NCBI GenBank assembly: GCA_937873495.1
Contig: CALMXZ010000012.1
Coordinates: forward strand, 186,001-250,000
Length of the DNA: 64,000 nucleotides
Direction of reading: 5' to 3'
Source: an uncultured Trueperaceae bacterium
Lineage (GTDB): Bacteria; Deinococcota; Deinococci; Deinococcales; Trueperaceae
Shown here: positions 1 to 64,000 of the stretch, one piece after another
Layout: each line of letters starts with the position of its first letter
Position numbering within the stretch: the first letter of the stretch is position 1
Program-made: the position numbers and the translations under genes
Notes under the pieces: model-generated
The model's input: only the letters and a program-made list of their open reading frames with translations
Told to the model about the DNA's origin: nothing
Database searches by the model: none

Positions 1-939
1 GCGGCCCGGTTCGACGCGAGCGACGGTGGCGGACGCCTGCCCGCTCCGCGCCTGTGCGAGCTCGCGGAGGCGCGCCTCGAGCCGTGGGCCGCGGCGCACG
101 TCGCCAGGCTGAGCGCGGCTTTGACGGCGCCGGGCGAGCTCGACCCGACCGCCACCTACCTCGACCTGCTAGGCACGATAGGGAACGGCCCCGCCGCGCT
201 CCATCCGGTGACGCGGTGGCGCTCCGGCAAGCTCGAGCCCGTGCTTCACCCCGACCTCCCGGACTGGGCGGCGCTGGTAGGGCTGGAAGGCCCCCTGAGC
301 GCCCTGGCCCGGAACACGGAGGCGCTGCTGGCAGGCGGCAGGGCGAACGACTGCCTCCTCTACGGCGCGCGGGGCAGCGGCAAGTCGACGGCCGTGCGGG
401 GGCTGGCTCGGCGGTACGTCGAGCGCGGCCTGCGCCTGGTGGAGCTGCAGCCGGAGCAGCTCGACTCGCTACCGGAGCTAGTCGAACTGCTGAGGCCCCA
501 GCCTCTCAAATTCGTGCTCTTCGTCGACGACCTCGCCTTCGAGGCGGACGACGGGCGCTACCGACCGCTCAAGAGCCTGCTCGAGGGCGGCGTGACGCGG
601 CGACCGGAGAACACCACCCTCTACGCCACCTCGAACCGGCGCCACCTGGTGCGCGAGCGGTTGCGCGACCGGCCAGACCCGTTGGACGACGACGTGCACG
701 CCTGGGATACCCACCACGAGCGCCTGGCGCTCGCCGACCGGTTCGGCCTCGTCATCACGTTCCCGGCCGCCGACCAACGCGCCTACCTGGCGGTCGTGCG
801 CGCCCTGGCCGCCCAGCTAGGCGTATGGGCGAAGGGGGCCGAGTTGGACGAGCTGGCACTGCGGTTCGCCGAGTGGAACAACGGCTACTCGGGGCGGGCC
901 GCGAGGCAGTTCGTCGACACGCTGCTTGACGCGCGCTGA
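1..939 (+). CDS. DUF815-family AAA+ ATPase, 5' end outside window
   Basis: The frame is open from base 1, so the start lies upstream of the window. A Walker A motif GARGSGKST is at 364-390 and a Walker B strand FVLFVDDLAF at 511-540. Downstream is the string TTLYATSNRRHLVRER, typical of DUF815 ATPases, which are AAA+-like proteins of about 300-450 residues with no settled function. The C-terminal part (VITFPAADQRAYLAVV and the sensor-like region NNGYSGRAARQF) is complete to the TGA stop. It is a cytosolic ATPase by sequence; its substrate cannot be inferred from the neighbourhood. The following gene has its own promoter-like -10, so the two are probably separate transcripts. Confidence 0.85.
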   Translation, partial: AARFDASDGGGRLPAPRLCELAEARLEPWAAAHVARLSAALTAPGELDPTATYLDLLGTIGNGPAALHPVTRWRSGKLEPVLHPDLPDWAALVGLEGPLSALARNTEALLAGGRANDCLLYGARGSGKSTAVRGLARRYVERGLRLVELQPEQLDSLPELVELLRPQPLKFVLFVDDLAFEADDGRYRPLKSLLEGGVTRRPENTTLYATSNRRHLVRERLRDRPDPLDDDVHAWDTHHERLALADRFGLVITFPAADQRAYLAVVRALAAQLGVWAKGAELDELALRFAEWNNGYSGRAARQFVDTLLDAR

Positions 940-971
940 CGGGCGCGACCGACCGGCGGGTCTGCTGTCAC

Positions 972-1001
972 TTCTGGAACGGGGCGGTCCGGCGGTAGCG
1001 T
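972..1001 (+). promoter_or_regulatory. Promoter of the P-type ATPase gene
   Basis: TAGCGT at 996-1001 lies 9 bases before ATG 1011, with a weak -35 (TTCTGG, 972-977) at an 18-base spacer. No ribosome-binding site fits between, so a nearly leaderless transcript is likely. Confidence 0.5.
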
Positions 1002-1010
1002 TCGGATGGT

Positions 1011-3917
1011 ATGGGCGCACCTGCCGAGAAGGCGACTGCGAGACGCCGGCGGGGGGAAGGCCGGCCGGCCGGCGACGAGCACCCTAGTGCAGGGCGGATG
1101 GACGCCCCGTGGGCGGAGGCGCCGGAGACGGCGCTGGCGCGGCTCGGTGTCGACCAGGCCCGCGGGCTCTCGCACGATGCGGTCGAGGGGCTCAGGCTCC
1201 GCTTCGGCGGCAACGTTCTGGACGTAGCGGGTCGGCGGCCCGCCCTCGCCGTCCTGGTCGAACAGTTCAAGTCCGTGCTCGTCGCTCTGCTGGCCGTGGC
1301 CGCCGGCTTGTCCGCGTACTTCGGCCAACTGGCCGAGGCGGTCGCCGTCCTCGTCGTGCTCGTCCTGAACGCCCTGATCGGTTTCGTGACGGAGCTGCGC
1401 GCTGTGCGCTCGGTCGAGGCCCTGAAGCGGCTGGGCGCGGCGCACGCCCGTGTCAGGCGCGCCGGTATGCTCCAGACCGTCCCGGCCGAAGACCTTGTGC
1501 CCGGCGACATCCTCCTCGTCGAGGCCGGTGACGTCGTCAGCGCCGATGCGCGCCTCCTGAAGTGCAGCAGGTTGGAGGTCGACGAATCGAGCCTCACGGG
1601 CGAGTCCGTGCCTGTCGCCAAGGAGCCCGCGGCCGTGGAGGCAGGCGCCCCGTTGCCGGAGCGGTCGTCGATGCTGTACAAGGGCACGGCCGTGACCAGG
1701 GGCGGCGGCGAGGCCGTGGTCGTGGCCACGGGCATGGCCACGGAGCTCGGCCGGATCAGCCGGCTCGTCATGACCGCGCGGGCTCCCGGTTCGGACGGCG
1801 GCGGCACGCCCCTCGAGCGGCGCTTGGACGGCCTCGCGCACCGTCTCGTGTGGCTGACCCTCGGGGTCGCCGTCCTCGTCACGTTGACCGGCCTCGGGAG
1901 CGGCAAGGACTGGCTCGTCCTCCTCGAGACGGCCATCGCGTTGGCGGTCGCCACCGTGCCGGAGGGGCTGCCCATCATCGCGACCTTGACGCTCGCTCAG
2001 GGTGTGAGGCGCATGGCGCGCCGCAACGCCCTCGTCAACCGGCTGGCCGCCGTCGAGACCCTCGGCGCCACGAGCGTGATCATCACGGACAAGACGGGGA
2101 CGTTGACGGAGAACCGCATGGCGGTCGCGAGCGTCTGGCTACCGGCCGGGGAAGTGGGCCCCGCTGACGTCGCGTCGGCCGACGGTAGCGGGGCGGTCGG
2201 TGCGGAACCCGGTGCCGCCGGCGCGGTCGACGCTCGGCGCCGTGGCGAGCCCGACCTGCGCGAGCAGCTCATGCACGCGCTCACCGCCGCTGCCCTGTGC
2301 GTTACGGCCGAGCTGCCTCCCGTTCGGGGAACGTCGCTGGAGCCGCAGGCGAGCGAGGGCGGGGTGGGCGACCCGTTGGAGCTGGCCCTGCTGCGCGCGG
2401 CGCGGGCGGCCGGCCTGGAGCGCGCCGAACTACTCGCGCGCCACCCCGAGCTGCGCCAGGAAGCGTTCGACTCCAACACGCGCGTCATGGCCACCACCCA
2501 CCGGCTCGGCGCCGAGCGCGGCGGCGGGGTGCAGAGCCCCGGCGGCGGCCAGGACGACCGCCCAGGTGCGTCCGGCACGTGGCAGATCGTCAAGGGTGCC
2601 CCAGGAGCCGTCGTTGCCGCCTCCACCACGTTGGCGGACGGCCGCTCGACCCCGCTCGACGCCGCCGCGCGCGAGGCGTGGTTGGAACGGAATCGCGCCA
2701 TGGCGGCGCGCGGCCTGCGCGTGCTGGCGTTGGCGGAGCGTACGAGCGGCGCGGCGGACGAGGCCGGGTCGAAGGGCGCGCCTGAGGAGGGGCTTGCCGA
2801 CCTGGCGCTCATCGGGCTCGTCGGCTTGGCCGACCCGCCGCGCGCCGAGGTGCGGAGCGTCCTCGAGCGGTGCAGGGTCGCGGGGATCCGCGTGGTCATG
2901 GCGACAGGCGATCAGGCGGCGACCGCGAGCGCCGTCGCCGCGGCCGTCGGCCTCGAGACGCCCCAGCTGGTGGTGGACGGCCGGACCATGGCGCGGCGCC
3001 TGGGCGACGGCGCGGCGGGGGAGGCCGAGCTCCTGGCGGCCTCGGTCTTCGCGCGCGTGGCGCCCGAGCAGAAGCTCGAACTGATAGCCCTCCATCAGAG
3101 TGCCGGCAACGTGGTCGCCATGACCGGTGACGGCGTGAACGATGCGCCGGCGCTGCGGCAGGCCGACATCGGCGTCGCGATGGGGCGCGCGGGCACGGAC
3201 GTCGCGCGCGAGGCGGCGGACATGGTCCTCCTTGACGACGCCTTCGGCACGATCGTCGCGGCCGTGCGAGAGGGGCGGATCGTGTTCGAGAACGTCCGCG
3301 CCTTCGTCCTCTACCTGCTCTCCTGCAACCTGAGCGAGGTCCTGGTGGTCGGGCTCGCGGCCGTGATGGGCTTCCCGCTCCCGCTCCTACCGCTGCAGAT
3401 CCTCTTCCTCAACCTCGTGACGGACGTCTTCCCGGCCCTCGCGCTCGGCGCCGGTCGCGGCGACCCGCGCGGGCTGTCGCGTCCCCCGCGCCCCGCGGCG
3501 GAAGCGCTCCTCGCCCGGCGCCATTGGGGCGCGGTCGTCGGCTACGGCGCCGTGCTGACGGCCGCGACCCTCGCAGCCTTCGCCGCGGCGCTCGAGCTGC
3601 CGGGCGCCACCGTCTCGGAAGCTGTAACGGTCGCGTTCATCGGCTTGGCACTTGGCCAGATCTGGCACGTGTTCAACATGCGCGAGCCCGGTACGCCGCT
3701 CGTGCGGAACCAACTCACCCGCAACCCCTGGGTGTGGGCGGCGACCGTCGGCTGCACGCTCCTGGTCCTGCTCGCCGTGGCGTTGCCGCCGCTGCGCCTC
3801 GTGCTGCAGGTGGCGGTGCCGTCGCCGGCTGGCTGGCTGTTGGCCGTGGCGGCCGGCGGCGTGCCGCTGCTCGCAGGACAGCTCGGCAAGGCGTTCGGGC
3901 TGGGGCGGGTCGCATGA
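1011..3917 (+). CDS. Ca2+-type (P2A) cation-transporting P-type ATPase
   Basis: This 968-residue protein has the full P-type ATPase order: N-terminal cation-ATPase domain, actuator domain with LTGES, phosphorylation motif DKTGTLT (Asp360 from this start), nucleotide-binding domain and hinge GDGVNDAPAL. Ion-site residues match SERCA-like pumps: VPEGLP in M4, CNLSEV in M5 and NLVTD in M6, so Ca2+ (or Mn2+) export across the inner membrane is the best prediction. The substrate is inferred from these motifs only. The first 29 residues are basic and not family-like. ATG 1098 (MDAPWAEAPE) is an alternative start, but the -10 at 996-1001 favours 1011. A low-complexity Gly/Ala/Asp insert follows the phosphorylation motif. 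The gene converges on the FAD oxidoreductase. Confidence 0.9.
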   Translation: MGAPAEKATARRRRGEGRPAGDEHPSAGRMDAPWAEAPETALARLGVDQARGLSHDAVEGLRLRFGGNVLDVAGRRPALAVLVEQFKSVLVALLAVAAGLSAYFGQLAEAVAVLVVLVLNALIGFVTELRAVRSVEALKRLGAAHARVRRAGMLQTVPAEDLVPGDILLVEAGDVVSADARLLKCSRLEVDESSLTGESVPVAKEPAAVEAGAPLPERSSMLYKGTAVTRGGGEAVVVATGMATELGRISRLVMTARAPGSDGGGTPLERRLDGLAHRLVWLTLGVAVLVTLTGLGSGKDWLVLLETAIALAVATVPEGLPIIATLTLAQGVRRMARRNALVNRLAAVETLGATSVIITDKTGTLTENRMAVASVWLPAGEVGPADVASADGSGAVGAEPGAAGAVDARRRGEPDLREQLMHALTAAALCVTAELPPVRGTSLEPQASEGGVGDPLELALLRAARAAGLERAELLARHPELRQEAFDSNTRVMATTHRLGAERGGGVQSPGGGQDDRPGASGTWQIVKGAPGAVVAASTTLADGRSTPLDAAAREAWLERNRAMAARGLRVLALAERTSGAADEAGSKGAPEEGLADLALIGLVGLADPPRAEVRSVLERCRVAGIRVVMATGDQAATASAVAAAVGLETPQLVVDGRTMARRLGDGAAGEAELLAASVFARVAPEQKLELIALHQSAGNVVAMTGDGVNDAPALRQADIGVAMGRAGTDVAREAADMVLLDDAFGTIVAAVREGRIVFENVRAFVLYLLSCNLSEVLVVGLAAVMGFPLPLLPLQILFLNLVTDVFPALALGAGRGDPRGLSRPPRPAAEALLARRHWGAVVGYGAVLTAATLAAFAAALELPGATVSEAVTVAFIGLALGQIWHVFNMREPGTPLVRNQLTRNPWVWAATVGCTLLVLLAVALPPLRLVLQVAVPSPAGWLLAVAAGGVPLLAGQLGKAFGLGRVA

Positions 3918-3975
3918 GAGCCGAGCGGCCGCGTCCCGCCCGGCCCCGCCGCCACGCTCCGTCCGCGGGGTCGGC

Positions 3976-5787
3976 CTACGGCGCCTCGCCGGCCAGCGCG
4001 GCGGCTAGACGGTAGCTGTCGCCACGCGTGAGCCCCGCCTGGGGCTCAGGGCCGGACGCCAGCCCGGCGATCCGCAAGTCCTCCCACGCCGGACTCGGCG
4101 GGCAGGTGGTGAGCAGGCACGCCGCGCGGGCCAGGACCTCGCCCGCGACCTCGGACGTTAGGGGCGCGCCGGCGTCCTCGGCGACCAGCTCGAGCGTCAG
4201 CTTCACCAGGTCGCCGCCGACGTCGGTCCTGAAGTAGAACCGCGTGGCCACGTTGCTGAGCAAGTAGGCGAAGGACAACGCCGAGACGGGGGCGTCTAGC
4301 TTGGGGTCGTTGTCGTAGCCACCCACCGCCAGGCCGCGCGTGAGCAGCGTGCGGAACGCGCCGTACGCCTGATGATCGACGGGTCCGGCGGGCCGCCGCC
4401 TGCGCGCCTCAGGGAGGTACGCGCCGCGGCCGGCCAACGCTTGCCGCACGCCCATGACGAGGTCCGGGTCGTGTGCGACGGTGCTGGTCGGCACGGCGAG
4501 CCGCACGGCCGTCGCGGCGGCCACGCCGGCCGCCTCGCCCATAGCCATGCCGAACGGCACGACCCGCGCGGAGGCGAACGCCACCGGGTCGTAACCGGCG
4601 CTGCGCCCCACCACCCAGAGGTTGTCGACGGCGGTGGTGGTCATCATGCAGAGCCGGCCACCGTAGATCTCGGGCGCGCCCCACACGAAACCGGCGTCGT
4701 GCGCCGTGAAGCTCTGCGCGTCGAGCGGGTAGCCGCCCGCCGCCACGGCGTCCGCCGTCACGAGGTTGTCGAGCACGGCGTCGACGCTGAGGACGCAGTC
4801 GGCGAGGAGGTGGCGCGACTCGCGCACGTACAGCTCCGAGGCCGCGCCCGCCAGACGCGCGTTCTCGAACCCTGGGAGGTGCTCGCGCAGGTAGGCGACG
4901 ATCGCCGCGCCCTCGCTCAGGCCACGGGCGCGGCCGTCGGCGAGGCTCGCGGGGTCGAGCGGGTCGAGCCCGTACAGCAGGAGCGCGTTGACGAGGACGC
5001 TACCGTCGTTCTGCAAGCCGAGGTTCAAGCCCCGCAGGCGCACGTCCGGTCGGCTCGGCACGTAGGCGGTCGGCACCCCGCCGAAGGAGCCCCATGCCAC
5101 CGTCTCGCGCATGTTGGCGTAGCCGCGCCCGCGCGCGCTCACCCCGCGCCTGAGCGCCTGCCAGTCCACGCCGGCCACGTTCAGGACGAGCGTGTCCGCC
5201 TGGCGCTGCGACACGCCGAAGCGTTCCCAACCGAGATCGAAGGGCGCGTCCGTCTGGGCGGCGAGGTCGGCGTCCGCGCTCGCGTCGACTACCTGCAGCG
5301 CGTTCACCTCCACGCCGAGGTCGGTCAGTTCGATCCCGCGCAGGACGCCGTCCACGTAGCGCGGTGCGACCTGCCCTGCCTCGGTCCACAGCTCGACGCC
5401 GGCATCGGCGAGCATGCGTTGAAAGGCGCGCTCGGCCACCGGGACGTCGAAGGCGTCCATGGCGCCGACCATGCGCCACCAGCGCTGGAAGAGACCGCGC
5501 TGGTAGTTGAAGGGCTGCGTGCGCATGTCGAGCATGTTGAGCTCGCCAAGCACGAACAGTCCGCCGAGGCGCGCGTCCGCCGTCACCATGAGCGTGCGCG
5601 CGCCCTCCTCCGCCGCCGCGACGGCCGCCATGATGCCCTCCGGCTCGCTGCCGTAGACGACGACGTCGAAGTACGCCACCCCGCCGCCGGTCGGGAAGGA
5701 CGGCCCGAGGACGCGTTGCGCCGAGGCCGGGCCGGTCAGGCACGCCGCGAGCGCCGCCAGTGCCAGCAACCTGAGGGCGCCGGTCAC
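3976..5787 (-). CDS. Exported FAD-dependent oxidoreductase (PF12831-like)
   Basis: The predicted start is GTG 5787, which overlaps the upstream gene's TGA stop in a GTGA arrangement; this gives 603 residues. The N-terminus VTGALRLLALAALAACL with a site near ASAQ looks like a signal peptide. A Rossmann fold follows (FDVVVYGSEPEGIMAAVAAA), where the usual GxGxxG glycines are partly replaced (YGSEPEG). This and the region DARLGGLFVLGELNMLD resemble FAD-dependent oxidoreductases of PF12831, often annotated xanthan-lyase-like. An in-frame ATG at 5826 would overlap the upstream gene by 43 bases and add a basic N-terminus. The substrate is unknown. Coupling to a lipid-type glycosyltransferase hints at an envelope role, which is inference. 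Confidence 0.8.
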   Translation of the reverse strand: MTGALRLLALAALAACLTGPASAQRVLGPSFPTGGGVAYFDVVVYGSEPEGIMAAVAAAEEGARTLMVTADARLGGLFVLGELNMLDMRTQPFNYQRGLFQRWWRMVGAMDAFDVPVAERAFQRMLADAGVELWTEAGQVAPRYVDGVLRGIELTDLGVEVNALQVVDASADADLAAQTDAPFDLGWERFGVSQRQADTLVLNVAGVDWQALRRGVSARGRGYANMRETVAWGSFGGVPTAYVPSRPDVRLRGLNLGLQNDGSVLVNALLLYGLDPLDPASLADGRARGLSEGAAIVAYLREHLPGFENARLAGAASELYVRESRHLLADCVLSVDAVLDNLVTADAVAAGGYPLDAQSFTAHDAGFVWGAPEIYGGRLCMMTTTAVDNLWVVGRSAGYDPVAFASARVVPFGMAMGEAAGVAAATAVRLAVPTSTVAHDPDLVMGVRQALAGRGAYLPEARRRRPAGPVDHQAYGAFRTLLTRGLAVGGYDNDPKLDAPVSALSFAYLLSNVATRFYFRTDVGGDLVKLTLELVAEDAGAPLTSEVAGEVLARAACLLTTCPPSPAWEDLRIAGLASGPEPQAGLTRGDSYRLAAALAGEAP

Positions 5788-6938
5788 CGCTCGCGCCCTC
5801 TCGGCACGAGCTCCGAGAGCACGCACTCCGCCACCGTCGCGGCCGAGGTGGGGTGCGCGAGGCCGGCGCAGTTCGCGCGCATCTCGGCAAGTCGGTCTGG
5901 AGCGGCCAGTAGGCGCTTCAGCTTGTGCCCGAGTGTCGTGATGGGCTGGACGCGCACGGCGGCGCCTTGTTCGAGCAGCACGTTGGCGTTCACCTCTTCC
6001 TGCAATGGGTAGGGGCTGGCGATGACCATGGGCAGACCCGCCGCCAACGCCTCGCTGCTGGTGAGGCCTCCCGGCTTCGTGATCGCGACGTCGGCGGCGG
6101 CCATCAGCGTCGGCATGTCGTCCGTGAAGTCAAGGATCCGGAAGCTGACGGGTGCGATCGCCGCGCTGGCCAGCTCCTTGGAGCGGTCGTACAGCTCCTG
6201 ACTGCGCCCGCACACCACCACGACTTGCAGCGGCGAGCGCAGGGCCACGAGCTGCTCGATGACCTCCCGCAGCGTGTCGCCGCCGAGCCCGTTCGCCAGT
6301 AGGAGGAGCACGTCGCTGTCGTGGGCGAGGCCGAGGGTCGTGCGGGCCGCCGCCTTGTCGGGCAGGGTGGCGAACCGGGGATCGATCGGGATGCCCGTGA
6401 CGCGTATCCGGTGGTCGTCGACGCCGGCGGCCAGGAGTTGGGCGCGTACGTCGTCGCTGGCGACGAAGTAGCGCGCTATGCCCGGCTGGAGCCAGAAGGC
6501 GTGGGCGGAGAAGTCCGTGATGACCTCGGCCTGGGGCAGCAGTCGCCGGCGGCGGATGCGACCGGAGACGATCTCGGCGCCGAGGAAGTGCGTGTGCACG
6601 AGGGCGTCGGGGCGATAACGGTCGATGAGGCCGGGAACCTCGTAGGAGAGGAGGCGCGTAACGCGCGCCCGCAGGCGCTCCTGCACGCCCTTGTACTCGC
6701 TCGGGTTGCGGCCCAAGCGCCGACCGAGCCACTCGACCAGGTCGGGCATGGTGCGGATGAGGTCGAGGTAGGCCTGCCGGTAGAGCCGCCTGAACGGCAT
6801 GGACGAGTACTCGAGGAGGTCGATGTGCTCGGCTTGCGCACCTTGCGCGCAGAAGGCGGTGTGCAGCGCCTTGCCGGCGGCCACGTGGCCGCCGCCTACC
6901 GAAGCGGACAGGATCAGCACCCGTGGCGGATCGGTCAC
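5784..6938 (-). CDS. MGDG-synthase-like glycosyltransferase (GT28 family)
   Basis: GTG 6938 begins VTDPPRVLILSASVGGGH, the normal N-terminus of the family, giving 384 residues. The motif SASVGGGHVAAGKAL belongs to the MGDG-synthase N-terminal domain (PF06925). The C-terminal ITKPGGLTSSEALAAGLPMV and QEEVNANVL form the UDP-sugar-binding half. Related enzymes transfer glucose or galactose to diacylglycerol at the inner face of the cytoplasmic membrane, producing glycolipids. The reading frame is open further upstream to 7169, but that would run into the divergent lipoprotein gene. The stop overlaps the start of the FAD oxidoreductase by four bases, indicating translational coupling. The sugar and acceptor cannot be told from the sequence. 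Confidence 0.88.
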   Translation of the reverse strand: MTDPPRVLILSASVGGGHVAAGKALHTAFCAQGAQAEHIDLLEYSSMPFRRLYRQAYLDLIRTMPDLVEWLGRRLGRNPSEYKGVQERLRARVTRLLSYEVPGLIDRYRPDALVHTHFLGAEIVSGRIRRRRLLPQAEVITDFSAHAFWLQPGIARYFVASDDVRAQLLAAGVDDHRIRVTGIPIDPRFATLPDKAAARTTLGLAHDSDVLLLLANGLGGDTLREVIEQLVALRSPLQVVVVCGRSQELYDRSKELASAAIAPVSFRILDFTDDMPTLMAAADVAITKPGGLTSSEALAAGLPMVIASPYPLQEEVNANVLLEQGAAVRVQPITTLGHKLKRLLAAPDRLAEMRANCAGLAHPTSAATVAECVLSELVPRGRER

Positions 6939-7059
6939 GGCCGGAGCATAGCAAGGGAAGCCGCGGGCTTGGGAAGCGCCGGGGCGGCCGCCCCGCCCAC
7001 CGACGAACGCGTTAACGCTCCACCACGAACCGCCTGCCAAGTTCTCAAGAAGCCGGTGA

Positions 7060-7078
7060 TAGCATGCGACACGGAGGG
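7060..7078 (+). promoter_or_regulatory. Probable -10 and RBS of the PrcB-like lipoprotein gene
   Basis: TAGCAT at 7060-7065 is a plausible -10. GGAGGG at 7073-7078 sits 5 bases before ATG 7084, so this gene has a classical ribosome-binding site, unlike most monocistronic genes nearby. Confidence 0.45.
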
Positions 7079-7083
7079 TCCGA

Positions 7084-8160
7084 ATGCCACGAATCTGGCT
7101 GCTGCTCGCCGTCATCGGCGTTACTCTCGCGGGGTGCGTGCCTACCTCGGCGCTTAGGATGGACGACATTTACCTGTACGGAGCCGAGAACGCCCGGCTG
7201 ACCTACTTCTACGGCGAGGCCGGTCAGATCCTGTACGACGGCGGGAGCCTGACGCTCGCTGAGCCGGCCGATTCGGCCACGCCGGCGGGGGCGTACGCCG
7301 TGAAGGGCGCGCTCCTGGCCGGCGGCAAGCCGTTCTTGCGCGTCGCCGTCGAGCCGCTGCGTGTCGAGCCGATCGTCGTCAGCCGCATCCCGTTCACGAC
7401 CGACTTGCAGGTGGCCGTGCAGGGGGATGTCGAAGAGGTCGTCTACTACGACGGGCAGTCGTTCCTCCGCCTGCTGCAGGCGGAGGATGCCGGCACGGTG
7501 CGGCCGGTGGTGCCGAGACCGCGCCTCAACGGGCTCCGGGGGTTCGGTCAACTCACGAACGCCGAGGCCGACGCGCTCGCCGCCGCCCTCACGGCGAGCG
7601 GCAGACCGTTCGCGCTCGCGTCGCTGCCCCTCGCCACCCTGCCGGCGCACGCCGTCGACGGTCTGTCCGAACATCGCCGTACCGGTGTCTACGTCCAGCG
7701 CGAGATTGCCACGGACGCGTCCGCGTACCGGCCCGCGCCGGAGCGCCTGGCGTGGGACGTGGTGGCGCGCGGCGACCAGGCCGTCGGCTTCGCCGCCGCG
7801 AGCTACCAACTCATCACCAGCCAGACCGAGCTCGTCTCCCTGTGGCAGCGCGCCTACGGGAGCCGGCTGACCGTCCCGCCGCTGCCGAACCTCGACTTCC
7901 GCCGCGAGACGGTCGTCGCCGTGTTCATGGGTAGCCGCTCGACGGGCGGGTACGGGCTGGACGTCAAGGACGTGCGTGACGAGGAGGGCGAGCTCTACAT
8001 CGACCTGGTCGTGACCGAGCCCGCGCCCGGTGCCATCACCACGCAGGCGCTCACCAGCCCCTGGCTCCTCCTGCGCGTCCAGCGCGGCGGCTACGCCGCG
8101 GCGTGGCTGCGCGACCCGTCCTCCGGCAACCTGATCGGGGTGGCGCGCGCGGACCGGTGA
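7084..8160 (+). CDS. Lipoprotein with C-terminal PrcB-like domain
   Basis: The 358-residue product starts with a lipoprotein signal peptide ending LAGC (lipidated Cys18). The C-terminal third carries the pattern of PrcB C-terminal domains (PF14343): SYQLITSQTELVSLW, then VVAVFMGSRSTGGYGLDV and VTEPAPGAITTQALTSPWLL. PrcB was named as a subunit of a surface protease complex in spirochetes; many bacteria carry the domain in lipoproteins of unknown role. The middle (residues about 40-200) is not recognised and is rich in short beta-strand-like stretches. Divergent from the glycosyltransferase, with 145 bases between the two starts. Membrane-anchored location is well supported; function is not. 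Confidence 0.8.
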   Translation: MPRIWLLLAVIGVTLAGCVPTSALRMDDIYLYGAENARLTYFYGEAGQILYDGGSLTLAEPADSATPAGAYAVKGALLAGGKPFLRVAVEPLRVEPIVVSRIPFTTDLQVAVQGDVEEVVYYDGQSFLRLLQAEDAGTVRPVVPRPRLNGLRGFGQLTNAEADALAAALTASGRPFALASLPLATLPAHAVDGLSEHRRTGVYVQREIATDASAYRPAPERLAWDVVARGDQAVGFAAASYQLITSQTELVSLWQRAYGSRLTVPPLPNLDFRRETVVAVFMGSRSTGGYGLDVKDVRDEEGELYIDLVVTEPAPGAITTQALTSPWLLLRVQRGGYAAAWLRDPSSGNLIGVARADR

Positions 8161-8261
8161 CCGCTTGGCCGGACGCCGAGCCATCCGACCGCTGCCTGAC
8201 CGACCGGGCCGAGCGCTACCCGGCGCCCGGCCCGGCGCCTCGCCGTTCGTTCGGGAGCGCC

Positions 8262-9410
8262 TCAGGTGAGCGCCATCGGCTCGAACAGACGCCGGTACTC
8301 CTCGTTCGCGTAGCGGTCCGTCATGCCCGCGATGTAGTCCGTGACCGCCCGTTCCAGCCCCAGTGCCTGCGCCTGGACCACGGTGTCGGGCGGGAGCATG
8401 TCCGGTAGCTCGATGTAGGCGTGGTAGATGCGCTCCAGCACGAGGCGCGCCTTGTGGGTCATGCGGATGAGGCGGTGGTGGAAGTAGAAGTTCCGGTAGA
8501 GGAACTCCTTGAGCTGGGCCAGCTGCTCGCCCATGGCCTCGGACGGTCCGAGGAGCTTGCTCCCCGCGCGGCGCACGTCGTCGAGCGTGCGCACGCCGTG
8601 CTCGGTGAGGCGCGCGTCCGTGGCGTGGACGACGTCCGTGATCACGTCGCCGAGGAGCTCGCGGATCAGCACGTAGCGCTGCGATGAATCGAAGCGTTCC
8701 GGGTTCAGGCCGAGGCGCGTCATCAGCTCGCCGACGATAGGGACGGTGGCGACGTCCGTCGGCTTCAGGTGGCCGGAGCGCAGCCCGTCATCGAGGTCGT
8801 GGGCGTTGTAGGCGACCTCGTCGGCGACGTTGACGACCTGGGCCTCGAGGGTGGGTTGCACGTCCGGCTCCCAGCTCGGGTCGGGGACGTCGTACTTCGT
8901 CTCGTGCTTCATGATCCCCTCGAGCGTCTCCCACGTGAGGTTGAGGCCGGGGAACCCGGGGTAGCGCCGTTCGAGCTCCGTGACGATGCGCAGGCTCTGG
9001 CGGTTGTGGTCGAAACCGCCGACGTCGACCGCCAGTTCGTTGAGCGCCTTCTCGCCGGCGTGCCCGAAGGGCGGGTGACCAAGGTCGTGCGCGAGGGCGA
9101 TGGTCTCCGCGAGGTCCTCGTTGAGGCCGAGCGCGCGCGCGATGCTGGTGGCCACCTGCGCCACCTCGAGCGTATGGGTGAGGCGCGTGCGGTAGTAGTC
9201 GCCCTCGTAGTTGACGAACACCTGCGTCTTGTACTCGAGGCGCCTGAACGCGCTCGTGTGCACGACGCGGTCGCGGTCCTTCTGGAAGGCCGTGCGGTAG
9301 GCGCTCTCGCTCTCGGGGTGGAGGCGCCCGCGCGACTCGGCCGCCAGCGCAGCGTAAGGGGCGAGGGTCTGGCGTTCGCCCCGCTCGAGCTGTTCACGCG
9401 TCATGAGCAT
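8262..9410 (-). CDS. dgt: Deoxyguanosinetriphosphate triphosphohydrolase-like HD protein
   Basis: The protein is 382 residues from ATG 9410 (MLMTREQLERGE), or 380 from ATG 9404. The HD-domain core is visible as LTHTLEVAQVATSIARALGLN and HDLGHPPFGHAGE, with the upstream substrate-site element FRRLEYKTQVF. Family members hydrolyse dNTPs to deoxynucleosides and triphosphate, and in Thermus and Deinococcus relatives are tuned by other dNTPs. An earlier in-frame ATG at 9443 is rejected because it would overlap the divergent hisN start and the -10. The gene is divergent from the hisN-like gene with only 22 bases between starts. Confidence 0.9.
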   Translation of the reverse strand: MLMTREQLERGERQTLAPYAALAAESRGRLHPESESAYRTAFQKDRDRVVHTSAFRRLEYKTQVFVNYEGDYYRTRLTHTLEVAQVATSIARALGLNEDLAETIALAHDLGHPPFGHAGEKALNELAVDVGGFDHNRQSLRIVTELERRYPGFPGLNLTWETLEGIMKHETKYDVPDPSWEPDVQPTLEAQVVNVADEVAYNAHDLDDGLRSGHLKPTDVATVPIVGELMTRLGLNPERFDSSQRYVLIRELLGDVITDVVHATDARLTEHGVRTLDDVRRAGSKLLGPSEAMGEQLAQLKEFLYRNFYFHHRLIRMTHKARLVLERIYHAYIELPDMLPPDTVVQAQALGLERAVTDYIAGMTDRYANEEYRRLFEPMALT

Positions 9411-9418
9411 GGTGGCGT

Positions 9419-9425
9419 TATCGTA
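9419..9425. promoter_or_regulatory. Shared symmetric -10 element, dgt / hisN
   Basis: The heptamer TATCGTA reads TATCGT on the plus strand (9419-9424, 8 bases before ATG 9433) and TACGAT on the minus strand (9425-9420, 9 bases before ATG 9410). Both fit TANNNT, so one sequence can serve transcription in both directions with almost no 5' leader. Confidence 0.65.
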
Positions 9426-9432
9426 CCAAGCC

Positions 9433-10212
9433 ATGCCAGGCACACAGCTCGACGCTTACCTCGCCACGTGCGTCTCCACGGCTTACGACGCCGGGCGTCT
9501 GACCCTCGGCTACTACTCCGCGAACGTCGCGGCCGAGTACAAGCCGGACGACTCGCCCGTGACGCGCGCGGACCGCGCGGCCGAGGAGCTCATCCGGTCG
9601 CGCCTCGAGGCCGCCTACCCGGACCACGGCATCGTGGGCGAGGAGACGGGCACCACCAGGGAGGGCGCGCCCTTGCGGTGGTTCATCGACCCGATCGACG
9701 GCACCAAGAGCTTCATGCGCGGCGTCCCCCTCTACGCCGTGCTCCTCGGCCTGGAGGCGGAAGGCGAGATCGTGGCGGGCGCGGCGTACTTCCCGGCGCT
9801 CGACGAGCTCGTCTACGCCGCCAGGGGCAGGGGCGCGTTCCTCAACGGCCGACCCGTGCGCGTGCGCGACACGGGGACGCTCGCGCGCTCGTTCGTCGCG
9901 TTCACCGACGCCGGATCGTTCGAGCGGCACGGCCGCAAGGCGGCGTGGGAGCGCATCCAGGCGGCCACCTATCACCGGGTCGGCTGGTCGGACGCCTACG
10001 GCCACGCGCTCGTCGCCACCGGGCGCCTCGAGCTCATGCTCGACCCGGTCCTGAACGCGTACGACGCGAGCCCCTTCGGGATCATCCTCCCGGAGGCAGG
10101 CGGCTACTTCGGCGACTGGAGCGGCAACCCCGGCATCCACGCGGGCGAGGGCCTCAGCACGACCGCCCGGCTGTTGCCGGAGGTGCTCGAACTGATATCG
10201 CGAGAAGAGTGA
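9433..10212 (+). CDS. hisN: Inositol-monophosphatase-family phosphatase, probable histidinol-phosphatase
   Basis: The 259-residue protein has the metal-binding motifs of the IMPase family: GEETG, WFIDPIDGTKSF and, near the end, YDASPFGIILPEAGG. WFIDPIDGTKSFMRGVPLYA is characteristic of the HisN branch, which dephosphorylates L-histidinol phosphate, the step before HisD. hisD is also in this window (29808). IMPase or 3'-phosphoadenosine phosphatase activity cannot be excluded from sequence alone. ATG 9433 is chosen because the -10 TATCGT ends 8 bases upstream; no Shine-Dalgarno sequence is present, so translation is probably leaderless. Confidence 0.8.
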   Translation: MPGTQLDAYLATCVSTAYDAGRLTLGYYSANVAAEYKPDDSPVTRADRAAEELIRSRLEAAYPDHGIVGEETGTTREGAPLRWFIDPIDGTKSFMRGVPLYAVLLGLEAEGEIVAGAAYFPALDELVYAARGRGAFLNGRPVRVRDTGTLARSFVAFTDAGSFERHGRKAAWERIQAATYHRVGWSDAYGHALVATGRLELMLDPVLNAYDASPFGIILPEAGGYFGDWSGNPGIHAGEGLSTTARLLPEVLELISREE

Positions 10213-10349
10213 AGAGTGAGGCGTCGGCAACGCCCCAGCGGCCGTTCGGCCGGCGCTCTCGGGCCCGCTGCCGGAAGCGTGCTCGCCGCCGACCTGGTGC
10301 CGCCGTCGCGGCGCGCTCGCCGGTGACGCAGGCGCGCGGCGCCCGATAG

Positions 10350-10355
10350 TAGACT
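10350..10355 (+). promoter_or_regulatory. -10 of ispG, leaderless type
   Basis: TAGACT ends 7 bases before GTG 10363. No ribosome-binding site lies between. Confidence 0.6.
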
Positions 10356-10362
10356 CGCCACC

Positions 10363-11607
10363 GTGATGGCGAGCGGCGAAGGCGGGCACGCTAGGCGTAT
10401 GACCCCCACGACTTGGGTCGGGTCGGTGCCCATGGGGAGCGACCACCCGGTCGTGGTCCAATCGATGACGAACACGGCGACGTCCGACGTCGCGGCCACG
10501 GTTAAGCAGGTCGAGGACCTGTGGCGCGCAGGCAGCGAGGTCGTGCGCATCACCGTCAACGATCCCGCCGCGGCCGCTGCCGTGCCTGAGATACGCGCGC
10601 GGCTCGACTTCCTAGGCGTCGGCGCCCCGCTCGTCGGCGATTTCCACTACAACGGCCACCAGCTCCTCACGGCCTACCCGGCCATGGCAGCCGCGCTCGC
10701 CAAGTACCGCATCAACCCGGGCAACGTCGGGCCCGGTAAGCGTCACGACGCCAACTTCCTGACGATCATCGACGTGGCCAAGGACAACGGCAAGCCCGTG
10801 CGCATCGGCGTCAACTGGGGCTCGCTCGACCAGGCGCTCCTCACGCGCATGATGGACGAGAACGGCCGCCGCGCGGCGCCGCTGCCCGCGCAGGAGGTCC
10901 TCGTCGAGGCGCTCGTCGCTTCCGCCCTGCTCTCGGCCGAGGTCGCAGAGGAGCACGGCCTGCCGCACGACCACATTGTGATCAGCGCCAAGGTGAGCAG
11001 CGTCCCCGACCTGTGGGACGTGTACCGCCGCCTCGCCGCCAGGTGCGACTACCCGCTGCACCTCGGGCTCACGGAGGCCGGGATGGGCCTGAAGGGCGCC
11101 GTGGCGAGCACGGCCGCGCTCGCGCCGCTGCTGGCCGAAGGCATAGGCGACACCATCCGCGTCTCGCTCACACCCGACCCCGGCGCGCCGCGCGAGCGCG
11201 AGGTCGAGATCGCGCAGGAGGTTCTGCAGGCGCTCGACTTGCGCCGCTTCGCGCCGAGCGTGACGGCCTGCCCGGGTTGCGGCCGTACGACGAGCACGCT
11301 CTTCCAGGAGATGGCCCGCGACATCCAGGCTCACTTGAAGGCGTCCATGCCCATATGGAAGCTGCGTTACCCGGGCGTGGAGGCCTTGCGCGTGGCCGTG
11401 ATGGGCTGCGTCGTCAACGGACCGGGCGAGTCGAAGCACGCCGACATCGGCATCAGCCTGCCCGGCACGGGCGAGGCGCCGCGCGCGCCCGTCTACCAGG
11501 ACGGCAGGCTCCTGACCACCCTGCAGGGCCCGACGTTGGTCCAGGATTTCAACCGCCTGCTCGACGAGTACGTGGCGCGGCGCTACGGGACCGAGTCGGC
11601 CGACTGA
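10363..11607 (+). CDS. ispG: 4-hydroxy-3-methylbut-2-enyl diphosphate synthase
   Basis: The 414-residue product matches IspG (GcpE), which converts methylerythritol cyclodiphosphate to HMBPP in the MEP isoprenoid pathway using a [4Fe-4S] cluster. The N-terminal TIM-barrel part includes VVVQSMTNT and the later [12 protein letters not shown]. The C-terminal cluster region contains CPGCGRTTS and [16 protein letters not shown], with the three conserved cysteines present. Start is GTG 10363 directly followed by ATG 10366; the GTG fits the -10 spacing. Dxr, an earlier enzyme of the same pathway, is encoded at 34795-35928. Confidence 0.95.
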
Positions 11608-11631
11608 TCGAAGGCCGCCGGCGCCTGGCGG

Positions 11632-11649
11632 GCCGCCGGGACCGGCGGC
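11632..11649 (+). terminator. GC hairpin downstream of ispG
   Basis: A 7-bp perfect stem GCCGCCG/CGGCGGC with loop GGAC. No T-run follows, so it is only a candidate terminator. Confidence 0.35.
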
Positions 11650-11688
11650 GGCGCGCGTGGCCACGGCCTGGCAGCGCGACCACCGGCA

Positions 11689-11694
11689 TATCCT
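11689..11694 (+). promoter_or_regulatory. -10 of the cobalamin adenosyltransferase gene
   Basis: TATCCT ends 7 bases before ATG 11702; leaderless arrangement. Confidence 0.6.
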
Positions 11695-11701
11695 GAACCC
11701 C

Positions 11702-12343
11702 ATGAAGATCTACACGCGCACGGGTGACGACGGCAGCACCGGTCTCTTCGGCGGGTCGAGGGTCGGCAAGGACGACGTCCGCGTCGAGGCCTACGGCACC
11801 GTCGACGAGGCGAACTCAGCGCTCGGACTGGCGCGGGCCGAGCTGGCCGTAGAGGCGGCCGACCGTCGGACGGCCGTCACCGACGCCGTCACCGACGCCA
11901 CCATCGCCGCCGCCGCCCGCTTCGCGGCCCTCGACGCCGATCTGGCCGCCCTCCAGAGCCTCCTCTTCGACCTCGGCGCGGACCTCGCCACGCCGCTCGG
12001 CACGAAGACGCGCGAGTTCGTGCGCGCCGTCGACGCCGAGGACGTGGCCAGGGTCGAGGAGATGATCGACCATTACACCGAGGAGCTGCCTGCCCTCACG
12101 CACTTCATCCTGCCCGGCGGCACGGCGGCCTCCGCCGCGCTCCAACTGGCCAGGTCCATCATCAGGCGCGCCGAGCGCAGCGCCGTAACGCTGGCGCGTG
12201 GCGAGGAGGTGGGTGAGCAGGTGCTGCCGCTCCTCAACCGGCTCTCGGACCTGTTCTTCACGTTGGCGCGCGTGGCCTGCCTGCGCGCCGGGGTGAGCGA
12301 GGTCGTCTGGGAGGCCAGGCGGCCGGAGCGCGCGCGGCGCTGA
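11702..12343 (+). CDS. PduO-type corrinoid adenosyltransferase
   Basis: The protein (213 residues) begins MKIYTRTGDDGSTGLFGGSRVGKDD, the ATP-binding N-terminus of PduO/CobA2-type ATP:cob(I)alamin adenosyltransferases. It continues with VEAYGTVDEANSALG, then FILPGGTAASAALQLARSIIRRAER and the C-terminal LNRLSDLFFTLAR. These trimeric enzymes attach the 5'-deoxyadenosyl group to cobalamin. An insert of about 30 Ala/Asp/Thr-rich residues separates the first helix from the conserved LQSLLFDLGADLATP. Adenosylcobalamin is the cofactor of methylmalonyl-CoA mutase encoded at 45112-47201, which is the likely consumer. Confidence 0.93.
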   Translation: MKIYTRTGDDGSTGLFGGSRVGKDDVRVEAYGTVDEANSALGLARAELAVEAADRRTAVTDAVTDATIAAAARFAALDADLAALQSLLFDLGADLATPLGTKTREFVRAVDAEDVARVEEMIDHYTEELPALTHFILPGGTAASAALQLARSIIRRAERSAVTLARGEEVGEQVLPLLNRLSDLFFTLARVACLRAGVSEVVWEARRPERARR

Positions 12344-12366
12344 GGGGCGGGTAGCGTTGAGCGCGG

Positions 12367-12386
12367 CCGCCGGCGTCTCCCGGCGG
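12367..12386. terminator. Hairpin between convergent genes
   Basis: CCGCCGG, loop CGTCTC, CCGGCGG: a 7-bp perfect stem in the short gap between two convergent genes. No T-run on either side. Confidence 0.35.
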
Positions 12387-12407
12387 TCGCCGGCCGCGGT
12401 GGGGTCG

Positions 12408-13097
12408 CTAGGGCCTGAACGTCAGCCCGAAGTCGACATGCACGGAGTTGAAGGTCGCGGTAGCGTCGCCACCGTTGATCGGCACCTTCACCCATGAGAA
12501 GACGTAGCGCGTCTCGCTCGACAATGCCAGCCAGTCGGTGAGGAAGTACAGCCCCTGCACGCCGAGCTGGGCGCCGACGCCCGTGACGTAGTAGCGGCTG
12601 CCCGGGTCGATCTCGCTGCGGGTGCCGAGCTCTCGGCCCCTGACGATGGTGGCCGGGTTGGTGATGGCCGGTCCGGCGCCTGCGCGGAAGACGAGCTCGG
12701 CTCTGGCGTCCAGGTCGAGCGTGTAGGTCAGATTGCCGAAGAACACGTTGTGGCCGTCGGAGAGCTCGAAGTGCTGCACGATGCCGTCCGGGTCATCGCC
12801 GCTCACGTAGTAGGCCTTGTCGTGCAGGAACTCCAGCTCGTAGCCGAGCAGGCTCGCGGGCGGTCGATAGGAGACCCGGAAGGCGTAGTAGCTCTCCGCC
12901 AGGTCGAGGAAGCTATGGAGGGGCAACCATGGGCGGGTCTCCCAGACGACGTGCTCGATGGGCGTATCCTCGAAGCCCTCCTGCACCACGCTCAACGTGT
13001 TCGGCAGCTTGGCGCTCGTGCCGGTGGAGACCTCGAAGCTCCAGCTGCCGGCATGCGCGCTAGCGCACGCCAACAGGAAGCACAACCACCTCAACAT
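12408..13097 (-). CDS. Exported outer-membrane-like protein of unknown function
   Basis: The 229-residue protein begins MLRWLCFLLACASAHAGSWS, a signal peptide probably cut after AHA. The rest alternates polar and hydrophobic residues in many short strands (YAFRVSYRPP, NLTYTLDLDARAELVFRAG, VGAQLGVQGLYF) and ends FNSVHVDFGLTFRP with a terminal aromatic two residues before the end, as in outer-membrane beta-barrels. PagL-like and generic OmpA/acyloxyacyl-hydrolase-type barrels look similar; I cannot assign one. GAGGGGG upstream of ATG 13097 is a good ribosome-binding site and lies inside a tandem duplication. Confidence 0.7.
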   Translation of the reverse strand: MLRWLCFLLACASAHAGSWSFEVSTGTSAKLPNTLSVVQEGFEDTPIEHVVWETRPWLPLHSFLDLAESYYAFRVSYRPPASLLGYELEFLHDKAYYVSGDDPDGIVQHFELSDGHNVFFGNLTYTLDLDARAELVFRAGAGPAITNPATIVRGRELGTRSEIDPGSRYYVTGVGAQLGVQGLYFLTDWLALSSETRYVFSWVKVPINGGDATATFNSVHVDFGLTFRP

Positions 13098-13098
13098 C

Positions 13099-13129
13099 GC
13101 GAACCCCCTCGCATGGCGAACCCCCTCGC
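13099..13129. repeat. Tandem 14-bp repeat carrying the ribosome-binding site
   Basis: GCGAACCCCCTCGC occurs at 13099-13112 and again at 13116-13129 (period 17). On the minus strand each copy carries GAGGGGG. The downstream copy is the ribosome-binding site of the gene starting at 13097. Confidence 0.85.
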
Positions 13130-13178
13130 TCCGAGCTGCCCTTGGACGGCGTGCCGCTGTCCTCCGGCCCTCGGCCGC

Positions 13179-14264
13179 CTAGCCCCGGCCACTCAGCTTC
13201 GTTACGTCATCGGCTCCGCGCCGGTCGAGCTCGCGTGCGATGCCGCCAAGCACCTCGCCGACGAGCGCCGGTCCGCGGTAGATGAAGCCAGTGTAGACCT
13301 GCAGGAGGTCGGCGCCGGCCGCGAGACGTTCCAACGCGTCGTGCGCGCCGAAGATGCCGCCGACCGCGACGATCGGCAGCGACGTGCGCCCGCGCAGGTG
13401 CTCGAGGACCGCGAGCGACCGGGCGGTGAGCGGCCTGCCGGACAGTCCGCCCGTCTCCTCGCGCTGCGGGGAGCGCAGGCCTTCGCGCGCCAGCGTCGTG
13501 TTGGTGGCTACCAGCCCGTCGACGCCGACCGCCTCCGCCGTGGCCACGAGGTCCGCCAGCTCGGCGTCGTCCAGGTCCGGCGCGAGCTTGAGGAGCACCG
13601 GCTTGCGACCGAGCGCGGCGCGTAGCTCCGCGACGACGCCGAAGAGCTCGGCGAGCGGCTCGCTCCGTTGCAAGGTGCGCAGACCGGGGGTGTTCGGCGA
13701 CGACACGTTGATCACCAGGTAGTCAGCGTGCGGCCAGACCGCCGTGAGGGAGGCCCGGTAGTCCGCGGCTGCCTCCGAGACGTCGACGGCACGCGACTTG
13801 CCAACGTTGATGCCGAGGACCGTGCGCCCCGCCCTGCCACGCAGCTCGTGGCGGCCCAACCGTTCGAGCCGCGCCGCCATGGCGGCGGCCCCCAGGTTGT
13901 TGAAGCCCATCCGGTTGATGAGCGCCTCGTCCTCGACGAGGCGGAAGAGCCGGGGTTGCGGGTTGCCCGGTTGGGCGAGTGCCGTGACGCTGCCGATCTC
14001 GACGGCGCCGAAGCCGAGCGCCGCCAGGGCGGGGAAGGCGACGCCGTTCTTGTCGAGGCCTGCGGCCAGCCCGAGCGGGTTCGGGAACTTGAGGCCGAAG
14101 AGTTCGACCTCCAACCGCGGATCGTGCGCGGGGGCGAACGCCTCCAGGAGGCGCGGGGCGACCGCGCTGCGGCTGGCCAGCGCCAGGGCGCGGGTGACCA
14201 GGTCGTGCGCTCTCTCCGGATCGAGACGGAACAGGTAGGGCTTGGCGAGGTCGTAGGCGTTCAC
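13179..14264 (-). CDS. pyrD: Dihydroorotate dehydrogenase, class 2 (quinone)
   Basis: The product is 361 residues and starts at GTG 14264 (MNAYDLAKPYLFRLDPERAHD), matching the membrane-associated N-terminal helices of class 2 enzymes. The FMN site shows GLAAGLDKNG, then NRMGFNNLG and VNVSSPNTPGL with the class-2 catalytic serine. The C-terminal VAVGGIFGAHDALERLAAGADLLQVYTGFIYRGP binds the FMN phosphate. It oxidises dihydroorotate to orotate in pyrimidine synthesis and passes electrons to the membrane quinone, here probably menaquinone, since mqnD and menG are nearby. Divergent from scpA. Confidence 0.95.
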   Translation of the reverse strand: MNAYDLAKPYLFRLDPERAHDLVTRALALASRSAVAPRLLEAFAPAHDPRLEVELFGLKFPNPLGLAAGLDKNGVAFPALAALGFGAVEIGSVTALAQPGNPQPRLFRLVEDEALINRMGFNNLGAAAMAARLERLGRHELRGRAGRTVLGINVGKSRAVDVSEAAADYRASLTAVWPHADYLVINVSSPNTPGLRTLQRSEPLAELFGVVAELRAALGRKPVLLKLAPDLDDAELADLVATAEAVGVDGLVATNTTLAREGLRSPQREETGGLSGRPLTARSLAVLEHLRGRTSLPIVAVGGIFGAHDALERLAAGADLLQVYTGFIYRGPALVGEVLGGIARELDRRGADDVTKLSGRG

Positions 14265-14363
14265 GCGCCCTCAGTCTCGCACGGGCGCGCCGCTTGGGGC
14301 AGCGCCGCCATGGCGACCGTTGCTAGAACCGTACGCCAGAGCGGAGCGTTTTTGGAGCCGTGG

Positions 14364-14369
14364 TAACGT
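14364..14369 (+). promoter_or_regulatory. -10 of scpA, leaderless type
   Basis: TAACGT ends 6 bases before GTG 14376. Confidence 0.6.
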
Positions 14370-14375
14370 CGGCCG

Positions 14376-15218
14376 GTGGCGGAGTTCTCGGCTACAGAAG
14401 TGAGGGTCGTCGAGGAGAGGCCAACCGAGGAGCAGTTCCTCGTGGCCCAGGAGCACTTCTCCGGCTCGCTCGGCGAACTCGCCCACGCGCTCAGGAACGG
14501 CTCGCTCGAGCCCCGCCGCATAGACCTCTACCGACTGGTTCGCGACTACCTGGTGTACTTCGAGCGCCACGCCGAGGCCGACCTCGAGCTGGCCACGGAG
14601 GCGTTGCCGCGCCTGGCGCAGGTCATCGAGCTCAAGACGCGCCTCTTGCTCCCCAAGCCGCCCAAGGCGCAGGAGGAGGAAGAGGAGGACGCCGTGGCGG
14701 TCGCGCTGGAGGCCGTGGCGCTCCTGGAGGAGTTGGAGGAGGCGATCCTCTTCCTGAGGCGCCGCCGCGAGGAGCGCCGGCTCGTGGTGCCCGCCCGCGC
14801 GCCGGCCCCCGACTACCCGCGCAAGGAGCGGCCCCTGCGCGTCACACCGCGCGACCTCGCCAGGATGGCCGGGCGCTACCGCGTCGGCGGCTACTTCGAG
14901 TTGGCGCTGGAGCGCCTCACCCTCGCCAGCATGGGGCGCTTCATCCTCAAGTCCCTCAGGGGCCTGGGGAGCGGGCGTCTATGGGACATCCTCGGCGCGC
15001 GCGACTGGCCGACGCGCACGGTCGGGCTGGCCGCCGTGCTCGAACTCGTGCGCGAGGGTCGGTTGAGCGCCTCGCAGGACGAGCCGTTCGGCCCGATCGT
15101 GATTACGGCGACCCACGTCGGTTCGCAGGGCGGGCGGGCCGCCTCGGACGACGACTGGACGGAGCACGAGCGGGAAGACGGCGTGCCGAGCGAGGCCTTG
15201 GAGGCGCCGGCGGCCTGA
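14376..15218 (+). CDS. scpA: Segregation and condensation protein A (kleisin)
   Basis: The 280-residue protein shows the ScpA pattern: FSGSLGELAHALRNGSLEPRRIDLYRLVRDYLVYFE (positions 27-62), then LAQVIELKTRLLLPKP and an acidic hinge with EEEEED. ScpA is the kleisin linking SMC heads and ScpB in the chromosome-condensing complex. The usual FEGPLDLLL core is degenerate here (FSGSLGELA), and the C-terminal winged-helix segment is followed by an acidic tail, so this is a divergent member. No scpB is adjacent. GTG 14376 is supported by the -10 spacing. The stop is 10 bases from the convergent typA stop. Confidence 0.8.
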   Translation: MAEFSATEVRVVEERPTEEQFLVAQEHFSGSLGELAHALRNGSLEPRRIDLYRLVRDYLVYFERHAEADLELATEALPRLAQVIELKTRLLLPKPPKAQEEEEEDAVAVALEAVALLEELEEAILFLRRRREERRLVVPARAPAPDYPRKERPLRVTPRDLARMAGRYRVGGYFELALERLTLASMGRFILKSLRGLGSGRLWDILGARDWPTRTVGLAAVLELVREGRLSASQDEPFGPIVITATHVGSQGGRAASDDDWTEHEREDGVPSEALEAPAA

Positions 15219-15228
15219 GGGGACGGCC

Positions 15229-17034
<1,806 letters not shown>

Positions 17035-17064
17035 TGGCTCTCCGTGTCCGACTAAGCCCGGCGG

Positions 17065-17093
17065 TTGACGCGGGCGGAACGGGAGAGTATAGC
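17065..17093. promoter_or_regulatory. Bidirectional promoter, typA / lipoprotein gene
   Basis: Plus strand: TTGACG (17065-17070), 17-base spacer, TATAGC (17088-17093). Minus strand: TATACT at 17091-17086 overlaps the same bases and faces typA. The two -10 hexamers share four base pairs. Confidence 0.6.
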
Positions 17094-17112
17094 GGAAGGA
17101 AGGGGGATCGAC

Positions 17113-17691
17113 ATGCTCTCACATGCGCAACCGGCTGGACTTCGGCGCTACGCCGTTCGGCCAGGTCGACGCGGATCGCTGTTCTTGGCCGTGGCCGTGT
17201 TCCTGCTGGTGAGTTCATGCGCGCCGCGGAGCACGTCCCCGACGGTGACGCGGCCCTCGACGGATCACTCAGCCAGGGGAGAGGCTACGTTCCTCTACCT
17301 GACCGCCGCTCCCGAGCAGAGGGGAACGGTCGATGGGATCCGCTCACCGGAGGACCTGGAGGCCTGTTACCGGCTCTTCGGGATCGCTCCGCTCGGTGCG
17401 CTTGGCGAACCGGAGACCAGGGAGGCGTTGTTCTGTGAAGCTCTGTTCGGCACGGCCCGCTCCGACCGACTGGCTTGGGACTACTTGGACCAACTCGGTC
17501 CTCTCGGGCTTGGGGCGTTCCGATGGGTGCCCGATGCTCATGCCGGGCCGGTGGATCCTATGAAGGCAAGCCCATTCGGGATAGGTGGGTTTCTCGGAGG
17601 ACCCGTGCGCAAAGTGTCTTTCGTGTTTCCACCGCCAAGCAGGTCGCCTAGGAGCGGTGGCGTCGAGAACGGGTCGATGCACCTCTGGTAG
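17113..17691 (+). CDS. Lipoprotein of unknown function
   Basis: ATG 17113 is preceded by AGGGGG 6 bases upstream. The 192-residue product has an unusually long basic N-region and then a hydrophobic stretch ending LVSSC, giving lipidated Cys36. The mature part (FLYLTAAPEQRGTVDGIRSPEDLEACYRLFG and a Gly/Pro-rich C-terminus) is not recognised. Its TTG/TCG-rich codon use and lower GC differ from the flanking typA and gnd. It converges on another unrecognised exported protein with only 41 bases between, which suggests the two arrived or evolved together. Function unknown. Confidence 0.6.
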   Translation: MLSHAQPAGLRRYAVRPGRRGSLFLAVAVFLLVSSCAPRSTSPTVTRPSTDHSARGEATFLYLTAAPEQRGTVDGIRSPEDLEACYRLFGIAPLGALGEPETREALFCEALFGTARSDRLAWDYLDQLGPLGLGAFRWVPDAHAGPVDPMKASPFGIGGFLGGPVRKVSFVFPPPSRSPRSGGVENGSMHLW

Positions 17692-17732
17692 CTGGTCCCG
17701 ACCTGACTCCGCCGTCCAGAGGGCGCGGCGGG

Positions 17733-18851
17733 TCAGAAGAGGTCGTGTCGCATCAGTACGTTCAGGAGCGTCGGTTCGCCAGTGGGGTTCTCGGGCGTCG
17801 CCGCGAGTGATTCCACGACCGTGCCGGAAGCATCGACGAGGAGCAGGAAAGTACTCCGGATGTGTCTGGGGAACTCGGAGAGCCACTCGGGCATTCGCTC
17901 GCTGAGTTCAAGATCTACCGGGACCCCAGCGGCTTCGAGCATGGACGCGTGATCTTTCAACGACACGTACATCTCGTTGTCCCTGGACAGGGTGGGCGTA
18001 GCTACGGTAACCAGAGGTATGTCGGTACTGGCCTGACCGAGGGCAAGTTGGGCAGCGGCGAGTGCCGAGGCGACCGGGACCGGGGAGTTGATGGCGTCCG
18101 GCAAGAAGATCGCGAACCACCCGTCCGCCACGCCGTACGCATCCAGAAGGTCATGAGGGAGCATGTACTGCTCGGGAAGGGTGAGCGCCGCTGAGAAGCA
18201 TGACGTTGCGAAGCGGCCGAGCGAGGCGTCCGTCGCCTCTTGGCTCTTGAAGCTTCGTGCCCACCCGGTGAGGGCTTCGGAGTCGGCACATAGTATGAGA
18301 TCTACCGGAGCGATGACCTCTTTGCCGAACACCGACTGGCGTGCACCCGTGAGGTCGGAGATGTCGCCGGCGTCATCCCTGCGAACCACGAACCCGGTCG
18401 GAGTGTTCAGCCAGCCGTACCCGGTCGCTTCCAACTCCTCCGGGGTCGCCGGAAAGTAGGACGGCTCCCTGCCAAGCGCCTGTCCGATGGCCTGACGGTC
18501 GCCTTCCGTGCCCCATGGCTCCACGACGAATATCGGCTCGGGTGCGCCGTATCGCGACGCAAGCGAGGCCACCAGGTCGATACGCGCTCGGTAGCGGTCC
18601 GGTGCCCCGGCAGAGAGGCTGTCTCGTGAATCCACACTGCGAACGTACACGATGGTAGGGGCGTCGTTTGCTGGCACGGCGCCTAGAGCGGCGAGACGGG
18701 TGTGGAGTTCAGCCGCATCAGTAACACGACCGCGGTGAATAGCGGAAACGTCAATGAAGATGGCTGCTTGGCCATGAGCATAGGTGCAAGTGAGCATGCT
18801 CACGAAAGCGATCGCGAGTGCTGATAGTGCCGATGAAAAAGGACTCTTCAC
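17733..18851 (-). CDS. Exported protein of unknown function
   Basis: GTG 18851 has AAGGGG 5 bases upstream and begins VKSPFSSALSALAIAF, followed by a site near YAHGQA, a good signal peptide; the product is 372 residues. An in-frame ATG at 18890 would add a basic tail without a ribosome-binding site. The mature part has an alpha/beta look: AAIFIDVSAIHRGR, TIVYVRSVDSRD, PIFVVEPWGTEGD, IDLILCADSE-like strands, and a C-terminal part with STFLLLVDASGTVVE resembling thioredoxin-like or peroxiredoxin-like edges. None of this identifies a family. Base composition is lower in GC than the neighbours. Confidence 0.65.
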   Translation of the reverse strand: MKSPFSSALSALAIAFVSMLTCTYAHGQAAIFIDVSAIHRGRVTDAAELHTRLAALGAVPANDAPTIVYVRSVDSRDSLSAGAPDRYRARIDLVASLASRYGAPEPIFVVEPWGTEGDRQAIGQALGREPSYFPATPEELEATGYGWLNTPTGFVVRRDDAGDISDLTGARQSVFGKEVIAPVDLILCADSEALTGWARSFKSQEATDASLGRFATSCFSAALTLPEQYMLPHDLLDAYGVADGWFAIFLPDAINSPVPVASALAAAQLALGQASTDIPLVTVATPTLSRDNEMYVSLKDHASMLEAAGVPVDLELSERMPEWLSEFPRHIRSTFLLLVDASGTVVESLAATPENPTGEPTLLNVLMRHDLF

Positions 18852-18925
18852 TAGGCCCCTTCCCGTTCCCCGATCCGATCGCCTAGACATAAACGACCGA
18901 GCGCATGATGCTATCGGCGACTCCT

Positions 18926-18952
18926 TTGGTCCATAGCGTTCGCTTGGTCCAT
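18926..18952. repeat. Direct repeat TTGGTCCAT, two copies
   Basis: TTGGTCCAT occurs at 18926-18934 and 18944-18952, 18 bases start to start, in the 200-base gap between the minus-strand exported-protein gene and gnd. Spacing of nearly two helical turns is typical of an operator. Confidence 0.5.
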
Positions 18953-19046
18953 CGTGTTGATATTTTACGACTAGCCTCAAGATCAGGCCTTGGCTCACAT
19001 GGCAGTTATGGGTGTTGGGCAAGGGGACCGTTCAAGCGTCCACGGG

Positions 19047-19052
19047 TAAGCT
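19047..19052 (+). promoter_or_regulatory. -10 of gnd, leaderless type
   Basis: TAAGCT abuts ATG 19053 and ends 6 bases before the second in-frame ATG 19059. This makes 19059 the better start, matching the pattern at other genes. Confidence 0.6.
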
Positions 19053-19058
19053 ATGCGG

Positions 19059-20522
19059 ATGACCGAACGCCAAGCCGACATCGGGCTCGTGGGCCTCGCC
19101 GTCATGGGCCAGAACCTCGTGCTGAACATGAACGACCACGGTTACGCGGTGGCTGTGTACAACCGCACCCCCTCCGTCACCCAGGAGTTCATGGCCGGCC
19201 CGGCCGCGGGCACGCGCGTCTCTGGCTACACCGACCTGGCCGCCTTCGTGGCCGCCCTCAAGCGCCCGCGCAAGGTGATGCTCATGGTCAAGGCCGGCGC
19301 GGCGGTGGACGCCGTCATCGCTGAGTTGCGGCCACTGCTCGAGCCGGGCGACGTCATCATCGACGGCGGCAACTCCAACCACACCGACTCCACCAGGCGC
19401 TCGCGCGCTCTGCGCGAGGCCGGGCTGCTGTACGTCGGGACCGGCGTGTCGGGCGGCGAGGAGGGCGCGCGCTTCGGGCCGTCCATCATGCCGGGCGGAC
19501 ACCACGAGGCCTGGCCGCTCGTGAAGGACGTCCTGCAGGCCATCTCCGCCAAGGTCGACGGCGCCCCGTGTTGCGAGTGGATGGGCGAGGACGGCGCCGG
19601 GCACTTCGTCAAGATGGTGCATAACGGCATCGAGTACGGCGACATGCAGCTCATCGCCGAGGCGTATCACCTCCTGTCGAGCGTCGGCGGGCTGGAGGCG
19701 AGCGCCATCGGCGACCTGTTCGGCCGCTGGAACGAGGGGGTGCTCGACAGCTACCTGATAGACATCACCGCGCAGATCTTCAAGCACGTCGATCAGGACG
19801 GGCTACCGCTCGTCGAGAAGATCCTCGACGCGGCCGGCCAGAAGGGCACGGGCAAGTGGACGGCGACGGACGCCCTGAGCCTGGGCGTGCCGCTCACGCT
19901 CATCAGCGAGGCGGTGTTCGCCCGCTACCTCTCGGCCCTCAAGGACGAGCGGGTGGCGGCCTCCGGCGTGCTGCGAGGACCCGCGGCGCCGGAGCAGCAG
20001 ACCGGCGGGCTGGCAGACGGCCTCGCCGCCGACCTCGAACAGGCCCTCTACGCCGCCAAGATCGCGTCGTACGCCCAAGGCTTCATGCTCCTGCGCTCTG
20101 CGGCAGCGGAGTACGGTTGGCACCTCGACTACCGCGCCGTTGCCCGCATCTGGCGCGGCGGCTGCATCATCCGCTCGCGCTTCCTCAACGACATCGCGGC
20201 CGCCTACGAGGCGACGCCCGACCTGCCGAACCTGCTCGTGGCGCCCTTCTTCGTGCGGGCGCTCGAGGGGGCGCAGGGCGGCTGGCGCCGCAGCGTGGCG
20301 CGCGCCGTGGTGGCGGGCGTTCCGATGCCGGCGATGGGGGCGGCGCTGGCGTTCTTCGACGGCTACCGCCAGGCGCGGCTCCCTGCCAACCTCATCCAGG
20401 CGCAGCGCGACTTCTTCGGTGCGCACACGTACGAGCGCGTAGACCGGCCGCGCGGCGAGCACTTCCATACGGACTGGACGGGGCACGGCGGCAAGACCAC
20501 GTCCGGGACCTACGACGCTTGA
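19059..20522 (+). CDS. gnd: 6-phosphogluconate dehydrogenase, decarboxylating
   Basis: From ATG 19059 the protein is 487 residues and begins MTERQADIGLVGLAVMGQNL, the NADP-binding GxAxMG fold. Substrate-site motifs are present: GVSGGEEGARFGPSIMPGG and VKMVHNGIEYGDMQLIAE. It oxidises 6-phosphogluconate to ribulose 5-phosphate with CO2 release in the pentose phosphate pathway, in the long (about 470-residue) homodimeric class. The C-terminal IWRGGCIIRSRFLNDI and the tail HFHTDWTGHGG are typical. ATG 19053 is an alternative start but is placed too close to the -10 to be transcribed as a start codon. Confidence 0.97.
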   Translation: MTERQADIGLVGLAVMGQNLVLNMNDHGYAVAVYNRTPSVTQEFMAGPAAGTRVSGYTDLAAFVAALKRPRKVMLMVKAGAAVDAVIAELRPLLEPGDVIIDGGNSNHTDSTRRSRALREAGLLYVGTGVSGGEEGARFGPSIMPGGHHEAWPLVKDVLQAISAKVDGAPCCEWMGEDGAGHFVKMVHNGIEYGDMQLIAEAYHLLSSVGGLEASAIGDLFGRWNEGVLDSYLIDITAQIFKHVDQDGLPLVEKILDAAGQKGTGKWTATDALSLGVPLTLISEAVFARYLSALKDERVAASGVLRGPAAPEQQTGGLADGLAADLEQALYAAKIASYAQGFMLLRSAAAEYGWHLDYRAVARIWRGGCIIRSRFLNDIAAAYEATPDLPNLLVAPFFVRALEGAQGGWRRSVARAVVAGVPMPAMGAALAFFDGYRQARLPANLIQAQRDFFGAHTYERVDRPRGEHFHTDWTGHGGKTTSGTYDA

Positions 20523-20578
20523 GCCTCCCCGCCGCGACGGGCCGCCTTCTTCCCATCATCTCGAACCAAGGAGCTTGA

Positions 20579-20854
20579 GTGTCCGAACCGACCCTACCCA
20601 GCATGACCGTCTACACGACTTCCGGCTGCTCCGACTGCCAAGCGCTCAAGGCCTTCCTCGGCGCCAGAGGCATCGCGTATACAGAGGTCAACATCGAGGA
20701 CGACCCGGAGGCCGTGGAGTTCGTCATGCGCGTCAACGCCGGCAAGCGCAGCGTTCCCACCGCCGTGGCGGGGGACGTGGCCGCGAGCCTCTCGCGCTTC
20801 TCGCCGGTCAAGGCGCACGAGTTCCTCGCTCGCGCGGGTCTGGCCGCGCCCTGA
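20579..20854 (+). CDS. Glutaredoxin-like protein
   Basis: The 91-residue protein has a thioredoxin fold with the redox motif CSDC near residue 16 (VYTTSGCSDCQALKAFLG), the strand AYTEVNIEDDPEAVEFV and the cis-proline region KRSVPTAVAG. These match NrdH/mycoredoxin-type small glutaredoxins, which reduce disulfides or mixed disulfides in the cytosol. GTG 20579 has AAGGAG 5 bases upstream. It follows gnd by 56 bases; gnd produces NADPH, the ultimate reductant, which is a plausible but unproven link. Confidence 0.85.
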   Translation: MSEPTLPSMTVYTTSGCSDCQALKAFLGARGIAYTEVNIEDDPEAVEFVMRVNAGKRSVPTAVAGDVAASLSRFSPVKAHEFLARAGLAAP

Positions 20855-20916
20855 AGCCGGCCCCGAAGCTGCGCGACGAGCCCGGAGGCGCTCCGCTTGC
20901 GCTTCGGCGCACATGG

Positions 20917-20922
20917 TAGCCT
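20917..20922 (+). promoter_or_regulatory. -10 of menG, leaderless type
   Basis: TAGCCT ends 7 bases before ATG 20930. Confidence 0.58.
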
Positions 20923-20929
20923 CCCGGGC

Positions 20930-21703
20930 ATGATGGTCAGCGGGACCGGTCCGGATCAGCACGGTAACGCGCGCAGCGACGACCAGAAGGCGGAGCGCGT
21001 CCGGGCCATGTTCTCCGACATCGCGCCGACCTACGACCTCCTCAACGGCGTCCTCTCCTTCGGCATCGACAGGCGGTGGCGCGCCCAGGCGGCGCGGGCG
21101 GCCCTCACCGGCGTGCCGGCGGGCGGAGCCGTGCTCGACGTCGCTACCGGCACGGGCGATCTCGCCCTCGCCTTGAAGCGCGCGCGGCCGGACGTACGGG
21201 TCGTCGGGGCCGACTTCGCCGCGCCCATGCTCGAGCTGGCCGGCCGCAAGGCCGCGGCGCGCGGAGCCGAACTGGAGCTGATCCAGGCCGACGGCACGTC
21301 CCTCCCCTTCGAGAGCGTCACCTTCGACGCCGTGACCATCGCGTACGGGCTGCGCAACTTCGCCGATCCCGACGCCGGCCTGCGCGAGTTCCGCCGCGTC
21401 CTCAAGGCGACGGGCCGACTGGTCGTCCTCGAGTTCCCGCCCCCGCCCAAGGGAGCGTTCGGGGCGCTCTTCAGGTGGTACTTCACGAAGGTACTGCCGC
21501 GCCTCGGGGCGCTCGTCTCAGGCGAGACGCGGGCCTACTCCTACCTCCCCGAGTCCGTGCTCGCGTTCTTCACGCCAAGCACGCTCGCGGACCACATGCG
21601 TGCCGCCGGCTTCGGGACGGTAGAGTACTGGTCGCAAACGCTCGGCGTCTCCGCGTTGCACGTCGCGGACGTCCAGGGCGCCGCACCGGAGAGGCCGGCA
21701 TGA
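20930..21703 (+). CDS. menG: Demethylmenaquinone methyltransferase (UbiE/MenG)
   Basis: The 257-residue protein carries UbiE/MenG signatures: VRAMFSDIAPTYDLLNGVLSFG and, in the SAM-binding fold, VLDVATGTGDLALAL. Later it has VTIAYGLRNFADPDAGLREF and KVLPRLGALVSGE. It methylates demethylmenaquinone, the last step of menaquinone synthesis. MqnD (23410) and a UbiA-family prenyltransferase (51138) from the same pathway are in this window. ATG 20930 is preferred to an upstream TTG at 20897 because the -10 lies between them. The stop overlaps the next ATG by four bases (ATGA). Confidence 0.93.
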   Translation: MMVSGTGPDQHGNARSDDQKAERVRAMFSDIAPTYDLLNGVLSFGIDRRWRAQAARAALTGVPAGGAVLDVATGTGDLALALKRARPDVRVVGADFAAPMLELAGRKAAARGAELELIQADGTSLPFESVTFDAVTIAYGLRNFADPDAGLREFRRVLKATGRLVVLEFPPPPKGAFGALFRWYFTKVLPRLGALVSGETRAYSYLPESVLAFFTPSTLADHMRAAGFGTVEYWSQTLGVSALHVADVQGAAPERPA

Positions 21704-22374
21704 CGGACGATCTCGAACTGGGTCACGAGTCGGTCAGGGTGCCTCCACCGGTCGGGGCGTCCGTCGCTCAGCTGCGCGCGGCCGAGCCGCTCGGCCTGGA
21801 GGCGGGTTTCGAGGTCAACACCGACGCGGCGCTCTTCGACTCGAGCTTCCAGGACGGCGAGGACGCGCACGAGCGGCGTTTCGGCCTGGCCATAGAACAC
21901 GTGAAGGGGAGCGTTAGGGGCCGCACGTTCGACAACGACGTCATGCGCCTGCGCGTGGGCCCTGGCGGCTTCTACGCCCAGTCGCGGCGCTTCGAGGCGG
22001 CCTTCTACGGCGACACCGGCAAGGCGACGGTGTCGTTCGTGAGCGAGTCGGAGGCCGCGGCCGTCGTCTGGGAGGCCGTCGCGCACTACCGCTCCGATGA
22101 GGCGCGCTCGCTCCTGTGCGTGTACTCGAGCGACGAGGCCCCCGATTTCTTCCTCGGCTACCGGGTCAGCGACGACCAACGCTACGAGATCGGACGCCTC
22201 GCCCGGGTCGTGCCTCTCCACATGCGCGTGCTGTTCTCCTCGACCGAGGTCGTCCCGCTCGTCGGCGCGACCAGCGGCGCGGTCGTCTACCAACGCACCC
22301 GTACGGGTAAGCACGTGGTCGTCAAGGCGCCGGGCCGCCGCAGACCCCTGATGGCGGGCGCGGGCCACCACTGA
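21700..22374 (+). CDS. Conserved-looking protein of unknown function
   Basis: A 224-residue protein translationally coupled to menG (ATGA overlap at 21700-21703). No signal peptide or membrane segment is visible. The central part reads as alternating strands (GLAIEHVKGSVRGRTFDNDVMRLRVG, KATVSFVSESEAAAVVW) and the C-terminus is basic and ends in two histidines. I do not recognise the family. Coupling suggests a role tied to menG or to the FAD protein that follows 14 bases later. Confidence 0.7.
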   Translation: MTDDLELGHESVRVPPPVGASVAQLRAAEPLGLEAGFEVNTDAALFDSSFQDGEDAHERRFGLAIEHVKGSVRGRTFDNDVMRLRVGPGGFYAQSRRFEAAFYGDTGKATVSFVSESEAAAVVWEAVAHYRSDEARSLLCVYSSDEAPDFFLGYRVSDDQRYEIGRLARVVPLHMRVLFSSTEVVPLVGATSGAVVYQRTRTGKHVVVKAPGRRRPLMAGAGHH

Positions 22375-22388
22375 GGTCGGGCAGCGAC

Positions 22389-23111
22389 GTGCGGCACGAT
22401 CTCATCGTCGTCGGGGGCGGCATCACGGGGTGCGAGGCGGCGTACGCCGCGGCGCGCGCCGGCCTCGGCACGCTCCTGGTGACGACCAGCCTGGACACGC
22501 TCTACATGCTTGCCCACGACGTCGACGAGTTCGAGGTACCACACGGCAGCCTGCTCGCGGCCGGACTGGGGAGGACGGGTACGGTCCGCGTGCGCGCCCC
22601 GGAAGCGCGCCGGGCGGCCAAGCGCCTCCTCGAGGCCGAGCCCCGCGTGCACCTCCTGCAGTCGACGGCTTCCAGTCTGGTGGTCGAGGACGGGGCCGCG
22701 GTAGGGATAGACACCTGGGAGGGGGTCGACAGGCGCGGTGCGCTCGTGGCCCTGTGCGTGGGAAGCTTCCTCGCGGCGCGCCTCACCGTCGGCACTACGG
22801 AGGAGCACGCCGGCCGCCTGAGCGAGATGGCGTACGACGACCTATGCGAGGACCTGGCGCGGCGCGGGTTCGAGTTCCGCGCCGAGGAGCTGGCGCTGGC
22901 GGGGCTGGCCGGGGCGCTGCCGTACGTCGTGCGCTTCAAGGTCGTGGACGGGTGTGAGTGGACCGAGGCGACCTACCGTCTGGGCCGGTTGGAGCGGCTG
23001 TACGCCGCCGGGGCATGCGTCGGGCGCTTCGGCTACGCGGCGGCCGTGAGCGACGGCATGGCACTTGGCGCCGCGTTGGTCGCGGCCTTCACCGCCTCCG
23101 GGGGGCGGTAG
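22389..23111 (+). CDS. Short GidA/TrmFO-related FAD protein
   Basis: The 240-residue protein starts MRHDLIVVGGGITGCEAAYAAARAG, a dinucleotide-binding GGGxxGxEAA motif as in MnmG (GidA) and TrmFO. It ends with a second flavin-contact element, LYAAGACVGRFGYAAAVSDGMALGAALV. It is far shorter than MnmG (about 620) or TrmFO (about 450), with only a small central insert. The N-terminal half of GidA is recognisable, but the tRNA-binding C-terminal domain is absent. Similar short GidA-like proteins are known in the Thermus/Deinococcus group; their role is not established. The last 23 bases overlap the convergent 77-residue gene. Confidence 0.75.
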   Translation: MRHDLIVVGGGITGCEAAYAAARAGLGTLLVTTSLDTLYMLAHDVDEFEVPHGSLLAAGLGRTGTVRVRAPEARRAAKRLLEAEPRVHLLQSTASSLVVEDGAAVGIDTWEGVDRRGALVALCVGSFLAARLTVGTTEEHAGRLSEMAYDDLCEDLARRGFEFRAEELALAGLAGALPYVVRFKVVDGCEWTEATYRLGRLERLYAAGACVGRFGYAAAVSDGMALGAALVAAFTASGGR

Positions 23112-23322
23112 GCGCGCTGCTCTTGATGGAGCGGGTGTCGTCGAGCGGGCGCGTGTAGCGCTCCATCTTCGTCAGGTCCGCGGCGAGCGCCCACTGGACC
23201 TTGACGCCTTCCTCCGTCGTGGCCAGCAGGCGGTACTGGTACGGAGGCCGGGGCGACGCCGTGCTCACGACGTAACGTTCACCCTGGTATAGGACTTCCT
23301 CGCCGACAGTGAAGCTCACCAT
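23089..23322 (-). CDS. Small conserved-looking protein, 77 residues
   Basis: ATG 23322 begins MVSFTVGEEVLYQGERYVVS, an SH3- or KOW-like small beta-barrel pattern (strand, turn, YQYRLLATT, VKVQWALAADLTKMERY). A -10 TAGGCT lies 6 bases upstream of the ATG, the same spacing as at other genes, which supports a real gene. It overlaps the 3' end of the FAD-protein gene tail to tail. Function unknown. Confidence 0.6.
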   Translation of the reverse strand: MVSFTVGEEVLYQGERYVVSTASPRPPYQYRLLATTEEGVKVQWALAADLTKMERYTRPLDDTRSIKSSAPTAPRRR

Positions 23323-23328
23323 GCGCCA

Positions 23329-23334
23329 AGCCTA
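23329..23334 (-). promoter_or_regulatory. -10 of the 77-residue gene
   Basis: Minus-strand TAGGCT, 6 bases before ATG 23322. Confidence 0.5.
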
Positions 23335-23409
23335 ACCCCCGCGGCCGCCGCGGGGGCAGGGGCTTTGGACCCGGAACGCGGCCAGGTCTTTAGACCGGTT
23401 CCGGTCCGC

Positions 23410-24246
23410 CTACACCGCCGCGAACAGCGGCTCGGGCGGGGCGGGGAAGAGCCCCTTGGCGTGCGCGAGCCCGAGCAGCTTCCGCACGGCGCGCTCGCCC
23501 TCCTCGCCCACGTCGCGCGAGTAGTCGTTGACGTACAGCCCGATGTGCTTGGCGCGCACGTCTGGCGCCATCTCCTGGGCGTTGGCGGCGACGTAGTCGG
23601 CTGAAGCCCCCGGCTCACGCCAAGCGTGTTCGAGGCTCGCCCTGATGGCCGCCGTCAAGTGGGCGTGGACATCGGCCCCGAGCGAACGCCGCGCCACGAT
23701 GGCACCGAGGGGCACCAGCCCGCCCACCTCCGACTCCCACCACGCGCCGAGGTCGACCAGCGCGTGCAGCCCGTGCGACGCGTAGGTGAAGCGGCTCTCG
23801 TGGATGATCAACCCGGCGTCGACCTCGCCGCGCGCCACGGCCGGCATGATGGCGTCGTAGCGCAACTCGGTGAGTTCGAGGCCGGCGGGGCGCCAGAGCT
23901 CGAGCAGCAGCTTGGCGGTGGTGCGCCCGCCCGGGACGGCCACGCGCTTGCCCGCCAGGTCGAGGTCCGGGGTGGCGGCTACCACCAGCGGCCCGACGCC
24001 GCGCCCGAGCGCGCCCCCGCTGCGCAGGAGCACGTAGTCGTTCGCCACGTAGCCGTAAGCGTGGTAGCTGATCTTCGCGACGTCGAGCTGGCCGTCCGCG
24101 ACGGCACGATTCATGGCCTCGACGTCGTCCAGAACCACGTCGAACCCGCTCACTCCCGCCTCGGGCACCAAGCCGTGCGTGAGCGCATGGAAGATGAACG
24201 TGTCGTTCGGGCACGGGGAGTACCCGAGGCGCAGGCGTGCGCTCAA
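23410..24246 (-). CDS. mqnD: 1,4-dihydroxy-6-naphthoate synthase
   Basis: The 278-residue protein begins at TTG 24246, which overlaps the upstream TGA (TTGA). The N-terminal LRLGYSPCPNDTFIFHALTHG is the MqnD signature. GGRTTAKLLLELW, VDAGLIIHESRFTY and the C-terminal HIGLYVNDYSRDVG complete the periplasmic-binding-like fold. MqnD converts cyclic dehypoxanthine futalosine to 1,4-dihydroxy-6-naphthoate in the futalosine route to menaquinone. It shares an operon with the CoA-binding protein gene upstream. Confidence 0.94.
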   Translation of the reverse strand: MSARLRLGYSPCPNDTFIFHALTHGLVPEAGVSGFDVVLDDVEAMNRAVADGQLDVAKISYHAYGYVANDYVLLRSGGALGRGVGPLVVAATPDLDLAGKRVAVPGGRTTAKLLLELWRPAGLELTELRYDAIMPAVARGEVDAGLIIHESRFTYASHGLHALVDLGAWWESEVGGLVPLGAIVARRSLGADVHAHLTAAIRASLEHAWREPGASADYVAANAQEMAPDVRAKHIGLYVNDYSRDVGEEGERAVRKLLGLAHAKGLFPAPPEPLFAAV

Positions 24247-24677
24247 GGGTGCCTTGCCCCGCCGACGAGCCGCTCGTGCTCCTCCATCAGGCACTTGTCC
24301 TGCACCACCTCGATGCCGGCGGCTTCGAGCTCGGCCGCGGCCTCGTCGTTGCGGATGCCCAGCTGGAACCACACGACCTTCGGCAGGGGGCGCATGGCCA
24401 GGATGTCTGGCAGATGCGGCGGGATGTCCGCAGCGCGCCTGAACACGTCCACCATGTCGACCGGGCGGTCGAGTTCGATGAGCGTGGCGCTCACCGTCTC
24501 ACCGAACAGCTCCTGGCCCGCCGCCGCCGGGTTGACGGGCAGCACGGCGTAGCCGTGGTCCGCCATGTAGCGCGGCACGAAGTGGGCAGGCTTGTCCTGG
24601 TTCGTGCTGGCGCCGATCACGGCGACGGTGTTGGTGGCGTGGAGGATAGCGCTCAGGCGCTCGTCTGTCGTGTTCAT
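24243..24677 (-). CDS. CoA-binding domain protein (YccU-like)
   Basis: The 144-residue protein is a single CoA-binding Rossmann domain (PF13380): TVAVIGASTNQDKPAHFVPRYM, then GYAVLPVNP, VDMVDVFRRAADIPPHL, PKVVWFQLGIRN and VVQDKCLMEEH, where a conserved Cys-Leu-Met is typical. Proteins like E. coli YccU and Thermus TTHA1899 bind CoA, but their physiological role is unclear. It probably is co-transcribed with mqnD, with which it overlaps by four bases. Confidence 0.9.
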   Translation of the reverse strand: MNTTDERLSAILHATNTVAVIGASTNQDKPAHFVPRYMADHGYAVLPVNPAAAGQELFGETVSATLIELDRPVDMVDVFRRAADIPPHLPDILAMRPLPKVVWFQLGIRNDEAAAELEAAGIEVVQDKCLMEEHERLVGGARHP

Positions 24678-24683
24678 GCGCCC

Positions 24684-24689
24684 AATCTA
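24684..24689 (-). promoter_or_regulatory. -10 of the CoA-binding protein / mqnD operon
   Basis: Minus-strand TAGATT, 6 bases before ATG 24677. Confidence 0.58.
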
Positions 24690-24772
24690 TCCCTCGTTCG
24701 GCGGTGCGCCACGTAGCCAGTGGGAGCTGTCCTGAGTCGGGTGCGCCCCGTCCGGTCGCTACCGCGCCGTGC

Positions 24773-24778
24773 CATGCT
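24773..24778 (+). promoter_or_regulatory. Possible variant -10 of the PIG-L gene
   Basis: CATGCT ends 6 bases before GTG 24785. It keeps the A and final T of TANNNT but not the first T. Confidence 0.3.
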
Positions 24779-24784
24779 TGAAGC

Positions 24785-25909
24785 GTGGGCGAAGAGCGCA
24801 AGGCTGCGCCAGGACGCGACCCGGCGGCGCCGGCACGCGCGCGGGGTGCCGTGCCGCTCCGCGCCGAGGTGCCGGCCGCCTTGTCCGCCGGACGCCCGGG
24901 CCGCGACGCCGGTCCGGCGCGGGGGCGCCGCTCCGCCCCTCCGCCTTCCGTCCGCACGCGCATCGCCCGCGCGGCGGCCATCGGCACGCTGGTCGCGGTG
25001 CTCCTCGGCGCCTACCTGTACGTGAACGCCCCGGTGTTCGCCGCGTGGTGGTACGCGCGCCAGTACGGTCTGAGCGCGGCGGGCCTCCCGGAGGCCCAGG
25101 CCATCGGCGGCTCCGAACGCGTACTGGTGGTGTCGCCCCACCCCGACGACGAGGTCCTGTGCTGCGCCGGGATGATCTTGCAGGCCATCGAGGCCGGCGC
25201 CGAGGTCTGGATCGTCCACGTGACGGCCGGCGACGCGTTCGAGCTGGCGGCTATCGTGCAGGAGCGGCGGCTCAGGGCCGTCGGCGACCCCATGGTGAAG
25301 CTCGGCGAGCGGCGCATGACGGAGGCTCGCGCCGCGGCCGCCGTCCTCGGCGTGCCGGAGGACCACGTGAGCTTCCTCGGCTTCCCGGACCGTGGCCTCA
25401 GGACGCTCGTGCTGGGTGACCAGCACGCCCTCTACCGCTCCCGCTTCACGTTGCGCACGAGCGTGCCGTACTTGGAAGCGCGCTCCCCCGGCCTCGCCTA
25501 CACGGGCTCGAACCTGATGGCCGAGCTGCGCGCCGTGTTCGACGAGCTGGACCCGACGCTCGTGCTGGCGCCCACCCCGCGGGACGCTCACTCCGACCAC
25601 CGCGCCGTCGGCCAGCTCGTCATGGAGCTCCTGGAGGAACGTGGCCGGCCGGAGATCGGCAGATGGTGGATCGTGCACGGCGATTCCGAGTGGCCTCTGC
25701 CGAAGGGCGTGCACCTGAGTCAACCCCTCTTCCCGCCGCTCCGTGCGAGGACGCTGCCATGGGAACGTTTCGACCTCGAGCCGAGCTGGGTGGCCACGAA
25801 GCTGCTCGCCATCGACACCTACCGCAGTCAGGTCGAGATGATGCGGCGGTTCCTCGTCTCGTTCGCGCGGCGTAACGAGCTGCTCAGTAGCGCTCCGCTC
25901 GCCCCGTGA
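24785..25909 (+). CDS. PIG-L-family deacetylase with N-terminal membrane anchor
   Basis: This 374-residue protein has a disordered, Arg/Ala-rich first 55 residues, a single membrane helix (AAAIGTLVAVLLGAYLYV) and then a PIG-L/LmbE domain: VLVVSPHPDDEVLCCAGMI with the zinc ligands HPDDE, and a later ligand in PRDAHSDHRAVGQLV. PIG-L enzymes remove N-acetyl groups from glycosides such as GlcNAc-malate (bacillithiol) or GlcNAc-Ins (mycothiol). Membrane anchoring argues for an envelope sugar or glycolipid substrate. Nothing adjacent points to a particular one. GTG 24785 fits the variant -10. Confidence 0.85.
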   Translation: MGEERKAAPGRDPAAPARARGAVPLRAEVPAALSAGRPGRDAGPARGRRSAPPPSVRTRIARAAAIGTLVAVLLGAYLYVNAPVFAAWWYARQYGLSAAGLPEAQAIGGSERVLVVSPHPDDEVLCCAGMILQAIEAGAEVWIVHVTAGDAFELAAIVQERRLRAVGDPMVKLGERRMTEARAAAAVLGVPEDHVSFLGFPDRGLRTLVLGDQHALYRSRFTLRTSVPYLEARSPGLAYTGSNLMAELRAVFDELDPTLVLAPTPRDAHSDHRAVGQLVMELLEERGRPEIGRWWIVHGDSEWPLPKGVHLSQPLFPPLRARTLPWERFDLEPSWVATKLLAIDTYRSQVEMMRRFLVSFARRNELLSSAPLAP

Positions 25910-25924
25910 GGCGCTCGCCGCTCC

Positions 25925-26569
25925 TCAGCTCAAAGGTTTGACGAGCACGAGGTGCGTCTCGTCCCGCCCCGTCCACGGCCGCCACAGCGGGCTTGTGCGG
26001 CGCGTGAACGTCTCGAACCCGAGCGACAGGTAGAGGCTCACGGCCTGCGCGTTGCGCTCGGTGGTGGAGAGCTGCAGGCCGCGCACGCCGCGCTCCGCCG
26101 CGGCCGACAAGTAGGCGGTGAGGAGCGCGCGCCCAGAACCGTGGCCGCGCGCGGCGCTCGAGAGCGCGACGTGCAGGTGCGCCGGGTAGGCGCGCGCCGG
26201 CGCGCCGGGCGTGCGGTAGCGCAGCGCCCTGAGGCCGTAACGGAGCGCCTCGCGCCAACCTCGGCAGCGTCCGCTCAGCAGCCGGAAGAGGAGCCCGGGC
26301 AGGAGGGGCAGCAGGCCGCGCGCGTAGTCGGCCGCACGGTCGACGCCAACGCAGTAGCCGACCACGCCGCCCTCCGTCTCGACCACCAGGGCGTGCCCGG
26401 CGCGGAGGTAGGGGAGGACCCAGAACACCGTGAAGGCGTCTCGGCAGGGGAAGAAGGCGGTGGCCGGGTCCCCGAAGAAGGCCGTCCGGTACGCCACGTC
26501 GACGACCGCCGCCTCGTCGGACGGCGCCGCGGCACGCACGGTCGCTCCCCGGTGTTCGCGAGCTCGCAC
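25925..26569 (-). CDS. GNAT-family N-acetyltransferase
   Basis: The 214-residue protein starts at GTG 26569 and has the GNAT fold: TVRAAAPSDEAAVVDVAYRTAF at the front, LHVALSSAARGHGSGRALL with the acetyl-CoA-binding R/Q-x-x-G-x-G/A loop, and QLSTTERNAQAVSLYLSLGFETF, the usual N-x-x-A-x-x-x-Y near the end. It transfers acetyl from acetyl-CoA to an amine; the substrate is unknown. A weak -10 (TACAAC) lies just upstream. It converges on the PIG-L gene, 15 bases apart. Confidence 0.85.
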   Translation of the reverse strand: MRAREHRGATVRAAAPSDEAAVVDVAYRTAFFGDPATAFFPCRDAFTVFWVLPYLRAGHALVVETEGGVVGYCVGVDRAADYARGLLPLLPGLLFRLLSGRCRGWREALRYGLRALRYRTPGAPARAYPAHLHVALSSAARGHGSGRALLTAYLSAAAERGVRGLQLSTTERNAQAVSLYLSLGFETFTRRTSPLWRPWTGRDETHLVLVKPLS

Positions 26570-26576
26570 GGTTACG

Positions 26577-26606
26577 TTGTACCGCGCCGTCCTGCTCTGC
26601 TAGACT
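26577..26606 (+). promoter_or_regulatory. Promoter of the infC-rpmI-rplT operon
   Basis: TTGTAC (26577-26582), 18-base spacer, TAGACT (26601-26606). The predicted start near 26613 leaves a leader of about 90 bases before infC. Confidence 0.6.
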
Positions 26607-26689
26607 CGAGCGCTGTGTGTGACGCTGGCGAGTGGTCTCACGAGAGTGGGCGCCGTACGTCTGGACCGCGTCACGAGCACAACTCACCC

Positions 26690-26706
26690 AGGAGGTGGAG
26701 TCCATT
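26690..26706 (+). promoter_or_regulatory. Strong RBS and ATT start of infC
   Basis: AGGAGGT at 26690-26696 is a near-perfect Shine-Dalgarno sequence, 7 bases before ATT 26704. No ATG, GTG or TTG lies at the right spacing in frame. Confidence 0.8.
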
Positions 26707-27228
26707 TCGAAAGAGTTGAAAGTGAACGAGCAGATCCGCGTGCGCCAGGTGCGCCTCATCGGCTCCGACGGCCAACAGGTCGGCATCGTCGAGACCCGTG
26801 ACGCGCTCCGCATGGCCCGCGAGGAAGACCTGGACCTCGTCATGGTGGGCGAGGCCGCGCAACCACCCGTCGCCAAGCTGATGGACTACGGCAAGTACCG
26901 TTTCGAGCTCCAGCAGCAGACGAAGGAAGCGCGCCGCCGCTCCCGCCAGCAGGAGATGAAGTCGATCAAGTTCCGCGTCAAGATCGACGATCACGACTAC
27001 GAGACCAAGGTCAACCACATCCGCCGTTTCCTCAAGGGCGGTCACAAGGTGAAGGTGACCATCATGTTCCGCGGCCGCGAGCGGACCCACCCCGAGCTGG
27101 GCCAGGGCATCCTCAACCGTGTCGCCGCAGACGTCACGGAGCTCGCCGTGGTGGACGCCGCCCCGGTAATCGCCGGGATGGACATGAACATGATCCTGCG
27201 CCCGGCAGGAGTCGCGGTGGAGAGCTGA
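26704..27228 (+). CDS. infC: Translation initiation factor IF-3, ATT start
   Basis: The 174-residue IF-3 begins ISKELKVNEQIRVRQVRLIG when started at ATT 26704, matching the normal N-terminus. IF-3 is known in E. coli and other bacteria to use ATT (AUU), which IF-3 itself discriminates against, giving autorepression. Later parts match IF-3 well: QPPVAKLMDYGKYRFE, the linker with QQEMKSIKFRVKIDDHDY and VKVTIMFRGRERTHPELG. IF-3 binds the 30S subunit and checks initiator tRNA. An in-frame start at 26632 would add 24 residues not seen in IF-3. First gene of infC-rpmI-rplT. Confidence 0.95.
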   Translation: MSKELKVNEQIRVRQVRLIGSDGQQVGIVETRDALRMAREEDLDLVMVGEAAQPPVAKLMDYGKYRFELQQQTKEARRRSRQQEMKSIKFRVKIDDHDYETKVNHIRRFLKGGHKVKVTIMFRGRERTHPELGQGILNRVAADVTELAVVDAAPVIAGMDMNMILRPAGVAVES

Positions 27229-27270
27229 CGCTCTGCCCGCTCACAAGTAGGCTCGTCTTCCGGTGGCCCA

Positions 27271-27378
27271 CACCGTGTCGGACACGGTGGTGAGAACCGC
27301 GGTGAATGGTGTACCCTCTATGGGCTCTCGCCCAAGGGGCGAAGGTCGCTTCGTGAAGCGTCAAGCGCTTCGAAGCGC
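27271..27378 (+). promoter_or_regulatory. Structured infC-rpmI spacer, candidate ribosomal-protein leader
   Basis: Four hairpins lie in the 170-base spacer: CACCGTG/CACGGTG (27271-27289), TCGCCC/GGGCGA (27328-27342), CGCTTC/GAAGCG (27347-27360) and the palindrome GCGCTTCGAAGCGC (27365-27378). In other bacteria L20 represses rpmI-rplT by binding RNA in this region. Confidence 0.45.
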
Positions 27379-27398
27379 AAGTACAGGAGAGAGATAGC

Positions 27399-27596
27399 AT
27401 GCCGAAACTCAAGACCCATAAGGGCACCAAAGCCCGTGTCAAGATCACAGGGCGAGGTAAGGTCAAGGCGATGCGCTCCGGCAAGCGGCACCTGAACTAC
27501 AAGAAGTCGGGCCGCAAGATCCGCCAGGGACGCAACGACCTCGTCGTAGCCAAGCCAGAGGCAGAGCGCATCAAGGCGCTGCTGCCCTACGATTGA
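27399..27596 (+). CDS. rpmI: 50S ribosomal protein L35
   Basis: The 65-residue protein MPKLKTHKGTKARVKITGRG and the following SGKRHLNYKKSGRKIRQ are a textbook L35. GGAG is about 9 bases upstream of ATG. It sits between infC and rplT, the conserved bacterial order, 11 bases before rplT. Confidence 0.98.
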   Translation: MPKLKTHKGTKARVKITGRGKVKAMRSGKRHLNYKKSGRKIRQGRNDLVVAKPEAERIKALLPYD

Positions 27597-27607
27597 GGGG
27601 TTGAAGA

Positions 27608-27958
27608 ATGCCACGCGCCAAGACCGGCATCGTTCGCCGCCGCCGCCATCAGAAGGTGCTCAAGCGCGCCAAGGGCTACTGGGGCTTGCGCTCCAAGAGC
27701 TTCCGCGTCGCGCAGCAGACGCTCCTCAACGCAGCCGACTACTCGTACCGCGATCGCCGCGACAAGAAGCCCCAGTTCCGCCGCCTCTGGATCGCGCGCA
27801 TCAACGCCGCCGCGCGCCAGGAAGGCATGAGCTACTCGCGCTTCGTCGCGGGCCTGCGCAAGGCCGGCGTCCAGCTCGACCGCAAGGTCATGGCCGACCT
27901 CGCCGTGCGCGAACCGGCCGCCTTCAAGGCGCTCGTCGAGGTGGCCGCCAAGGCCTGA
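27608..27958 (+). CDS. rplT: 50S ribosomal protein L20
   Basis: The 116-residue protein starts [26 protein letters not shown], continuing [25 protein letters not shown] and [17 protein letters not shown], all conserved in L20. L20 binds 23S rRNA early in 50S assembly and represses its own operon in several bacteria. GGGG at 27598-27601, part of GAGGGGTTG, is the likely ribosome-binding site. A GC hairpin follows at 27979. Confidence 0.98.
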
Positions 27959-27978
27959 GCGCCTACACGTGGACTGTC

Positions 27979-28009
27979 GGGCGCGCCCTGGTGCATGCAG
28001 GGCGCGCCC
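27979..28009 (+). terminator. Terminator hairpin after rplT
   Basis: GGGCGCGCCCTG, loop GTGCATG, CAGGGCGCGCCC: a 12-bp perfect stem followed by TGTTGT. A third related arm at 28016-28027 could compete for the same pairing. Confidence 0.65.
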
Positions 28010-28031
28010 TGTTGTAGGGCGCGCCTGACGG

Positions 28032-28037
28032 TATGAT
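28032..28037 (+). promoter_or_regulatory. -10 of the TetR gene, leaderless type
   Basis: TATGAT ends 6 bases before GTG 28044. Confidence 0.62.
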
Positions 28038-28043
28038 GCCGCG

Positions 28044-28715
28044 GTGAGCCCTACCGAAGCCGTCAGGGACGCCAACACGGCCCAACCGAGCGCCCGCGAG
28101 CGCAAGAAGGCGGACCGTCGCCTGGCCATCCTGGAGGGTGCCCTGGCGCTCATCGAGGAGCGGGGCCTCAAGGGCGCCACGTTCGAGCTCATCGCCGAGC
28201 GCGCCGGGGTCTCGCGTGGGACGGTCTTCAACTACTTCCCCAACAAGGAAGCGATCCTGGTCGCCTACTTCGCCAAGCAGCTCGGCGAGCTGGCCCGGCG
28301 CGCGGCCGCGCTGCGAGAGCGGCCGACGCGGCCAGGGGAGCCGCGGTTCGACGGCCTGGCGGAGATCGGCTACCTCTTCTCAGAGCTGGCCGGCTTCGTA
28401 GAGGGGCACCGGGAGCTCATCCTGCCCATCTCCTTCGAGCTCCTCGACCCGAACGAGGAGCGGTCGCGCGCTGCCTACCTCGCCATGCCGCTCGTCGAGC
28501 TCCTGCGCTCCGCGTTGAAGCGCGCCCAGGCCTCGGGCGGCGTCCGAACCGACTTCTCGGCCGAACGTCTCGCCCGCACCCTCGCCAACGTCTACTTCAT
28601 CACGGCCCTGCAGTGGGCTGCTTACCGCCACGACCGCGACGCCCGCGACGAGTTCGCCCTTGCCCTGCGCCTGGCGTTGGAGGGCCTGGTCGGCGGGTCG
28701 GGCAAGGCCTGCTGA
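28044..28715 (+). CDS. TetR-family transcriptional regulator
   Basis: The 223-residue protein has an N-terminal helix-turn-helix of the TetR type: AILEGALALIEERGLKGATFELIAERAGVSRGTVFNYFPNKEAIL, followed by an all-helical ligand-binding half. Members repress by binding inverted repeats and release on ligand binding. The ligand and target are unknown; the divergent-free context (2-hydroxyacid dehydrogenase and hisD follow on other units) does not point to one. It has its own leaderless promoter just past the rplT terminator. Confidence 0.92.
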   Translation: MSPTEAVRDANTAQPSARERKKADRRLAILEGALALIEERGLKGATFELIAERAGVSRGTVFNYFPNKEAILVAYFAKQLGELARRAAALRERPTRPGEPRFDGLAEIGYLFSELAGFVEGHRELILPISFELLDPNEERSRAAYLAMPLVELLRSALKRAQASGGVRTDFSAERLARTLANVYFITALQWAAYRHDRDARDEFALALRLALEGLVGGSGKAC

Positions 28716-28786
28716 CAGCCCGCCTGACCGCGACGCCGGGCGCCCTTGGCGCAGACCGGATCGCCGAGGCCCGGCGATCGCTCCGC

Positions 28787-29767
28787 TCAGTAGCCGTCGC
28801 CGAGGTCCACCCGGTTCCTGCCCTCCCCGCGCGCGAGTGCCGCGAGCGTGACGAGCGCGTCGCGGGCCGAGGCCTCCCGCCACTCGTCGACGTCGTTGCC
28901 CCGGTGGGGGCTCATGACCACGTTGTCCAACTCCTGGAACGGGAAACGGCTCGGGAACACGCGCACGAGCTCGCCGCGGTGCTCGGGGTAGTGGTACCAG
29001 ACGTCGAGGCCCGCGGCGCGGATGCGGCGTTCGGCCAGGGCGCGGTAGAGGGGCTCCTCGGCGATGACGCTGCCGCGCCCGACGTTGACGAGGATGGCAC
29101 CGGCCTGCATGGCGGACAGCTCTTCGGCGCCGAGCAGGCCGTCGGTCTCGGCGGTACCGGGTAGGCTGACGATCACGAGGTCGGCCCCCGCGAGCGCCTC
29201 GCGGAGCCGATCAGGGCCGTAGGTGGGCACGCCGTCCTCGCCCGGCCGCCGGCGCCAGGCCCGCACGTCCAGCCCCAGGGCCCTCAAGGGGCCCACGAGC
29301 GCCTTGCCTATATGTCCGAAGCCGAGGAGCAAGGCGACCTTGCCTGGTAGGAACATGCTGGAGTGCGCTAGCGCCGTGTCGTCGCCCCAGTCGCCACGCC
29401 GCATGGCGCGGTCCGACGCGACGATGCGGCTGGCGCACGCCATGGCGAGCGCCAGGGCGTGCTGAGCCACCATCTGGGCGTTGTAGTGCGAGTTGTGGAC
29501 GCTCAGGTGCGGCCGTTCAAGCGCGCGGGCCCGCAGCTCCGCCGACACCCCCGCGAACGGGATGACGACGTGGCGGAGTGCGGCGCCGTCGAGCAGCCGG
29601 GCGGGCGGTGAGCCGGCCACGAGCGTTTCGGCCCAGTCGCGGTCCTCGTCGCTCGCGCCCGCGGCGGTGGCGAAGCGCAGCTCGACCCCTTCCGGCAGCG
29701 GCAGCGCGCGTACGGCGTCCTCCGTCTTGGGGTTGCACCACAAGACCCTGAGTCTCTCACCTGTCAT
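28787..29767 (-). CDS. D-isomer-specific 2-hydroxyacid dehydrogenase
   Basis: The 326-residue protein has the NAD(P)-binding motif LLLGFGHIGKALVGPL, then the catalytic arginine in ILVNVGRGSVI, and a histidine in NVVMSPHRGNDVDEW where the catalytic His normally lies. The hydrophobic string AHHALAL is AQHALALAMACA. Such enzymes reduce 2-keto acids to D-2-hydroxy acids. The substrate (glyoxylate/hydroxypyruvate, phosphoglycerate or other) cannot be decided; SerA is less likely because the ACT domain is missing. Divergent from hisD with 40 bases between the starts. Confidence 0.88.
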   Translation of the reverse strand: MTGERLRVLWCNPKTEDAVRALPLPEGVELRFATAAGASDEDRDWAETLVAGSPPARLLDGAALRHVVIPFAGVSAELRARALERPHLSVHNSHYNAQMVAQHALALAMACASRIVASDRAMRRGDWGDDTALAHSSMFLPGKVALLLGFGHIGKALVGPLRALGLDVRAWRRRPGEDGVPTYGPDRLREALAGADLVIVSLPGTAETDGLLGAEELSAMQAGAILVNVGRGSVIAEEPLYRALAERRIRAAGLDVWYHYPEHRGELVRVFPSRFPFQELDNVVMSPHRGNDVDEWREASARDALVTLAALARGEGRNRVDLGDGY

Positions 29768-29773
29768 GACCGG

Positions 29774-29779
29774 ATGCTA
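29774..29779 (-). promoter_or_regulatory. -10 of the 2-hydroxyacid dehydrogenase gene
   Basis: Minus-strand TAGCAT, 6 bases before ATG 29767. Confidence 0.58.
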
Positions 29780-29794
29780 CCGTGCCTCCACCTA

Positions 29795-29800
29795 TATCCT
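29795..29800 (+). promoter_or_regulatory. -10 of hisD, leaderless type
   Basis: TATCCT ends 7 bases before ATG 29808. Confidence 0.6.
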
Positions 29801-29807
29801 TGAGCCC

Positions 29808-31094
29808 ATGCGTGTCATCGATTCGAAAGCCGCCGCACTGAGCTGGTGCGAAGAGCGGCTCGTCAGGGAGGCGGCCGACGAGGCGCTCACCGCGGCGGTA
29901 GGGGGCATAGTGGCCGAGGTGAGGCGCCGGGGCGACGCGGCCCTCGTGGAGTTCACTGCCCGGTTCGACGGCGTCGAGCTCCGCAGCGTGCTCGTGGCGC
30001 CGGAGGAGCTGGCCGCGGCGGAGGCGGAGCTCGCGCCGGAGCTGGCCGCGGCCATCCGGCTCGCGGCCGCGCGCGTGGCGGACTACTACCGCCTCCAACC
30101 GGAGGGCGGCTTCGTGCACGCCGGTGCGGGCGCCGTGCTCGGCCAGCTGATCGTGCCGCTCGACAGCGTCGGCTGCTACGTGCCGGGCGGCACGGCGCCC
30201 CTGTTCTCGACGGTGCTCATGACCGCCGTGCCGGCTCGCGTGGCCGGCGTCGGGCGCATCGTCGTCGCGACCCCACCGGGTAGGGATGGCCGCGTGCCGG
30301 CCGAGGTCAGGTACGCCGCGGCGCTGGCCGGCGTCACCGAGCTGCTGTGCGTCGGCGGCCCTCACGGCGTCGCGGCCCTCGCGTACGGCACCGAGAGCCT
30401 GGCGCGGGTCGACAAGGTCGTCGGCCCCGGCAACCGCTACGTCGTCGAGGCGAAACGCCAGCTCTACGGCACCGTCGGCATCGAGGCCCTGCCCGGGCCT
30501 ACCGAGACGCTCGTGGTCGCCGATGCCGCGGCGGACGCCAGGCATGTCGTCGCCGACCTGCTCGCGCAGGCCGAGCACGCCGCCGCCCAACCAGTCCTCG
30601 TCACGCCTAGCCTCGCCCTGCTCGAGCGCGTCGTGGCGGCGCTCCCGAACGCGCTGGCGGCGTTGAGCGACCCCCGGCCGGCGGAAGAGTCCCTTCACGA
30701 GCGCGGGGTGGCCGTGCTGGTCGAGGACCTCGCCGAGGCCATCGAGGTCGCCAACGCCTTCGCGCCCGAGCACCTCTGCCTGCTGGTGAGCGACCCGTGG
30801 GCGCTCGTAGGCTCGGTGCGCAACGCCGGCGGGCTGTTCCTCGGCGCGAACAGCCCCGAGGCGCTCGGCGACTACGTGGTCGGCCCCAGCCACGTCATGC
30901 CGACCGGCGCGACGGCGCGCTTCAGCTCCTTCGTCAACCTGCGCGACTTCCAGAAGGTCATCCCGTTCACCCAGCTGAGCCAGGGGGTGGTCGAGGAGCT
31001 CGGCCCGGCCGCGGCGCGCATGGCCAGGGCGGAGGGCCTCGAGGCGCATGCGCTCGCGGTCGAGGCCCGGTTCGGCGGCCGCGGCGAGGGTTAG
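29808..31094 (+). CDS. hisD: Histidinol dehydrogenase
   Basis: From ATG 29808 the protein is 428 residues, normal for HisD, and contains the family motifs VPLDSVGCYVPGGTAPLFST, VDKVVGPGNRYVVEAKRQLYG, GPTETLVVAD, then NAFAPEHLCLLV and NAGGLFLGANSPEALGDYVVGPSH. It oxidises L-histidinol to L-histidine in two NAD+-dependent steps with a zinc ion. No other his gene is next to it; the HisN-like phosphatase that feeds it is at 9433. The frame is open far upstream, but ATG 29808 is supported by the -10 and by family length. Confidence 0.96.
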   Translation: MRVIDSKAAALSWCEERLVREAADEALTAAVGGIVAEVRRRGDAALVEFTARFDGVELRSVLVAPEELAAAEAELAPELAAAIRLAAARVADYYRLQPEGGFVHAGAGAVLGQLIVPLDSVGCYVPGGTAPLFSTVLMTAVPARVAGVGRIVVATPPGRDGRVPAEVRYAAALAGVTELLCVGGPHGVAALAYGTESLARVDKVVGPGNRYVVEAKRQLYGTVGIEALPGPTETLVVADAAADARHVVADLLAQAEHAAAQPVLVTPSLALLERVVAALPNALAALSDPRPAEESLHERGVAVLVEDLAEAIEVANAFAPEHLCLLVSDPWALVGSVRNAGGLFLGANSPEALGDYVVGPSHVMPTGATARFSSFVNLRDFQKVIPFTQLSQGVVEELGPAAARMARAEGLEAHALAVEARFGGRGEG

Positions 31095-31137
31095 GCGCTC
31101 CCGGTCAGGGACGCGCCGCCGCGGACACGCCGGCGCC

Positions 31138-31758
31138 TCAGAGGAACGGGTTGCCGGTCGCCTCGGCGCCGACGGTCGTCGGCCCGCCGTGGCCCGGGTA
31201 CACCCGTGTCGTCGGCGGCAGGCTGAGCAACTCCCTGCGGATGCCGGCGACGAGCTGCTCGTGGTCGCAGAGCGGCAGGTCGGTGCGGCCGATGGAGCCG
31301 GCGAACAGGGCGTCGCCGGAGAGCACGGCTCCGCTGCCAGGGAAGTGGAAGGCGAGATGCCCGGGCGCGTGGCCGGGCGTGTGCAGCGCCACGGCCGTGA
31401 TGCCGCCCGCCGTCAACGTCTCGCCGTGCGCGACGGCCACGTAGTCGGTCGGCGGCTGCTCGATCTCGATGCCCCACCGGGCCGCGGCCGCCGCTGCCAT
31501 CCGCAGTAGCGGTTCGTCCGCGGCGTGCATGTGGACACTCACGCCCGGCACGCTCCGCCGCAGGGCGGCCAGGCCGCCGACGTGGTCGAAGTGGGCATGG
31601 GTCAGCCACACCGCCTTGAGCTCGAGGCCGCGCTCGCTCAGCGCCGCGGCCAGGGCCGCGCCCTCCCCGCCCGGGTCGACGACCACGACCTCCCGGCCTT
31701 CGAGCACGAGGTAGGCGTTGGCCTGCAACTGGCCGAGCGGGACGGTGATCAGCTCCAC
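31138..31758 (-). CDS. Metallo-beta-lactamase-fold hydrolase (glyoxalase II-like)
   Basis: GTG 31758 starts VELITVPLGQLQANAYLVLEG, the usual N-terminus; the product is 206 residues. Zinc-binding motifs are THAHFDHVGG, HTPGHAPGHL and the Asp in VLSGDALFAGSIGRTD, ending VYPGHGG. It resembles short glyoxalase-II-like or persulfide-dioxygenase-related hydrolases. The substrate is uncertain. An alternative GTG at 31788 would overlap the upstream glycosyltransferase by 23 bases. It is last in the dxr operon. Confidence 0.9.
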   Translation of the reverse strand: MELITVPLGQLQANAYLVLEGREVVVVDPGGEGAALAAALSERGLELKAVWLTHAHFDHVGGLAALRRSVPGVSVHMHAADEPLLRMAAAAAARWGIEIEQPPTDYVAVAHGETLTAGGITAVALHTPGHAPGHLAFHFPGSGAVLSGDALFAGSIGRTDLPLCDHEQLVAGIRRELLSLPPTTRVYPGHGGPTTVGAEATGNPFL

Positions 31759-31765
31759 GCCCGCT

Positions 31766-32470
31766 TCACTTCCACTCGTTCGCTTCACCCGCGGTCGCGT
31801 CAGGGTCGGGGGACGGCGGGCGGGGCCCCGGCCTGGGGGAGCGCCTGGCGCGTAGGAGCGTCGCGACGATGTCGCCGTACATGGCGAGCCGCACCCTGAG
31901 GCCACGCCAGAAGCCGAGCTTCTCCTCCTTCATCACCTGCGACACGCCCTCGAGCGGCACGTTGACGCAGCGCCAGCCCTCGGCCGCGGCGTGCATGGTG
32001 ATCGCCACCTCGACGCCGTAACGGCTCCCCGCCAGGTCTGGCACCTCGAGGAGTAGTTCGCGACGCACGCCCCGCTGCCCGTTCAACTGGGGCGCGACGT
32101 GCTGGGCGGTGGTGGTCCGCCAGCGGCCGCCCTCGAACGTGCCGCGTGCCATGTCAGCCTTGCCGCCGCACACCGGCTCGGCCAAGGCCACGACGTGCTC
32201 GGGCCTCAGCCCGACCAGGTCGGCGTCCAGCATCACGACGACCTCGCTGGTGCAGGCGTTCGCGCCGGCTACGACGGCGCCGCCCTTGCCCCGGTTGCTC
32301 GGGAGGCTGACGACCTCGGCGCCGGCCGCCCGCGCCGCGGCGGTCGTCCCGTCCGTCGAGCCGTCGTCTATGACGAGCACGCGGCCGATGCCGGCAGCCA
32401 AGGCGACCTGGACGACCCTCCCGACGTTCGGGGCCTCCTGGTAGGCGGGGATGATGATGTCGGCCGTCAC
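31766..32470 (-). CDS. GT2-family glycosyltransferase
   Basis: GTG 32470 gives a 234-residue protein starting VTADIIIPAYQEAPNVGRVVQ. The GT-A motifs are VIDDGSTDGTT, NRGKGGAVVAGA and the metal-binding VVMLDADLVGL. These fit dolichol/polyprenyl-phosphate sugar synthases and similar GT2 enzymes, but no membrane segment follows, so it is probably a soluble or peripherally bound transferase. The basic/proline-rich tail (RARRSPRPGPRPPSPDP) may contact membrane. It follows rseP by 56 bases. Confidence 0.85.
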   Translation of the reverse strand: MTADIIIPAYQEAPNVGRVVQVALAAGIGRVLVIDDGSTDGTTAAARAAGAEVVSLPSNRGKGGAVVAGANACTSEVVVMLDADLVGLRPEHVVALAEPVCGGKADMARGTFEGGRWRTTTAQHVAPQLNGQRGVRRELLLEVPDLAGSRYGVEVAITMHAAAEGWRCVNVPLEGVSQVMKEEKLGFWRGLRVRLAMYGDIVATLLRARRSPRPGPRPPSPDPDATAGEANEWK

Positions 32471-32526
32471 GGGCCTGCCCGGCGCGGCGGACGGTAACGG
32501 CCCCCGGGGGTCGGACGGGGGCGTGC

Positions 32527-33600
32527 TCAACTCGTGAAGAGGGCGCTCAGCTCGCGGAACGTCACGAGCACTATCAGGGCCATGACGAGGACTATCCCGG
32601 CGAAATGGAACTGCTCTTCCTGCCCGGGTCGGAACGGGCGGCCACGGATGGCCACGACGGTGGCAAGGAGCATGCGGCCCCCGTCCAGCCCGGGTACGGG
32701 GAGCAGGTTGAAGACCCCGAGCGAGAAGTTGATGACGGCAGCGAGCAGGAGCACGCTCGCGAGCCCGACGCGCGTGGCCTGGGAGACCATCGTGACTATG
32801 CCGACGGGCCCGGCCACCTCGGCGTTCTCGGCGCCCGTGATGGCGGCACCGAAGCCGGAGACGAAGCCCCGCACCATCTCTGGCACGACGCGCAGCCCGA
32901 AGGCGGCCGACTCCGAGAGGGCCGTCCAGAAGCCGACGGCAGGCAGTAGCGGCGCGATCTCGACGCCGAGCATGGCGGGCTGCTCGGCTCCCGGAGGCGG
33001 CCACGGCGTGGCGATCGCCACGCGTTCGCCGCCGCGCTGGAGCACGAGGTCGAGGTGGTCGGCGCTGCGCACCTGAGCCACGACGACGTCCGGGCTCGGA
33101 TCGCTGAGGCCGTTCACCGAGAGGATGCGGTCGCCGCCGCTGATGCCGAGGGCGGCGGCCGTCGAGCCGGGCACCACGCGGGCGATCTCCGAGCCCTCGA
33201 CGACCACGGTGGCGCCCGTGATCTCGCGGAAGCCCGGCTGCATGGTGATGGCCGTGGCCAGCAGGACGCTGCCGAGCACGTAGTTGGCTATCACGCCCGC
33301 CACGAGGACCCACAGCTTGGGGAGCAGGCGCAGCTTGGCCATCCCCTCGTCGGGATGGTGCAGCGTGCCGTCCTCGTCCACCCGCGCGCCCATACCGGGC
33401 AGGTCGACGTAACCGCCGAGCGGCAGCAGGCTCAGGCGCCACTCCGTGCCGCGCCACTTGACGCGCGCCAGGATGGGGCCGATGCCGACGCTGAACGCCC
33501 GGACGGCCACCCCGACGCTGCGGGCCGCGAGGAAGTGCGCCAGTTCGTGCACGACGACGGCGCTCGTGAGGATGAGTGCGAAGGTCAGGGCAGTCAGCAT
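32527..33600 (-). CDS. rseP: Site-2 protease RseP family, with PDZ domain
   Basis: The 357-residue membrane protease has HELAH at residues 18-22 in the first helix, the zinc Asp in LLPVPGLDGGRM, and a PDZ domain in the middle (SEIARVVPGSTAAALGISGGDRILS). RseP/RasP enzymes cut membrane-embedded segments of anti-sigma factors and signal peptides. Its place after dxr is common in bacteria. A second, distinct site-2 protease lies between the two. Confidence 0.93.
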   Translation of the reverse strand: MLTALTFALILTSAVVVHELAHFLAARSVGVAVRAFSVGIGPILARVKWRGTEWRLSLLPLGGYVDLPGMGARVDEDGTLHHPDEGMAKLRLLPKLWVLVAGVIANYVLGSVLLATAITMQPGFREITGATVVVEGSEIARVVPGSTAAALGISGGDRILSVNGLSDPSPDVVVAQVRSADHLDLVLQRGGERVAIATPWPPPGAEQPAMLGVEIAPLLPAVGFWTALSESAAFGLRVVPEMVRGFVSGFGAAITGAENAEVAGPVGIVTMVSQATRVGLASVLLLAAVINFSLGVFNLLPVPGLDGGRMLLATVVAIRGRPFRPGQEEQFHFAGIVLVMALIVLVTFRELSALFTS

Positions 33601-33633
33601 CGCGCCTCGCTCCCAAGGCTGATCAGCAGTATG

Positions 33634-34791
33634 TCAGACCGGGCGGCCATCGCGAGTCGCTTCCTTGCGCGAGAGCGTCCTGACCAGATCCGTCTTGCTG
33701 AGCAGCCCCACGACGCGCCCGGCGGCGTCGACCACCACGAGGCGCCCAAGCCGCCCTTCCGCCACCCGTCTCAGGGCGTCGTAGGCGCCGGCCGTCGGGG
33801 AGATGATCTCCGCCGGTTCCGTTATGTCCGCGACGGTCGCCGCGGGGTCGACCTCGACGGGGTCGGCGTCCGGGGCCCCCGCCCGCCTGGCCGCCGCCAG
33901 CCGCGCGAAGCCCAACAGCGTGCCGCTGGAGTCCACGACGGGATAGCCGGTGTGAGGGCGGAAGTGGATGAGCTGCACGAACTGCGTGAGGCGCATGTCG
34001 GGCGCCACCGTGACGGGGTCGCGGGTCATGAGATCGGCGACGGTGCGCCCCGCGAACGCGCTCGCCACCAGGGACGCCTGCGCCTCGAGGCGCCCGGCGT
34101 TGTAGATGAAGAACGCCAGGATCACGAGCCATAGCTGCATGTTGAAGAAGCCGTACAGGCCGAGGATGACGGCCATGACGGCGCTGACGGACGTGGCGAC
34201 GGCGGTGGCGCGCTCCCTCGTCAGCGCCAGCGCAAGGAGGCTCCTGAGGACCCTGCCGCCGTCGAGGGGGATGGCGGGCAGGAGGTTGAAGAGCGCCAAC
34301 GCGACGTTGGTGACCCCCACGTAGGCGACGATCATGAGGACGGCGCTCGAGCCGACCAGAGCGGGGGCGAGGCGCAGCAGCGCGAAGCCGATGGCGAAGC
34401 TGACGATGGGGCCGACGATCGCCACCACGGCCTCCGCGCCGCGCTGCTTCGGCATGTCGTCGAACTGCGCCACGCCGCCCAGGAACCAGAGGCGGATCTC
34501 CTTGACCTCGACCCCGTAGCGGCGCGCAACGAGCGCGTGGCCCGCCTCGTGTAGCAGGACGCTGGCGAACAGGCCGACGGCGCCGGCGAGCCCGATGAGC
34601 CAGCGGGTCGCGCCGGTTAGCGCGCTCACGTCGACCTCGATCCCCATGGAGGCCTCGAACAGTTCGGCGTAGGCGGGGAGCTGGCCGCCGATGAGGTAGG
34701 CGAAGAGCGGGAGGACCAGCAGGAAGCTGTAGTCGAGCCGCACCGCGACCCCGAAGAGCTTGAACGGCAGCAGGATGCCGGTCCGGTCCAC
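33634..34791 (-). CDS. Site-2 protease with C-terminal CBS pair
   Basis: The 385-residue protein has HEAGH at residues 81-85 and the second metal motif in NLLPAIPLDGGRVLRSLL, in a six-helix core, followed by two CBS domains (VADLMTRDPVTVAPDM and the half with AEIISPTAGAYDALRRVAEGRLGRLVVVD). This is the SpoIVFB/Rip3-like subclass in which CBS domains sense adenosine nucleotides and gate the membrane protease. The substrate is unknown. The start is 3 bases after the dxr stop, so the two are co-translated. Confidence 0.92.
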   Translation of the reverse strand: MDRTGILLPFKLFGVAVRLDYSFLLVLPLFAYLIGGQLPAYAELFEASMGIEVDVSALTGATRWLIGLAGAVGLFASVLLHEAGHALVARRYGVEVKEIRLWFLGGVAQFDDMPKQRGAEAVVAIVGPIVSFAIGFALLRLAPALVGSSAVLMIVAYVGVTNVALALFNLLPAIPLDGGRVLRSLLALALTRERATAVATSVSAVMAVILGLYGFFNMQLWLVILAFFIYNAGRLEAQASLVASAFAGRTVADLMTRDPVTVAPDMRLTQFVQLIHFRPHTGYPVVDSSGTLLGFARLAAARRAGAPDADPVEVDPAATVADITEPAEIISPTAGAYDALRRVAEGRLGRLVVVDAAGRVVGLLSKTDLVRTLSRKEATRDGRPV

Positions 34792-34794
34792 GGT

Positions 34795-35928
34795 TCAGCC
34801 CCCCGCCAGGCCGGCGACGTTCCTGGCCAACGACCGGGCGTCGGCGTCGGCGGCGGGGATCGCGTCCCAAGCGAGCTCGCCGGCCGGCGCGGCGGCCAGC
34901 ACGGCTTCCAGCACGCGCGGGATGGCGTCGAAGCCGATGCGCCCCTCCAGGAAGGCGGAGACGGCCACCTCGTCGGCGGCGTTCAGGTAGATGGGCGCCA
35001 GGCCGCCGAGCTCCCCGGCCCGGTAGGCGAGGCGCAGGCTCGGGAAGCGCGCGTGATCCGGCTCCGCGAACGTCCACGTGCCCTCGAGCGGCAGGGCGGC
35101 GAGGGGGGTCGGGAGCCGGTCCGGTGCGCTGAGCGCGTACTGGATGGGGAGGCGCATGTCGTGCGGGCCCACCTGGGCCTTGATGCTGCCGTCGACGTAG
35201 CGCACGAGGCCGTGCACCAAGGATTGCGGATGCACGACGACCTCGATGGCCGCGAGCGGCACCTCGAAGAGGAAGTGCGCCTCGAGCACTTCGAGGCCCT
35301 TGTTGAAGAGCGTGGCCGAGTCGATGGTCACCTTCTTGCCCATCGTCCAGTTCGGGTGGGCGAGCGCCTGGGCGGGGGTGACGGTGGAGAGGTCGGCCGG
35401 TCCCTCCCTGAACGGCCCGCCCGAGGCGGTGAGCACCAGGGAGGCGACCCGCCGCATGTCCTCGCCGACCAGCGACTGGAAGAGCGCGGAGTGCTCGGAG
35501 TCGACCGGCGTTATGCGCGCTCCGGTGGAGCGGGCCAGCGCCCACACGAGCGGACCGGCCACGACCATGGCCTCCTTGTTCGCGAGGGCGACGTGGCGCC
35601 CGGCGCGCAGGGCCGCCGCCGTCGGCGCGAGGCCCGCCAGGCCGGGTAGGGCGGCCACCGTCACGTCGGCATCCGCCGCCGCCGCTTCCTCGAGGCCGGC
35701 CTGGCCGGTGACGAGGCGCGTGCCGGCTGGCAGCCCCGCGCGGACCGCGGCGGCGACCTCCGGTACACACGCCACGACCCGCGGCTTGAACTCCCGGGCC
35801 TGGGCGACCAGCAGCTCCGCGTTGCGGCCGGCCCCGAGCGCCACCACCTCGAAACCGTGCCAGCGCGCCACGTCGAGGCACTGCGTGCCGATCGAGCCGG
35901 TCGAGCCGAGGATGCTGAGCCGTTTCAC
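34795..35928 (-). CDS. dxr: 1-deoxy-D-xylulose 5-phosphate reductoisomerase
   Basis: GTG 35928 starts VKRLSILGSTGSIGTQCLDV, the NADPH-binding N-terminus; the protein is 377 residues. It has ALANKEAMVVAG, TPVDSEHSALFQ with catalytic acidic residues, and MGKKVTIDSATLFNKGLE. It makes methylerythritol 4-phosphate, an early MEP-pathway step; ispG of the same pathway is at 10363. First gene of dxr - CBS protease - rseP - GT2 - MBL. A variant -10 GATGAT ends 6 bases before the GTG. Confidence 0.96.
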   Translation of the reverse strand: MKRLSILGSTGSIGTQCLDVARWHGFEVVALGAGRNAELLVAQAREFKPRVVACVPEVAAAVRAGLPAGTRLVTGQAGLEEAAAADADVTVAALPGLAGLAPTAAALRAGRHVALANKEAMVVAGPLVWALARSTGARITPVDSEHSALFQSLVGEDMRRVASLVLTASGGPFREGPADLSTVTPAQALAHPNWTMGKKVTIDSATLFNKGLEVLEAHFLFEVPLAAIEVVVHPQSLVHGLVRYVDGSIKAQVGPHDMRLPIQYALSAPDRLPTPLAALPLEGTWTFAEPDHARFPSLRLAYRAGELGGLAPIYLNAADEVAVSAFLEGRIGFDAIPRVLEAVLAAAPAGELAWDAIPAADADARSLARNVAGLAGG

Positions 35929-35998
35929 CCGAACATCATCGCACGCGTCTGTGAGTAGTCCCGAGTCCGACCAGGCGGACGCCCGGGCTGCACGGTGA

Positions 35999-36025
35999 TA
36001 CCATCTGATACCTGACATAAGGAGG
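35999..36025 (+). promoter_or_regulatory. -10 and RBS of the CBS-protein gene
   Basis: TACCAT (35999-36004) and AAGGAGG (36019-36025), the latter 6 bases before ATG 36032. Confidence 0.45.
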
Positions 36026-36031
36026 ACGAGG

Positions 36032-36661
36032 ATGCTAGTTCGCGAGTGGATGACGCCTGACCCGCAGACGGTGAGCCCGGACACGCCGGTCATGGAAGCC
36101 ATGCAGCGGTTGCGCGAGGGCGGCTACCGCAGGTTGCCGGTCAGCCGGGACGGGCGGCTCATCGGCATCGTCACGGACCGCGACCTCAAAGAGGCAACGC
36201 CCTCCAAGGCCACGACGTTGTCCATCTACGAACTCAACTACCTGCTCAGCAAGCTGCGGGTGAAGGACGTCATGCGCTCGCCGGTCGTCACCGTCAGGGC
36301 GGACGACCCCATCGAGCAGGCCGCGCTCCTGATGGAGGAGCACCGCGTGTCGGGCCTCCCCGTACTGGATGGCGTCAACCTCGTTGGCATCCTGACGATC
36401 ACCGACCTCATGCGCGCCCTCGTCTCGTTCCTCGCCTTGCGCGAGGGCGGCACGCGCGTGACGGTCGACCTGCCGGACGAGCCGGGCGTGCTCGCGCGCG
36501 TGGCGCAGCAGGGGGCCCCGTCCAACATCGTCGCCGCCGTCACGACCGGCATCCAGCCAGGGCACAAGCGGCGCCTGGTCCTGCGCGTGGCCGGTGAGGA
36601 CGCCAAGGGCTTCCCTGAGCGCCTCAAGGCGGCCGGCCTCGACGTGGTGGACGTTCGCTGA
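36032..36661 (+). CDS. Two-CBS-domain protein (AcuB-like)
   Basis: The 209-residue protein is a CBS pair (MLVREWMTPDPQTVSPDTPVMEAM and VKDVMRSPVVTVRADDPIEQAALLMEEHRVSGLPVLDG) followed by an ACT-like domain (VTVDLPDEPGVLARVAQQ). This arrangement matches AcuB-type proteins, which probably bind adenine nucleotides; AcuB was linked to acetoin use in Bacillus but the general role is unclear. A good ribosome-binding site precedes ATG. The S4 protein follows 8 bases later. Confidence 0.88.
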   Translation: MLVREWMTPDPQTVSPDTPVMEAMQRLREGGYRRLPVSRDGRLIGIVTDRDLKEATPSKATTLSIYELNYLLSKLRVKDVMRSPVVTVRADDPIEQAALLMEEHRVSGLPVLDGVNLVGILTITDLMRALVSFLALREGGTRVTVDLPDEPGVLARVAQQGAPSNIVAAVTTGIQPGHKRRLVLRVAGEDAKGFPERLKAAGLDVVDVR

Positions 36662-36669
36662 CCGACTTA

Positions 36670-37383
36670 ATGAAGAGCGCGGCCGAGATCGACAAGCTGG
36701 CGACCGAGCTGGCCGCGCAGGCGGCCGGGGGGCGCGTCGTGTTCAGCGGCTTCCTCGAGCCCGACGTCACGGACGCGCTCTTGGCCGCCCTCAGGCGCCG
36801 CGGTACGCACGCCGGGGCCTGGGGCGGCTACGCGGGCGCCAGGCGGCGCGTGGTGTACGCGGCGCCCGACGGCGTGCCAGAGGCAACGCCTCGTCTGGTC
36901 GCGCTCTACGCCGAGGGTTGCTCGGACCCCGAAGCGTTGCGCGCCGCCGCGCGCGCGGCGGCGGGTGACGCGGCGGTCGGCGACGCGACCACGCACGCCG
37001 ACGGGGCGAGCGTTCTCCTCCTCGCACCCCTGCCGACGGCCCTCAGCGGGACCGTGCGCGTGGCCGGCGCGCAGCTGCGCGTCGAGGAGGTGCCGCCCGG
37101 GCTGGCGTTCGGGGGCAGCGAGAAGCTGCAGCCCGCCGTCGTGCCGTCGTTACGCGTCGACGTGCTCGGCGCCCGCGCCTTCAAGGTGTCCCGCGCCTAC
37201 TTCGCCAAGGGCGTCGAGGCCGGACGGGTGAGCGTGAACGGCAAGCCGGCGGGCAAGTCGGCCAGCGCGGCCGAGGGCGACGAGGTCTTCGCCGCCGGGC
37301 TGGGGCGCTTCAGGGTAGCGAAGGTGGAAGGAGAGACGCGCCGGGGCAACCTGCGCGTCACGCTGCACGTGGAGCGGGCCTGA
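36670..37383 (+). CDS. S4-domain RNA-binding protein (YlmH-like)
   Basis: The 237-residue protein has an N-terminal alpha/beta region (VVFSGFLEPDVTDALLAALRR) like YlmH, and a C-terminal S4 domain: VLGARAFKVSRAYFAKGVEAGRVSVNGKPAGKSASAAEGDEVFAAGLGRF. YlmH binds stalled 50S-nascent chain complexes and is often near division genes, although none is near here. ATG 36670 is not preceded by a clear Shine-Dalgarno sequence, so it is probably co-translated with the CBS gene. Confidence 0.85.
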   Translation: MKSAAEIDKLATELAAQAAGGRVVFSGFLEPDVTDALLAALRRRGTHAGAWGGYAGARRRVVYAAPDGVPEATPRLVALYAEGCSDPEALRAAARAAAGDAAVGDATTHADGASVLLLAPLPTALSGTVRVAGAQLRVEEVPPGLAFGGSEKLQPAVVPSLRVDVLGARAFKVSRAYFAKGVEAGRVSVNGKPAGKSASAAEGDEVFAAGLGRFRVAKVEGETRRGNLRVTLHVERA

Positions 37384-37474
37384 CCGAAGCGAGAAGCGCG
37401 TGATGTGGCCCGGCGCTAGACGACGCGCGGATGACGCGTAGCCCACGCACAGACGACGCGTAGCCGACGCCAGC

Positions 37475-37509
37475 GCGGTTCAGGGACGCGGCACGCGTTC
37501 CTGAACCGC
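37475..37509. repeat. Long palindrome 1 between S4-protein gene and der
   Basis: GCGGTTCAGG G ACGCG, loop GCA, CGCGT T CCTGAACCGC: a 16-bp stem with one G-T wobble. It lies between convergent genes and may act as a two-way terminator, but it has no T-run. Confidence 0.8.
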
Positions 37510-37510
37510 A

Positions 37511-37539
37511 GCGTCTAGGACACTACGTGTCCTAGACGC
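37511..37539. repeat. Long palindrome 2 overlapping the der stop codon
   Basis: GCGTCTAGGACAC, loop TAC, GTGTCCTAGACGC: a 13-bp perfect stem. The minus-strand der stop TAG (37534-37532) lies inside one arm. Confidence 0.85.
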
Positions 37540-38848
37540 GGACACGCTTCTTCCCCCCACCCCGCTCCTTGAACACCATGCGGATCGGCACCTCGGCGAA
37601 GCCGACGTCCTCGCGGATGCGGTTGCGCAGGTAGTGCTCGTACGGCCTCGTCAGCATGGTCTCACTGTTGATCGAGAAGACGAACGTCGGCGGCGCCACG
37701 TCCACCTGGCTCACGTAGAGGAGCTTGAGCGGTCTGCCAGAGAAGTTGGGTGGCGGCTGACGCTGCGTCCAGACCTCCAGCCAACCATTGAGCTCCGACG
37801 TCCCGACGCGCCTATGCGCCGTGTCGTACAGCCGCACCGCCGTCGCCAGCAGTTCGTGCAGGCCGAAGTCCGTCAGCGCGCTCGTGTAGACGCGCGGCGC
37901 GAAGCTCAGGTGCTCGAGCTGCTCGTCGAGGCGCTGCCTGAACGGCTCCAGTTGGTCGTCCGCGACGAGGTCCCACTTGTTGACGGCCAAGACGATGGGC
38001 TTGCCCCACTCCAGCGCGAGGTTGGCGAGGCGGAGCTCGTGATCGCCGACCTCGAACGGGTCGATGACCAGCACGGCGACGTCCGCGCGCCTCAGGGCCA
38101 TCTCCGAGCGCATGCGCGCGTAGTACTCCAGGTCGCCGACGTCCTTGCGGGCCATGCCGGCCGTGTCGATGAGCGTGAACGGGCGGCCGCCGAACTCGAA
38201 GTGCACGTCGACGGAGTCGCGGGTCGTGCCGGGCACGTCGGCGACTATCACGCGCTCGTCGCCGACCAGCGCGTTCACGAGGCTCGACTTGCCGACGTTC
38301 GGGCGCCCGATGATGGCGACCTTGACGGCCGCCTCCTCGACCTCGCCCTCGGCGTCGCCCATCAGCTCGCCGATGTGCTGGACGAGCTCCGTGGTGCCGA
38401 TGGCGTGCTCGGCCGCCGTCACGAACGGCTCGCCGAAGCCGAGGGAGTACAGCTCGAAGAACTCGCCCGTCTCGGCGTGGCGCGGGTCGTCGAGCTTGGT
38501 GGCGACGAGGAGCACCGGCTTGTTCATGGTGCGCAGCCACTCCGCGACCTGGTGGTCGGCCGTCACGGGGCCTTCCCGCCCGTCGACGCAGAGGAGCACA
38601 AGGTCGACGCCCACCAGCGCCGCGGCGACGCTCTGCCTGATGGGCGCTTCCCAGCGGTCGCCCGACCAGAGCCCGCCCGTGTCGAGCAGCCGGAAGGTCC
38701 GGTCGTCGTCGGTCGTGACGAAGCCTTCCTTGACGTCGCGGGTAACGCCGGGCATGTCGGCGACGATGGCCTCGCGCTTGCCGACCAGGCGGTTGAAGAG
38801 GCTCGACTTGCCCACGTTGGGGCGGCCGACGATGGCTACGTTATACAA
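37532..38848 (-). CDS. der: Ribosome-biogenesis GTPase Der (EngA)
   Basis: The 438-residue protein has two tandem G domains: VGRPNVGKSSLFNRLVGKR, DTGGLW and VATKLDD in the first, and IGRPNVGKSSLVNALVGDE, DTAGMARK and NKWDLV in the second, then the KH-like C-terminal domain (LKLLYVSQVDVAPPTFVFS, LTRPYEHYLRNRIRE). Der is essential for 50S assembly. In G4 of the first domain the usual Asn is Thr (TKLD). It overlaps fmt by 8 bases and is the last gene of the cdaA operon. Basic C-terminus GGGKKRVRV. Confidence 0.96.
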   Translation of the reverse strand: MYNVAIVGRPNVGKSSLFNRLVGKREAIVADMPGVTRDVKEGFVTTDDDRTFRLLDTGGLWSGDRWEAPIRQSVAAALVGVDLVLLCVDGREGPVTADHQVAEWLRTMNKPVLLVATKLDDPRHAETGEFFELYSLGFGEPFVTAAEHAIGTTELVQHIGELMGDAEGEVEEAAVKVAIIGRPNVGKSSLVNALVGDERVIVADVPGTTRDSVDVHFEFGGRPFTLIDTAGMARKDVGDLEYYARMRSEMALRRADVAVLVIDPFEVGDHELRLANLALEWGKPIVLAVNKWDLVADDQLEPFRQRLDEQLEHLSFAPRVYTSALTDFGLHELLATAVRLYDTAHRRVGTSELNGWLEVWTQRQPPPNFSGRPLKLLYVSQVDVAPPTFVFSINSETMLTRPYEHYLRNRIREDVGFAEVPIRMVFKERGGGKKRVRV

Positions 38849-39782
38849 GCTGCGCTCCTGCCTTGACCGACCGGCCGTTCGCCCACGCCCGCGCGCTCAT
38901 CACGCCTCTGCTTTCCGGCTTCAGGTCGCCGATCTCGACGAGGCCGGTGCCGCACGCTACCAGCATGTTCTCCCCTGCGAACCCCACCACCGTGCCTGGC
39001 GCGCCGCCGCCCCGCTCCCCGGAGGCGGTGAGGAGGGTGCCGACCTTCACGCGCTGCCCGGCATGGACGAAGCTCGTGCCCGGCCAGCCGGCGACGCCGC
39101 GGTGCCGGTCGCGCACCTGGCCGGCGGAGTCGGCCCACCGCACCTCGCCGTCATGCGGCGTGAGGGGCGGGGCGAGCGTGGCGGCGGCCGGGTCCTGGGC
39201 CGCGAGGGGCAGGCTCCCTGCCGAGAGGAGCGTGAGGGCCTCCGACAGCACCTCGGCGCCGAGGAGCGCCAGCCTAGCGGAGAGGGCGGGGGCGTCCTCG
39301 TCCGCCGCGACGGGGGTGCGGCGTTGCAACCGGATGGCGCCCGTGTCGAGCCCGGCGTCGGTCTGCATGATCGTTATCCCGGTGACTTCGTCACCGGCGA
39401 TCAAGGCCCACTGGATGGGCGCCGCGCCGCGCCAGCGGGGGAGCAGGCTCGCGTGGACGTTGAGGACGCCGAAGCGCGGTAGCGCCAGCAGCTCGGGAGG
39501 CAGGATGCGTCCGTAGGCCGCGGTCACGCCGACGTCGAGGTCGAGGGAGGCGAGGTGGGCGAGGAGCTCCTCGTTGCGCTTCACCTTCCGCGGTTGCACG
39601 AGCGGCAGCCCGGCCGCGCTAGCGGCGGCGGCGATGGCGGGTCGCTTCAACCCGAGGCCGCGACCCGCCGGACGGTCGGGTTGCGACACGACGACGACCA
39701 CGTCGTGTTGACGCGAGAGTGCCTCGAACGTCGGCAGCGCGAACTCTGGGCTGCCGAAGAAGGCGACGCGCAGGGGTTTCAC
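38841..39782 (-). CDS. fmt: Methionyl-tRNA formyltransferase
   Basis: The 313-residue enzyme has the N-H-D catalytic set: NVHASLLPRWRGAAPIQWAL with Asn and His, and TIMQTDAGLDTG with Asp. QPDRPAGRG is near residue 40. It formylates Met-tRNA(fMet) using 10-formyl-THF. GTG 39782 overlaps the def stop as GTGA, so def and fmt are translationally coupled, a common arrangement. Confidence 0.97.
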   Translation of the reverse strand: MKPLRVAFFGSPEFALPTFEALSRQHDVVVVVSQPDRPAGRGLGLKRPAIAAAASAAGLPLVQPRKVKRNEELLAHLASLDLDVGVTAAYGRILPPELLALPRFGVLNVHASLLPRWRGAAPIQWALIAGDEVTGITIMQTDAGLDTGAIRLQRRTPVAADEDAPALSARLALLGAEVLSEALTLLSAGSLPLAAQDPAAATLAPPLTPHDGEVRWADSAGQVRDRHRGVAGWPGTSFVHAGQRVKVGTLLTASGERGGGAPGTVVGFAGENMLVACGTGLVEIGDLKPESRGVMSARAWANGRSVKAGAQLV

Positions 39783-40423
39783 CGCCGTGCTCGGGCGCCG
39801 TTCGGCCGTGCGCCCGTCTGGGCGCCTGCGGCCTCGTCGCCGGCGGGTGCCCGGGTGCGCAGGCCGCGCAGGAACGCCTTCGCGTGCCGCTGCATGTCGG
39901 CGAGCTCCCCGCGGTTCTCCTCGAGGAACGCGCTGCGTCGCTCGGCAGGCAGGTGGTCGAAGAACAGGACGCCGTCGAGATGGTCCGCCTCGTGCTGCAA
40001 CACGTGCGCGAAGTAGCCTTCCGCTACGAGCGCCTTACGCGCGCCCGTCAGGTCTTGATAAGTGACGTCGACGACGAGGTCCCGTGGGACGTCCTCGACG
40101 GCGAGCCCCGGGATGCTCAGGCAGCCGTCGCGCCCTAACTGCAGGCCGGCGCGCCGGGTGATGACGGGGTTGACCATGACGTGCTCGCGCCGACCGCCCT
40201 CGGCGCCGTCCTCGGCGCCTTCCTCGACGTCGGGTACCTCAAGCGCGACGAAGACGCGTTTGAGCACGCCGATCTGGGGCGCGGCCAAGCCGACGCCCTC
40301 GGCGGCGTACATGGTCTCGAGCATGTCGGAGGCCAATCGCTCGAGCTCCGGGCCGAACAGAGTGACGGGCTCGGCGCGGCGCCGTAGCACCGGATCGCCG
40401 AACAGCCGGATGGGGTGGATCAA
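39779..40423 (-). CDS. def: Peptide deformylase
   Basis: The 214-residue protein has all three metal motifs: GVGLAAPQIG, DGCLSIPGL (EGCLS type with Asp) and HVLQHEADHLDGVLF. It removes the N-formyl group from nascent proteins, reversing the function of the downstream fmt product. TTG 40423 has AGGAGG 4-5 bases upstream and is the only start that matches the family N-terminus (MIHPIRLFGDPVLRRRAEPV). A basic tail of about 25 residues follows the usual end. Confidence 0.96.
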   Translation of the reverse strand: MIHPIRLFGDPVLRRRAEPVTLFGPELERLASDMLETMYAAEGVGLAAPQIGVLKRVFVALEVPDVEEGAEDGAEGGRREHVMVNPVITRRAGLQLGRDGCLSIPGLAVEDVPRDLVVDVTYQDLTGARKALVAEGYFAHVLQHEADHLDGVLFFDHLPAERRSAFLEENRGELADMQRHAKAFLRGLRTRAPAGDEAAGAQTGARPNGARARR

Positions 40424-40452
40424 CGCTCCTCCTGCATGACCACGGTAGAGCC

Positions 40453-41379
40453 TTACTGCGGTACGGGGCTGTCACCGTACTGCAGCGTGGCTGTGGGCAC
40501 GGTCAACGCCACCACGCCGCTCGGAAGCGTCAGGTGGACGCTCGAAGTATACCGGCCGCCGGCCTGTTCCCCTGTAGGCGGGTCGACCGTGCCGGGGACG
40601 CTCTCGATGGCGGAGAGCGCTTCAGGGGTGCCGGCCAACGTCACCGTCTCGGCGCTGAGCGTGACGCTCTGAGGCGTAAGCGCCGGCGGCGGCGTGAAGG
40701 AGATGGGCACGACCTTGGTACGGAGCAGCTCGGAGCGGGTGAACGTGACGTTCACGCTCGCCGGCTCGAAGGTGACCTCGGCGACGGGGTGGCCCAGCGC
40801 GTCGAGCGCCAGGAGCTCGACGTCGCCCCCGCGCGCCGGCGCCAGGGCCACGACCCTGGCGACCTCGTCGAGCACCTGGCTGCGGCCCTGCACGCTCACC
40901 GTGGCCGGCGCGGCGCTGGAGTCGAGCTCGGTGGCGGGGGGCGGGTCGCCGAGCAGGGCGACCTCGACGGGCATGGCGCGCCGCACGACCTGTTCGAGGA
41001 AGCCGATGACGTCGGACGGGGTCACTTGTAGGAGCCGGATGTCGGCTGGGGTCTGGACCTGGATGCGGCGCTCGAAGTCGGCGGCCGCGTCGCTCAGGTC
41101 GAGCGTAGCCCGCAACTGGTCCGCGCGCAGTCGGTCCACCCGCGAGCTGGGGCCCGAGACGCTCACCTCGACGGTGGCGGGCACGCCGACTGCCACCGTG
41201 CTCGCCTCGACGCCGTCCACCTCCAGGTCGACCAGGAACGAGCGTTGCGTGGTGCTCGTGCTCGACGAGGTGACGATCGTCCAGAAGAAGAGGGCGACGA
41301 GGAGCGCGGCCAGCTTGCTTGGCCAGTTGCGCAGGAGGCGGTGGCCGAGGGCGACGAGGACGGCGAGCATGCCGTTCAT
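40453..41379 (-). CDS. cdaR: CdaA regulator CdaR (YbbR domains)
   Basis: The 308-residue protein has one N-terminal membrane helix (NWPSKLAALLVALFFWTIVT) and a series of YbbR beta-repeats outside (e.g., VEVSVSGPSSRVDRLRADQLRATLDLS and PATVSVQGRSQVLDEVARVVALAP). CdaR regulates the diadenylate cyclase CdaA from the cell exterior. ATG 41379 overlaps the cdaA stop by four bases (ATGA). def follows 29 bases downstream. Confidence 0.92.
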   Translation of the reverse strand: MNGMLAVLVALGHRLLRNWPSKLAALLVALFFWTIVTSSSTSTTQRSFLVDLEVDGVEASTVAVGVPATVEVSVSGPSSRVDRLRADQLRATLDLSDAAADFERRIQVQTPADIRLLQVTPSDVIGFLEQVVRRAMPVEVALLGDPPPATELDSSAAPATVSVQGRSQVLDEVARVVALAPARGGDVELLALDALGHPVAEVTFEPASVNVTFTRSELLRTKVVPISFTPPPALTPQSVTLSAETVTLAGTPEALSAIESVPGTVDPPTGEQAGGRYTSSVHLTLPSGVVALTVPTATLQYGDSPVPQ

Positions 41380-42116
41380 GGGGCGTACGCCTCCCTGAGC
41401 GCCTTCAGGACGTCGGCCGGCGCGATGTCGCTATGCAAGACGCCCTCCTGCGCGATGCTCACCGTGCCGCGCTCCTCGCTGACCACGACCACGAGTGCGT
41501 CGGAGACCTCGGAGAGCCCGAGCGCGGCGCGGTGGCGCGTGCCGTGCTTGACCGACCAGCCCTCGCGCTTGTCGGACAGCGGCAGTACGACGCCCGCGTT
41601 GGTGACGAGGTCCTCCTTGATGACGACGGCCCCGTCGTGGAGCGGCCCCGACGAGGCGAAGATCGTCTGCAGCAGCGCGGCCGTGACGGGCGCCCCGATG
41701 GCGGTGCCGCGCTCCGCGTACTCCTTGAGCGGCGTGCGCCGCTCCACGGCGATCAGCGCGCCCTTGCGCTGGCTGGCGAGCTCCCTGACGGCGGTCATGA
41801 TCTCGCTGACCGGGTCGGCGCTGACGGCGCGCTGCATCCGGCCGCGCCCGACCCGCTCCAGCACGGCGCGGAGCTCGGGCTGGAACACGACCACGACGGC
41901 CACGAAGCCGGCGGGCGCGATGGCGTCGAAGAGCCACTTGGTGGCCTCGAGACCGAACTGGCCGGCGAGGAACCACAGGGCTGCCACCGCCAAGAGCCCG
42001 CGCAGCACGTTCCAGGCGCGAGATCCGCGGAGCAGCGCGTACGCTTGGTAGAGCAGCACGGTGATTATCAGGATGTCGATGACGTCCTGGATCCCGAACC
42101 CTTCGAACACTGCCAA
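41376..42116 (-). CDS. cdaA: Membrane diadenylate cyclase CdaA
   Basis: TTG 42116 has GGAGGG 6 bases upstream, giving 246 residues. Three N-terminal membrane helices (DVIDILIITVLLYQAYALL, AWNVLRGLLAVAALWFLAG, WLFDAIAPAGFVAVVVVF) precede the DAC domain with DGAVVI and GTRHRAALG (RHR). CdaA makes c-di-AMP from two ATP, controlling potassium and osmotic balance in other bacteria. The usual partner glmM is not adjacent; def, fmt and der follow instead. Upstream 200 bases include a repeated RBS-like segment. Confidence 0.94.
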   Translation of the reverse strand: MAVFEGFGIQDVIDILIITVLLYQAYALLRGSRAWNVLRGLLAVAALWFLAGQFGLEATKWLFDAIAPAGFVAVVVVFQPELRAVLERVGRGRMQRAVSADPVSEIMTAVRELASQRKGALIAVERRTPLKEYAERGTAIGAPVTAALLQTIFASSGPLHDGAVVIKEDLVTNAGVVLPLSDKREGWSVKHGTRHRAALGLSEVSDALVVVVSEERGTVSIAQEGVLHSDIAPADVLKALREAYAP

Positions 42117-42117
42117 G

Positions 42118-42190
42118 CGCGTCCCTCCGAGACGAGGTACAGCAGACGGTGAAGCTACGCCTCCGGGACGAGCCCGCGTCCCTCGGAGAC
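42118..42190 (-). repeat. Near-identical 16-bp direct repeat upstream of cdaA
   Basis: CGCGTCCCTCCGAGAC (42118-42133) and CGCGTCCCTCGGAGAC (42175-42190), one mismatch. On the minus strand the downstream copy holds the cdaA ribosome-binding site (GGAGGG); the upstream copy carries the decoy-like GAGGGA. Confidence 0.6.
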
Positions 42191-42310
42191 CGGATGCGAC
42201 AGACGATAACACCTGCGTTCATGAGCCTCTGGGACGGGGCGCGTGCCTCAAGAGGCGAGGTGAGGCGAGGGTATCACGTGGTGGCACGCGCCTCCTGGCG
42301 CATGCCCTGA

Positions 42311-42328
42311 TAGAGTGGCCGCGGAGGG
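42311..42328 (+). promoter_or_regulatory. -10 and RBS of prfB
   Basis: TAGAGT (42311-42316) and GGAGGG (42323-42328), the latter 4 bases before ATG 42333. Confidence 0.45.
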
Positions 42329-42332
42329 CACC

Positions 42333-43437
42333 ATGCCTTATGCGACCGTGATGGAACTGCAAGAGAGAGTCCAGGACCTCAGGGGGTACCTTTGACTTGG
42401 CTGGTAAGCAGGCCAAGTTGGAGCTCCTCGAACCGAAGCTGAACGACCCGGAACTCTGGAACGACCCTGACACCGCTAGACGCGTGACCCAGGAGGCCAC
42501 GCAGCTCAGGCGCGTCGTGGAGGAGTTCAGCGCCATCGCCGGCGACGTGCAGGGGCTCGCCGAGCTCCTGGAGCTGGCCACCTCCGAGGAGGAGGCCGAG
42601 CTGGCCGACGAGGTGGCGAGCGTCACGGCGCGCCTTGACACCCTCTACCGCGAGACGCTCTTCAACGGCGACCACGACGAGCGGCCGGCCATCGTCACGA
42701 TCAAGCCGGGCGCGGGCGGCACCGAGTCGTCCGACTGGGCCGGCATGCTGCTGCGCATGTACCGGCGCTTCGCCGAGCGGCACGGCATGCAGGTCGAGCT
42801 GCTCGACCTCGTGCCCAACCACGACGCCCCGAACGGCATCGATTACGCCCAGCTCATCGTGCGTGGTGAGCGCGCGTTCGGCATGCTGCGCATGGAGGGT
42901 GGCGTCCACCGCCTCGTGCGCGTCAGCCCGTTCGATTCGCAGAACCGGCGGCACACGTCGTTCGCCTCGGTCGAGATGATGCCGGAGATCGACGACACGT
43001 TCGAACTCGCGATCGACCCGAAGGACGTGCGCGTCGACGTGTACCGCTCCAGCGGCCCGGGCGGGCAGTCGGTCAACACGACGGACTCGGCGGTGCGCGT
43101 CGTCTACCGGGGCGGTACGCCCGAGGAGATCGTCGTCACCATCCAGGACGGCAAGTCGCAGATCAAGAACCGCGAGAAGGCCATGACGGTCCTCAGGTCG
43201 CGCCTGTTCGAGCGGGAGGAGCAGCGGCGCCTGGACGAGCAGCTCAAGGCGCGCGGCGAGCAGAAGGCCATCGAGTGGGGCTCGCAGATACGCTCGTACG
43301 TCCTCGACAAGCAGTACGTGAAGGACCATCGTACGGGCGAGATGCGGCACGACCCCGATAACGTCTTGGACGGCGACATCGAGGACCTCATCTGGGCCGG
43401 CCTCGAGTGGGCGGCCAAGAGCGAGCTCGTGGCCTAG
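42333..43437 (+). CDS. prfB: Peptide chain release factor 2, programmed +1 frameshift
   Basis: Translation starts at ATG 42333 (MPYATVMELQERVQDLRGYL) and meets TGA at 42393-42395. The slip site is AGGGGG TAC CTT TGA C, with internal Shine-Dalgarno-like AGGGGG (42381-42386), identical in design to the E. coli prfB frameshift. A +1 shift at CTT (42390-42392) continues with GAC at 42394 to the stop at 43437, giving 367 residues. RF2 motifs follow: the GGQ loop in SGPGGQSVNTTDSAVR and a peptide anticodon region SPFDSQNRRHTSFASV. RF2 reads UGA and UAA, so its own level controls the shift. Not a pseudogene. Confidence 0.96.
42381..42396 (+). promoter_or_regulatory. prfB programmed frameshift site
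   Basis: AGGGGGTACCTTTGAC: internal Shine-Dalgarno, three bases, CTT slip codon, TGA stop followed by C, a weak termination context. Confidence 0.92.
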
Positions 43438-43442
43438 CGCCG

Positions 43443-44081
43443 GTGGCGCGAGTGCTCGCCATCGCCGACGCCGTCTCGCCGGTGGTCTACTCGAGCAACT
43501 TCCCGGCCAACCTGGCGCCCTTCGACCTCGTGCTGAGCGCCGGCGACATGCCAGGCGCCGTGCTCGAGTTCGTGGCCACCAAGACGAGCGCGGCGCCGCT
43601 CTTCGTCTTCGGCAACCACGCCGCGGGTTACGTCAGGGACCCGGTGACGGACGAACCGCGCCAGCCCGGCGGCTGCACCAACGTGCACATGCGGCTCGTG
43701 AAGTCGGCCGGGCTCCTCGTGGTCGGCTTCGAGGGGAGCCTGCGCTACCGGCCGGGTCCGCACCAGTACACGCAGCTCGCCTACTACGCGATGGTGTGGC
43801 GGATGGCGCCGCGCCTGCTATGGAGCGCCTGGCGCAACGGCCGCGCCGTCGACGTGCTCCTCACGCACGCCGCGCCCGTCGGCCCCAACGCCGGCCAGGA
43901 TCACGTGCACGTCGGTGTCGCCGCGTTCAACCTCTTCCATCGCCTGTTCAAGCCGAAGGTCCACGTTCACGGCCACGTGCACCTCTCGGGCGCCAACGCC
44001 CCCCGCAGTTACGTCGACCCGGCCGGCGTGCGGGTCGTGAACGCGTTCGAGTTCACGCTCTTCGATGTCGACGGGCGATGA
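43443..44081 (+). CDS. Calcineurin-like metallophosphoesterase
   Basis: GTG 43443, 5 bases after prfB, begins VARVLAIADAVSPVVYSSNF; the product is 212 residues. Motifs seen: LSAGDMPG, VFGNHAAG, VLLTHAAP and VHVHGHVH. The first motif normally reads D-x-H; here it is IADAV, so the His is missing, as in a subgroup that has SPxxY after the Asp. A phosphodiesterase or phosphatase is likely; the substrate is unknown. Confidence 0.82.
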   Translation: MARVLAIADAVSPVVYSSNFPANLAPFDLVLSAGDMPGAVLEFVATKTSAAPLFVFGNHAAGYVRDPVTDEPRQPGGCTNVHMRLVKSAGLLVVGFEGSLRYRPGPHQYTQLAYYAMVWRMAPRLLWSAWRNGRAVDVLLTHAAPVGPNAGQDHVHVGVAAFNLFHRLFKPKVHVHGHVHLSGANAPRSYVDPAGVRVVNAFEFTLFDVDGR

Positions 44082-44088
44082 TGTGGCC

Positions 44089-45033
44089 ATGAAACCTGCT
44101 TCGCAACCGGTCGCCGGAGAGGTCCCCGGGGCGGTCGTGCTGACGGTCGTCGGCCCCGACGCCACCAGCTTCCTCCAGGGCCAACTGGCCAACGACGTGG
44201 CGGGGCTGAGCGTCGGGGGTGTCAGGCGCTCGCTCTACCTCAACCACAAGGGCCACGCGCTGGCCGAGGTGATGGTCGTGCGCCGGGCGCGCGACGAGTA
44301 CGCGCTGGTGGAGGAGGGCGGGGCCGCCGCCTGGGTGAAGGCCGAGTTCGAGCGGCACGTGATCTTCGATGAGGTGCGCATCGCCGGCCCGGAGCCTGCC
44401 AGGCTCGCCACCCTTCAGGGGGGCTCGGCCGGCGAGGGCGTAGGCGCCGTGTTCGCGCGCGCCTTCGGCGCCGGGGCGCCCGAGGCCGAGCGCACGCTCA
44501 TGCTTGCCGACGGGTTCGCCTACCCCCGCCGCCGGTCCGCCCTCGGGGGCTACGACGTCGTGTCGCTCACCGCGCCGGGCGGCCTGCCCGACCTGCTCGC
44601 GGCTGGCGCGACGCTGGCCGCGCCCGCGGAGCTCGAGCGTCTGCGCATCGAGGCCGGGGTCGCGCTGGCGCCCCAGGACGCCGGCGAGGGCGTGCTGCCG
44701 CAGGAGGCCGGCTTGGCGGGCGCGCTCTCCTACCGCAAGGGCTGCTACCTCGGGCAGGAGATCATGGCGCGCATCGAGGCGCGTGGGAACGTCAAGCGCG
44801 CCCTGGCACGCGTGCGCCTCGCCGGCGACCCGCGCCATGGCAGCGGGTCGGTCGGCGCCGGCGCCGATGCCTGGCGCGAGCTGCGCGCCGCCGGTCGCGT
44901 CGTTGGGCGCCTCGGCACCGTCGTCGAAGCCGGCAGCGAGGGTTTCGCGGCGCTCGCCGTCATGCGTACCGACGTCTCGGAAGGCGCTCCCGTCACGACG
45001 GCGAACGGCGTCGCGGTCTCGGTCATCGGCTGA
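44089..45033 (+). CDS. ygfZ: tRNA-modifying protein YgfZ-like (folate-binding)
   Basis: The 314-residue protein has the GcvT-like fold with LQGQLANDVAGL near the front and the YgfZ signature KGCYLGQEIMARIEARGNVKRAL. YgfZ helps assemble or repair Fe-S clusters of enzymes such as MiaB, using tetrahydrofolate. The conserved Cys of KGCYxGQE is present. ATG 44089 is favoured: it is 7 bases after the phosphoesterase stop, and a GATGAT lies 6 bases upstream. An in-frame start at 44065 would overlap the upstream gene. Confidence 0.88.
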   Translation: MKPASQPVAGEVPGAVVLTVVGPDATSFLQGQLANDVAGLSVGGVRRSLYLNHKGHALAEVMVVRRARDEYALVEEGGAAAWVKAEFERHVIFDEVRIAGPEPARLATLQGGSAGEGVGAVFARAFGAGAPEAERTLMLADGFAYPRRRSALGGYDVVSLTAPGGLPDLLAAGATLAAPAELERLRIEAGVALAPQDAGEGVLPQEAGLAGALSYRKGCYLGQEIMARIEARGNVKRALARVRLAGDPRHGSGSVGAGADAWRELRAAGRVVGRLGTVVEAGSEGFAALAVMRTDVSEGAPVTTANGVAVSVIG

Positions 45034-45042
45034 GCGTCGAAG

Positions 45043-45072
45043 GGCGCGCCGCGGCCATCTGCGCGGCGCGCC
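45043..45072 (+). terminator. Hairpin after ygfZ
   Basis: GGCGCGCCGCG, loop GCCATCTG, CGCGGCGCGCC: an 11-bp perfect GC stem 10 bases after the stop, without a T-run. Confidence 0.5.
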
Positions 45073-45099
45073 GGTAAGGTCAGAGCGCCCTCCGGCGCC

Positions 45100-45105
45100 T
45101 ATAAT
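45100..45105 (+). promoter_or_regulatory. Consensus -10 of the methylmalonyl-CoA mutase operon
   Basis: A perfect TATAAT ends 6 bases before ATG 45112; no ribosome-binding site fits, so leaderless. Confidence 0.7.
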
Positions 45106-45111
45106 GCGGGC

Positions 45112-46758
45112 ATGAAGCCCAAAGAGGCCTGGCTGGCGGACGAGTACCAGGCCGCCACCACGCGCATGCCGGAACGCGAAGCCGTGTTCGAGACGTTGTC
45201 GGACATCCCCGTCGAGCCCCTGTACACGGCAGAGGACCTGCGCGGGTTCGACGCGGGTACGGAGCTCGGCTACCCGGGGGAGTTCCCGTACACCAGGGGT
45301 GTCCAGGCGAGCATGTACCGCAGCAAGCTCTGGACGATGCGCATGTTCGCGGGGTTCGGCACGGCCGAGCAGACGAACGAGCGGTTCCACAAGCTGCTCA
45401 CTGCCGGCCAGACCGGTCTGTCTACCGCCTTCGACCTACCGACCTTGATGGGCTACGACTCCGATCACGCCATGGCGCTCGGCGAGGTGGGCAAGTGCGG
45501 GGTCGCGGTCGCCAGCCTCGCCGACATGGAGGTCCTGTTCGAAGGGATCGACCCTGAGGCGATAACGACCTCCATGACCATCAACAGCCCCGCCAACGCC
45601 GTCTGGGCCATGTACCTGGCCATGGCCGAGCGCAAGGGCGCCGATCTCGCCAAGGTCGGTGGCACCATCCAGAACGACATCCTGAAGGAGTTCATCGCCC
45701 AGAAGGAGTACATCTTCCCGCCCGCGCCGAGCGTGAAGCTCGTCATCGATACCTTCGAATGGGGTCCGCGGGTCGCGCCGCGCTTCAACTTCGTCTCCGT
45801 CTCCGGCTACCACATCAGGGAGGCCGGCTCCACCAGCGTGCAGGAGCTCGCCTTCACGCTCGCGGACGGCATCCACTACGTGCGCAAGGCCCTGGAGCGC
45901 GGCCTCGACATCGACGAGTTCGCGCCGCGCGTCTCCTTCTTCTTCAACGTGCACAACGACTTCTTCGAGGAGATCGCGAAGTTCCGCGCCGCTCGGCGCA
46001 TCTGGGCGCGCCAGATGCGCGACGTCTTCGGCGCCAAGGACCCGCGCTCCTGGATGCTGCGCACCCACGCCCAGACGGCGGGGGTATCGCTCACGGCCAG
46101 ACAGCCCCTCGTCAACGTGGCGCGCGTCGCCATCCAGGCGCTCGCCGGGGTCCTGGGCGGCACCAACTCGCTCCACACAGACGCCTTCGACGAGGCGCTC
46201 TCGCTGCCGACGGAGGAGGCTGCCACCCTAGCGCTGCGGACGCAGCAGGTCGTGGCCTTCGAGAGCGGCGTGACGAACACGGTCGATCCGCTCGCGGGCT
46301 CCTACTACCTCGAGAGCCTCACGAACGACATGGAGCGCAGGACCCTCGACTACTTCGCCCAGATCGACGCCCTCGGCGGCGTCGAGCGCGCCATCGAGGC
46401 GGGCTACTTCGCCAAGGAGATCGGTGACGCGAGCTGGAAGCAGCAGCGCGACATCGACGAGCGCAGGCGGCTCGTCGTGGGCGTCAACGCCTTCGAGCAG
46501 GACGTGCAGGAGGTGCCCATCCAGCTGGTCGACGCCGCCGTGGCGCGCGTCCAGCGCGAACGCCTGGAGCGCGTGCGGCGCGAGCGCGACCCGCAAGCCG
46601 CCGCGGCGGCGCTCGACGAGCTGCGTGACAGGGCGAAGGACGGCGGCAACACCATGCCGGCGTTCATGCGCGCGGCCCACGCGTTCTGCACGCTCGGCGA
46701 GCAGATGGACGTGCTGCGAGAGGTCTACGGGGTGTACCAGGAGCCGGTGCTCGTCTGA
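45112..46758 (+). CDS. Methylmalonyl-CoA mutase, catalytic chain
   Basis: The 548-residue protein is the substrate-binding barrel without the B12 domain. [21 protein letters not shown] and [20 protein letters not shown] form the CoA and methylmalonyl site; later [20 protein letters not shown] and [16 protein letters not shown] are conserved. With the small chain at 46785 it makes the split (alpha plus separate cobalamin-binding) mutase. It interconverts methylmalonyl-CoA and succinyl-CoA with adenosylcobalamin. The short length and separate B12 chain match archaeal and Thermus-type mutases. No mutase chaperone (MeaB) is seen nearby. Confidence 0.95.
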
Positions 46759-46784
46759 GCGGGCATGCGGAGAGGAGCGCAGCG

Positions 46785-47201
46785 ATGGACAGACCCATCC
46801 GGGTCCTGATAGCGAAGCCCGGCCTCGACGGCCACGACCGCGGCGCCAAGGTGATAGCGCGGGCGCTGCGCGACGCAGGCATGGAGGTCATCTACACCGG
46901 GCTGCGCCAGACGGCCGAGATGATCGTGAACGCGGCCGTCCAGGAGGACGTCGACGCGGTCGGCCTCTCGGTCCTCTCCGGGGCCCACATGCACTACTTC
47001 AGGGAGGTCACCGCCGCCCTGGCGGCGCGCGGCGCCACGGACGTCCTCCTGTTCGGCGGCGGCATCGTGCCGGACACGGATCTGCCGGTGTTGGCCGGGC
47101 TCGGTGTCGGCCGCATCTTCACGCCCGGCGCCAACACGGACGACGTCGTCGCGTACGTGCGCTCGGAGATAGCGCGGAGGCGCAGCCAGGCCGCCCACTG
47201 A
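46785..47201 (+). CDS. Methylmalonyl-CoA mutase, cobalamin-binding chain
   Basis: The 138-residue protein is a stand-alone B12-binding domain: [20 protein letters not shown] with His17 as the lower axial ligand, then [14 protein letters not shown] and [16 protein letters not shown]. It has GGAGAGGAG 8 bases upstream of ATG, unlike the leaderless first gene, and starts 26 bases after the catalytic chain. Confidence 0.95.
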
Positions 47202-47241
47202 GCCACATCTCGTCCTCATGACTTTCTCAACATCTGGTTGG

Positions 47242-47275
47242 TACCGTAACCACGATGATCTGAACCCCGAGGGGG
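47242..47275 (+). promoter_or_regulatory. Promoter and RBS of the M23 peptidase gene
   Basis: TGACTT (47219-47224), 17 bases, TACCGT (47242-47247). GAGGGGG (47269-47275) lies 8 bases before TTG 47284. Confidence 0.4.
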
Positions 47276-47283
47276 CCTTAGCC

Positions 47284-48282
47284 TTGCTGAAAAAGTCGAT
47301 TGCTGCCTGCTTGGTGTTGGTGGCTGCCATGCCAAGCATCGCCAGCGCTGAGGCTTATGCCCTGAGGACCGTTGTCCCCGGCGATTCGATCGGGCTCATC
47401 GCGGAGCGCTATCACGTCACGGTGGATTCCCTGCTCGGTGCGAACCAGCTCGAATCCAGCCTTATCAGACCTGGCGAAGTATTACGGGTTCCTTACGTGG
47501 CGGCCGTCGGCGGTCCGCTCGGCGAGAGCGTCGCCACGCCGCCCGGTTTTCGCTGGTACAGCCTTGGCAGGGGCGAGACGCTGAGTTCGGTCGCAAGCCG
47601 CTTCGGCTTGGGCCTCAACGCCCTCGTCGGCGCCAATCCCGACATCTCCTCGCTCGATCGCCTTCCGGCCGGTTACGAGCTCCTGGTGCCGCCTGGCGCC
47701 GGCCTCGTGATCCGCCTTGGCGAGGGTGAGAGCGTGCTCGACCTGCTGGCGAGCTACGACCTCGATCCGGCTACGTTCGCGCGGGCCAACGGGTTGCGCT
47801 CGCCCTTCGACGTCGTGCCGGGCATGCTCCTGTTCCTTCCCAAGGTCGTGCCGACCGACGCGCTCGCCCGCCTACAGAAGGTGCGCGAGGCGGAGAACCG
47901 CTACGTCTGGCCCATCCACGGTCGCCTCACGTCGTACTTCGGCCCGCGCAACCTCGGCATGGGCACGTCCAGCTTCCACCGCGGCATAGACATCGCGGCT
48001 CCCAGCGGCACGCCCGTCGGCGCGGCGCGGGGCGGCACCGTGACGTTCGCAGGTTGGTCCACCCAGGGTTACGGCAACCTCGTGCGCATTCGCCATGCCG
48101 ACGGCTCCGAGGCGTGGTACGGCCACTTCAGCTCCATCTCGGTCAGCGTCGGCCAGTACGTCAACCAGGGCGACCGCGTCGGTCGCGTCGGCTCCACCGG
48201 TCTCTCGACCGGCCCCCACCTGCACTTCGAGGTCCACGAGGCGAACGGCAACGCTCGCGACCCGCTCGCCGTGCTTCCCTGA
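47284..48282 (+). CDS. LysM-containing M23 metallopeptidase, exported
   Basis: TTG 47284 begins LLKKSIAACLVLVAAMPSIASA, a signal peptide; the product is 332 residues. Two LysM domains follow (RTVVPGDSIGLIAERYHVT and YSLGRGETLSSVASRFGLG), with a weaker third repeat at VIRLGEGESVLDLLASYDLD. The C-terminal M23 domain has HRGIDIAAPSG, GYGNLVRIRH and HLHFEVHE, the zinc and catalytic residues. It should cut peptidoglycan cross-links in the envelope, or act as an EnvC-like activator; all HxxxD and HxH residues are present, so catalysis is expected. A T-rich ATG further upstream (47218) lacks a signal peptide at the right place. Confidence 0.9.
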   Translation: MLKKSIAACLVLVAAMPSIASAEAYALRTVVPGDSIGLIAERYHVTVDSLLGANQLESSLIRPGEVLRVPYVAAVGGPLGESVATPPGFRWYSLGRGETLSSVASRFGLGLNALVGANPDISSLDRLPAGYELLVPPGAGLVIRLGEGESVLDLLASYDLDPATFARANGLRSPFDVVPGMLLFLPKVVPTDALARLQKVREAENRYVWPIHGRLTSYFGPRNLGMGTSSFHRGIDIAAPSGTPVGAARGGTVTFAGWSTQGYGNLVRIRHADGSEAWYGHFSSISVSVGQYVNQGDRVGRVGSTGLSTGPHLHFEVHEANGNARDPLAVLP

Positions 48283-48306
48283 ACCGACCGGGCAGGCCGG
48301 TGGGTT
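48282..48306. terminator. Hairpin between convergent genes
   Basis: AACCGACCGG, loop GCAGG, CCGGTGGGTT: a 10-bp stem with one G-G mismatch between the M23 gene and the zinc-ribbon gene. Confidence 0.4.
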
Positions 48307-48333
48307 CAGGGCTGAGCCGGGGTCAGGCTGGTA

Positions 48334-49032
48334 TCAGGACTTGTAGTAGAGGATCCGACCGCAGCTCGGACAGCGCGTCACGCTGTCGGCGCGTTTGACC
48401 TTCTGCACGACGTGGATGGGCAGGCGGACGTTGCAGCCGCCGCACGTGCCGCCGCCGCCGACCTCGGCGAGCCCGAGCCCGCGCTTGGCCTTACGCACCT
48501 GCTCGTACTGCTGCAGCAGGGCGGGGGTGATGCCGTGCGCCAGGGCCGTGCGCTCCTGCGCGAGGCTGACGCTGCGCGCGTCGACCTCCGCCACCCGGTC
48601 GGCCTCGGCTTGCACCAACGCGGCGAGCTCAGGGACCAGCGCCGCCAGCTCGGCGTGCAGCCCCTCGACCTCGGCGTCCAGCGCCGCTTGGCTCTCGAGC
48701 AGCGGTAACGTGTCCTCCTCGAGCTCGGTCAGGCGGGTAGCGAACTGCAGCTCCTGGTTCTGGTACTGCGACGCTTCCTTGGAGGTCGAGGCCCGCACCG
48801 CGGAGTCGGCGGCGGAGCGCCGCCGCTCCTGCAGCGCCTTCAGCTCGAGTTCGTTGGCGTTCACGCGCTTCCGCAGCTCGTCCTGCGCCTGCTCCTTGAG
48901 CGCCGTCCGCGCCTCCAGGTCGCGCTTCTTGGCTTCGGTGGCCGTGAGCTCCGGGGGCACCTGACCGCGCTCTTCGCGCAAGCTGTCGAGCTTGAGGTCG
49001 AACGCTTGTACTTCGGCCAGTTGGTTGAGCAT
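48334..49032 (-). CDS. Coiled-coil zinc-ribbon protein (CT398-like)
   Basis: ATG 49032 (MLNQLAEVQAFDLKLDSLRE) gives 232 residues; an ATG directly upstream at 49035 adds one Met. A GGAGG is 4 bases before 49032. Residues 1-180 are a long charged coiled-coil, then a zinc ribbon (GGGGTCGGCNVRLPIHVVQKV and RCPSCGRILYYKS, with two CxxC pairs). This architecture is widely conserved (PF02591 type, e.g. CT398 of Chlamydia and Hp0958-like proteins, linked to flagellar or secretion assembly in some species). Its role here is not known. An intrinsic terminator and a leader peptide lie just upstream. Confidence 0.88.
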   Translation of the reverse strand: MLNQLAEVQAFDLKLDSLREERGQVPPELTATEAKKRDLEARTALKEQAQDELRKRVNANELELKALQERRRSAADSAVRASTSKEASQYQNQELQFATRLTELEEDTLPLLESQAALDAEVEGLHAELAALVPELAALVQAEADRVAEVDARSVSLAQERTALAHGITPALLQQYEQVRKAKRGLGLAEVGGGGTCGGCNVRLPIHVVQKVKRADSVTRCPSCGRILYYKS

Positions 49033-49115
49033 CATGCCTCCGGTAACGAAAAACCCCCGCCCGTGTACGGATGGGCGAGGGTGCGGTCTACGCCTAGGTA
49101 GTTCGGTCGAGTCAC
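49032..49115 (-). CDS. Candidate 27-codon leader peptide
   Basis: GTG 49115 lies 7 bases after the -10 TACACT (49128-49123), the leaderless spacing found at other genes here. The frame reads VTRPNYLGVDRTLAHPYTGG and stops at TGA 49034-49032, inside the ATGATG that starts the zinc-ribbon gene. It runs through the terminator stem at 49082-49053. The product is not known to be made; the placement suggests translation-dependent control. Confidence 0.5.
   Translation of the reverse strand: MTRPNYLGVDRTLAHPYTGGGFSLPEA
49049..49082 (-). terminator. Intrinsic terminator inside the leader (attenuator)
   Basis: On the minus strand: ACCCTCGCCC, loop ATCCGTACAC, GGGCGGGGGT, then TTTT. The 10-bp stem has one G-T pair and merges with a T5 run (49053-49049). 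It is the only hairpin with a real T-run in the window and ends 8 bases before the GGAGG of the next gene. Confidence 0.7.
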
Positions 49116-49122
49116 GCCCTGG

Positions 49123-49128
49123 AGTGTA
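49123..49128 (-). promoter_or_regulatory. -10 of the leader / zinc-ribbon transcript
   Basis: Minus-strand TACACT with an extended TGC in front (TGCTACACT). Confidence 0.6.
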
Positions 49129-49146
49129 GCACGCACTCTCGCGGGT

Positions 49147-49152
49147 TAGACT
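49147..49152 (+). promoter_or_regulatory. -10 of the 159-residue protein gene
   Basis: TAGACT ends 8 bases before ATG 49161. It faces away from the minus-strand TACACT 18 bases to the left. Confidence 0.58.
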
Positions 49153-49160
49153 TCGCCTAC

Positions 49161-49640
49161 ATGCTCGAGGACTCGCCAGAAGGCTTCGCTTCGCGTTGGG
49201 CACGGTACGCGGCAGAGGTCGAGTTGTTCCCGCGCACCGAGGGCAGCCCGCTCCTCGAGTGCAAGGCCGGTAGCGCGATGCTGCAGCTCTTCGAGCGCAC
49301 GGGCCCCTACCTGTCGCGCCCAGGCGCGAAGCGGGTCATCATCCACCCGCTAGCCGACGCGGTCGAGCGCGTGCCGTCCGACACCGTCCCGGCGCTCGCC
49401 GCCAACGGCATCAGCAGCCTGCAGGCGCAAGGCACCGTCCTGGCGGTGGAGGGGGAGTTCGTGGTCGTCGACGCCGGCGTGCCGCTGGTCGTCGGCTTGC
49501 GCGGCGAGCTGCCTGACGGCCTTGCGGTCGGGGAGTCGGTCCGCTTCGATAGTCCGGCGCCCGTTCACGGGTTCGTGATCTCGGCCCTCGCTTCGCTGCA
49601 GGTCGAGGCAAGGCGAGAGCGACACGAGGACCAGATCTGA
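49161..49640 (+). CDS. Protein of unknown function, 159 residues
   Basis: The soluble 159-residue protein begins MLEDSPEGFASRWARYAAEV. The second half has a compact beta pattern (GTVLAVEGEFVVVDAGVPLVVGLRGELPDGLAVGESVRFD), like a small S1/OB or cold-shock-type barrel. No family recognised. Leaderless promoter directly upstream. Confidence 0.7.
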   Translation: MLEDSPEGFASRWARYAAEVELFPRTEGSPLLECKAGSAMLQLFERTGPYLSRPGAKRVIIHPLADAVERVPSDTVPALAANGISSLQAQGTVLAVEGEFVVVDAGVPLVVGLRGELPDGLAVGESVRFDSPAPVHGFVISALASLQVEARRERHEDQI

Positions 49641-49709
49641 GCGAACGCGGGCCTGCCGGACCCGAGCACGTGGGTTCCCCCGCGGCCGCCAACCCCCGCT
49701 CGCGCCTGC

Positions 49710-49715
49710 TACACT
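49710..49715 (+). promoter_or_regulatory. -10 of the DUF512 gene
   Basis: TACACT ends 8 bases before ATG 49724. Confidence 0.58.
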
Positions 49716-49723
49716 GACCCGTT

Positions 49724-51136
49724 ATGCCGCGTGTCGTTCTGAGCCGCAAGGACCCTCAACCCGTCAAGATCACCCCCGCCCGCGTCCGCGAGGTGGCGGC
49801 GGGCTCGGCGGCGGCGAAGGCCGGCGTGGCGGCCGGCTGGGAGCTCCTCACGGTCAATGATCGGCCCATCCCGGACGTGCTCGCGTACCGCCGCGAACTC
49901 CAGGGTGGGGCGGCGGAGCTGCTCGTGAGGGCGCCAACGGGTGACGAGGTGAGGTTCACCGTCGCCTGGGAGGAGCCCGGCCTCGAGTTCGACGACGTCA
50001 TCTTCGACGGTATCCGGCTCTGCGCCAACCACTGCGACTTCTGCTACATCCACCAGATGCCCAAGGGCATGCGCAAGAGCCTCTACATCATGGACGACGA
50101 CTTCCGCACGTCGTTCCTCTACGGCTCGTTCGTCACCCTGACCAACCTTCGCGAGGGCGACGTGCAGCGCATCCTCGACGAGCACCTCAGCCCGCTGTAC
50201 GTGAGCGTCCACACGGCCAACGAGACCAAACGCGCCGAGCTCATGAAGTGGTGGCCGAACAAGGTCGCCACCGAGGAGGCCCTCAGCGTCCGCAACATGA
50301 TCGAGCGCTTGGAGAGCATCGAGCTCTACACGCAGATGGTCCTCGTTCCCGGCCGCAACGACGGCGACGACCTGGACGAGACGCTCGACTACCTTGCCTC
50401 CCGCCCGAACGTCCCCGCCGCCGCCGCCGTTCCGGTCGGCCTCACGGGGCACCGCTCGCACCTCGTCGCCCTCGAGCCGTACACGCCGGAGCAGGCGGCC
50501 GACGTGGTCGCGCGCGTGCACCGGTTCCAGCAGCGCATGCTGGCCGAGCGCGGTACCCGCTTCGTGTTCGCCTCCGACGAGTTCTACATCAGGGCCGGCC
50601 TCCCCCTGCCGGAGGACGAGGCTTACGAGGGTTACACCATGCTCGAGAACGGCGTCGGCATGGTCCGCGACTTCCTCTCGACGGGCATCCCCGCGCTGCC
50701 CGAGCGCCTCGACCGCCCGCGACGCGTGCTGATAGCGACGGGCAGGCTCTTCGCCCCCGTGTTGCGGGAGGCACTGCGGTCGCTCGGCACGGTGGAGGGG
50801 CTCGACCTGGAGGTGCGCGCCATCACGAACCGCACCTTCGGGGAGGTCACCACCGTCGCGGGCCTGCTCGCCGGCCGCGACATCCTTGGCGGCGTGCAGC
50901 CCGGCGAGGCCGACCTGCTGCTCCTGTCGCCGAACATGTTCAAGTACGGCACCGAGACGATGCTCGACGACCTGACCCGCAGCGACCTCCAGGCGGAGCT
51001 CGGCATGCGGGTCGCCGTCGGCGGCACGAACCTGGCCGAGCTCGTCGCCACGGTCCTGACCGGCGAGGTGCACGATCATCTGCCGAGCTTCGGCTTCTCG
51101 ACCCACGCCATCAAGGAAGCTGCCAAGCAGCACTGA
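49724..51136 (+). CDS. DUF512 protein: PDZ plus radical-SAM-like domain
   Basis: The 470-residue protein has an N-terminal PDZ-like domain (ITPARVREVAAGSAAAKAGVAAGWELLTVNDRPI), then the cluster motif C100-x3-C104-x2-C107 (CANHCDFCYIHQMPKG), the string LYIMDDDFRTSFLYGSFVTLTN, and a C-terminal DUF512 region (AFAPVL-like LFAPVLREALR, NMFKYGTETMLDDLT, DVAVGGTNLAELV-like end). The family is an uncharacterised radical-SAM-like enzyme often near der in Firmicutes. The reaction is unknown. A UbiA-family prenyltransferase follows 1 base later, suggesting an operon. Confidence 0.88.
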   Translation: MPRVVLSRKDPQPVKITPARVREVAAGSAAAKAGVAAGWELLTVNDRPIPDVLAYRRELQGGAAELLVRAPTGDEVRFTVAWEEPGLEFDDVIFDGIRLCANHCDFCYIHQMPKGMRKSLYIMDDDFRTSFLYGSFVTLTNLREGDVQRILDEHLSPLYVSVHTANETKRAELMKWWPNKVATEEALSVRNMIERLESIELYTQMVLVPGRNDGDDLDETLDYLASRPNVPAAAAVPVGLTGHRSHLVALEPYTPEQAADVVARVHRFQQRMLAERGTRFVFASDEFYIRAGLPLPEDEAYEGYTMLENGVGMVRDFLSTGIPALPERLDRPRRVLIATGRLFAPVLREALRSLGTVEGLDLEVRAITNRTFGEVTTVAGLLAGRDILGGVQPGEADLLLLSPNMFKYGTETMLDDLTRSDLQAELGMRVAVGGTNLAELVATVLTGEVHDHLPSFGFSTHAIKEAAKQH

Positions 51137-51137
51137 G

Positions 51138-52022
51138 GTGACGGACGGCGTTGGGGCGGGCGCAGGGGGGCGGTTGACGTTCGCGACGTTCGCGTCGTTC
51201 GTCAAGCTCGAGCACACCCTCTTCGCCCTGCCCTTCGCCTACGGCGGCATGCTGCTGGCGGCCGACGGCTGGCCTGGTTGGCGTGTGTTCCTGCTCGTCA
51301 CGGTGGCGATGGTGGGGGCGAGGACGGCCGCGATGGCCGCCAACCGCGTGATCGACGCGAGGCTCGACGCCCTCAACCCGCGCACTGCCGGACGCGAGAT
51401 CCCCGTCGGCAAGCTGACGGCGCGCGACGGTCGGCTCGTGGCGCTCGCGAGCCTGGCGATCCTCGCCGTGGCGGCCGCGCTCCTCAACACGCTGACGCTC
51501 GTCCTGCTGCCCGTCGCCGTGGCGTTCCTCGTCGCCTACCCGTACACCAAGCGCTTCACCTGGGCCTGCCACCTGTGGCTCGGCCTTACCATCGGCGCCG
51601 CGGCCGCCGGCGGTTACATCGCCGTGACCGGCGCGTTCGCGCCGGCCGCCTGGCTGCTGTGGCTCGGCGTCGGCGCGTGGGTGGCGGGTTTCGACGTGGT
51701 TTACGCCCTGCTCGACCTGCAGTTCGACCGGGAGCACGGCGTCCGGTCCATCCCGGCGCGCTTCGGGGCCGACGGCGCTCGCGCGTGGGCGGCGGCCCTG
51801 CACGGCGTCACGCTCCTCGCCCTGGCGGGAGTGGCGCTCGTCGGCCCGCTCGGGTGGCCTTACTGGTTCGCCCTGGCCGTCACGGCGGGCGTGCTCGCCT
51901 GGCAGCACCTGGCGCTGCGGCGCCGCAGCGCGGGCGAGGTCCTGGCGGCCTTCAACGCCAACCTGGTGATCGGGCTGCTCATGCTCGGCGGCATCGTGTT
52001 CGGGTTGGCGCTACCCGGCTGA
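51138..52022 (+). CDS. mqnP: UbiA-family prenyltransferase, probable MqnP
   Basis: The 294-residue protein has about eight membrane helices and the UbiA aspartate motif ANRVIDARLDALNPRTAGREIPVG, plus the second motif DVVYALLDLQFDREHGVRSIPARFG. 4-hydroxybenzoate-type UbiA proteins in genomes with mqn genes are usually the prenyltransferase (MqnP) of the futalosine menaquinone route; mqnD and menG lie elsewhere in this window, supporting that assignment over ubiquinone synthesis. GTG 51138 is 1 base after the DUF512 stop; GAGG of that stop region is the likely ribosome-binding site. Confidence 0.82.
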   Translation: MTDGVGAGAGGRLTFATFASFVKLEHTLFALPFAYGGMLLAADGWPGWRVFLLVTVAMVGARTAAMAANRVIDARLDALNPRTAGREIPVGKLTARDGRLVALASLAILAVAAALLNTLTLVLLPVAVAFLVAYPYTKRFTWACHLWLGLTIGAAAAGGYIAVTGAFAPAAWLLWLGVGAWVAGFDVVYALLDLQFDREHGVRSIPARFGADGARAWAAALHGVTLLALAGVALVGPLGWPYWFALAVTAGVLAWQHLALRRRSAGEVLAAFNANLVIGLLMLGGIVFGLALPG

Positions 52023-52117
52023 ACCGCTTGCCGACGTCGGCCGCGGCCCGCCTTCGCCGACCCGCCCAGGGCCGGCCTTCCCGATGCCGATCGTGCCCAG
52101 CCCAGGAGCGCCCGGTC

Positions 52118-52146
52118 TTGACCGCGCCCCGACCCTCACGTACACT
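52118..52146 (+). promoter_or_regulatory. Promoter of tRNA-Asp
   Basis: TTGACC (52118-52123), 17-base spacer, TACACT (52141-52146), 11 bases before the tRNA. Confidence 0.8.
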
Positions 52147-52157
52147 CGCTTTCGCGT

Positions 52158-52233
52158 GGAGCCGTAGTGTAGCGGTTAGCATATCTGCCTGTCACGCAGA
52201 AGGTCGCGGGTTCAAATCCCGTCGGCTCCGCCA
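52158..52233 (+). tRNA. tRNA-Asp (GTC)
   Basis: The 76-base tRNA has acceptor arms GGAGCCG/CGGCTCC, anticodon loop CTGTCAC with GTC at 52191-52193, T-loop GTTCAAATCC and an encoded CCA (52231-52233). A strong terminator follows 3 bases later. Confidence 0.97.
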
Positions 52234-52236
52234 ACC

Positions 52237-52276
52237 GAAGGGCGCCCGGCACGTCGTCAAGTGCCGGGCGCCCTTC
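52237..52276 (+). terminator. Terminator of tRNA-Asp
   Basis: GAAGGGCGCCCGGCAC, loop GTCGTCAA, GTGCCGGGCGCCCTTC: a 16-bp perfect stem followed by ATT. Confidence 0.85.
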
Positions 52277-52334
52277 ATTGCCACATGGTGAAGGCGCTTC
52301 ACTCCACGCATCATGGGTCACGGCCGGCACCTGA

Positions 52335-52340
52335 TACCGT
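52335..52340 (+). promoter_or_regulatory. -10 of the Lon-N gene
   Basis: TACCGT ends 6 bases before ATG 52347. Confidence 0.58.
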
Positions 52341-52346
52341 CTAGGC

Positions 52347-53006
52347 ATGAGCAAGCTGCCCGTCTTCCCCTTGGACGTCGTCGTCTTCCCAGGCATGACC
52401 GTCCCGCTGCACGCCCACGAGGAGCGCTACAAGCGCCTGGTCCGTGAGGTGCTCGCGCAGGGGGACGAACCCAAACGCTTCATCATCGTCTACTCGGACG
52501 CCGCTCCGGCCATCACGGACGTCGCGCCGCGGGTGGCGCGTTACGGCACCGTGGTGCACGTCCTATCGGCGGAAGAGAACGTCGACGGCACCTTCGACCT
52601 GCTCGTGCACGGTCAGGAACGCACGCGCGTCGAGGTCGACACCGTCGTCGAGGTAACGGAGCGCGGCGGCTCGAGCAGGCCTCTCGGCTACGCGGAGGAG
52701 CGCCCCGCCCCCCTCTACCGCGGTGACCCGAACGAGGAGGCCGTCGCGGCCTGGGACGCCCTCGACACCTTCCGCACCTACGCCGGCACGCGCTTCGACG
52801 GCGACGCGGGCGAGGAGATCGACAAGCACGTGCCGGACGACCCCTTCTACCAAGCATCGTTCGTGTGCGCGAACATCCTCGTTCCGACCGCGGCCAAGCA
52901 GACGCTGCTCGAGGCCGAGTCTTTGCGCGAGCGCTTCGACCTGGCTCGCGGCATGATGTTAGAGCGCATGCAGCGTAGAGGGCGCACCAAGCGGGGAAGG
53001 GCGTGA
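52347..53006 (+). CDS. Stand-alone Lon N-terminal (LAN) domain protein
   Basis: The 219-residue protein is a Lon substrate-binding domain without ATPase or protease parts: LPVFPLDVVVFPGMTVPLHAHEERYKRLVREVL at the start, and QASFVCANILVPTAAKQTLLEAESLRERFDLARGMM at the end. Such proteins are common and unassigned (some are called YcaR-like or Lon-N). Leaderless promoter upstream. The stop overlaps the next GTG by four bases, so it is coupled to truD. Confidence 0.88.
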   Translation: MSKLPVFPLDVVVFPGMTVPLHAHEERYKRLVREVLAQGDEPKRFIIVYSDAAPAITDVAPRVARYGTVVHVLSAEENVDGTFDLLVHGQERTRVEVDTVVEVTERGGSSRPLGYAEERPAPLYRGDPNEEAVAAWDALDTFRTYAGTRFDGDAGEEIDKHVPDDPFYQASFVCANILVPTAAKQTLLEAESLRERFDLARGMMLERMQRRGRTKRGRA

Positions 53007-54190
53007 CGGACGCGGGCGGAGCGCCCGACCAAGTGCTGCCCGTGGGGGCCGCGGCCGGCGCCCTTGTGACGGTGGACGAGCTGGAGCGCGAGGAGTTCGC
53101 GTTCGACTGGAGCGACCTGCCCCTCGTCACCCCCGATGCACCGGGCAGCGGCGGCGTCATCCGGGTGGCGCCGGAGGACTTCAGGGTGACCGAGCTGCCG
53201 GCCTACCTGCCGGAGGGCTCGGGGTCCCACAGGTACCTGCTCATCGAGAAGCGCGACCTCACCACCCGCGACCTCGTGCAGGCGCTGCGCCGCGCCGGGG
53301 TCGAGCAGAACTCCATCGGCGTGGCCGGCCTGAAGGACAAGGCCGCCGTCACGGTGCAGTGGCTGTCGCTGCCCAAACGCTACGGCGAGGCCGTGAACGA
53401 GCTGCTCGCCCTGCCCGGCGTGCGCCTGCTGGAGGAGAGCTACCACCGCAACAAGCTCGGGATCGGGCACCTGCGCGGCAACCGGTTCGAGGTGACCGTC
53501 CAGGGGGTGGACGCCGGCGCCGCCCACCGCGCCGGCGCTGTCCTCGACAGGCTCGCCGCGATCGGCTCGCCCAACTGGTTCGGGCCGCAACGCTTCGGGC
53601 GTTTCGGCGGCAACGCCTACGACGGCCTCAGGGTCGTGCGGGGCGAGCGCGTTCCGGGCGGGCACTACCTCCAGCGCTTCTTCGTGTCGGCCCTGCAGTC
53701 GCTCCTGTTCAACGCCATGCTGGCCGAGCGTGTTGAGCGCGGTTGGTACACGACCGTCGTGGACGGCGACTGGGCCCGCAAGCACGACACGGGGGGTACG
53801 TTCCTCGTGACCGACGCGGCGGCCGAGGCCCCGCGCGCCGAGCGGCTCGAGATCAGCGCCACCCTGCCGCTGCACGGACGCAAGGTGAAGCCGTCGGAGG
53901 GCGCGGCCGGAGCGGTCGAGAGCCTGGTCCTGGAGCGTTACGGGCTGCGCTGGGCCCAGTTCGGTGCGCGGCGCGGCGACCGGCGCTCGACGCGCGTCGT
54001 GCTCTCCAACACCGCGCTCAGCCAAGCTGACACGTCGCTCACGCTGGCCTTCGACCTGCCCAAGGGCGCTTACGCCACCGCGGTGCTGCGGGAAGTCATG
54101 AAGGTCGACGTCGACGCGCCGTTCGAGGCTCCGACCGAGGCTGGCGCGGCCGGTGGCGGCTTCACCGCCGACGACGAAGACGGCGACTGA
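53003..54190 (+). CDS. truD: tRNA pseudouridine(13) synthase TruD
   Basis: The 395-residue protein has the TruD catalytic motif GLKDKAA with Asp112, then the TRUD-domain string NWFGPQRFGRFG and LQRFFVSALQSLLFNAMLA. It makes pseudouridine 13 in tRNA-Glu. The N-terminal 50 residues are an extra acidic stretch. GTG 53003 overlaps the Lon-N stop (GTGA). The C-terminus is acidic and Gly-rich. Confidence 0.92.
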   Translation: MTDAGGAPDQVLPVGAAAGALVTVDELEREEFAFDWSDLPLVTPDAPGSGGVIRVAPEDFRVTELPAYLPEGSGSHRYLLIEKRDLTTRDLVQALRRAGVEQNSIGVAGLKDKAAVTVQWLSLPKRYGEAVNELLALPGVRLLEESYHRNKLGIGHLRGNRFEVTVQGVDAGAAHRAGAVLDRLAAIGSPNWFGPQRFGRFGGNAYDGLRVVRGERVPGGHYLQRFFVSALQSLLFNAMLAERVERGWYTTVVDGDWARKHDTGGTFLVTDAAAEAPRAERLEISATLPLHGRKVKPSEGAAGAVESLVLERYGLRWAQFGARRGDRRSTRVVLSNTALSQADTSLTLAFDLPKGAYATAVLREVMKVDVDAPFEAPTEAGAAGGGFTADDEDGD

Positions 54191-54233
54191 GCCGCAGCGC
54201 TGGGCGGACCGAGGCCGGCCCTCGAACCCTTAC

Positions 54234-56708
54234 CTAGGCCGGGTCGCTCGCGCGCGTGACCCTCGGGCCGATGCGGCGCAGCGCGAGTTCGAGCATGAAC
54301 AGCCCGAGCGCGGCCCCGACGGGCCACTGCCAGACGGACCGTCGCACGGCTCCGAGCGCGGGCCGGTAGGTCTCGGGGTCGACGACCTGGCCGCCCGTCC
54401 GTTGGGCCACGCCGGTGAGCAGCGCCGCTCCGTCGACGTCCTCGTACTCCGGGTCCGGTCCGCTCACACGCGTACGGGCCACGAGCTCGTTGCCGACGGC
54501 CACCACCACGTCCGCGCCGGCGTCGCCACGCCACGGCACGCTGCCTTGGTACCGGCCGGGCGCGACCTGCTCCAGCGTCGTGCCGGCGGTGCCGAAGCGG
54601 GCTTCGGCGCGTAGGTCGTTCAGGTAGACACCGTCGCGGACCGAGTCGAGCGTGATGACGACGGAGTTGCCTTGCCGCTCCGCCGTCGCGGTCATGCCGC
54701 CCGGGCGCGCTTGCAGCCAGCGCACCACGGTCGCCACGACGCCGGGCAGTTCGGGCCAGTCGCCGAGTTGCCCGGCCCACCCGTTCAAGTCGGTGGTCAA
54801 GGCCGCGCTGCGGCCGAGGCCGGAGCGGTAGGTGGCGAGGAGCGGTTCGTCCGACCTGCCAACGAGCAGCAGCTGGGCGTCGGATTTCAGGCTGGTGGCG
54901 ACGTACGCTCCCACCGCGGGCAGGTCGGTGGGGAAGGCGTACAGCGGGTTGGGTCTGGCGCCCGGGGTGGTCGGCTCGTCGATCAGGAGCGCGCGCGTCG
55001 CCGTCAAGGCTTCGCTGGTGAAGATGCGGGGGAGGTTGCTTGCGTCGCGCGCGGCGTAGTAGCGCCCGCCGCCCGCCGCCGCTATCTGGGCGAGCCGCTG
55101 GAAGTCGGCTGCGTCGCCGATGGCGATGGTCGAGCTAGTGATCCCAGCGGCCAGCGCTTCGCTCGCCATGGCCGCGAAGTCCGTGCCCTCCGCGCCGAAC
55201 GGCCCTTGGTCGTACAGCTGACCGTCGGAGAGGATGATGACGTGCTTGACGGACGCCTCGACGCCCGCCAGTGCGTCGAGCGCCTGCCGGTAGGCGGGCG
55301 CCAGGACCGTCCCGCCCCCCGTGTCGAGCGAGTAGATCCCGGCAGCCATCTCGCGTTTGCCGCGCTCGGTCGCCTGCCTGAGCTGGAAGATCCACCGCGT
55401 GCCTGGGCCGTCGGAGAACGCGATCAGACCCAGTAAGTCCTGTTCGTAGGCGAGGTCGACGACCTGCGCCGCCCCGTCCTTGGCCAGGTCGATCTTCGCC
55501 GGCCTCCCGGTCGCCATCGACTGCGACCGGTCGATCACCATCACCAGCGCTACGAGCGGCAGGGAGACCTCGGTGCGCAGGTCGGTGGTCACGGGCAGGA
55601 CGTCCTCGACGGGGGTGCGGTACCAGGCCCCGAAACCGAACGATTCCGGGCCGCCGGTCATGAGCAGGCCCCCACCGTCCTTCACGTACTGGGCGAGCAG
55701 CGCCAGTTGCGCCTGGCTGAACTGGCCAGACGAGCCACGCACGACCACGGCGCTGTACGCGAGGGGCAGGGTCAGGGCTTCCGGCCCGGCCTGCACGACG
55801 TCGAAACCCTGCAGGCGCAGGAGCGCCGACGTCGCGGGGTCGTCGATGACGAGGACGGGCGGCCGGTTCTGGATGGAGACGATGGCCTCGGCGGAGTCGT
55901 TGGAGCGCGGTTGGTCGAACGGCACGACGAGTTCGACCGCCACGTCGGCCGCGCCCCCTGTGGCGACGCTCGGCACGCCGAACGAGAACGTGAGCGCGCT
56001 CTCGCCTGCCTGGAGTTCGACCGCCCGCTCGACGACCGTGCTGCGGTCGACGGTGACGCGCAGGGTGGCCGACGTACGCCTGTCGGCCCGCACGACGGCC
56101 GTGCCCTCGACGCGTTGGCCCGGCGCCGCGCGCTCAGGGAGGAGGAGTTCCGCTACCCGGACGTCCTCCAACGGGGCGACGGGCAGTACGTCGACCGGGA
56201 CCTGCGGGAGAGCGCTGAGCAGCGGCGTGGCCGGCGTGACGCCGTCGGACACGAGCAGTACGCGCGTGGCGCCGTTCGCGACGGCCACCTGCAACGCGCG
56301 GGCGAGGTCGGTGGCGTCCGTCCGCATGGTGGCGGGCACCCTGGCGCTCAGGCCGTCGACCCGCACCGCCTCGGCGGCGACGTACGTGTAACGGACCTCG
56401 CCGAGGTTGCCCGCGAGGTCGAGCGCGCGCGCCGCGGCGAGGCCGGCGTCGCCGACGGAGTCGGACACGTCTACGAGCACGCCGAGATGCCCTCCTGGAA
56501 CGGTGAGCCACGGTTGCGCCAACGCGACCGCGCAGGCGCACATGGCCAAGGCGCGCAGCCACCAGCCCCTGCGGCGCCCGAGGAACGCGAACAGCGCGAG
56601 CGGCACGACCGCGAGCAGTAGCCATGGCTGCGCGAAACGCAGGCCATGCAGCTCCGACCCGAGCGTCGCGAACCCCGTTGCCACCACCGTCCAGTGCAGA
56701 GCGTCCAT
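54234..56708 (-). CDS. Membrane protein with two VWA-like domains and a DJ-1/glutamine-amidotransferase-like domain
   Basis: The 824-residue protein has two N-terminal membrane helices (WLLLAVVPLALFAFLG and LRALAMCACAVALAQPWL), a first MIDAS-like motif DVSDS (GVLVDVSDSVGDAG), a beta-sandwich region, an amidotransferase-like fold (PPVLVIDDPATSALLRLQGFD to YVKDGGGLLMTGG), a second VWA domain with complete MIDAS DRSQS (VMVIDRSQSMATG, and HVIILSDGQLY), and a C-terminal helix (WPVGAALGLFMLELALRR). It resembles BatA/Chloroflexi-type VWA proteins with glutamine-amidotransferase-like regions. Its role is not known. -10 TACCAT lies 12 bases upstream of ATG 56708. Confidence 0.82.
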   Translation of the reverse strand: MDALHWTVVATGFATLGSELHGLRFAQPWLLLAVVPLALFAFLGRRRGWWLRALAMCACAVALAQPWLTVPGGHLGVLVDVSDSVGDAGLAAARALDLAGNLGEVRYTYVAAEAVRVDGLSARVPATMRTDATDLARALQVAVANGATRVLLVSDGVTPATPLLSALPQVPVDVLPVAPLEDVRVAELLLPERAAPGQRVEGTAVVRADRRTSATLRVTVDRSTVVERAVELQAGESALTFSFGVPSVATGGAADVAVELVVPFDQPRSNDSAEAIVSIQNRPPVLVIDDPATSALLRLQGFDVVQAGPEALTLPLAYSAVVVRGSSGQFSQAQLALLAQYVKDGGGLLMTGGPESFGFGAWYRTPVEDVLPVTTDLRTEVSLPLVALVMVIDRSQSMATGRPAKIDLAKDGAAQVVDLAYEQDLLGLIAFSDGPGTRWIFQLRQATERGKREMAAGIYSLDTGGGTVLAPAYRQALDALAGVEASVKHVIILSDGQLYDQGPFGAEGTDFAAMASEALAAGITSSTIAIGDAADFQRLAQIAAAGGGRYYAARDASNLPRIFTSEALTATRALLIDEPTTPGARPNPLYAFPTDLPAVGAYVATSLKSDAQLLLVGRSDEPLLATYRSGLGRSAALTTDLNGWAGQLGDWPELPGVVATVVRWLQARPGGMTATAERQGNSVVITLDSVRDGVYLNDLRAEARFGTAGTTLEQVAPGRYQGSVPWRGDAGADVVVAVGNELVARTRVSGPDPEYEDVDGAALLTGVAQRTGGQVVDPETYRPALGAVRRSVWQWPVGAALGLFMLELALRRIGPRVTRASDPA

Positions 56709-56720
56709 GACCGTCCGGGC

Positions 56721-56726
56721 ATGGTA
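56721..56726 (-). promoter_or_regulatory. -10 of the double-VWA gene
   Basis: Minus-strand TACCAT, 12 bases before ATG 56708, giving a very short leader. Confidence 0.45.
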
Positions 56727-56854
56727 GCAGGCGGGGCCGCGTCACCACGGTAGCGGCAGGGGTTACGCCGAGCGCCCCCGGGCAGGTGTCCGGCTACCTT
56801 AATCGGGGGTTCATCGGCGCCGTGTTCGGCGACGGCGGCCCGCACGGCCGCTGG

Positions 56855-56860
56855 TAAGAT
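56855..56860 (+). promoter_or_regulatory. -10 of the histidine kinase gene
   Basis: TAAGAT ends 6 bases before GTG 56867. Confidence 0.6.
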
Positions 56861-56866
56861 GCTGGC

Positions 56867-58033
56867 GTGCCAGACCCTGCGCCAGCAGCGCCTTACGCTC
56901 TCATCGCCATGACGACCGAGGCCCGCGCCGCGGGGTTCCTGCCGGTCGTGGAGAGCGTCGGGTTGGTCGGCCAGGTGTTCACCGACGTCGAGCAGCTCCT
57001 CTATCACACGCGCGGGACCAACGTGCCAGACGCGCTCCTGCTCGATCACGGCCTGACCGAGCGCGTGCCGTCACTCGAGCTGGTCACGCTGCTCAGGCGC
57101 CGCAAGGGGTTCGAGGACGTCCCCTTCCTGTACCTCGGTCCCGCCACCCCCGAGCTGCAGACGCGCGTGCTCCAGGGCGGAGCGGACGCCTACATCACGT
57201 TGCCGACGCGCCCTGACATCGTCAAGGCGTACCTTGGCAGGCTGCTGGAGCGCCGCATGGCCGAGGGCGCCATGCGCAAGGCGTTCGAGGGCGCCAGGCG
57301 CTTCGAGCAGGCGTACAAGGAGAGCGAGCGGATGAAGGACGACCTCATCCATATGCTCGTGCACGACCTGAAGAGCCCGATCTCCAGCGTCATGGGCCTG
57401 CTCGAGCATAGCCTCGAGATGCTGCGCGGCCAGGGGGGAGACCACGACGTCGAGGAGCTCCTCAAGATGGCTCAGATCGAGTCCCATCACCTCCTCAACC
57501 TCGCCGCCAACATCCTCGACGTGCGCAGGATGAAGGAAGGGCACATGCCCTACCAGCCCGAGTCCATCGTGAGTCTCACCGAGCTCGCGAAGGCCGCGCT
57601 CGCCGACGTCAGCGGCGGCCCACGCGACCGCAACTTCGGCTTCCTGGTGCGGCCGGAAGCCGAGCAGGTCTTCGGCGACCCCAAGCTGCTCAGGCGCATC
57701 CTGGCCAACCTGATGGCCAACGCCATCAAGCACACGCGTCGGGGCGGCTACATCGACTTCCGCGCCTGGAGCAAGGACGGCAACATCGTCCTGAGCGTGA
57801 GGGACGACGGCGAGGGTATCCCGGAGAGCGACCAGAAGCGCATCTTCAACGCCTTCGAACAGTCGCGCCACACGATCCACGACCGCTACGACACCGGCAT
57901 GGGCCTCACGTTCTGCAAGTTGGCCGTGGAGAAGCACGGCGGGCGGATCTGGGTGGAGTCCAAGGTCGGTCGCGGCAGCACCTTCTACTTCACCCTCCCC
58001 GAGCGCGTGCCGACGGTGGTCGGGGGCGCGTGA
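56867..58033 (+). CDS. Histidine kinase with degenerate N-terminal receiver
   Basis: The 388-residue soluble kinase has a receiver-like domain (residues 10-130, with an acceptor-position Asp60 in DALLLDHGL but no acidic pair near residue 15 and TLPTRP instead of the usual TKP), a short coiled linker, the H-box LVHDLKSPISSVMGLLEH (His166), N-box LMANAIKHTRRGG, G1 DDGEGIPESDQKRIF and G2 DTGMGLTFCK. No membrane segment. The output partner is not adjacent. The stop overlaps rnhB as GTGA. Confidence 0.92.
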   Translation: MPDPAPAAPYALIAMTTEARAAGFLPVVESVGLVGQVFTDVEQLLYHTRGTNVPDALLLDHGLTERVPSLELVTLLRRRKGFEDVPFLYLGPATPELQTRVLQGGADAYITLPTRPDIVKAYLGRLLERRMAEGAMRKAFEGARRFEQAYKESERMKDDLIHMLVHDLKSPISSVMGLLEHSLEMLRGQGGDHDVEELLKMAQIESHHLLNLAANILDVRRMKEGHMPYQPESIVSLTELAKAALADVSGGPRDRNFGFLVRPEAEQVFGDPKLLRRILANLMANAIKHTRRGGYIDFRAWSKDGNIVLSVRDDGEGIPESDQKRIFNAFEQSRHTIHDRYDTGMGLTFCKLAVEKHGGRIWVESKVGRGSTFYFTLPERVPTVVGGA

Positions 58034-58668
58034 GCCGTCGGGCTCGGCCCGGCTGGGAACTCGAGGAACGGCTCTGGGCGCAAGGCGCCCTGCTCGTCGC
58101 CGGGGTAGACGAGGCCGGCCGTGGCGCCCTGTGCGGGCCCGTTGTGGCCGCCGCCGTCGTCCTGGTCAGAGGCCGCGAGCACCCTTACCGCGACTCCAAG
58201 GTCCTGAGCGCCAAGCGGCGCGAGGAGCTCGCCGCCCGACTGCGCGCCGAGGCCGTCGCGTTCGCCGTGGCGTTCGCCGACGCCGGGGAGGTGGACGCGG
58301 TGAACGTCCTGCAGGCCACGAAGCTCGCCGCCATGCGCGCCGTCCTGGCGCTGCCGGTGGCGCCGGACGCCCTCGTGACCGACTACCTGAAGCTTCCGAC
58401 CACGTTGCCGACGGTGGCCGTGGCCTCCGCCGACGCGCTGAGCTACCAGGTCGCCGCCGCGAGCATCCTCGCCAAGACGGTGCGCGACGCGCACATGGCC
58501 GAGCTGGCCGAACGGTACCCCGGGTACGGGTTGGAGAAGCACAAGGGTTACGGCGTGAAGAGCCACCTGCTCGCGCTCGCGCGGCTCGGGCCGACCCCGG
58601 AGCACCGGCTGAGCTTCGCGCCGGTCCGTCAGCCCAGGCTCTTCGAAGGCCACGCCGCGCATGACTGA
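58030..58668 (+). CDS. rnhB: Ribonuclease HII
   Basis: The 212-residue enzyme has the RNase HII signature VDEAGRG (Asp27, Glu28), the substrate motif DSKVLSAKRREEL, and SYQVAAASILAKTVRDAHM with later acidic ligand. It cuts RNA in RNA-DNA hybrids and at ribonucleotides in DNA. GTG 58030 overlaps the histidine kinase stop. Confidence 0.95.
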   Translation: MSRRARPGWELEERLWAQGALLVAGVDEAGRGALCGPVVAAAVVLVRGREHPYRDSKVLSAKRREELAARLRAEAVAFAVAFADAGEVDAVNVLQATKLAAMRAVLALPVAPDALVTDYLKLPTTLPTVAVASADALSYQVAAASILAKTVRDAHMAELAERYPGYGLEKHKGYGVKSHLLALARLGPTPEHRLSFAPVRQPRLFEGHAAHD

Positions 58669-58672
58669 CGCG

Positions 58673-58768
58673 TAGAATGGCGCAACCCCGACGGGCGCGC
58701 CGCGCAGCACCAGACCTCTTGCGAGGGTTCGAGGCGCCGCCCGGTTACGCGCGGGGTGCCTGAAGGAG
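58673..58768 (+). promoter_or_regulatory. -10 and RBS of the PSP1 gene
   Basis: TAGAAT (58673-58678) and AAGGAG (58763-58768), 8 bases before ATG 58777, with about 90 bases of leader between. Confidence 0.4.
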
Positions 58769-58776
58769 CCTTCACC

Positions 58777-59574
58777 ATGCCGGAGTGCATCGGTATCAAG
58801 TTCGAGAACGGTCCGAAGATCCACTACCTCGAGGCGCCGCCGAGCGCTCCGGCCATCGGCACACGCTGCGTCGTGACGACGCGGCGTGGCCTCGAGCTCG
58901 GCCGCGTGCGCACTGAGGTGCGCGAGGTAGCCAAACCGCAGGGCCATTACGTCAGGGACGCGCAAGAGGAGGACCTGCAGCGCTTCGACGAGCTGAACGT
59001 CAAGGCGGAGGACCTCAAGTGGCTCCTCAAGGCGCGCGCTCGGCAGGTCGACTCGGACGTCAAGATCGTGGCGCTCGAGTTCAACATCGACGAGACCCTG
59101 CTGGTGGTCAGCTACACGAGCGAGAGGCAGGCGCCGCTACGCGTGCTCGCCCAGGAGCTCGTCGCGCACACGGAGGCCCGCATCGAGTTCGCCAACGTCG
59201 GTCCGCGCGACCAGGCGAGGATGCTCGGCGCGCTCGGCGTGTGCGGCGACGGCACCTGTTCGAGCACCTGGCTGCAGAGCTTCAACGCCGTGAGCATCAG
59301 GATGGCGCGCGACCAGCAGCTGCCGCTGAACCCCGAGAAGATCAGCGGGCCGTGCGGCCGGCTGATGTGCTGCCTGCAGTACGAGCACGACATGTACAAG
59401 GACCTGCTGAAGGGCCTGCCGCGCAAGGGCGCCAAGGCGTGCCACGACGGCAGCGGCACCTGCGGCCGGGTCGTCAAACTCAACCCCCTCAAGGGCACGG
59501 TGGAGCTGCGCACCGACGAGGGCGGTTTCGGCGAGTTCCCGGCGAGCGAGATCACCCGCGTGCGCGGCGTCTGA
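58777..59574 (+). CDS. PSP1 / RicT-family protein
   Basis: ATG 58777 (MPECIGIKFENGPKIHYLEA) gives 265 residues. The PSP1 domain shows VARDQARMLGALGVCGDGTCSS-like strings (here DQARMLGALGVCGDGTCSS) and SGPCGRLMCCLQYEHDMYKDL, with the Cys set that binds a [4Fe-4S] cluster in the RicT (YaaT) protein of Bacillus. RicT works with RicA and RicF in RNA maturation and development. In Bacillus the gene follows holB; here holB is the next gene but on the opposite strand, converging. Confidence 0.9.
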   Translation: MPECIGIKFENGPKIHYLEAPPSAPAIGTRCVVTTRRGLELGRVRTEVREVAKPQGHYVRDAQEEDLQRFDELNVKAEDLKWLLKARARQVDSDVKIVALEFNIDETLLVVSYTSERQAPLRVLAQELVAHTEARIEFANVGPRDQARMLGALGVCGDGTCSSTWLQSFNAVSIRMARDQQLPLNPEKISGPCGRLMCCLQYEHDMYKDLLKGLPRKGAKACHDGSGTCGRVVKLNPLKGTVELRTDEGGFGEFPASEITRVRGV

Positions 59575-59632
59575 CGGACGAGGCCGCGCGGCGCCACGGT
59601 CCGGCGCCGAGCCGGTCGCACGCGCGGCACGT

Positions 59633-60649
59633 TCAGCCTGGGTCGAGGACGAGCCGCCGCAGCGCCAGGACGAGCACCGAGCAGGCGAGCGGCACCTGGG
59701 CGTACGCGCCGATGGCGCGCTCGCACTCGTCGAGCGCGTCGAGCGCGGCGGCGTAACCGGCGGCCGGCAACGCACGGAGCGCCTCGCGCAACCAACCGAG
59801 CGGCCCCGGCTCCTGCCCGGCTTCCATGCTCGCCGTGACGGCCCTGGCGAACGCCTCGGCGGCCTGCAACGCGCTCAGCAGGTCGCCCGTCAGGGCGCCG
59901 AATAGCTCCTCGCTCGCGCTCCGGGCGGCGGCCGTCCCTTCCGCGTCCTCGACGGCGCGGAGCAGGCTCCCCGGTTGGCCGAGCCGGATGCCGGGGTGGC
60001 CGGACAGGTTCTCGGCCGCCGCGGGCGCGCCGACCTCGCGGAGCCGAGCGAGCGCGTCCTCGACGGCGGTGAAGCGTACCGTCACGCAGCGCGAAGCCAC
60101 CGTCGGGAGGAGCGCTTCCGGCCCGGGCGCCACGAGCACGATGAGCGCCCACGGCGGGGGCTCCTCGAGAACCTTGAGGAACGCGTTGGCCGCCGAGGTG
60201 TTGAGCGCGTCGGCGTGGTCGATGAGCCCCACGCGGGTCTTGTAGCGTGGGCGCGTCGTGAGCCAAGGCCCGAGCGGTTCGGGGTCGCCGCCCTCGCGCG
60301 GCACGAGCTGGTCGATCCTGATCTCGAGGTTGCGCTTCGCGCGGCCCGCCTCCGTGGTGGTCGCCGGCCCGACCTCCTTGAGGTCGGGGTGCGCGCCGGC
60401 CAGCGCCAGGCGGCAACTCTCGCACTCGCCGCATGGGCGCCCGCCCGGGTCGGGGGCCAGGCAGTTCGAGAGCGCGCAGAGCCACCGCGCCGCCTGGCGT
60501 CGACCGACGTGCTCCGGTCCTGCCAGCAGGAGGCTGCGCGGCCCCGTGCCCGACCCGCGCAGCCGCCTCAGGAGCGCCAGCGCCGGCTCCTGGCCGAAGG
60601 GGGCGAGGCCGACAGGGCGGTGCCCGTCGCCGCCGGGCGCGAAGCTCAT
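59633..60649 (-). CDS. holB: DNA polymerase III delta' subunit
   Basis: ATG 60649 has GGAGG 7 bases upstream; the 338-residue product starts MSFAPGGDGHRPVGLAPFGQ. It has a clamp-loader AAA+ fold with a zinc module (CLAPDPGGRPCGECESC), RVGLIDHADALNTSAANAFLKVLEEPP and SRCVTVRF. The Walker A is degenerate (AGPEHVGRR), as expected for the delta' subunit. It loads the sliding clamp in replication. ATGA overlap with the upstream phosphoesterase gene. Confidence 0.92.
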   Translation of the reverse strand: MSFAPGGDGHRPVGLAPFGQEPALALLRRLRGSGTGPRSLLLAGPEHVGRRQAARWLCALSNCLAPDPGGRPCGECESCRLALAGAHPDLKEVGPATTTEAGRAKRNLEIRIDQLVPREGGDPEPLGPWLTTRPRYKTRVGLIDHADALNTSAANAFLKVLEEPPPWALIVLVAPGPEALLPTVASRCVTVRFTAVEDALARLREVGAPAAAENLSGHPGIRLGQPGSLLRAVEDAEGTAAARSASEELFGALTGDLLSALQAAEAFARAVTASMEAGQEPGPLGWLREALRALPAAGYAAALDALDECERAIGAYAQVPLACSVLVLALRRLVLDPG

Positions 60650-61407
60650 CTCCCCGCCTCCAGGCGGGAAGCGAGCACCTCCGGGTATCCGGCCGCGATG
60701 ACGTCGGCTTGAACGGACCGCACGTCGTAGGCGACGCGGTGATGCGTGAGCAGGCCGGCGCCGTGGTCGAAGATCACGTAGGACGCCAGCGGGATCTGGT
60801 CGCGCGGCTGCCCCACCGCGCCCGGGTTGGCGATGGTGCGCGCCAGCGGGGGGAGACGGTAGGTCGAGCCGCCTGACTCCTTGAACGTGACGGTGCGCCA
60901 GAGCTCCTGCGGCCCCTTCGTCACGGTGGCGAACACCTTGGGGACGTGGGTGTGGCCGACGAACAGGAGCTTCTCCGTCATGAGCCCGACGTTCGCCTGC
61001 GCCGCCGCCACGGTCGACAGATAGTCCCACTGTTGGGCAAGCGCGCCGTGCGCCGCCTCGAAGCCGTGTTGCGAGTGGCGAGGCACGAGGGCCCCGAGGA
61101 AACGCAGCGAGTCGCCGCTCAGCGTGACCAGTTGGCGCTCGAGGACGTTCATCACGACCCCGGCGGCCCAATGGTCGCCGCGGTCGCCGTTGACCAGCTC
61201 GAGCAGGGCGGAGTCGTGGTTGCCAAGGATGCGCACGGCCGGGTCGAGCGCGATCAGGCGTTGGACGACCTCCTCGGCGTGCGGGTAGTAGCCGACGGCG
61301 TCGCCCAAGAAGATCACCTGGTCGTAGCCCTGCTTCTTGGCGTGTGAGATCACGGCTTCCAGCGCCGGAAGGTTGGCGTGGACGTCGCTGAGCACCAGGT
61401 ACCGCAT
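60646..61407 (-). CDS. YfcE/MJ0936-like metallophosphoesterase
   Basis: The 253-residue protein starts at ATG 61407 with MRYLVLSDVHANLPALEAV (D-x-H present), then IFLGDAVGYYPH, RILGNHDSALL, LFVGHTHVP and IANPGAVGQPRD. These are YfcE/ApaH-like single-domain phosphodiesterases. The substrate is unknown. The -10 TATCGT ends 7 bases upstream, so leaderless. Coupled to holB by a four-base overlap. Confidence 0.9.
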   Translation of the reverse strand: MRYLVLSDVHANLPALEAVISHAKKQGYDQVIFLGDAVGYYPHAEEVVQRLIALDPAVRILGNHDSALLELVNGDRGDHWAAGVVMNVLERQLVTLSGDSLRFLGALVPRHSQHGFEAAHGALAQQWDYLSTVAAAQANVGLMTEKLLFVGHTHVPKVFATVTKGPQELWRTVTFKESGGSTYRLPPLARTIANPGAVGQPRDQIPLASYVIFDHGAGLLTHHRVAYDVRSVQADVIAAGYPEVLASRLEAGR

Positions 61408-61414
61408 GGGCGCA

Positions 61415-61420
61415 ACGATA
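61415..61420 (-). promoter_or_regulatory. -10 of the phosphoesterase-holB operon
   Basis: Minus-strand TATCGT, 7 bases before ATG 61407. Confidence 0.6.
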
Positions 61421-61527
61421 CCAGGGCACGTGCCGCGCCTTAAGGGCGCGTCAGGGCGAGCGCGCGTCCTCAGGACGCGGGCGCCCATGGTGGCCGCGAG
61501 AGCCGGAAGAGCCGGCGCGCCAGCGGC

Positions 61528-61533
61528 TATACT
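61528..61533 (+). promoter_or_regulatory. -10 of the PEGA-protein gene
   Basis: TATACT ends 6 bases before GTG 61540. Confidence 0.6.
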
Positions 61534-61539
61534 TGCGTC

Positions 61540-62664
61540 GTGCGCCAGCCACGTCGTCTCTACCCCTCGCTAAGACGGGGTGCCGTGCTGCTGGCATGCT
61601 TGTTCGCGCTGGCCCATGCGCAGGTCTCCGTGCCTACCTTCGGCACGCGAGGCGACGTGCCCGACTCGTTGGTAAGCACCTTCATGGCCGCCTTCCGGTC
61701 GGCCGTTGGAGCGGCGACGGGCCTGGACGTGCGCAACGGCGAGCTGATCACCCCCGGCATCGCCGGGAGCCTCGAGCCCGGGTTCGCCATGCTGATAGCC
61801 GAACTCGATCAGGCGCGCTACGCCGTGAGCGGCGAGTTGGCGCGCTCCACGGCGGCGGCCGGCGATGCCTACGCCGTGAACATGATCGTCGTCGACTCGG
61901 AGCGCGACCGCGCCACGGACCTGATCAGCCTACCCCTCGACCCGGACGACCTCAGAACCGCGATCAGCCAGCTCGCGGCCACGGTCGCGACCTTCACGAG
62001 CGCCAGGGTCGACCTGCAGAGGGGGGACGCCGGGCTGTTCGTCTCGAGCGAACCGAAGGACGCGCAGGTGTTCCTCGACGGCGTCGCCCTCGGTAGGACC
62101 AGCCACCTCGACGTGGCCATGGTGGTGCCTGGTCGCTACCAACTCGAGGTGCGTAAAGAGGGCTTCCTACCAGACGTCCGCATGGTCGAGCTGCGCTCGG
62201 CCGACACGGCGTTCGTCCACGTCGTTCTGACGGCCATCTCCGGCGGCAGCATCCAGGTCATCGCCAACCCCCGCGCGCACGTCTTCCTCGACGGTGTCGA
62301 GGTCGGCAGGAGCCCGCTCACCGTCGCCGCCCTCCCTGGCACGCACCGGCTCACGCTCACCCGCGAAGGCTTCGCGGACGAGCAGATCGACGTGCTCGTG
62401 CGCAACTACCGCGTCACGCGCGTCGATCGCGAGCTGACGCCTGCGGTCGATCCGCTCGTCTTCTGGGAGGAGCGTCGCGAGGTGCTCGTCTACATCGACG
62501 GCGCCTTGCAGCCCGGCGCGTACGCGCAAGGCGTGAGGCCGGGCCTGCGCACCTTCGAGCTGCGCGAGGCCCGCGAGTCGCGCACCTACCTGCGAGCGGT
62601 CCCGGAGCACGGCGTCTACCGGCTCGACCTGGTCACGGGCGAACTGGTACGGGTCGGTAACTGA
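61540..62664 (+). CDS. Exported PEGA-domain protein
   Basis: The 374-residue protein has a signal peptide (MRQPRRLYPSLRRGAVLLAC to AHAQ), an N-terminal domain of unknown type, and two PEGA domains (VSSEPKDAQVFLDGVALGRT and VIANPRAHVFLDGVEVGRSP, each followed by PGRYQLEVRKEGF or PGTHRLTLTREGF). PEGA domains sit on the surface and are often linked to S-layer or polysaccharide. Its role is unknown. Confidence 0.88.
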   Translation: MRQPRRLYPSLRRGAVLLACLFALAHAQVSVPTFGTRGDVPDSLVSTFMAAFRSAVGAATGLDVRNGELITPGIAGSLEPGFAMLIAELDQARYAVSGELARSTAAAGDAYAVNMIVVDSERDRATDLISLPLDPDDLRTAISQLAATVATFTSARVDLQRGDAGLFVSSEPKDAQVFLDGVALGRTSHLDVAMVVPGRYQLEVRKEGFLPDVRMVELRSADTAFVHVVLTAISGGSIQVIANPRAHVFLDGVEVGRSPLTVAALPGTHRLTLTREGFADEQIDVLVRNYRVTRVDRELTPAVDPLVFWEERREVLVYIDGALQPGAYAQGVRPGLRTFELREARESRTYLRAVPEHGVYRLDLVTGELVRVGN

Positions 62665-62684
62665 CGCCGCCTTGGCGGCCCCCG

Positions 62685-63683
62685 TCAGCGCCCGCTCGGT
62701 AGCGGCACGCTCAGCCCGAGCGAGGCGGCGTACGCCGTGCCGCTCGCTACTCTCCACGCCGAGCCGACCCCCAGATCGCTCCCGAGGTCGGCCGCCAGTT
62801 CCCACGTCCCACCCGTGAACGCCGGCGCGCTCGCGGCGGCATGCACGCGCAGGGGGCGCAGGTCGAGGCGGAACGGCTCGTAAGCCGCGTCCAGGCTGAC
62901 GCGCACGGGGCCGAAGTCCTCGACGACGCTCACGCGCCCGCCCACAGCGAGGCCGGCGGGGGAGGCGCCCACGAGTGCCACGAAGGTCCAGTCGGGTGCC
63001 CGGCCCCGCGTGAGCGTCAGCCCGACCCCGCCGGCGCCCGAGGCCGTGGCCAGCCCCGGCGGCGCGTAGCCGAGCGCGACGGCGAAGAGTTCGTCGTCCC
63101 CGAGCGCCCGTAGCCAGCGCAAGCGCGCCTCGCCCCGCAGCGCGACGCCGCCGGCGAAGTAGACCTCCGGCGTCGCCTCGAGCACCAGGTCGCGGTTCGG
63201 TCTCCACGTGACACCGGCCTGGACGCCGAAGGCCGCGCTCGCGAGGTCCGGGCGATCGGTGGCGGCCAGGGCCTCTTGCCGGAGCAGTCGCTCTGGGCCG
63301 AACCCCGCCACGGCGAGGCGCACGGCCACCGGGCCGAGCACGCCCCGCGCGCCCAACCGCGCCTCGGCGCTTCCGTCGACTCGGAGGGTGCCCGAGGCAT
63401 CGAAGACGACGTTGCCTAGCGGGCCGAAGGCGCGGCTCGTGCTCAAGGCCAGGCCGACCTGAGGGGCGCCGGCGTAGCGCAGGTCGAGCGTTACCGTCCC
63501 ACCCTCGACCCGCATCCCCTCGAACCGGATGCCGAACGCCGCTCCGGCGGGCGCACTGGTGGGCGCGGTGGCGGGGGAGAGCGCCCCCAGCCAGACCCTG
63601 ACGCCCTGGGCGCCGGCGGTGGCGGCGCAGGCCGGCGTGACGAGCGTGACGACCGTGAGAGCCAGGCGAAGGACGCGAAACAT
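62685..63683 (-). CDS. Exported beta-strand-rich protein of unknown function
   Basis: The 332-residue protein begins MFRVLRLALTVVTLVTPACA, a signal peptide cut near ATAGAQ (a lipobox is not convincing). The rest is Gly/Ala-rich with long alternating strands (VRLAVAGFGPERLL, WELAADLGSDLGVGSAW, YAASLGLSVPLPSGR), which suggests a beta-barrel or beta-helix surface protein. No family recognised. Convergent with the PEGA gene. Confidence 0.7.
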   Translation of the reverse strand: MFRVLRLALTVVTLVTPACAATAGAQGVRVWLGALSPATAPTSAPAGAAFGIRFEGMRVEGGTVTLDLRYAGAPQVGLALSTSRAFGPLGNVVFDASGTLRVDGSAEARLGARGVLGPVAVRLAVAGFGPERLLRQEALAATDRPDLASAAFGVQAGVTWRPNRDLVLEATPEVYFAGGVALRGEARLRWLRALGDDELFAVALGYAPPGLATASGAGGVGLTLTRGRAPDWTFVALVGASPAGLAVGGRVSVVEDFGPVRVSLDAAYEPFRLDLRPLRVHAAASAPAFTGGTWELAADLGSDLGVGSAWRVASGTAYAASLGLSVPLPSGR

Positions 63684-63689
63684 GCCATG

Positions 63690-63695
63690 ACGCTA
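63690..63695 (-). promoter_or_regulatory. -10 of the exported beta-rich protein gene
   Basis: Minus-strand TAGCGT, 6 bases before ATG 63683. Confidence 0.58.
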
Positions 63696-63725
63696 CCCCG
63701 AACGCGGCCAACGGACGCGCGGTGT

Positions 63726-63731
63726 TACACT
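63726..63731 (+). promoter_or_regulatory. Probable -10 of glgP
   Basis: TACACT at 63726-63731 leaves a leader of about 77 bases before ATG 63815. No good -35 is seen. Confidence 0.35.
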
Positions 63732-63814
63732 GCCGTCCGCCCTTAGCGGGGTATGGGCGCAGAACCAGCCCGGCTGCCGGCGCCTGACCTGATACGAAGC
63801 GAGCATCCCTGAAC

Positions 63815-64000
63815 ATGAGCATCCTCGGTCGACTGACACTCCTTCCCAGACTGCCCGAACCGCTGGCGCGCCTCGAAGAGCTCGCGCACGACCTCTACTG
63901 GAGCTGGCGCTCCGATGCCAGGCGCATCTTCCGGCGGCTCGACGTCGGCCTCTGGGAAGCCTGCGGGCACAACCCGGTCGCGATGCTGCGCGACGTCGCC
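63815..64000 (+). CDS. glgP: Alpha-glucan phosphorylase, N-terminal part (cut by window end)
   Basis: The first 62 residues (MSILGRLTLLPRLPEPLARL, then EELAHDLYWSWRSDARRIFR) match the DUF3417 N-terminus of bacterial alpha-glucan (maltodextrin) phosphorylases, including HDLYWSW. The enzyme would release glucose 1-phosphate from glycogen or maltodextrin with pyridoxal phosphate. The catalytic part lies outside the window. Upstream Shine-Dalgarno is weak. Confidence 0.8.
   Translation, partial: MSILGRLTLLPRLPEPLARLEELAHDLYWSWRSDARRIFRRLDVGLWEACGHNPVAMLRDVA

Follow-up and report, generated by a model that had tools for sequence, protein, structure and literature searches.

A candidate ribosome-gated attenuator before a zinc-ribbon gene of Trueperaceae, seemingly set into an ancestral leaderless start site

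The zinc-ribbon gene and its leader

The window analysed here, a stretch of 64,000 nucleotides, is part of contig C12 of a Trueperaceae bacterium (genome G000) from the phylum Deinococcota; the genomes closest to it in the collection are likewise assemblies of Trueperaceae. The minus strand carries a structural gene whose product matched the Pfam families PF24481 (46.1 bits, cut-off 27) and PF02591 (49.3 bits, cut-off 29.1). The protein joins a CT398_CC coiled coil to a C-terminal C4 zinc ribbon, as is characteristic of the CT398/HP0958-like proteins, and its relatives with solved structures in the PDB are CT398, MSMEG_4306 and HP0958. The gene starts at the ATG at 49032, or alternatively at an in-frame ATG at 49035. 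The features of the locus are listed in Table 1.

Table 1. Features of the zinc-ribbon locus and its leader; coordinates are positions in the window.
Feature	Position	Strand	Remarks
Extended -10 element TGCTACACT (predicted leaderless promoter)	49123-49131	-	7 nt before the GTG
Spacer of 7 nt between -10 and GTG	49122-49116	-	
Putative leaderless upstream open reading frame (uORF)	49032-49115	-	GTG start at 49115-49113; 27 codons and TGA; TGA inside the ATGATG of the gene
Predicted terminator hairpin ACCCTCGCCC/GGGCGGGGGT	49053-49082	-	Within the uORF; 10 bp, one U-G pair; 10-nt loop
T5 tract	49049-49053	-	Follows the hairpin; initial T paired within the stem
Shine-Dalgarno (SD) GGAGG	49037-49041	-	Of the structural gene
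Structural gene	48334-49032	-	232 aa; CT398-like coiled-coil hairpin and C4 zinc ribbon
Divergent gene	49161-49640	+	159 aa; no Pfam or NCBIfam match
DUF512/radical SAM protein gene	49724-51136	+	TIGR03279-like

A -10-like TAGACT of its own precedes the ATG of the divergent gene by 8 nt. The gene was matched beside the zinc-ribbon gene, at 33-100% identity, in all family loci but one (35 of 36); the exception is L008, where the contig breaks off shortly upstream of the zinc-ribbon gene. In the DUF512/radical SAM protein, an N-terminal PDZ-like region scored just below the Pfam cut-off.

The initial annotation of this DNA had listed a -10 element, a GTG, a 27-codon frame, a 10-bp stem with T5, a GGAGG and a TGA within ATGATG, and every one of these elements was recovered where it had been placed on the minus strand. 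In D. radiodurans and the Deinococcus-Thermus phylum, a -10 motif is found ~6-7 bp upstream of ORFs, and it stands directly upstream of ~30% of ORFs in the Deinococcota phylum (PMC12340547). The promoter of this leader has the Deinococcota form (TANNNT 6-7 nt before ATG or GTG), with a spacing of 7 nt here and of 6-8 nt when relatives are counted. The folding stability of the whole leader was ordinary for its composition (z = -0.5), and the case for a regulatory leader therefore rests on layout and conservation rather than on folding energy. The hairpin was also considered as the terminator of the divergent gene; this was ruled out, as the T run is on the wrong strand and the hairpin lies upstream of that gene.

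Conservation of the leader within Trueperaceae

The region upstream of the orthologous gene was read in 36 Trueperaceae genomes. The same layout of -10 element, start codon, linker, hairpin and gene start recurred in 35 of the 36 loci, where the -10 element is TG-n-TA-n-ACT or a near variant lying 6-8 nt before the start codon. The start codon of the uORF is GTG in 33 of these loci and ATG in two (L032 and L033); read at the level of sequence, this exchange is one that preserves a start codon and not a motif. An SD-like site was observed in 34 of the 35 leaders. Leader length spans 80-152 nt, while the distance between the start codon and the 3' foot of the hairpin stays within 55-71 nt in all 35. 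The sequence of the linker between the start codon and the hairpin is not conserved beyond the first codons. The initial annotation had made its leaderless frame, with a terminator inside the leader, depend on the conservation of both in relatives, and this comparison bears it out.

The stem was analysed for covariation in the 11 leaders of equal length (80 nt). Within it, 93% of the cells were paired, as against 29-54% when the stem was slid, and 11 two-sided changes were observed. None of 500 shuffles reached as high a value for the cells paired or for the covariation score; the counts of pairs and of pair types in the same 11-leader stem showed no excess over shuffles. The 8 nt that follow the G/C stem contain a mean of 4.9 T, compared with 1.6 per 8 nt in the linkers and 1.1 in the downstream flanks. 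This T-rich tail favours a terminator over a plain hairpin, with T tracts that are imperfect in genera g11, g14 and g16. The 35 sequences are related, and shuffle statistics of this kind therefore overstate their independence.

The frame of the uORF is free of stops through the hairpin in 31 of the 35 loci, compared with 21 and 24 for the other two frames. Shuffles that kept the composition gave 21.8 +/- 2.7 open frames and none of 2000 reached 31, these being counts that ignore the kinship of the loci; weighted by genus, the frame was open in 12 of 15 as against 7.9 and 7.9 in the other frames. The remaining four loci (L008, L016, L020 and L025) have a stop within -9 to +2 nt of the hairpin foot, and in the pair of close relatives L018 and L025 the early stop is present in one only. 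In total, 27 frames terminate at or beyond the start codon of the gene, and those leaders whose length (87, 105 or 129) puts the uORF in phase with the gene all contain a stop ahead of it. The peptide itself is unconserved and differs between genera, which makes translation as such, rather than its product, the likelier function. Its substitutions look unconstrained: every visible linker change in the g16 trio L015, L024 and L027 alters an amino acid, and a coding constraint on the peptide was rejected.

The sole exception among the 36 loci, L013, has neither the GTG nor the hairpin. It is nested within the family on the protein tree, where it pairs with L021 (support 96/69), and represents a natural loss case in which the uORF start and the terminator are both missing.

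Ancestry of the start codon

Outgroup loci were drawn from four other families of the order (L037-L059). All 23 showed a -10 motif 6-8 nt before a GTG or ATG in the reading frame of the zinc-ribbon gene, and an SD-like string was present in only one of them. Each outgroup genome examined thus appears to have a leaderless zinc-ribbon gene. The protein tree split the 36 Trueperaceae proteins from 22 outgroup proteins with a support of 100/100; as the root was placed at the midpoint, the direction of change was taken by parsimony.

On the simplest history, the GTG was ancestrally the start codon of the zinc-ribbon gene itself. Given that the outgroups start the gene at the same promoter and GTG or ATG, the terminator would have arisen between the ancestral leaderless start and the gene. 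The same simplest history has the terminator and a new SD-led start appearing on the Trueperaceae stem behind the old start codon, which would now be the start of the uORF. The switch therefore seems to have been inserted into the ancestral start site.

Probable attenuation by a translating ribosome, and its alternatives

We consider that the leader is probably a transcription attenuator coupled to translation, similar to pyrBI and pyrE, with a ribosome on the leaderless uORF, not an alternative RNA fold, acting as the antiterminator. Transcription would begin at the G of the GTG, and a ribosome could take the first codon directly as RNA polymerase releases it. The polymerase would next make the terminator, whose foot lies ~62 nt from the presumed 5' end. 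Unless a ribosome followed closely, the hairpin would form and transcription would stop before the gene. If a ribosome were translating the uORF, it would mask the 5' arm, whether it passed straight through or came to rest on a stop codon at the foot; the hairpin would then fail to form and transcription would continue. The input would be the speed of leaderless initiation and of the first codons relative to RNA polymerase. In most species the uORF reaches the start codon of the gene or stops just within it, so the same ribosome may restart there. No loading site could come earlier than a start codon at the very 5' end, and this is perhaps why the leaderless start was kept.

The arrangement expected of an attenuator was observed across the family: a predicted intrinsic terminator lies between the promoter and the structural gene in 35 of the 36 loci, and the short frame would place a ribosome on it, through the hairpin in 31 of 35 and by a stop at the foot in 4. 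Placing a stop codon 5 bp ahead of an intrinsic terminator lowered termination in E. coli from ~90% to <10% (PMC4824070). Mycobacteria translate messages with a leaderless GUG start (PMC4633059). In E. coli, suppression came much less readily when the terminator lay in the first 100 bp of a coding region (PMC4824070), which counts against the attenuator reading. Prompt loading at a leaderless start is our proposed answer to this limit. No conserved U-rich stretch was seen before the hairpin in the family leaders, pausing being a property that is not reliably readable from sequence.

Several known systems offer points of comparison. The pyrL leader of E. coli is SD-led and ~135 bp long, and pyrBI relies on UTP-sensitive pausing; at E. 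coli pyrE (orfE/rph), the upstream frame is a full gene that ends just before the terminator. The Trueperaceae leader resembles pyrBI, where the leader frame runs through an intrinsic terminator and a close ribosome prevents the hairpin (PMC5021804; PMC4824070), a likeness that implies no homology. It differs in that its frame is leaderless, measures ~80 nt and has no pause signal identified. The four leaders with a stop at the hairpin foot recall pyrE, although their upstream frame is leaderless and consists of 7-10 codons and a stop. The nearest leaderless relative in logic is ilvBNC of Corynebacterium glutamicum (PMC11857589), where IlvL has regulatory branched-chain codons and competing hairpins; the Trueperaceae leader has neither such codons nor an antiterminator. 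The leaderless uORFs of mycobacteria, polycysteine ones included, are also short and finish at or within the gene that follows, in many cases through an RTGA overlap (PMC4633059). The polycysteine uORFs encode conserved cysteine-rich peptides, whereas the Trueperaceae peptide is not conserved and the terminator lies inside the frame.

The initial annotation had read the leader as an attenuator switched by translation or by a ligand, with GGGCG at the 5' side of the transcript pairing with CGCCC of the terminator as the antiterminator. Its general class, a translation-controlled attenuator, fits best; the ligand switch and the pairing are not supported, and the ancestral role of the GTG as the probable gene start had been missed. 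With +1 presumed at the G of the GTG, four of the five GGGCG bases precede it and would be missing from a leaderless transcript, and the pairing therefore exists as letters only. Most relatives are moreover without GGGCG, for example L005 (cacccctGTG) and L018 (tatttttGTG). A more general form of the idea, in which the linker senses an amino acid or a ligand and forms an alternative antiterminator fold, draws on the usual signature of a 5'-leader terminator with a short frame upstream. This classic attenuator or riboswitch is nevertheless an improbable description of the leader. Pairing of the linker with the 5' arm of the terminator was slightly less than in its own shuffles (mean z +0.58), and no mutually exclusive antiterminator was visible. 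The linker, as noted, is not conserved, and it holds no aptamer-like element, which argues against a ligand. A search with the Rfam covariance models left the leader without a match, and within the window only a tRNA reached the gathering score. An amino-acid leader-peptide attenuator of the trp/ilv type was rejected in particular, since there is no regulatory codon run common to the genera and no antiterminator of the mutually exclusive kind.

The hairpin might instead hide or space the ribosome site without terminating, and translation of the uORF would open it for re-initiation. An overlap of 1-16 nt with the gene start is seen for many uORFs, and in g14 and g16, where the T tracts are weak, the SD has potential pairing partners in CU-rich bases ahead of the hairpin. 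Coupling of this purely translational kind seems rather unlikely, however, as the T-rich tail is kept across the family and the hairpin is far from the SD in g7, in the T. radiovictrix-like L019 and in L036. The predicted accessibility of the SD was also inconsistent, with a mean of 0.32 for the free leader and 0.44 with a ribosome on +1 to +45; sequestration of the SD was rejected for want of a consistent pattern. It is very unlikely that the GTG is a relic, a leftover start codon without a role in a frame open by chance. GC-rich DNA often leaves frames open, as the 21 and 24 of 35 in the other frames illustrate, and the gene probably once started at this GTG. A relic would, however, hardly have been retained as GTG or ATG 6-8 nt from the -10 in 35 loci of 15 genera, and in-frame stops within codons 3-8 occur in 1 locus as against 10 and 4 in the other frames. 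The promoter, the following 60-70 nt and the terminator also have the size of a small RNA gene, with the zinc-ribbon gene living on read-through. What was kept is a start codon and an open frame instead of a conserved linker, so such an RNA would be without a seed, and we regard this explanation as most unlikely.

A more specific version of the ribosome-gated attenuator is that the leader acts as a sensor dedicated to leaderless (70S) translation initiation, an ancestral leaderless start codon having been fused to a terminator ~62 nt away. Expression of the zinc-ribbon protein, taken in this version to be RNA-polymerase- or RNA-linked, would then require fast leaderless initiation, and the protein itself might exert feedback; we consider this extension doubtful. 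If attenuation by a leaderless ribosome is correct, it would provide an attenuator in which that ribosome is the antiterminator, and would give a widespread zinc-ribbon family a control element. It would also indicate a simple route to an attenuator, whereby an ancestral leaderless start is kept as the start of a uORF and a terminator and an SD-led start grow behind it. No earlier report of such an attenuator was found in the literature searched, whose coverage leaves out most subscription journals.

The layout was found to be rare. Four strict terminator-like sites with a T tract were identified in the 400 kb of contig C12 that include the window, and only the hairpin described here lies between a leaderless promoter and a gene. 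When searched from the promoter side, 22 extended -10 sites adjoin an ATG or GTG, five of these open a short frame, and one, the present locus, is then followed by a gene. In a sample of 1.2 Mb from three genomes (the own contig, G001 and G017, the G017 stretch being without the zinc-ribbon gene itself), the layout was found only in the orthologous leaders of the own genome and G001. Outside the window, at C12 position 91739 on the plus strand of G000, a 12-bp hairpin with a TTTT tail was observed 58 nt before an 888-aa open frame; it has no leaderless promoter and may be a second leader terminator.
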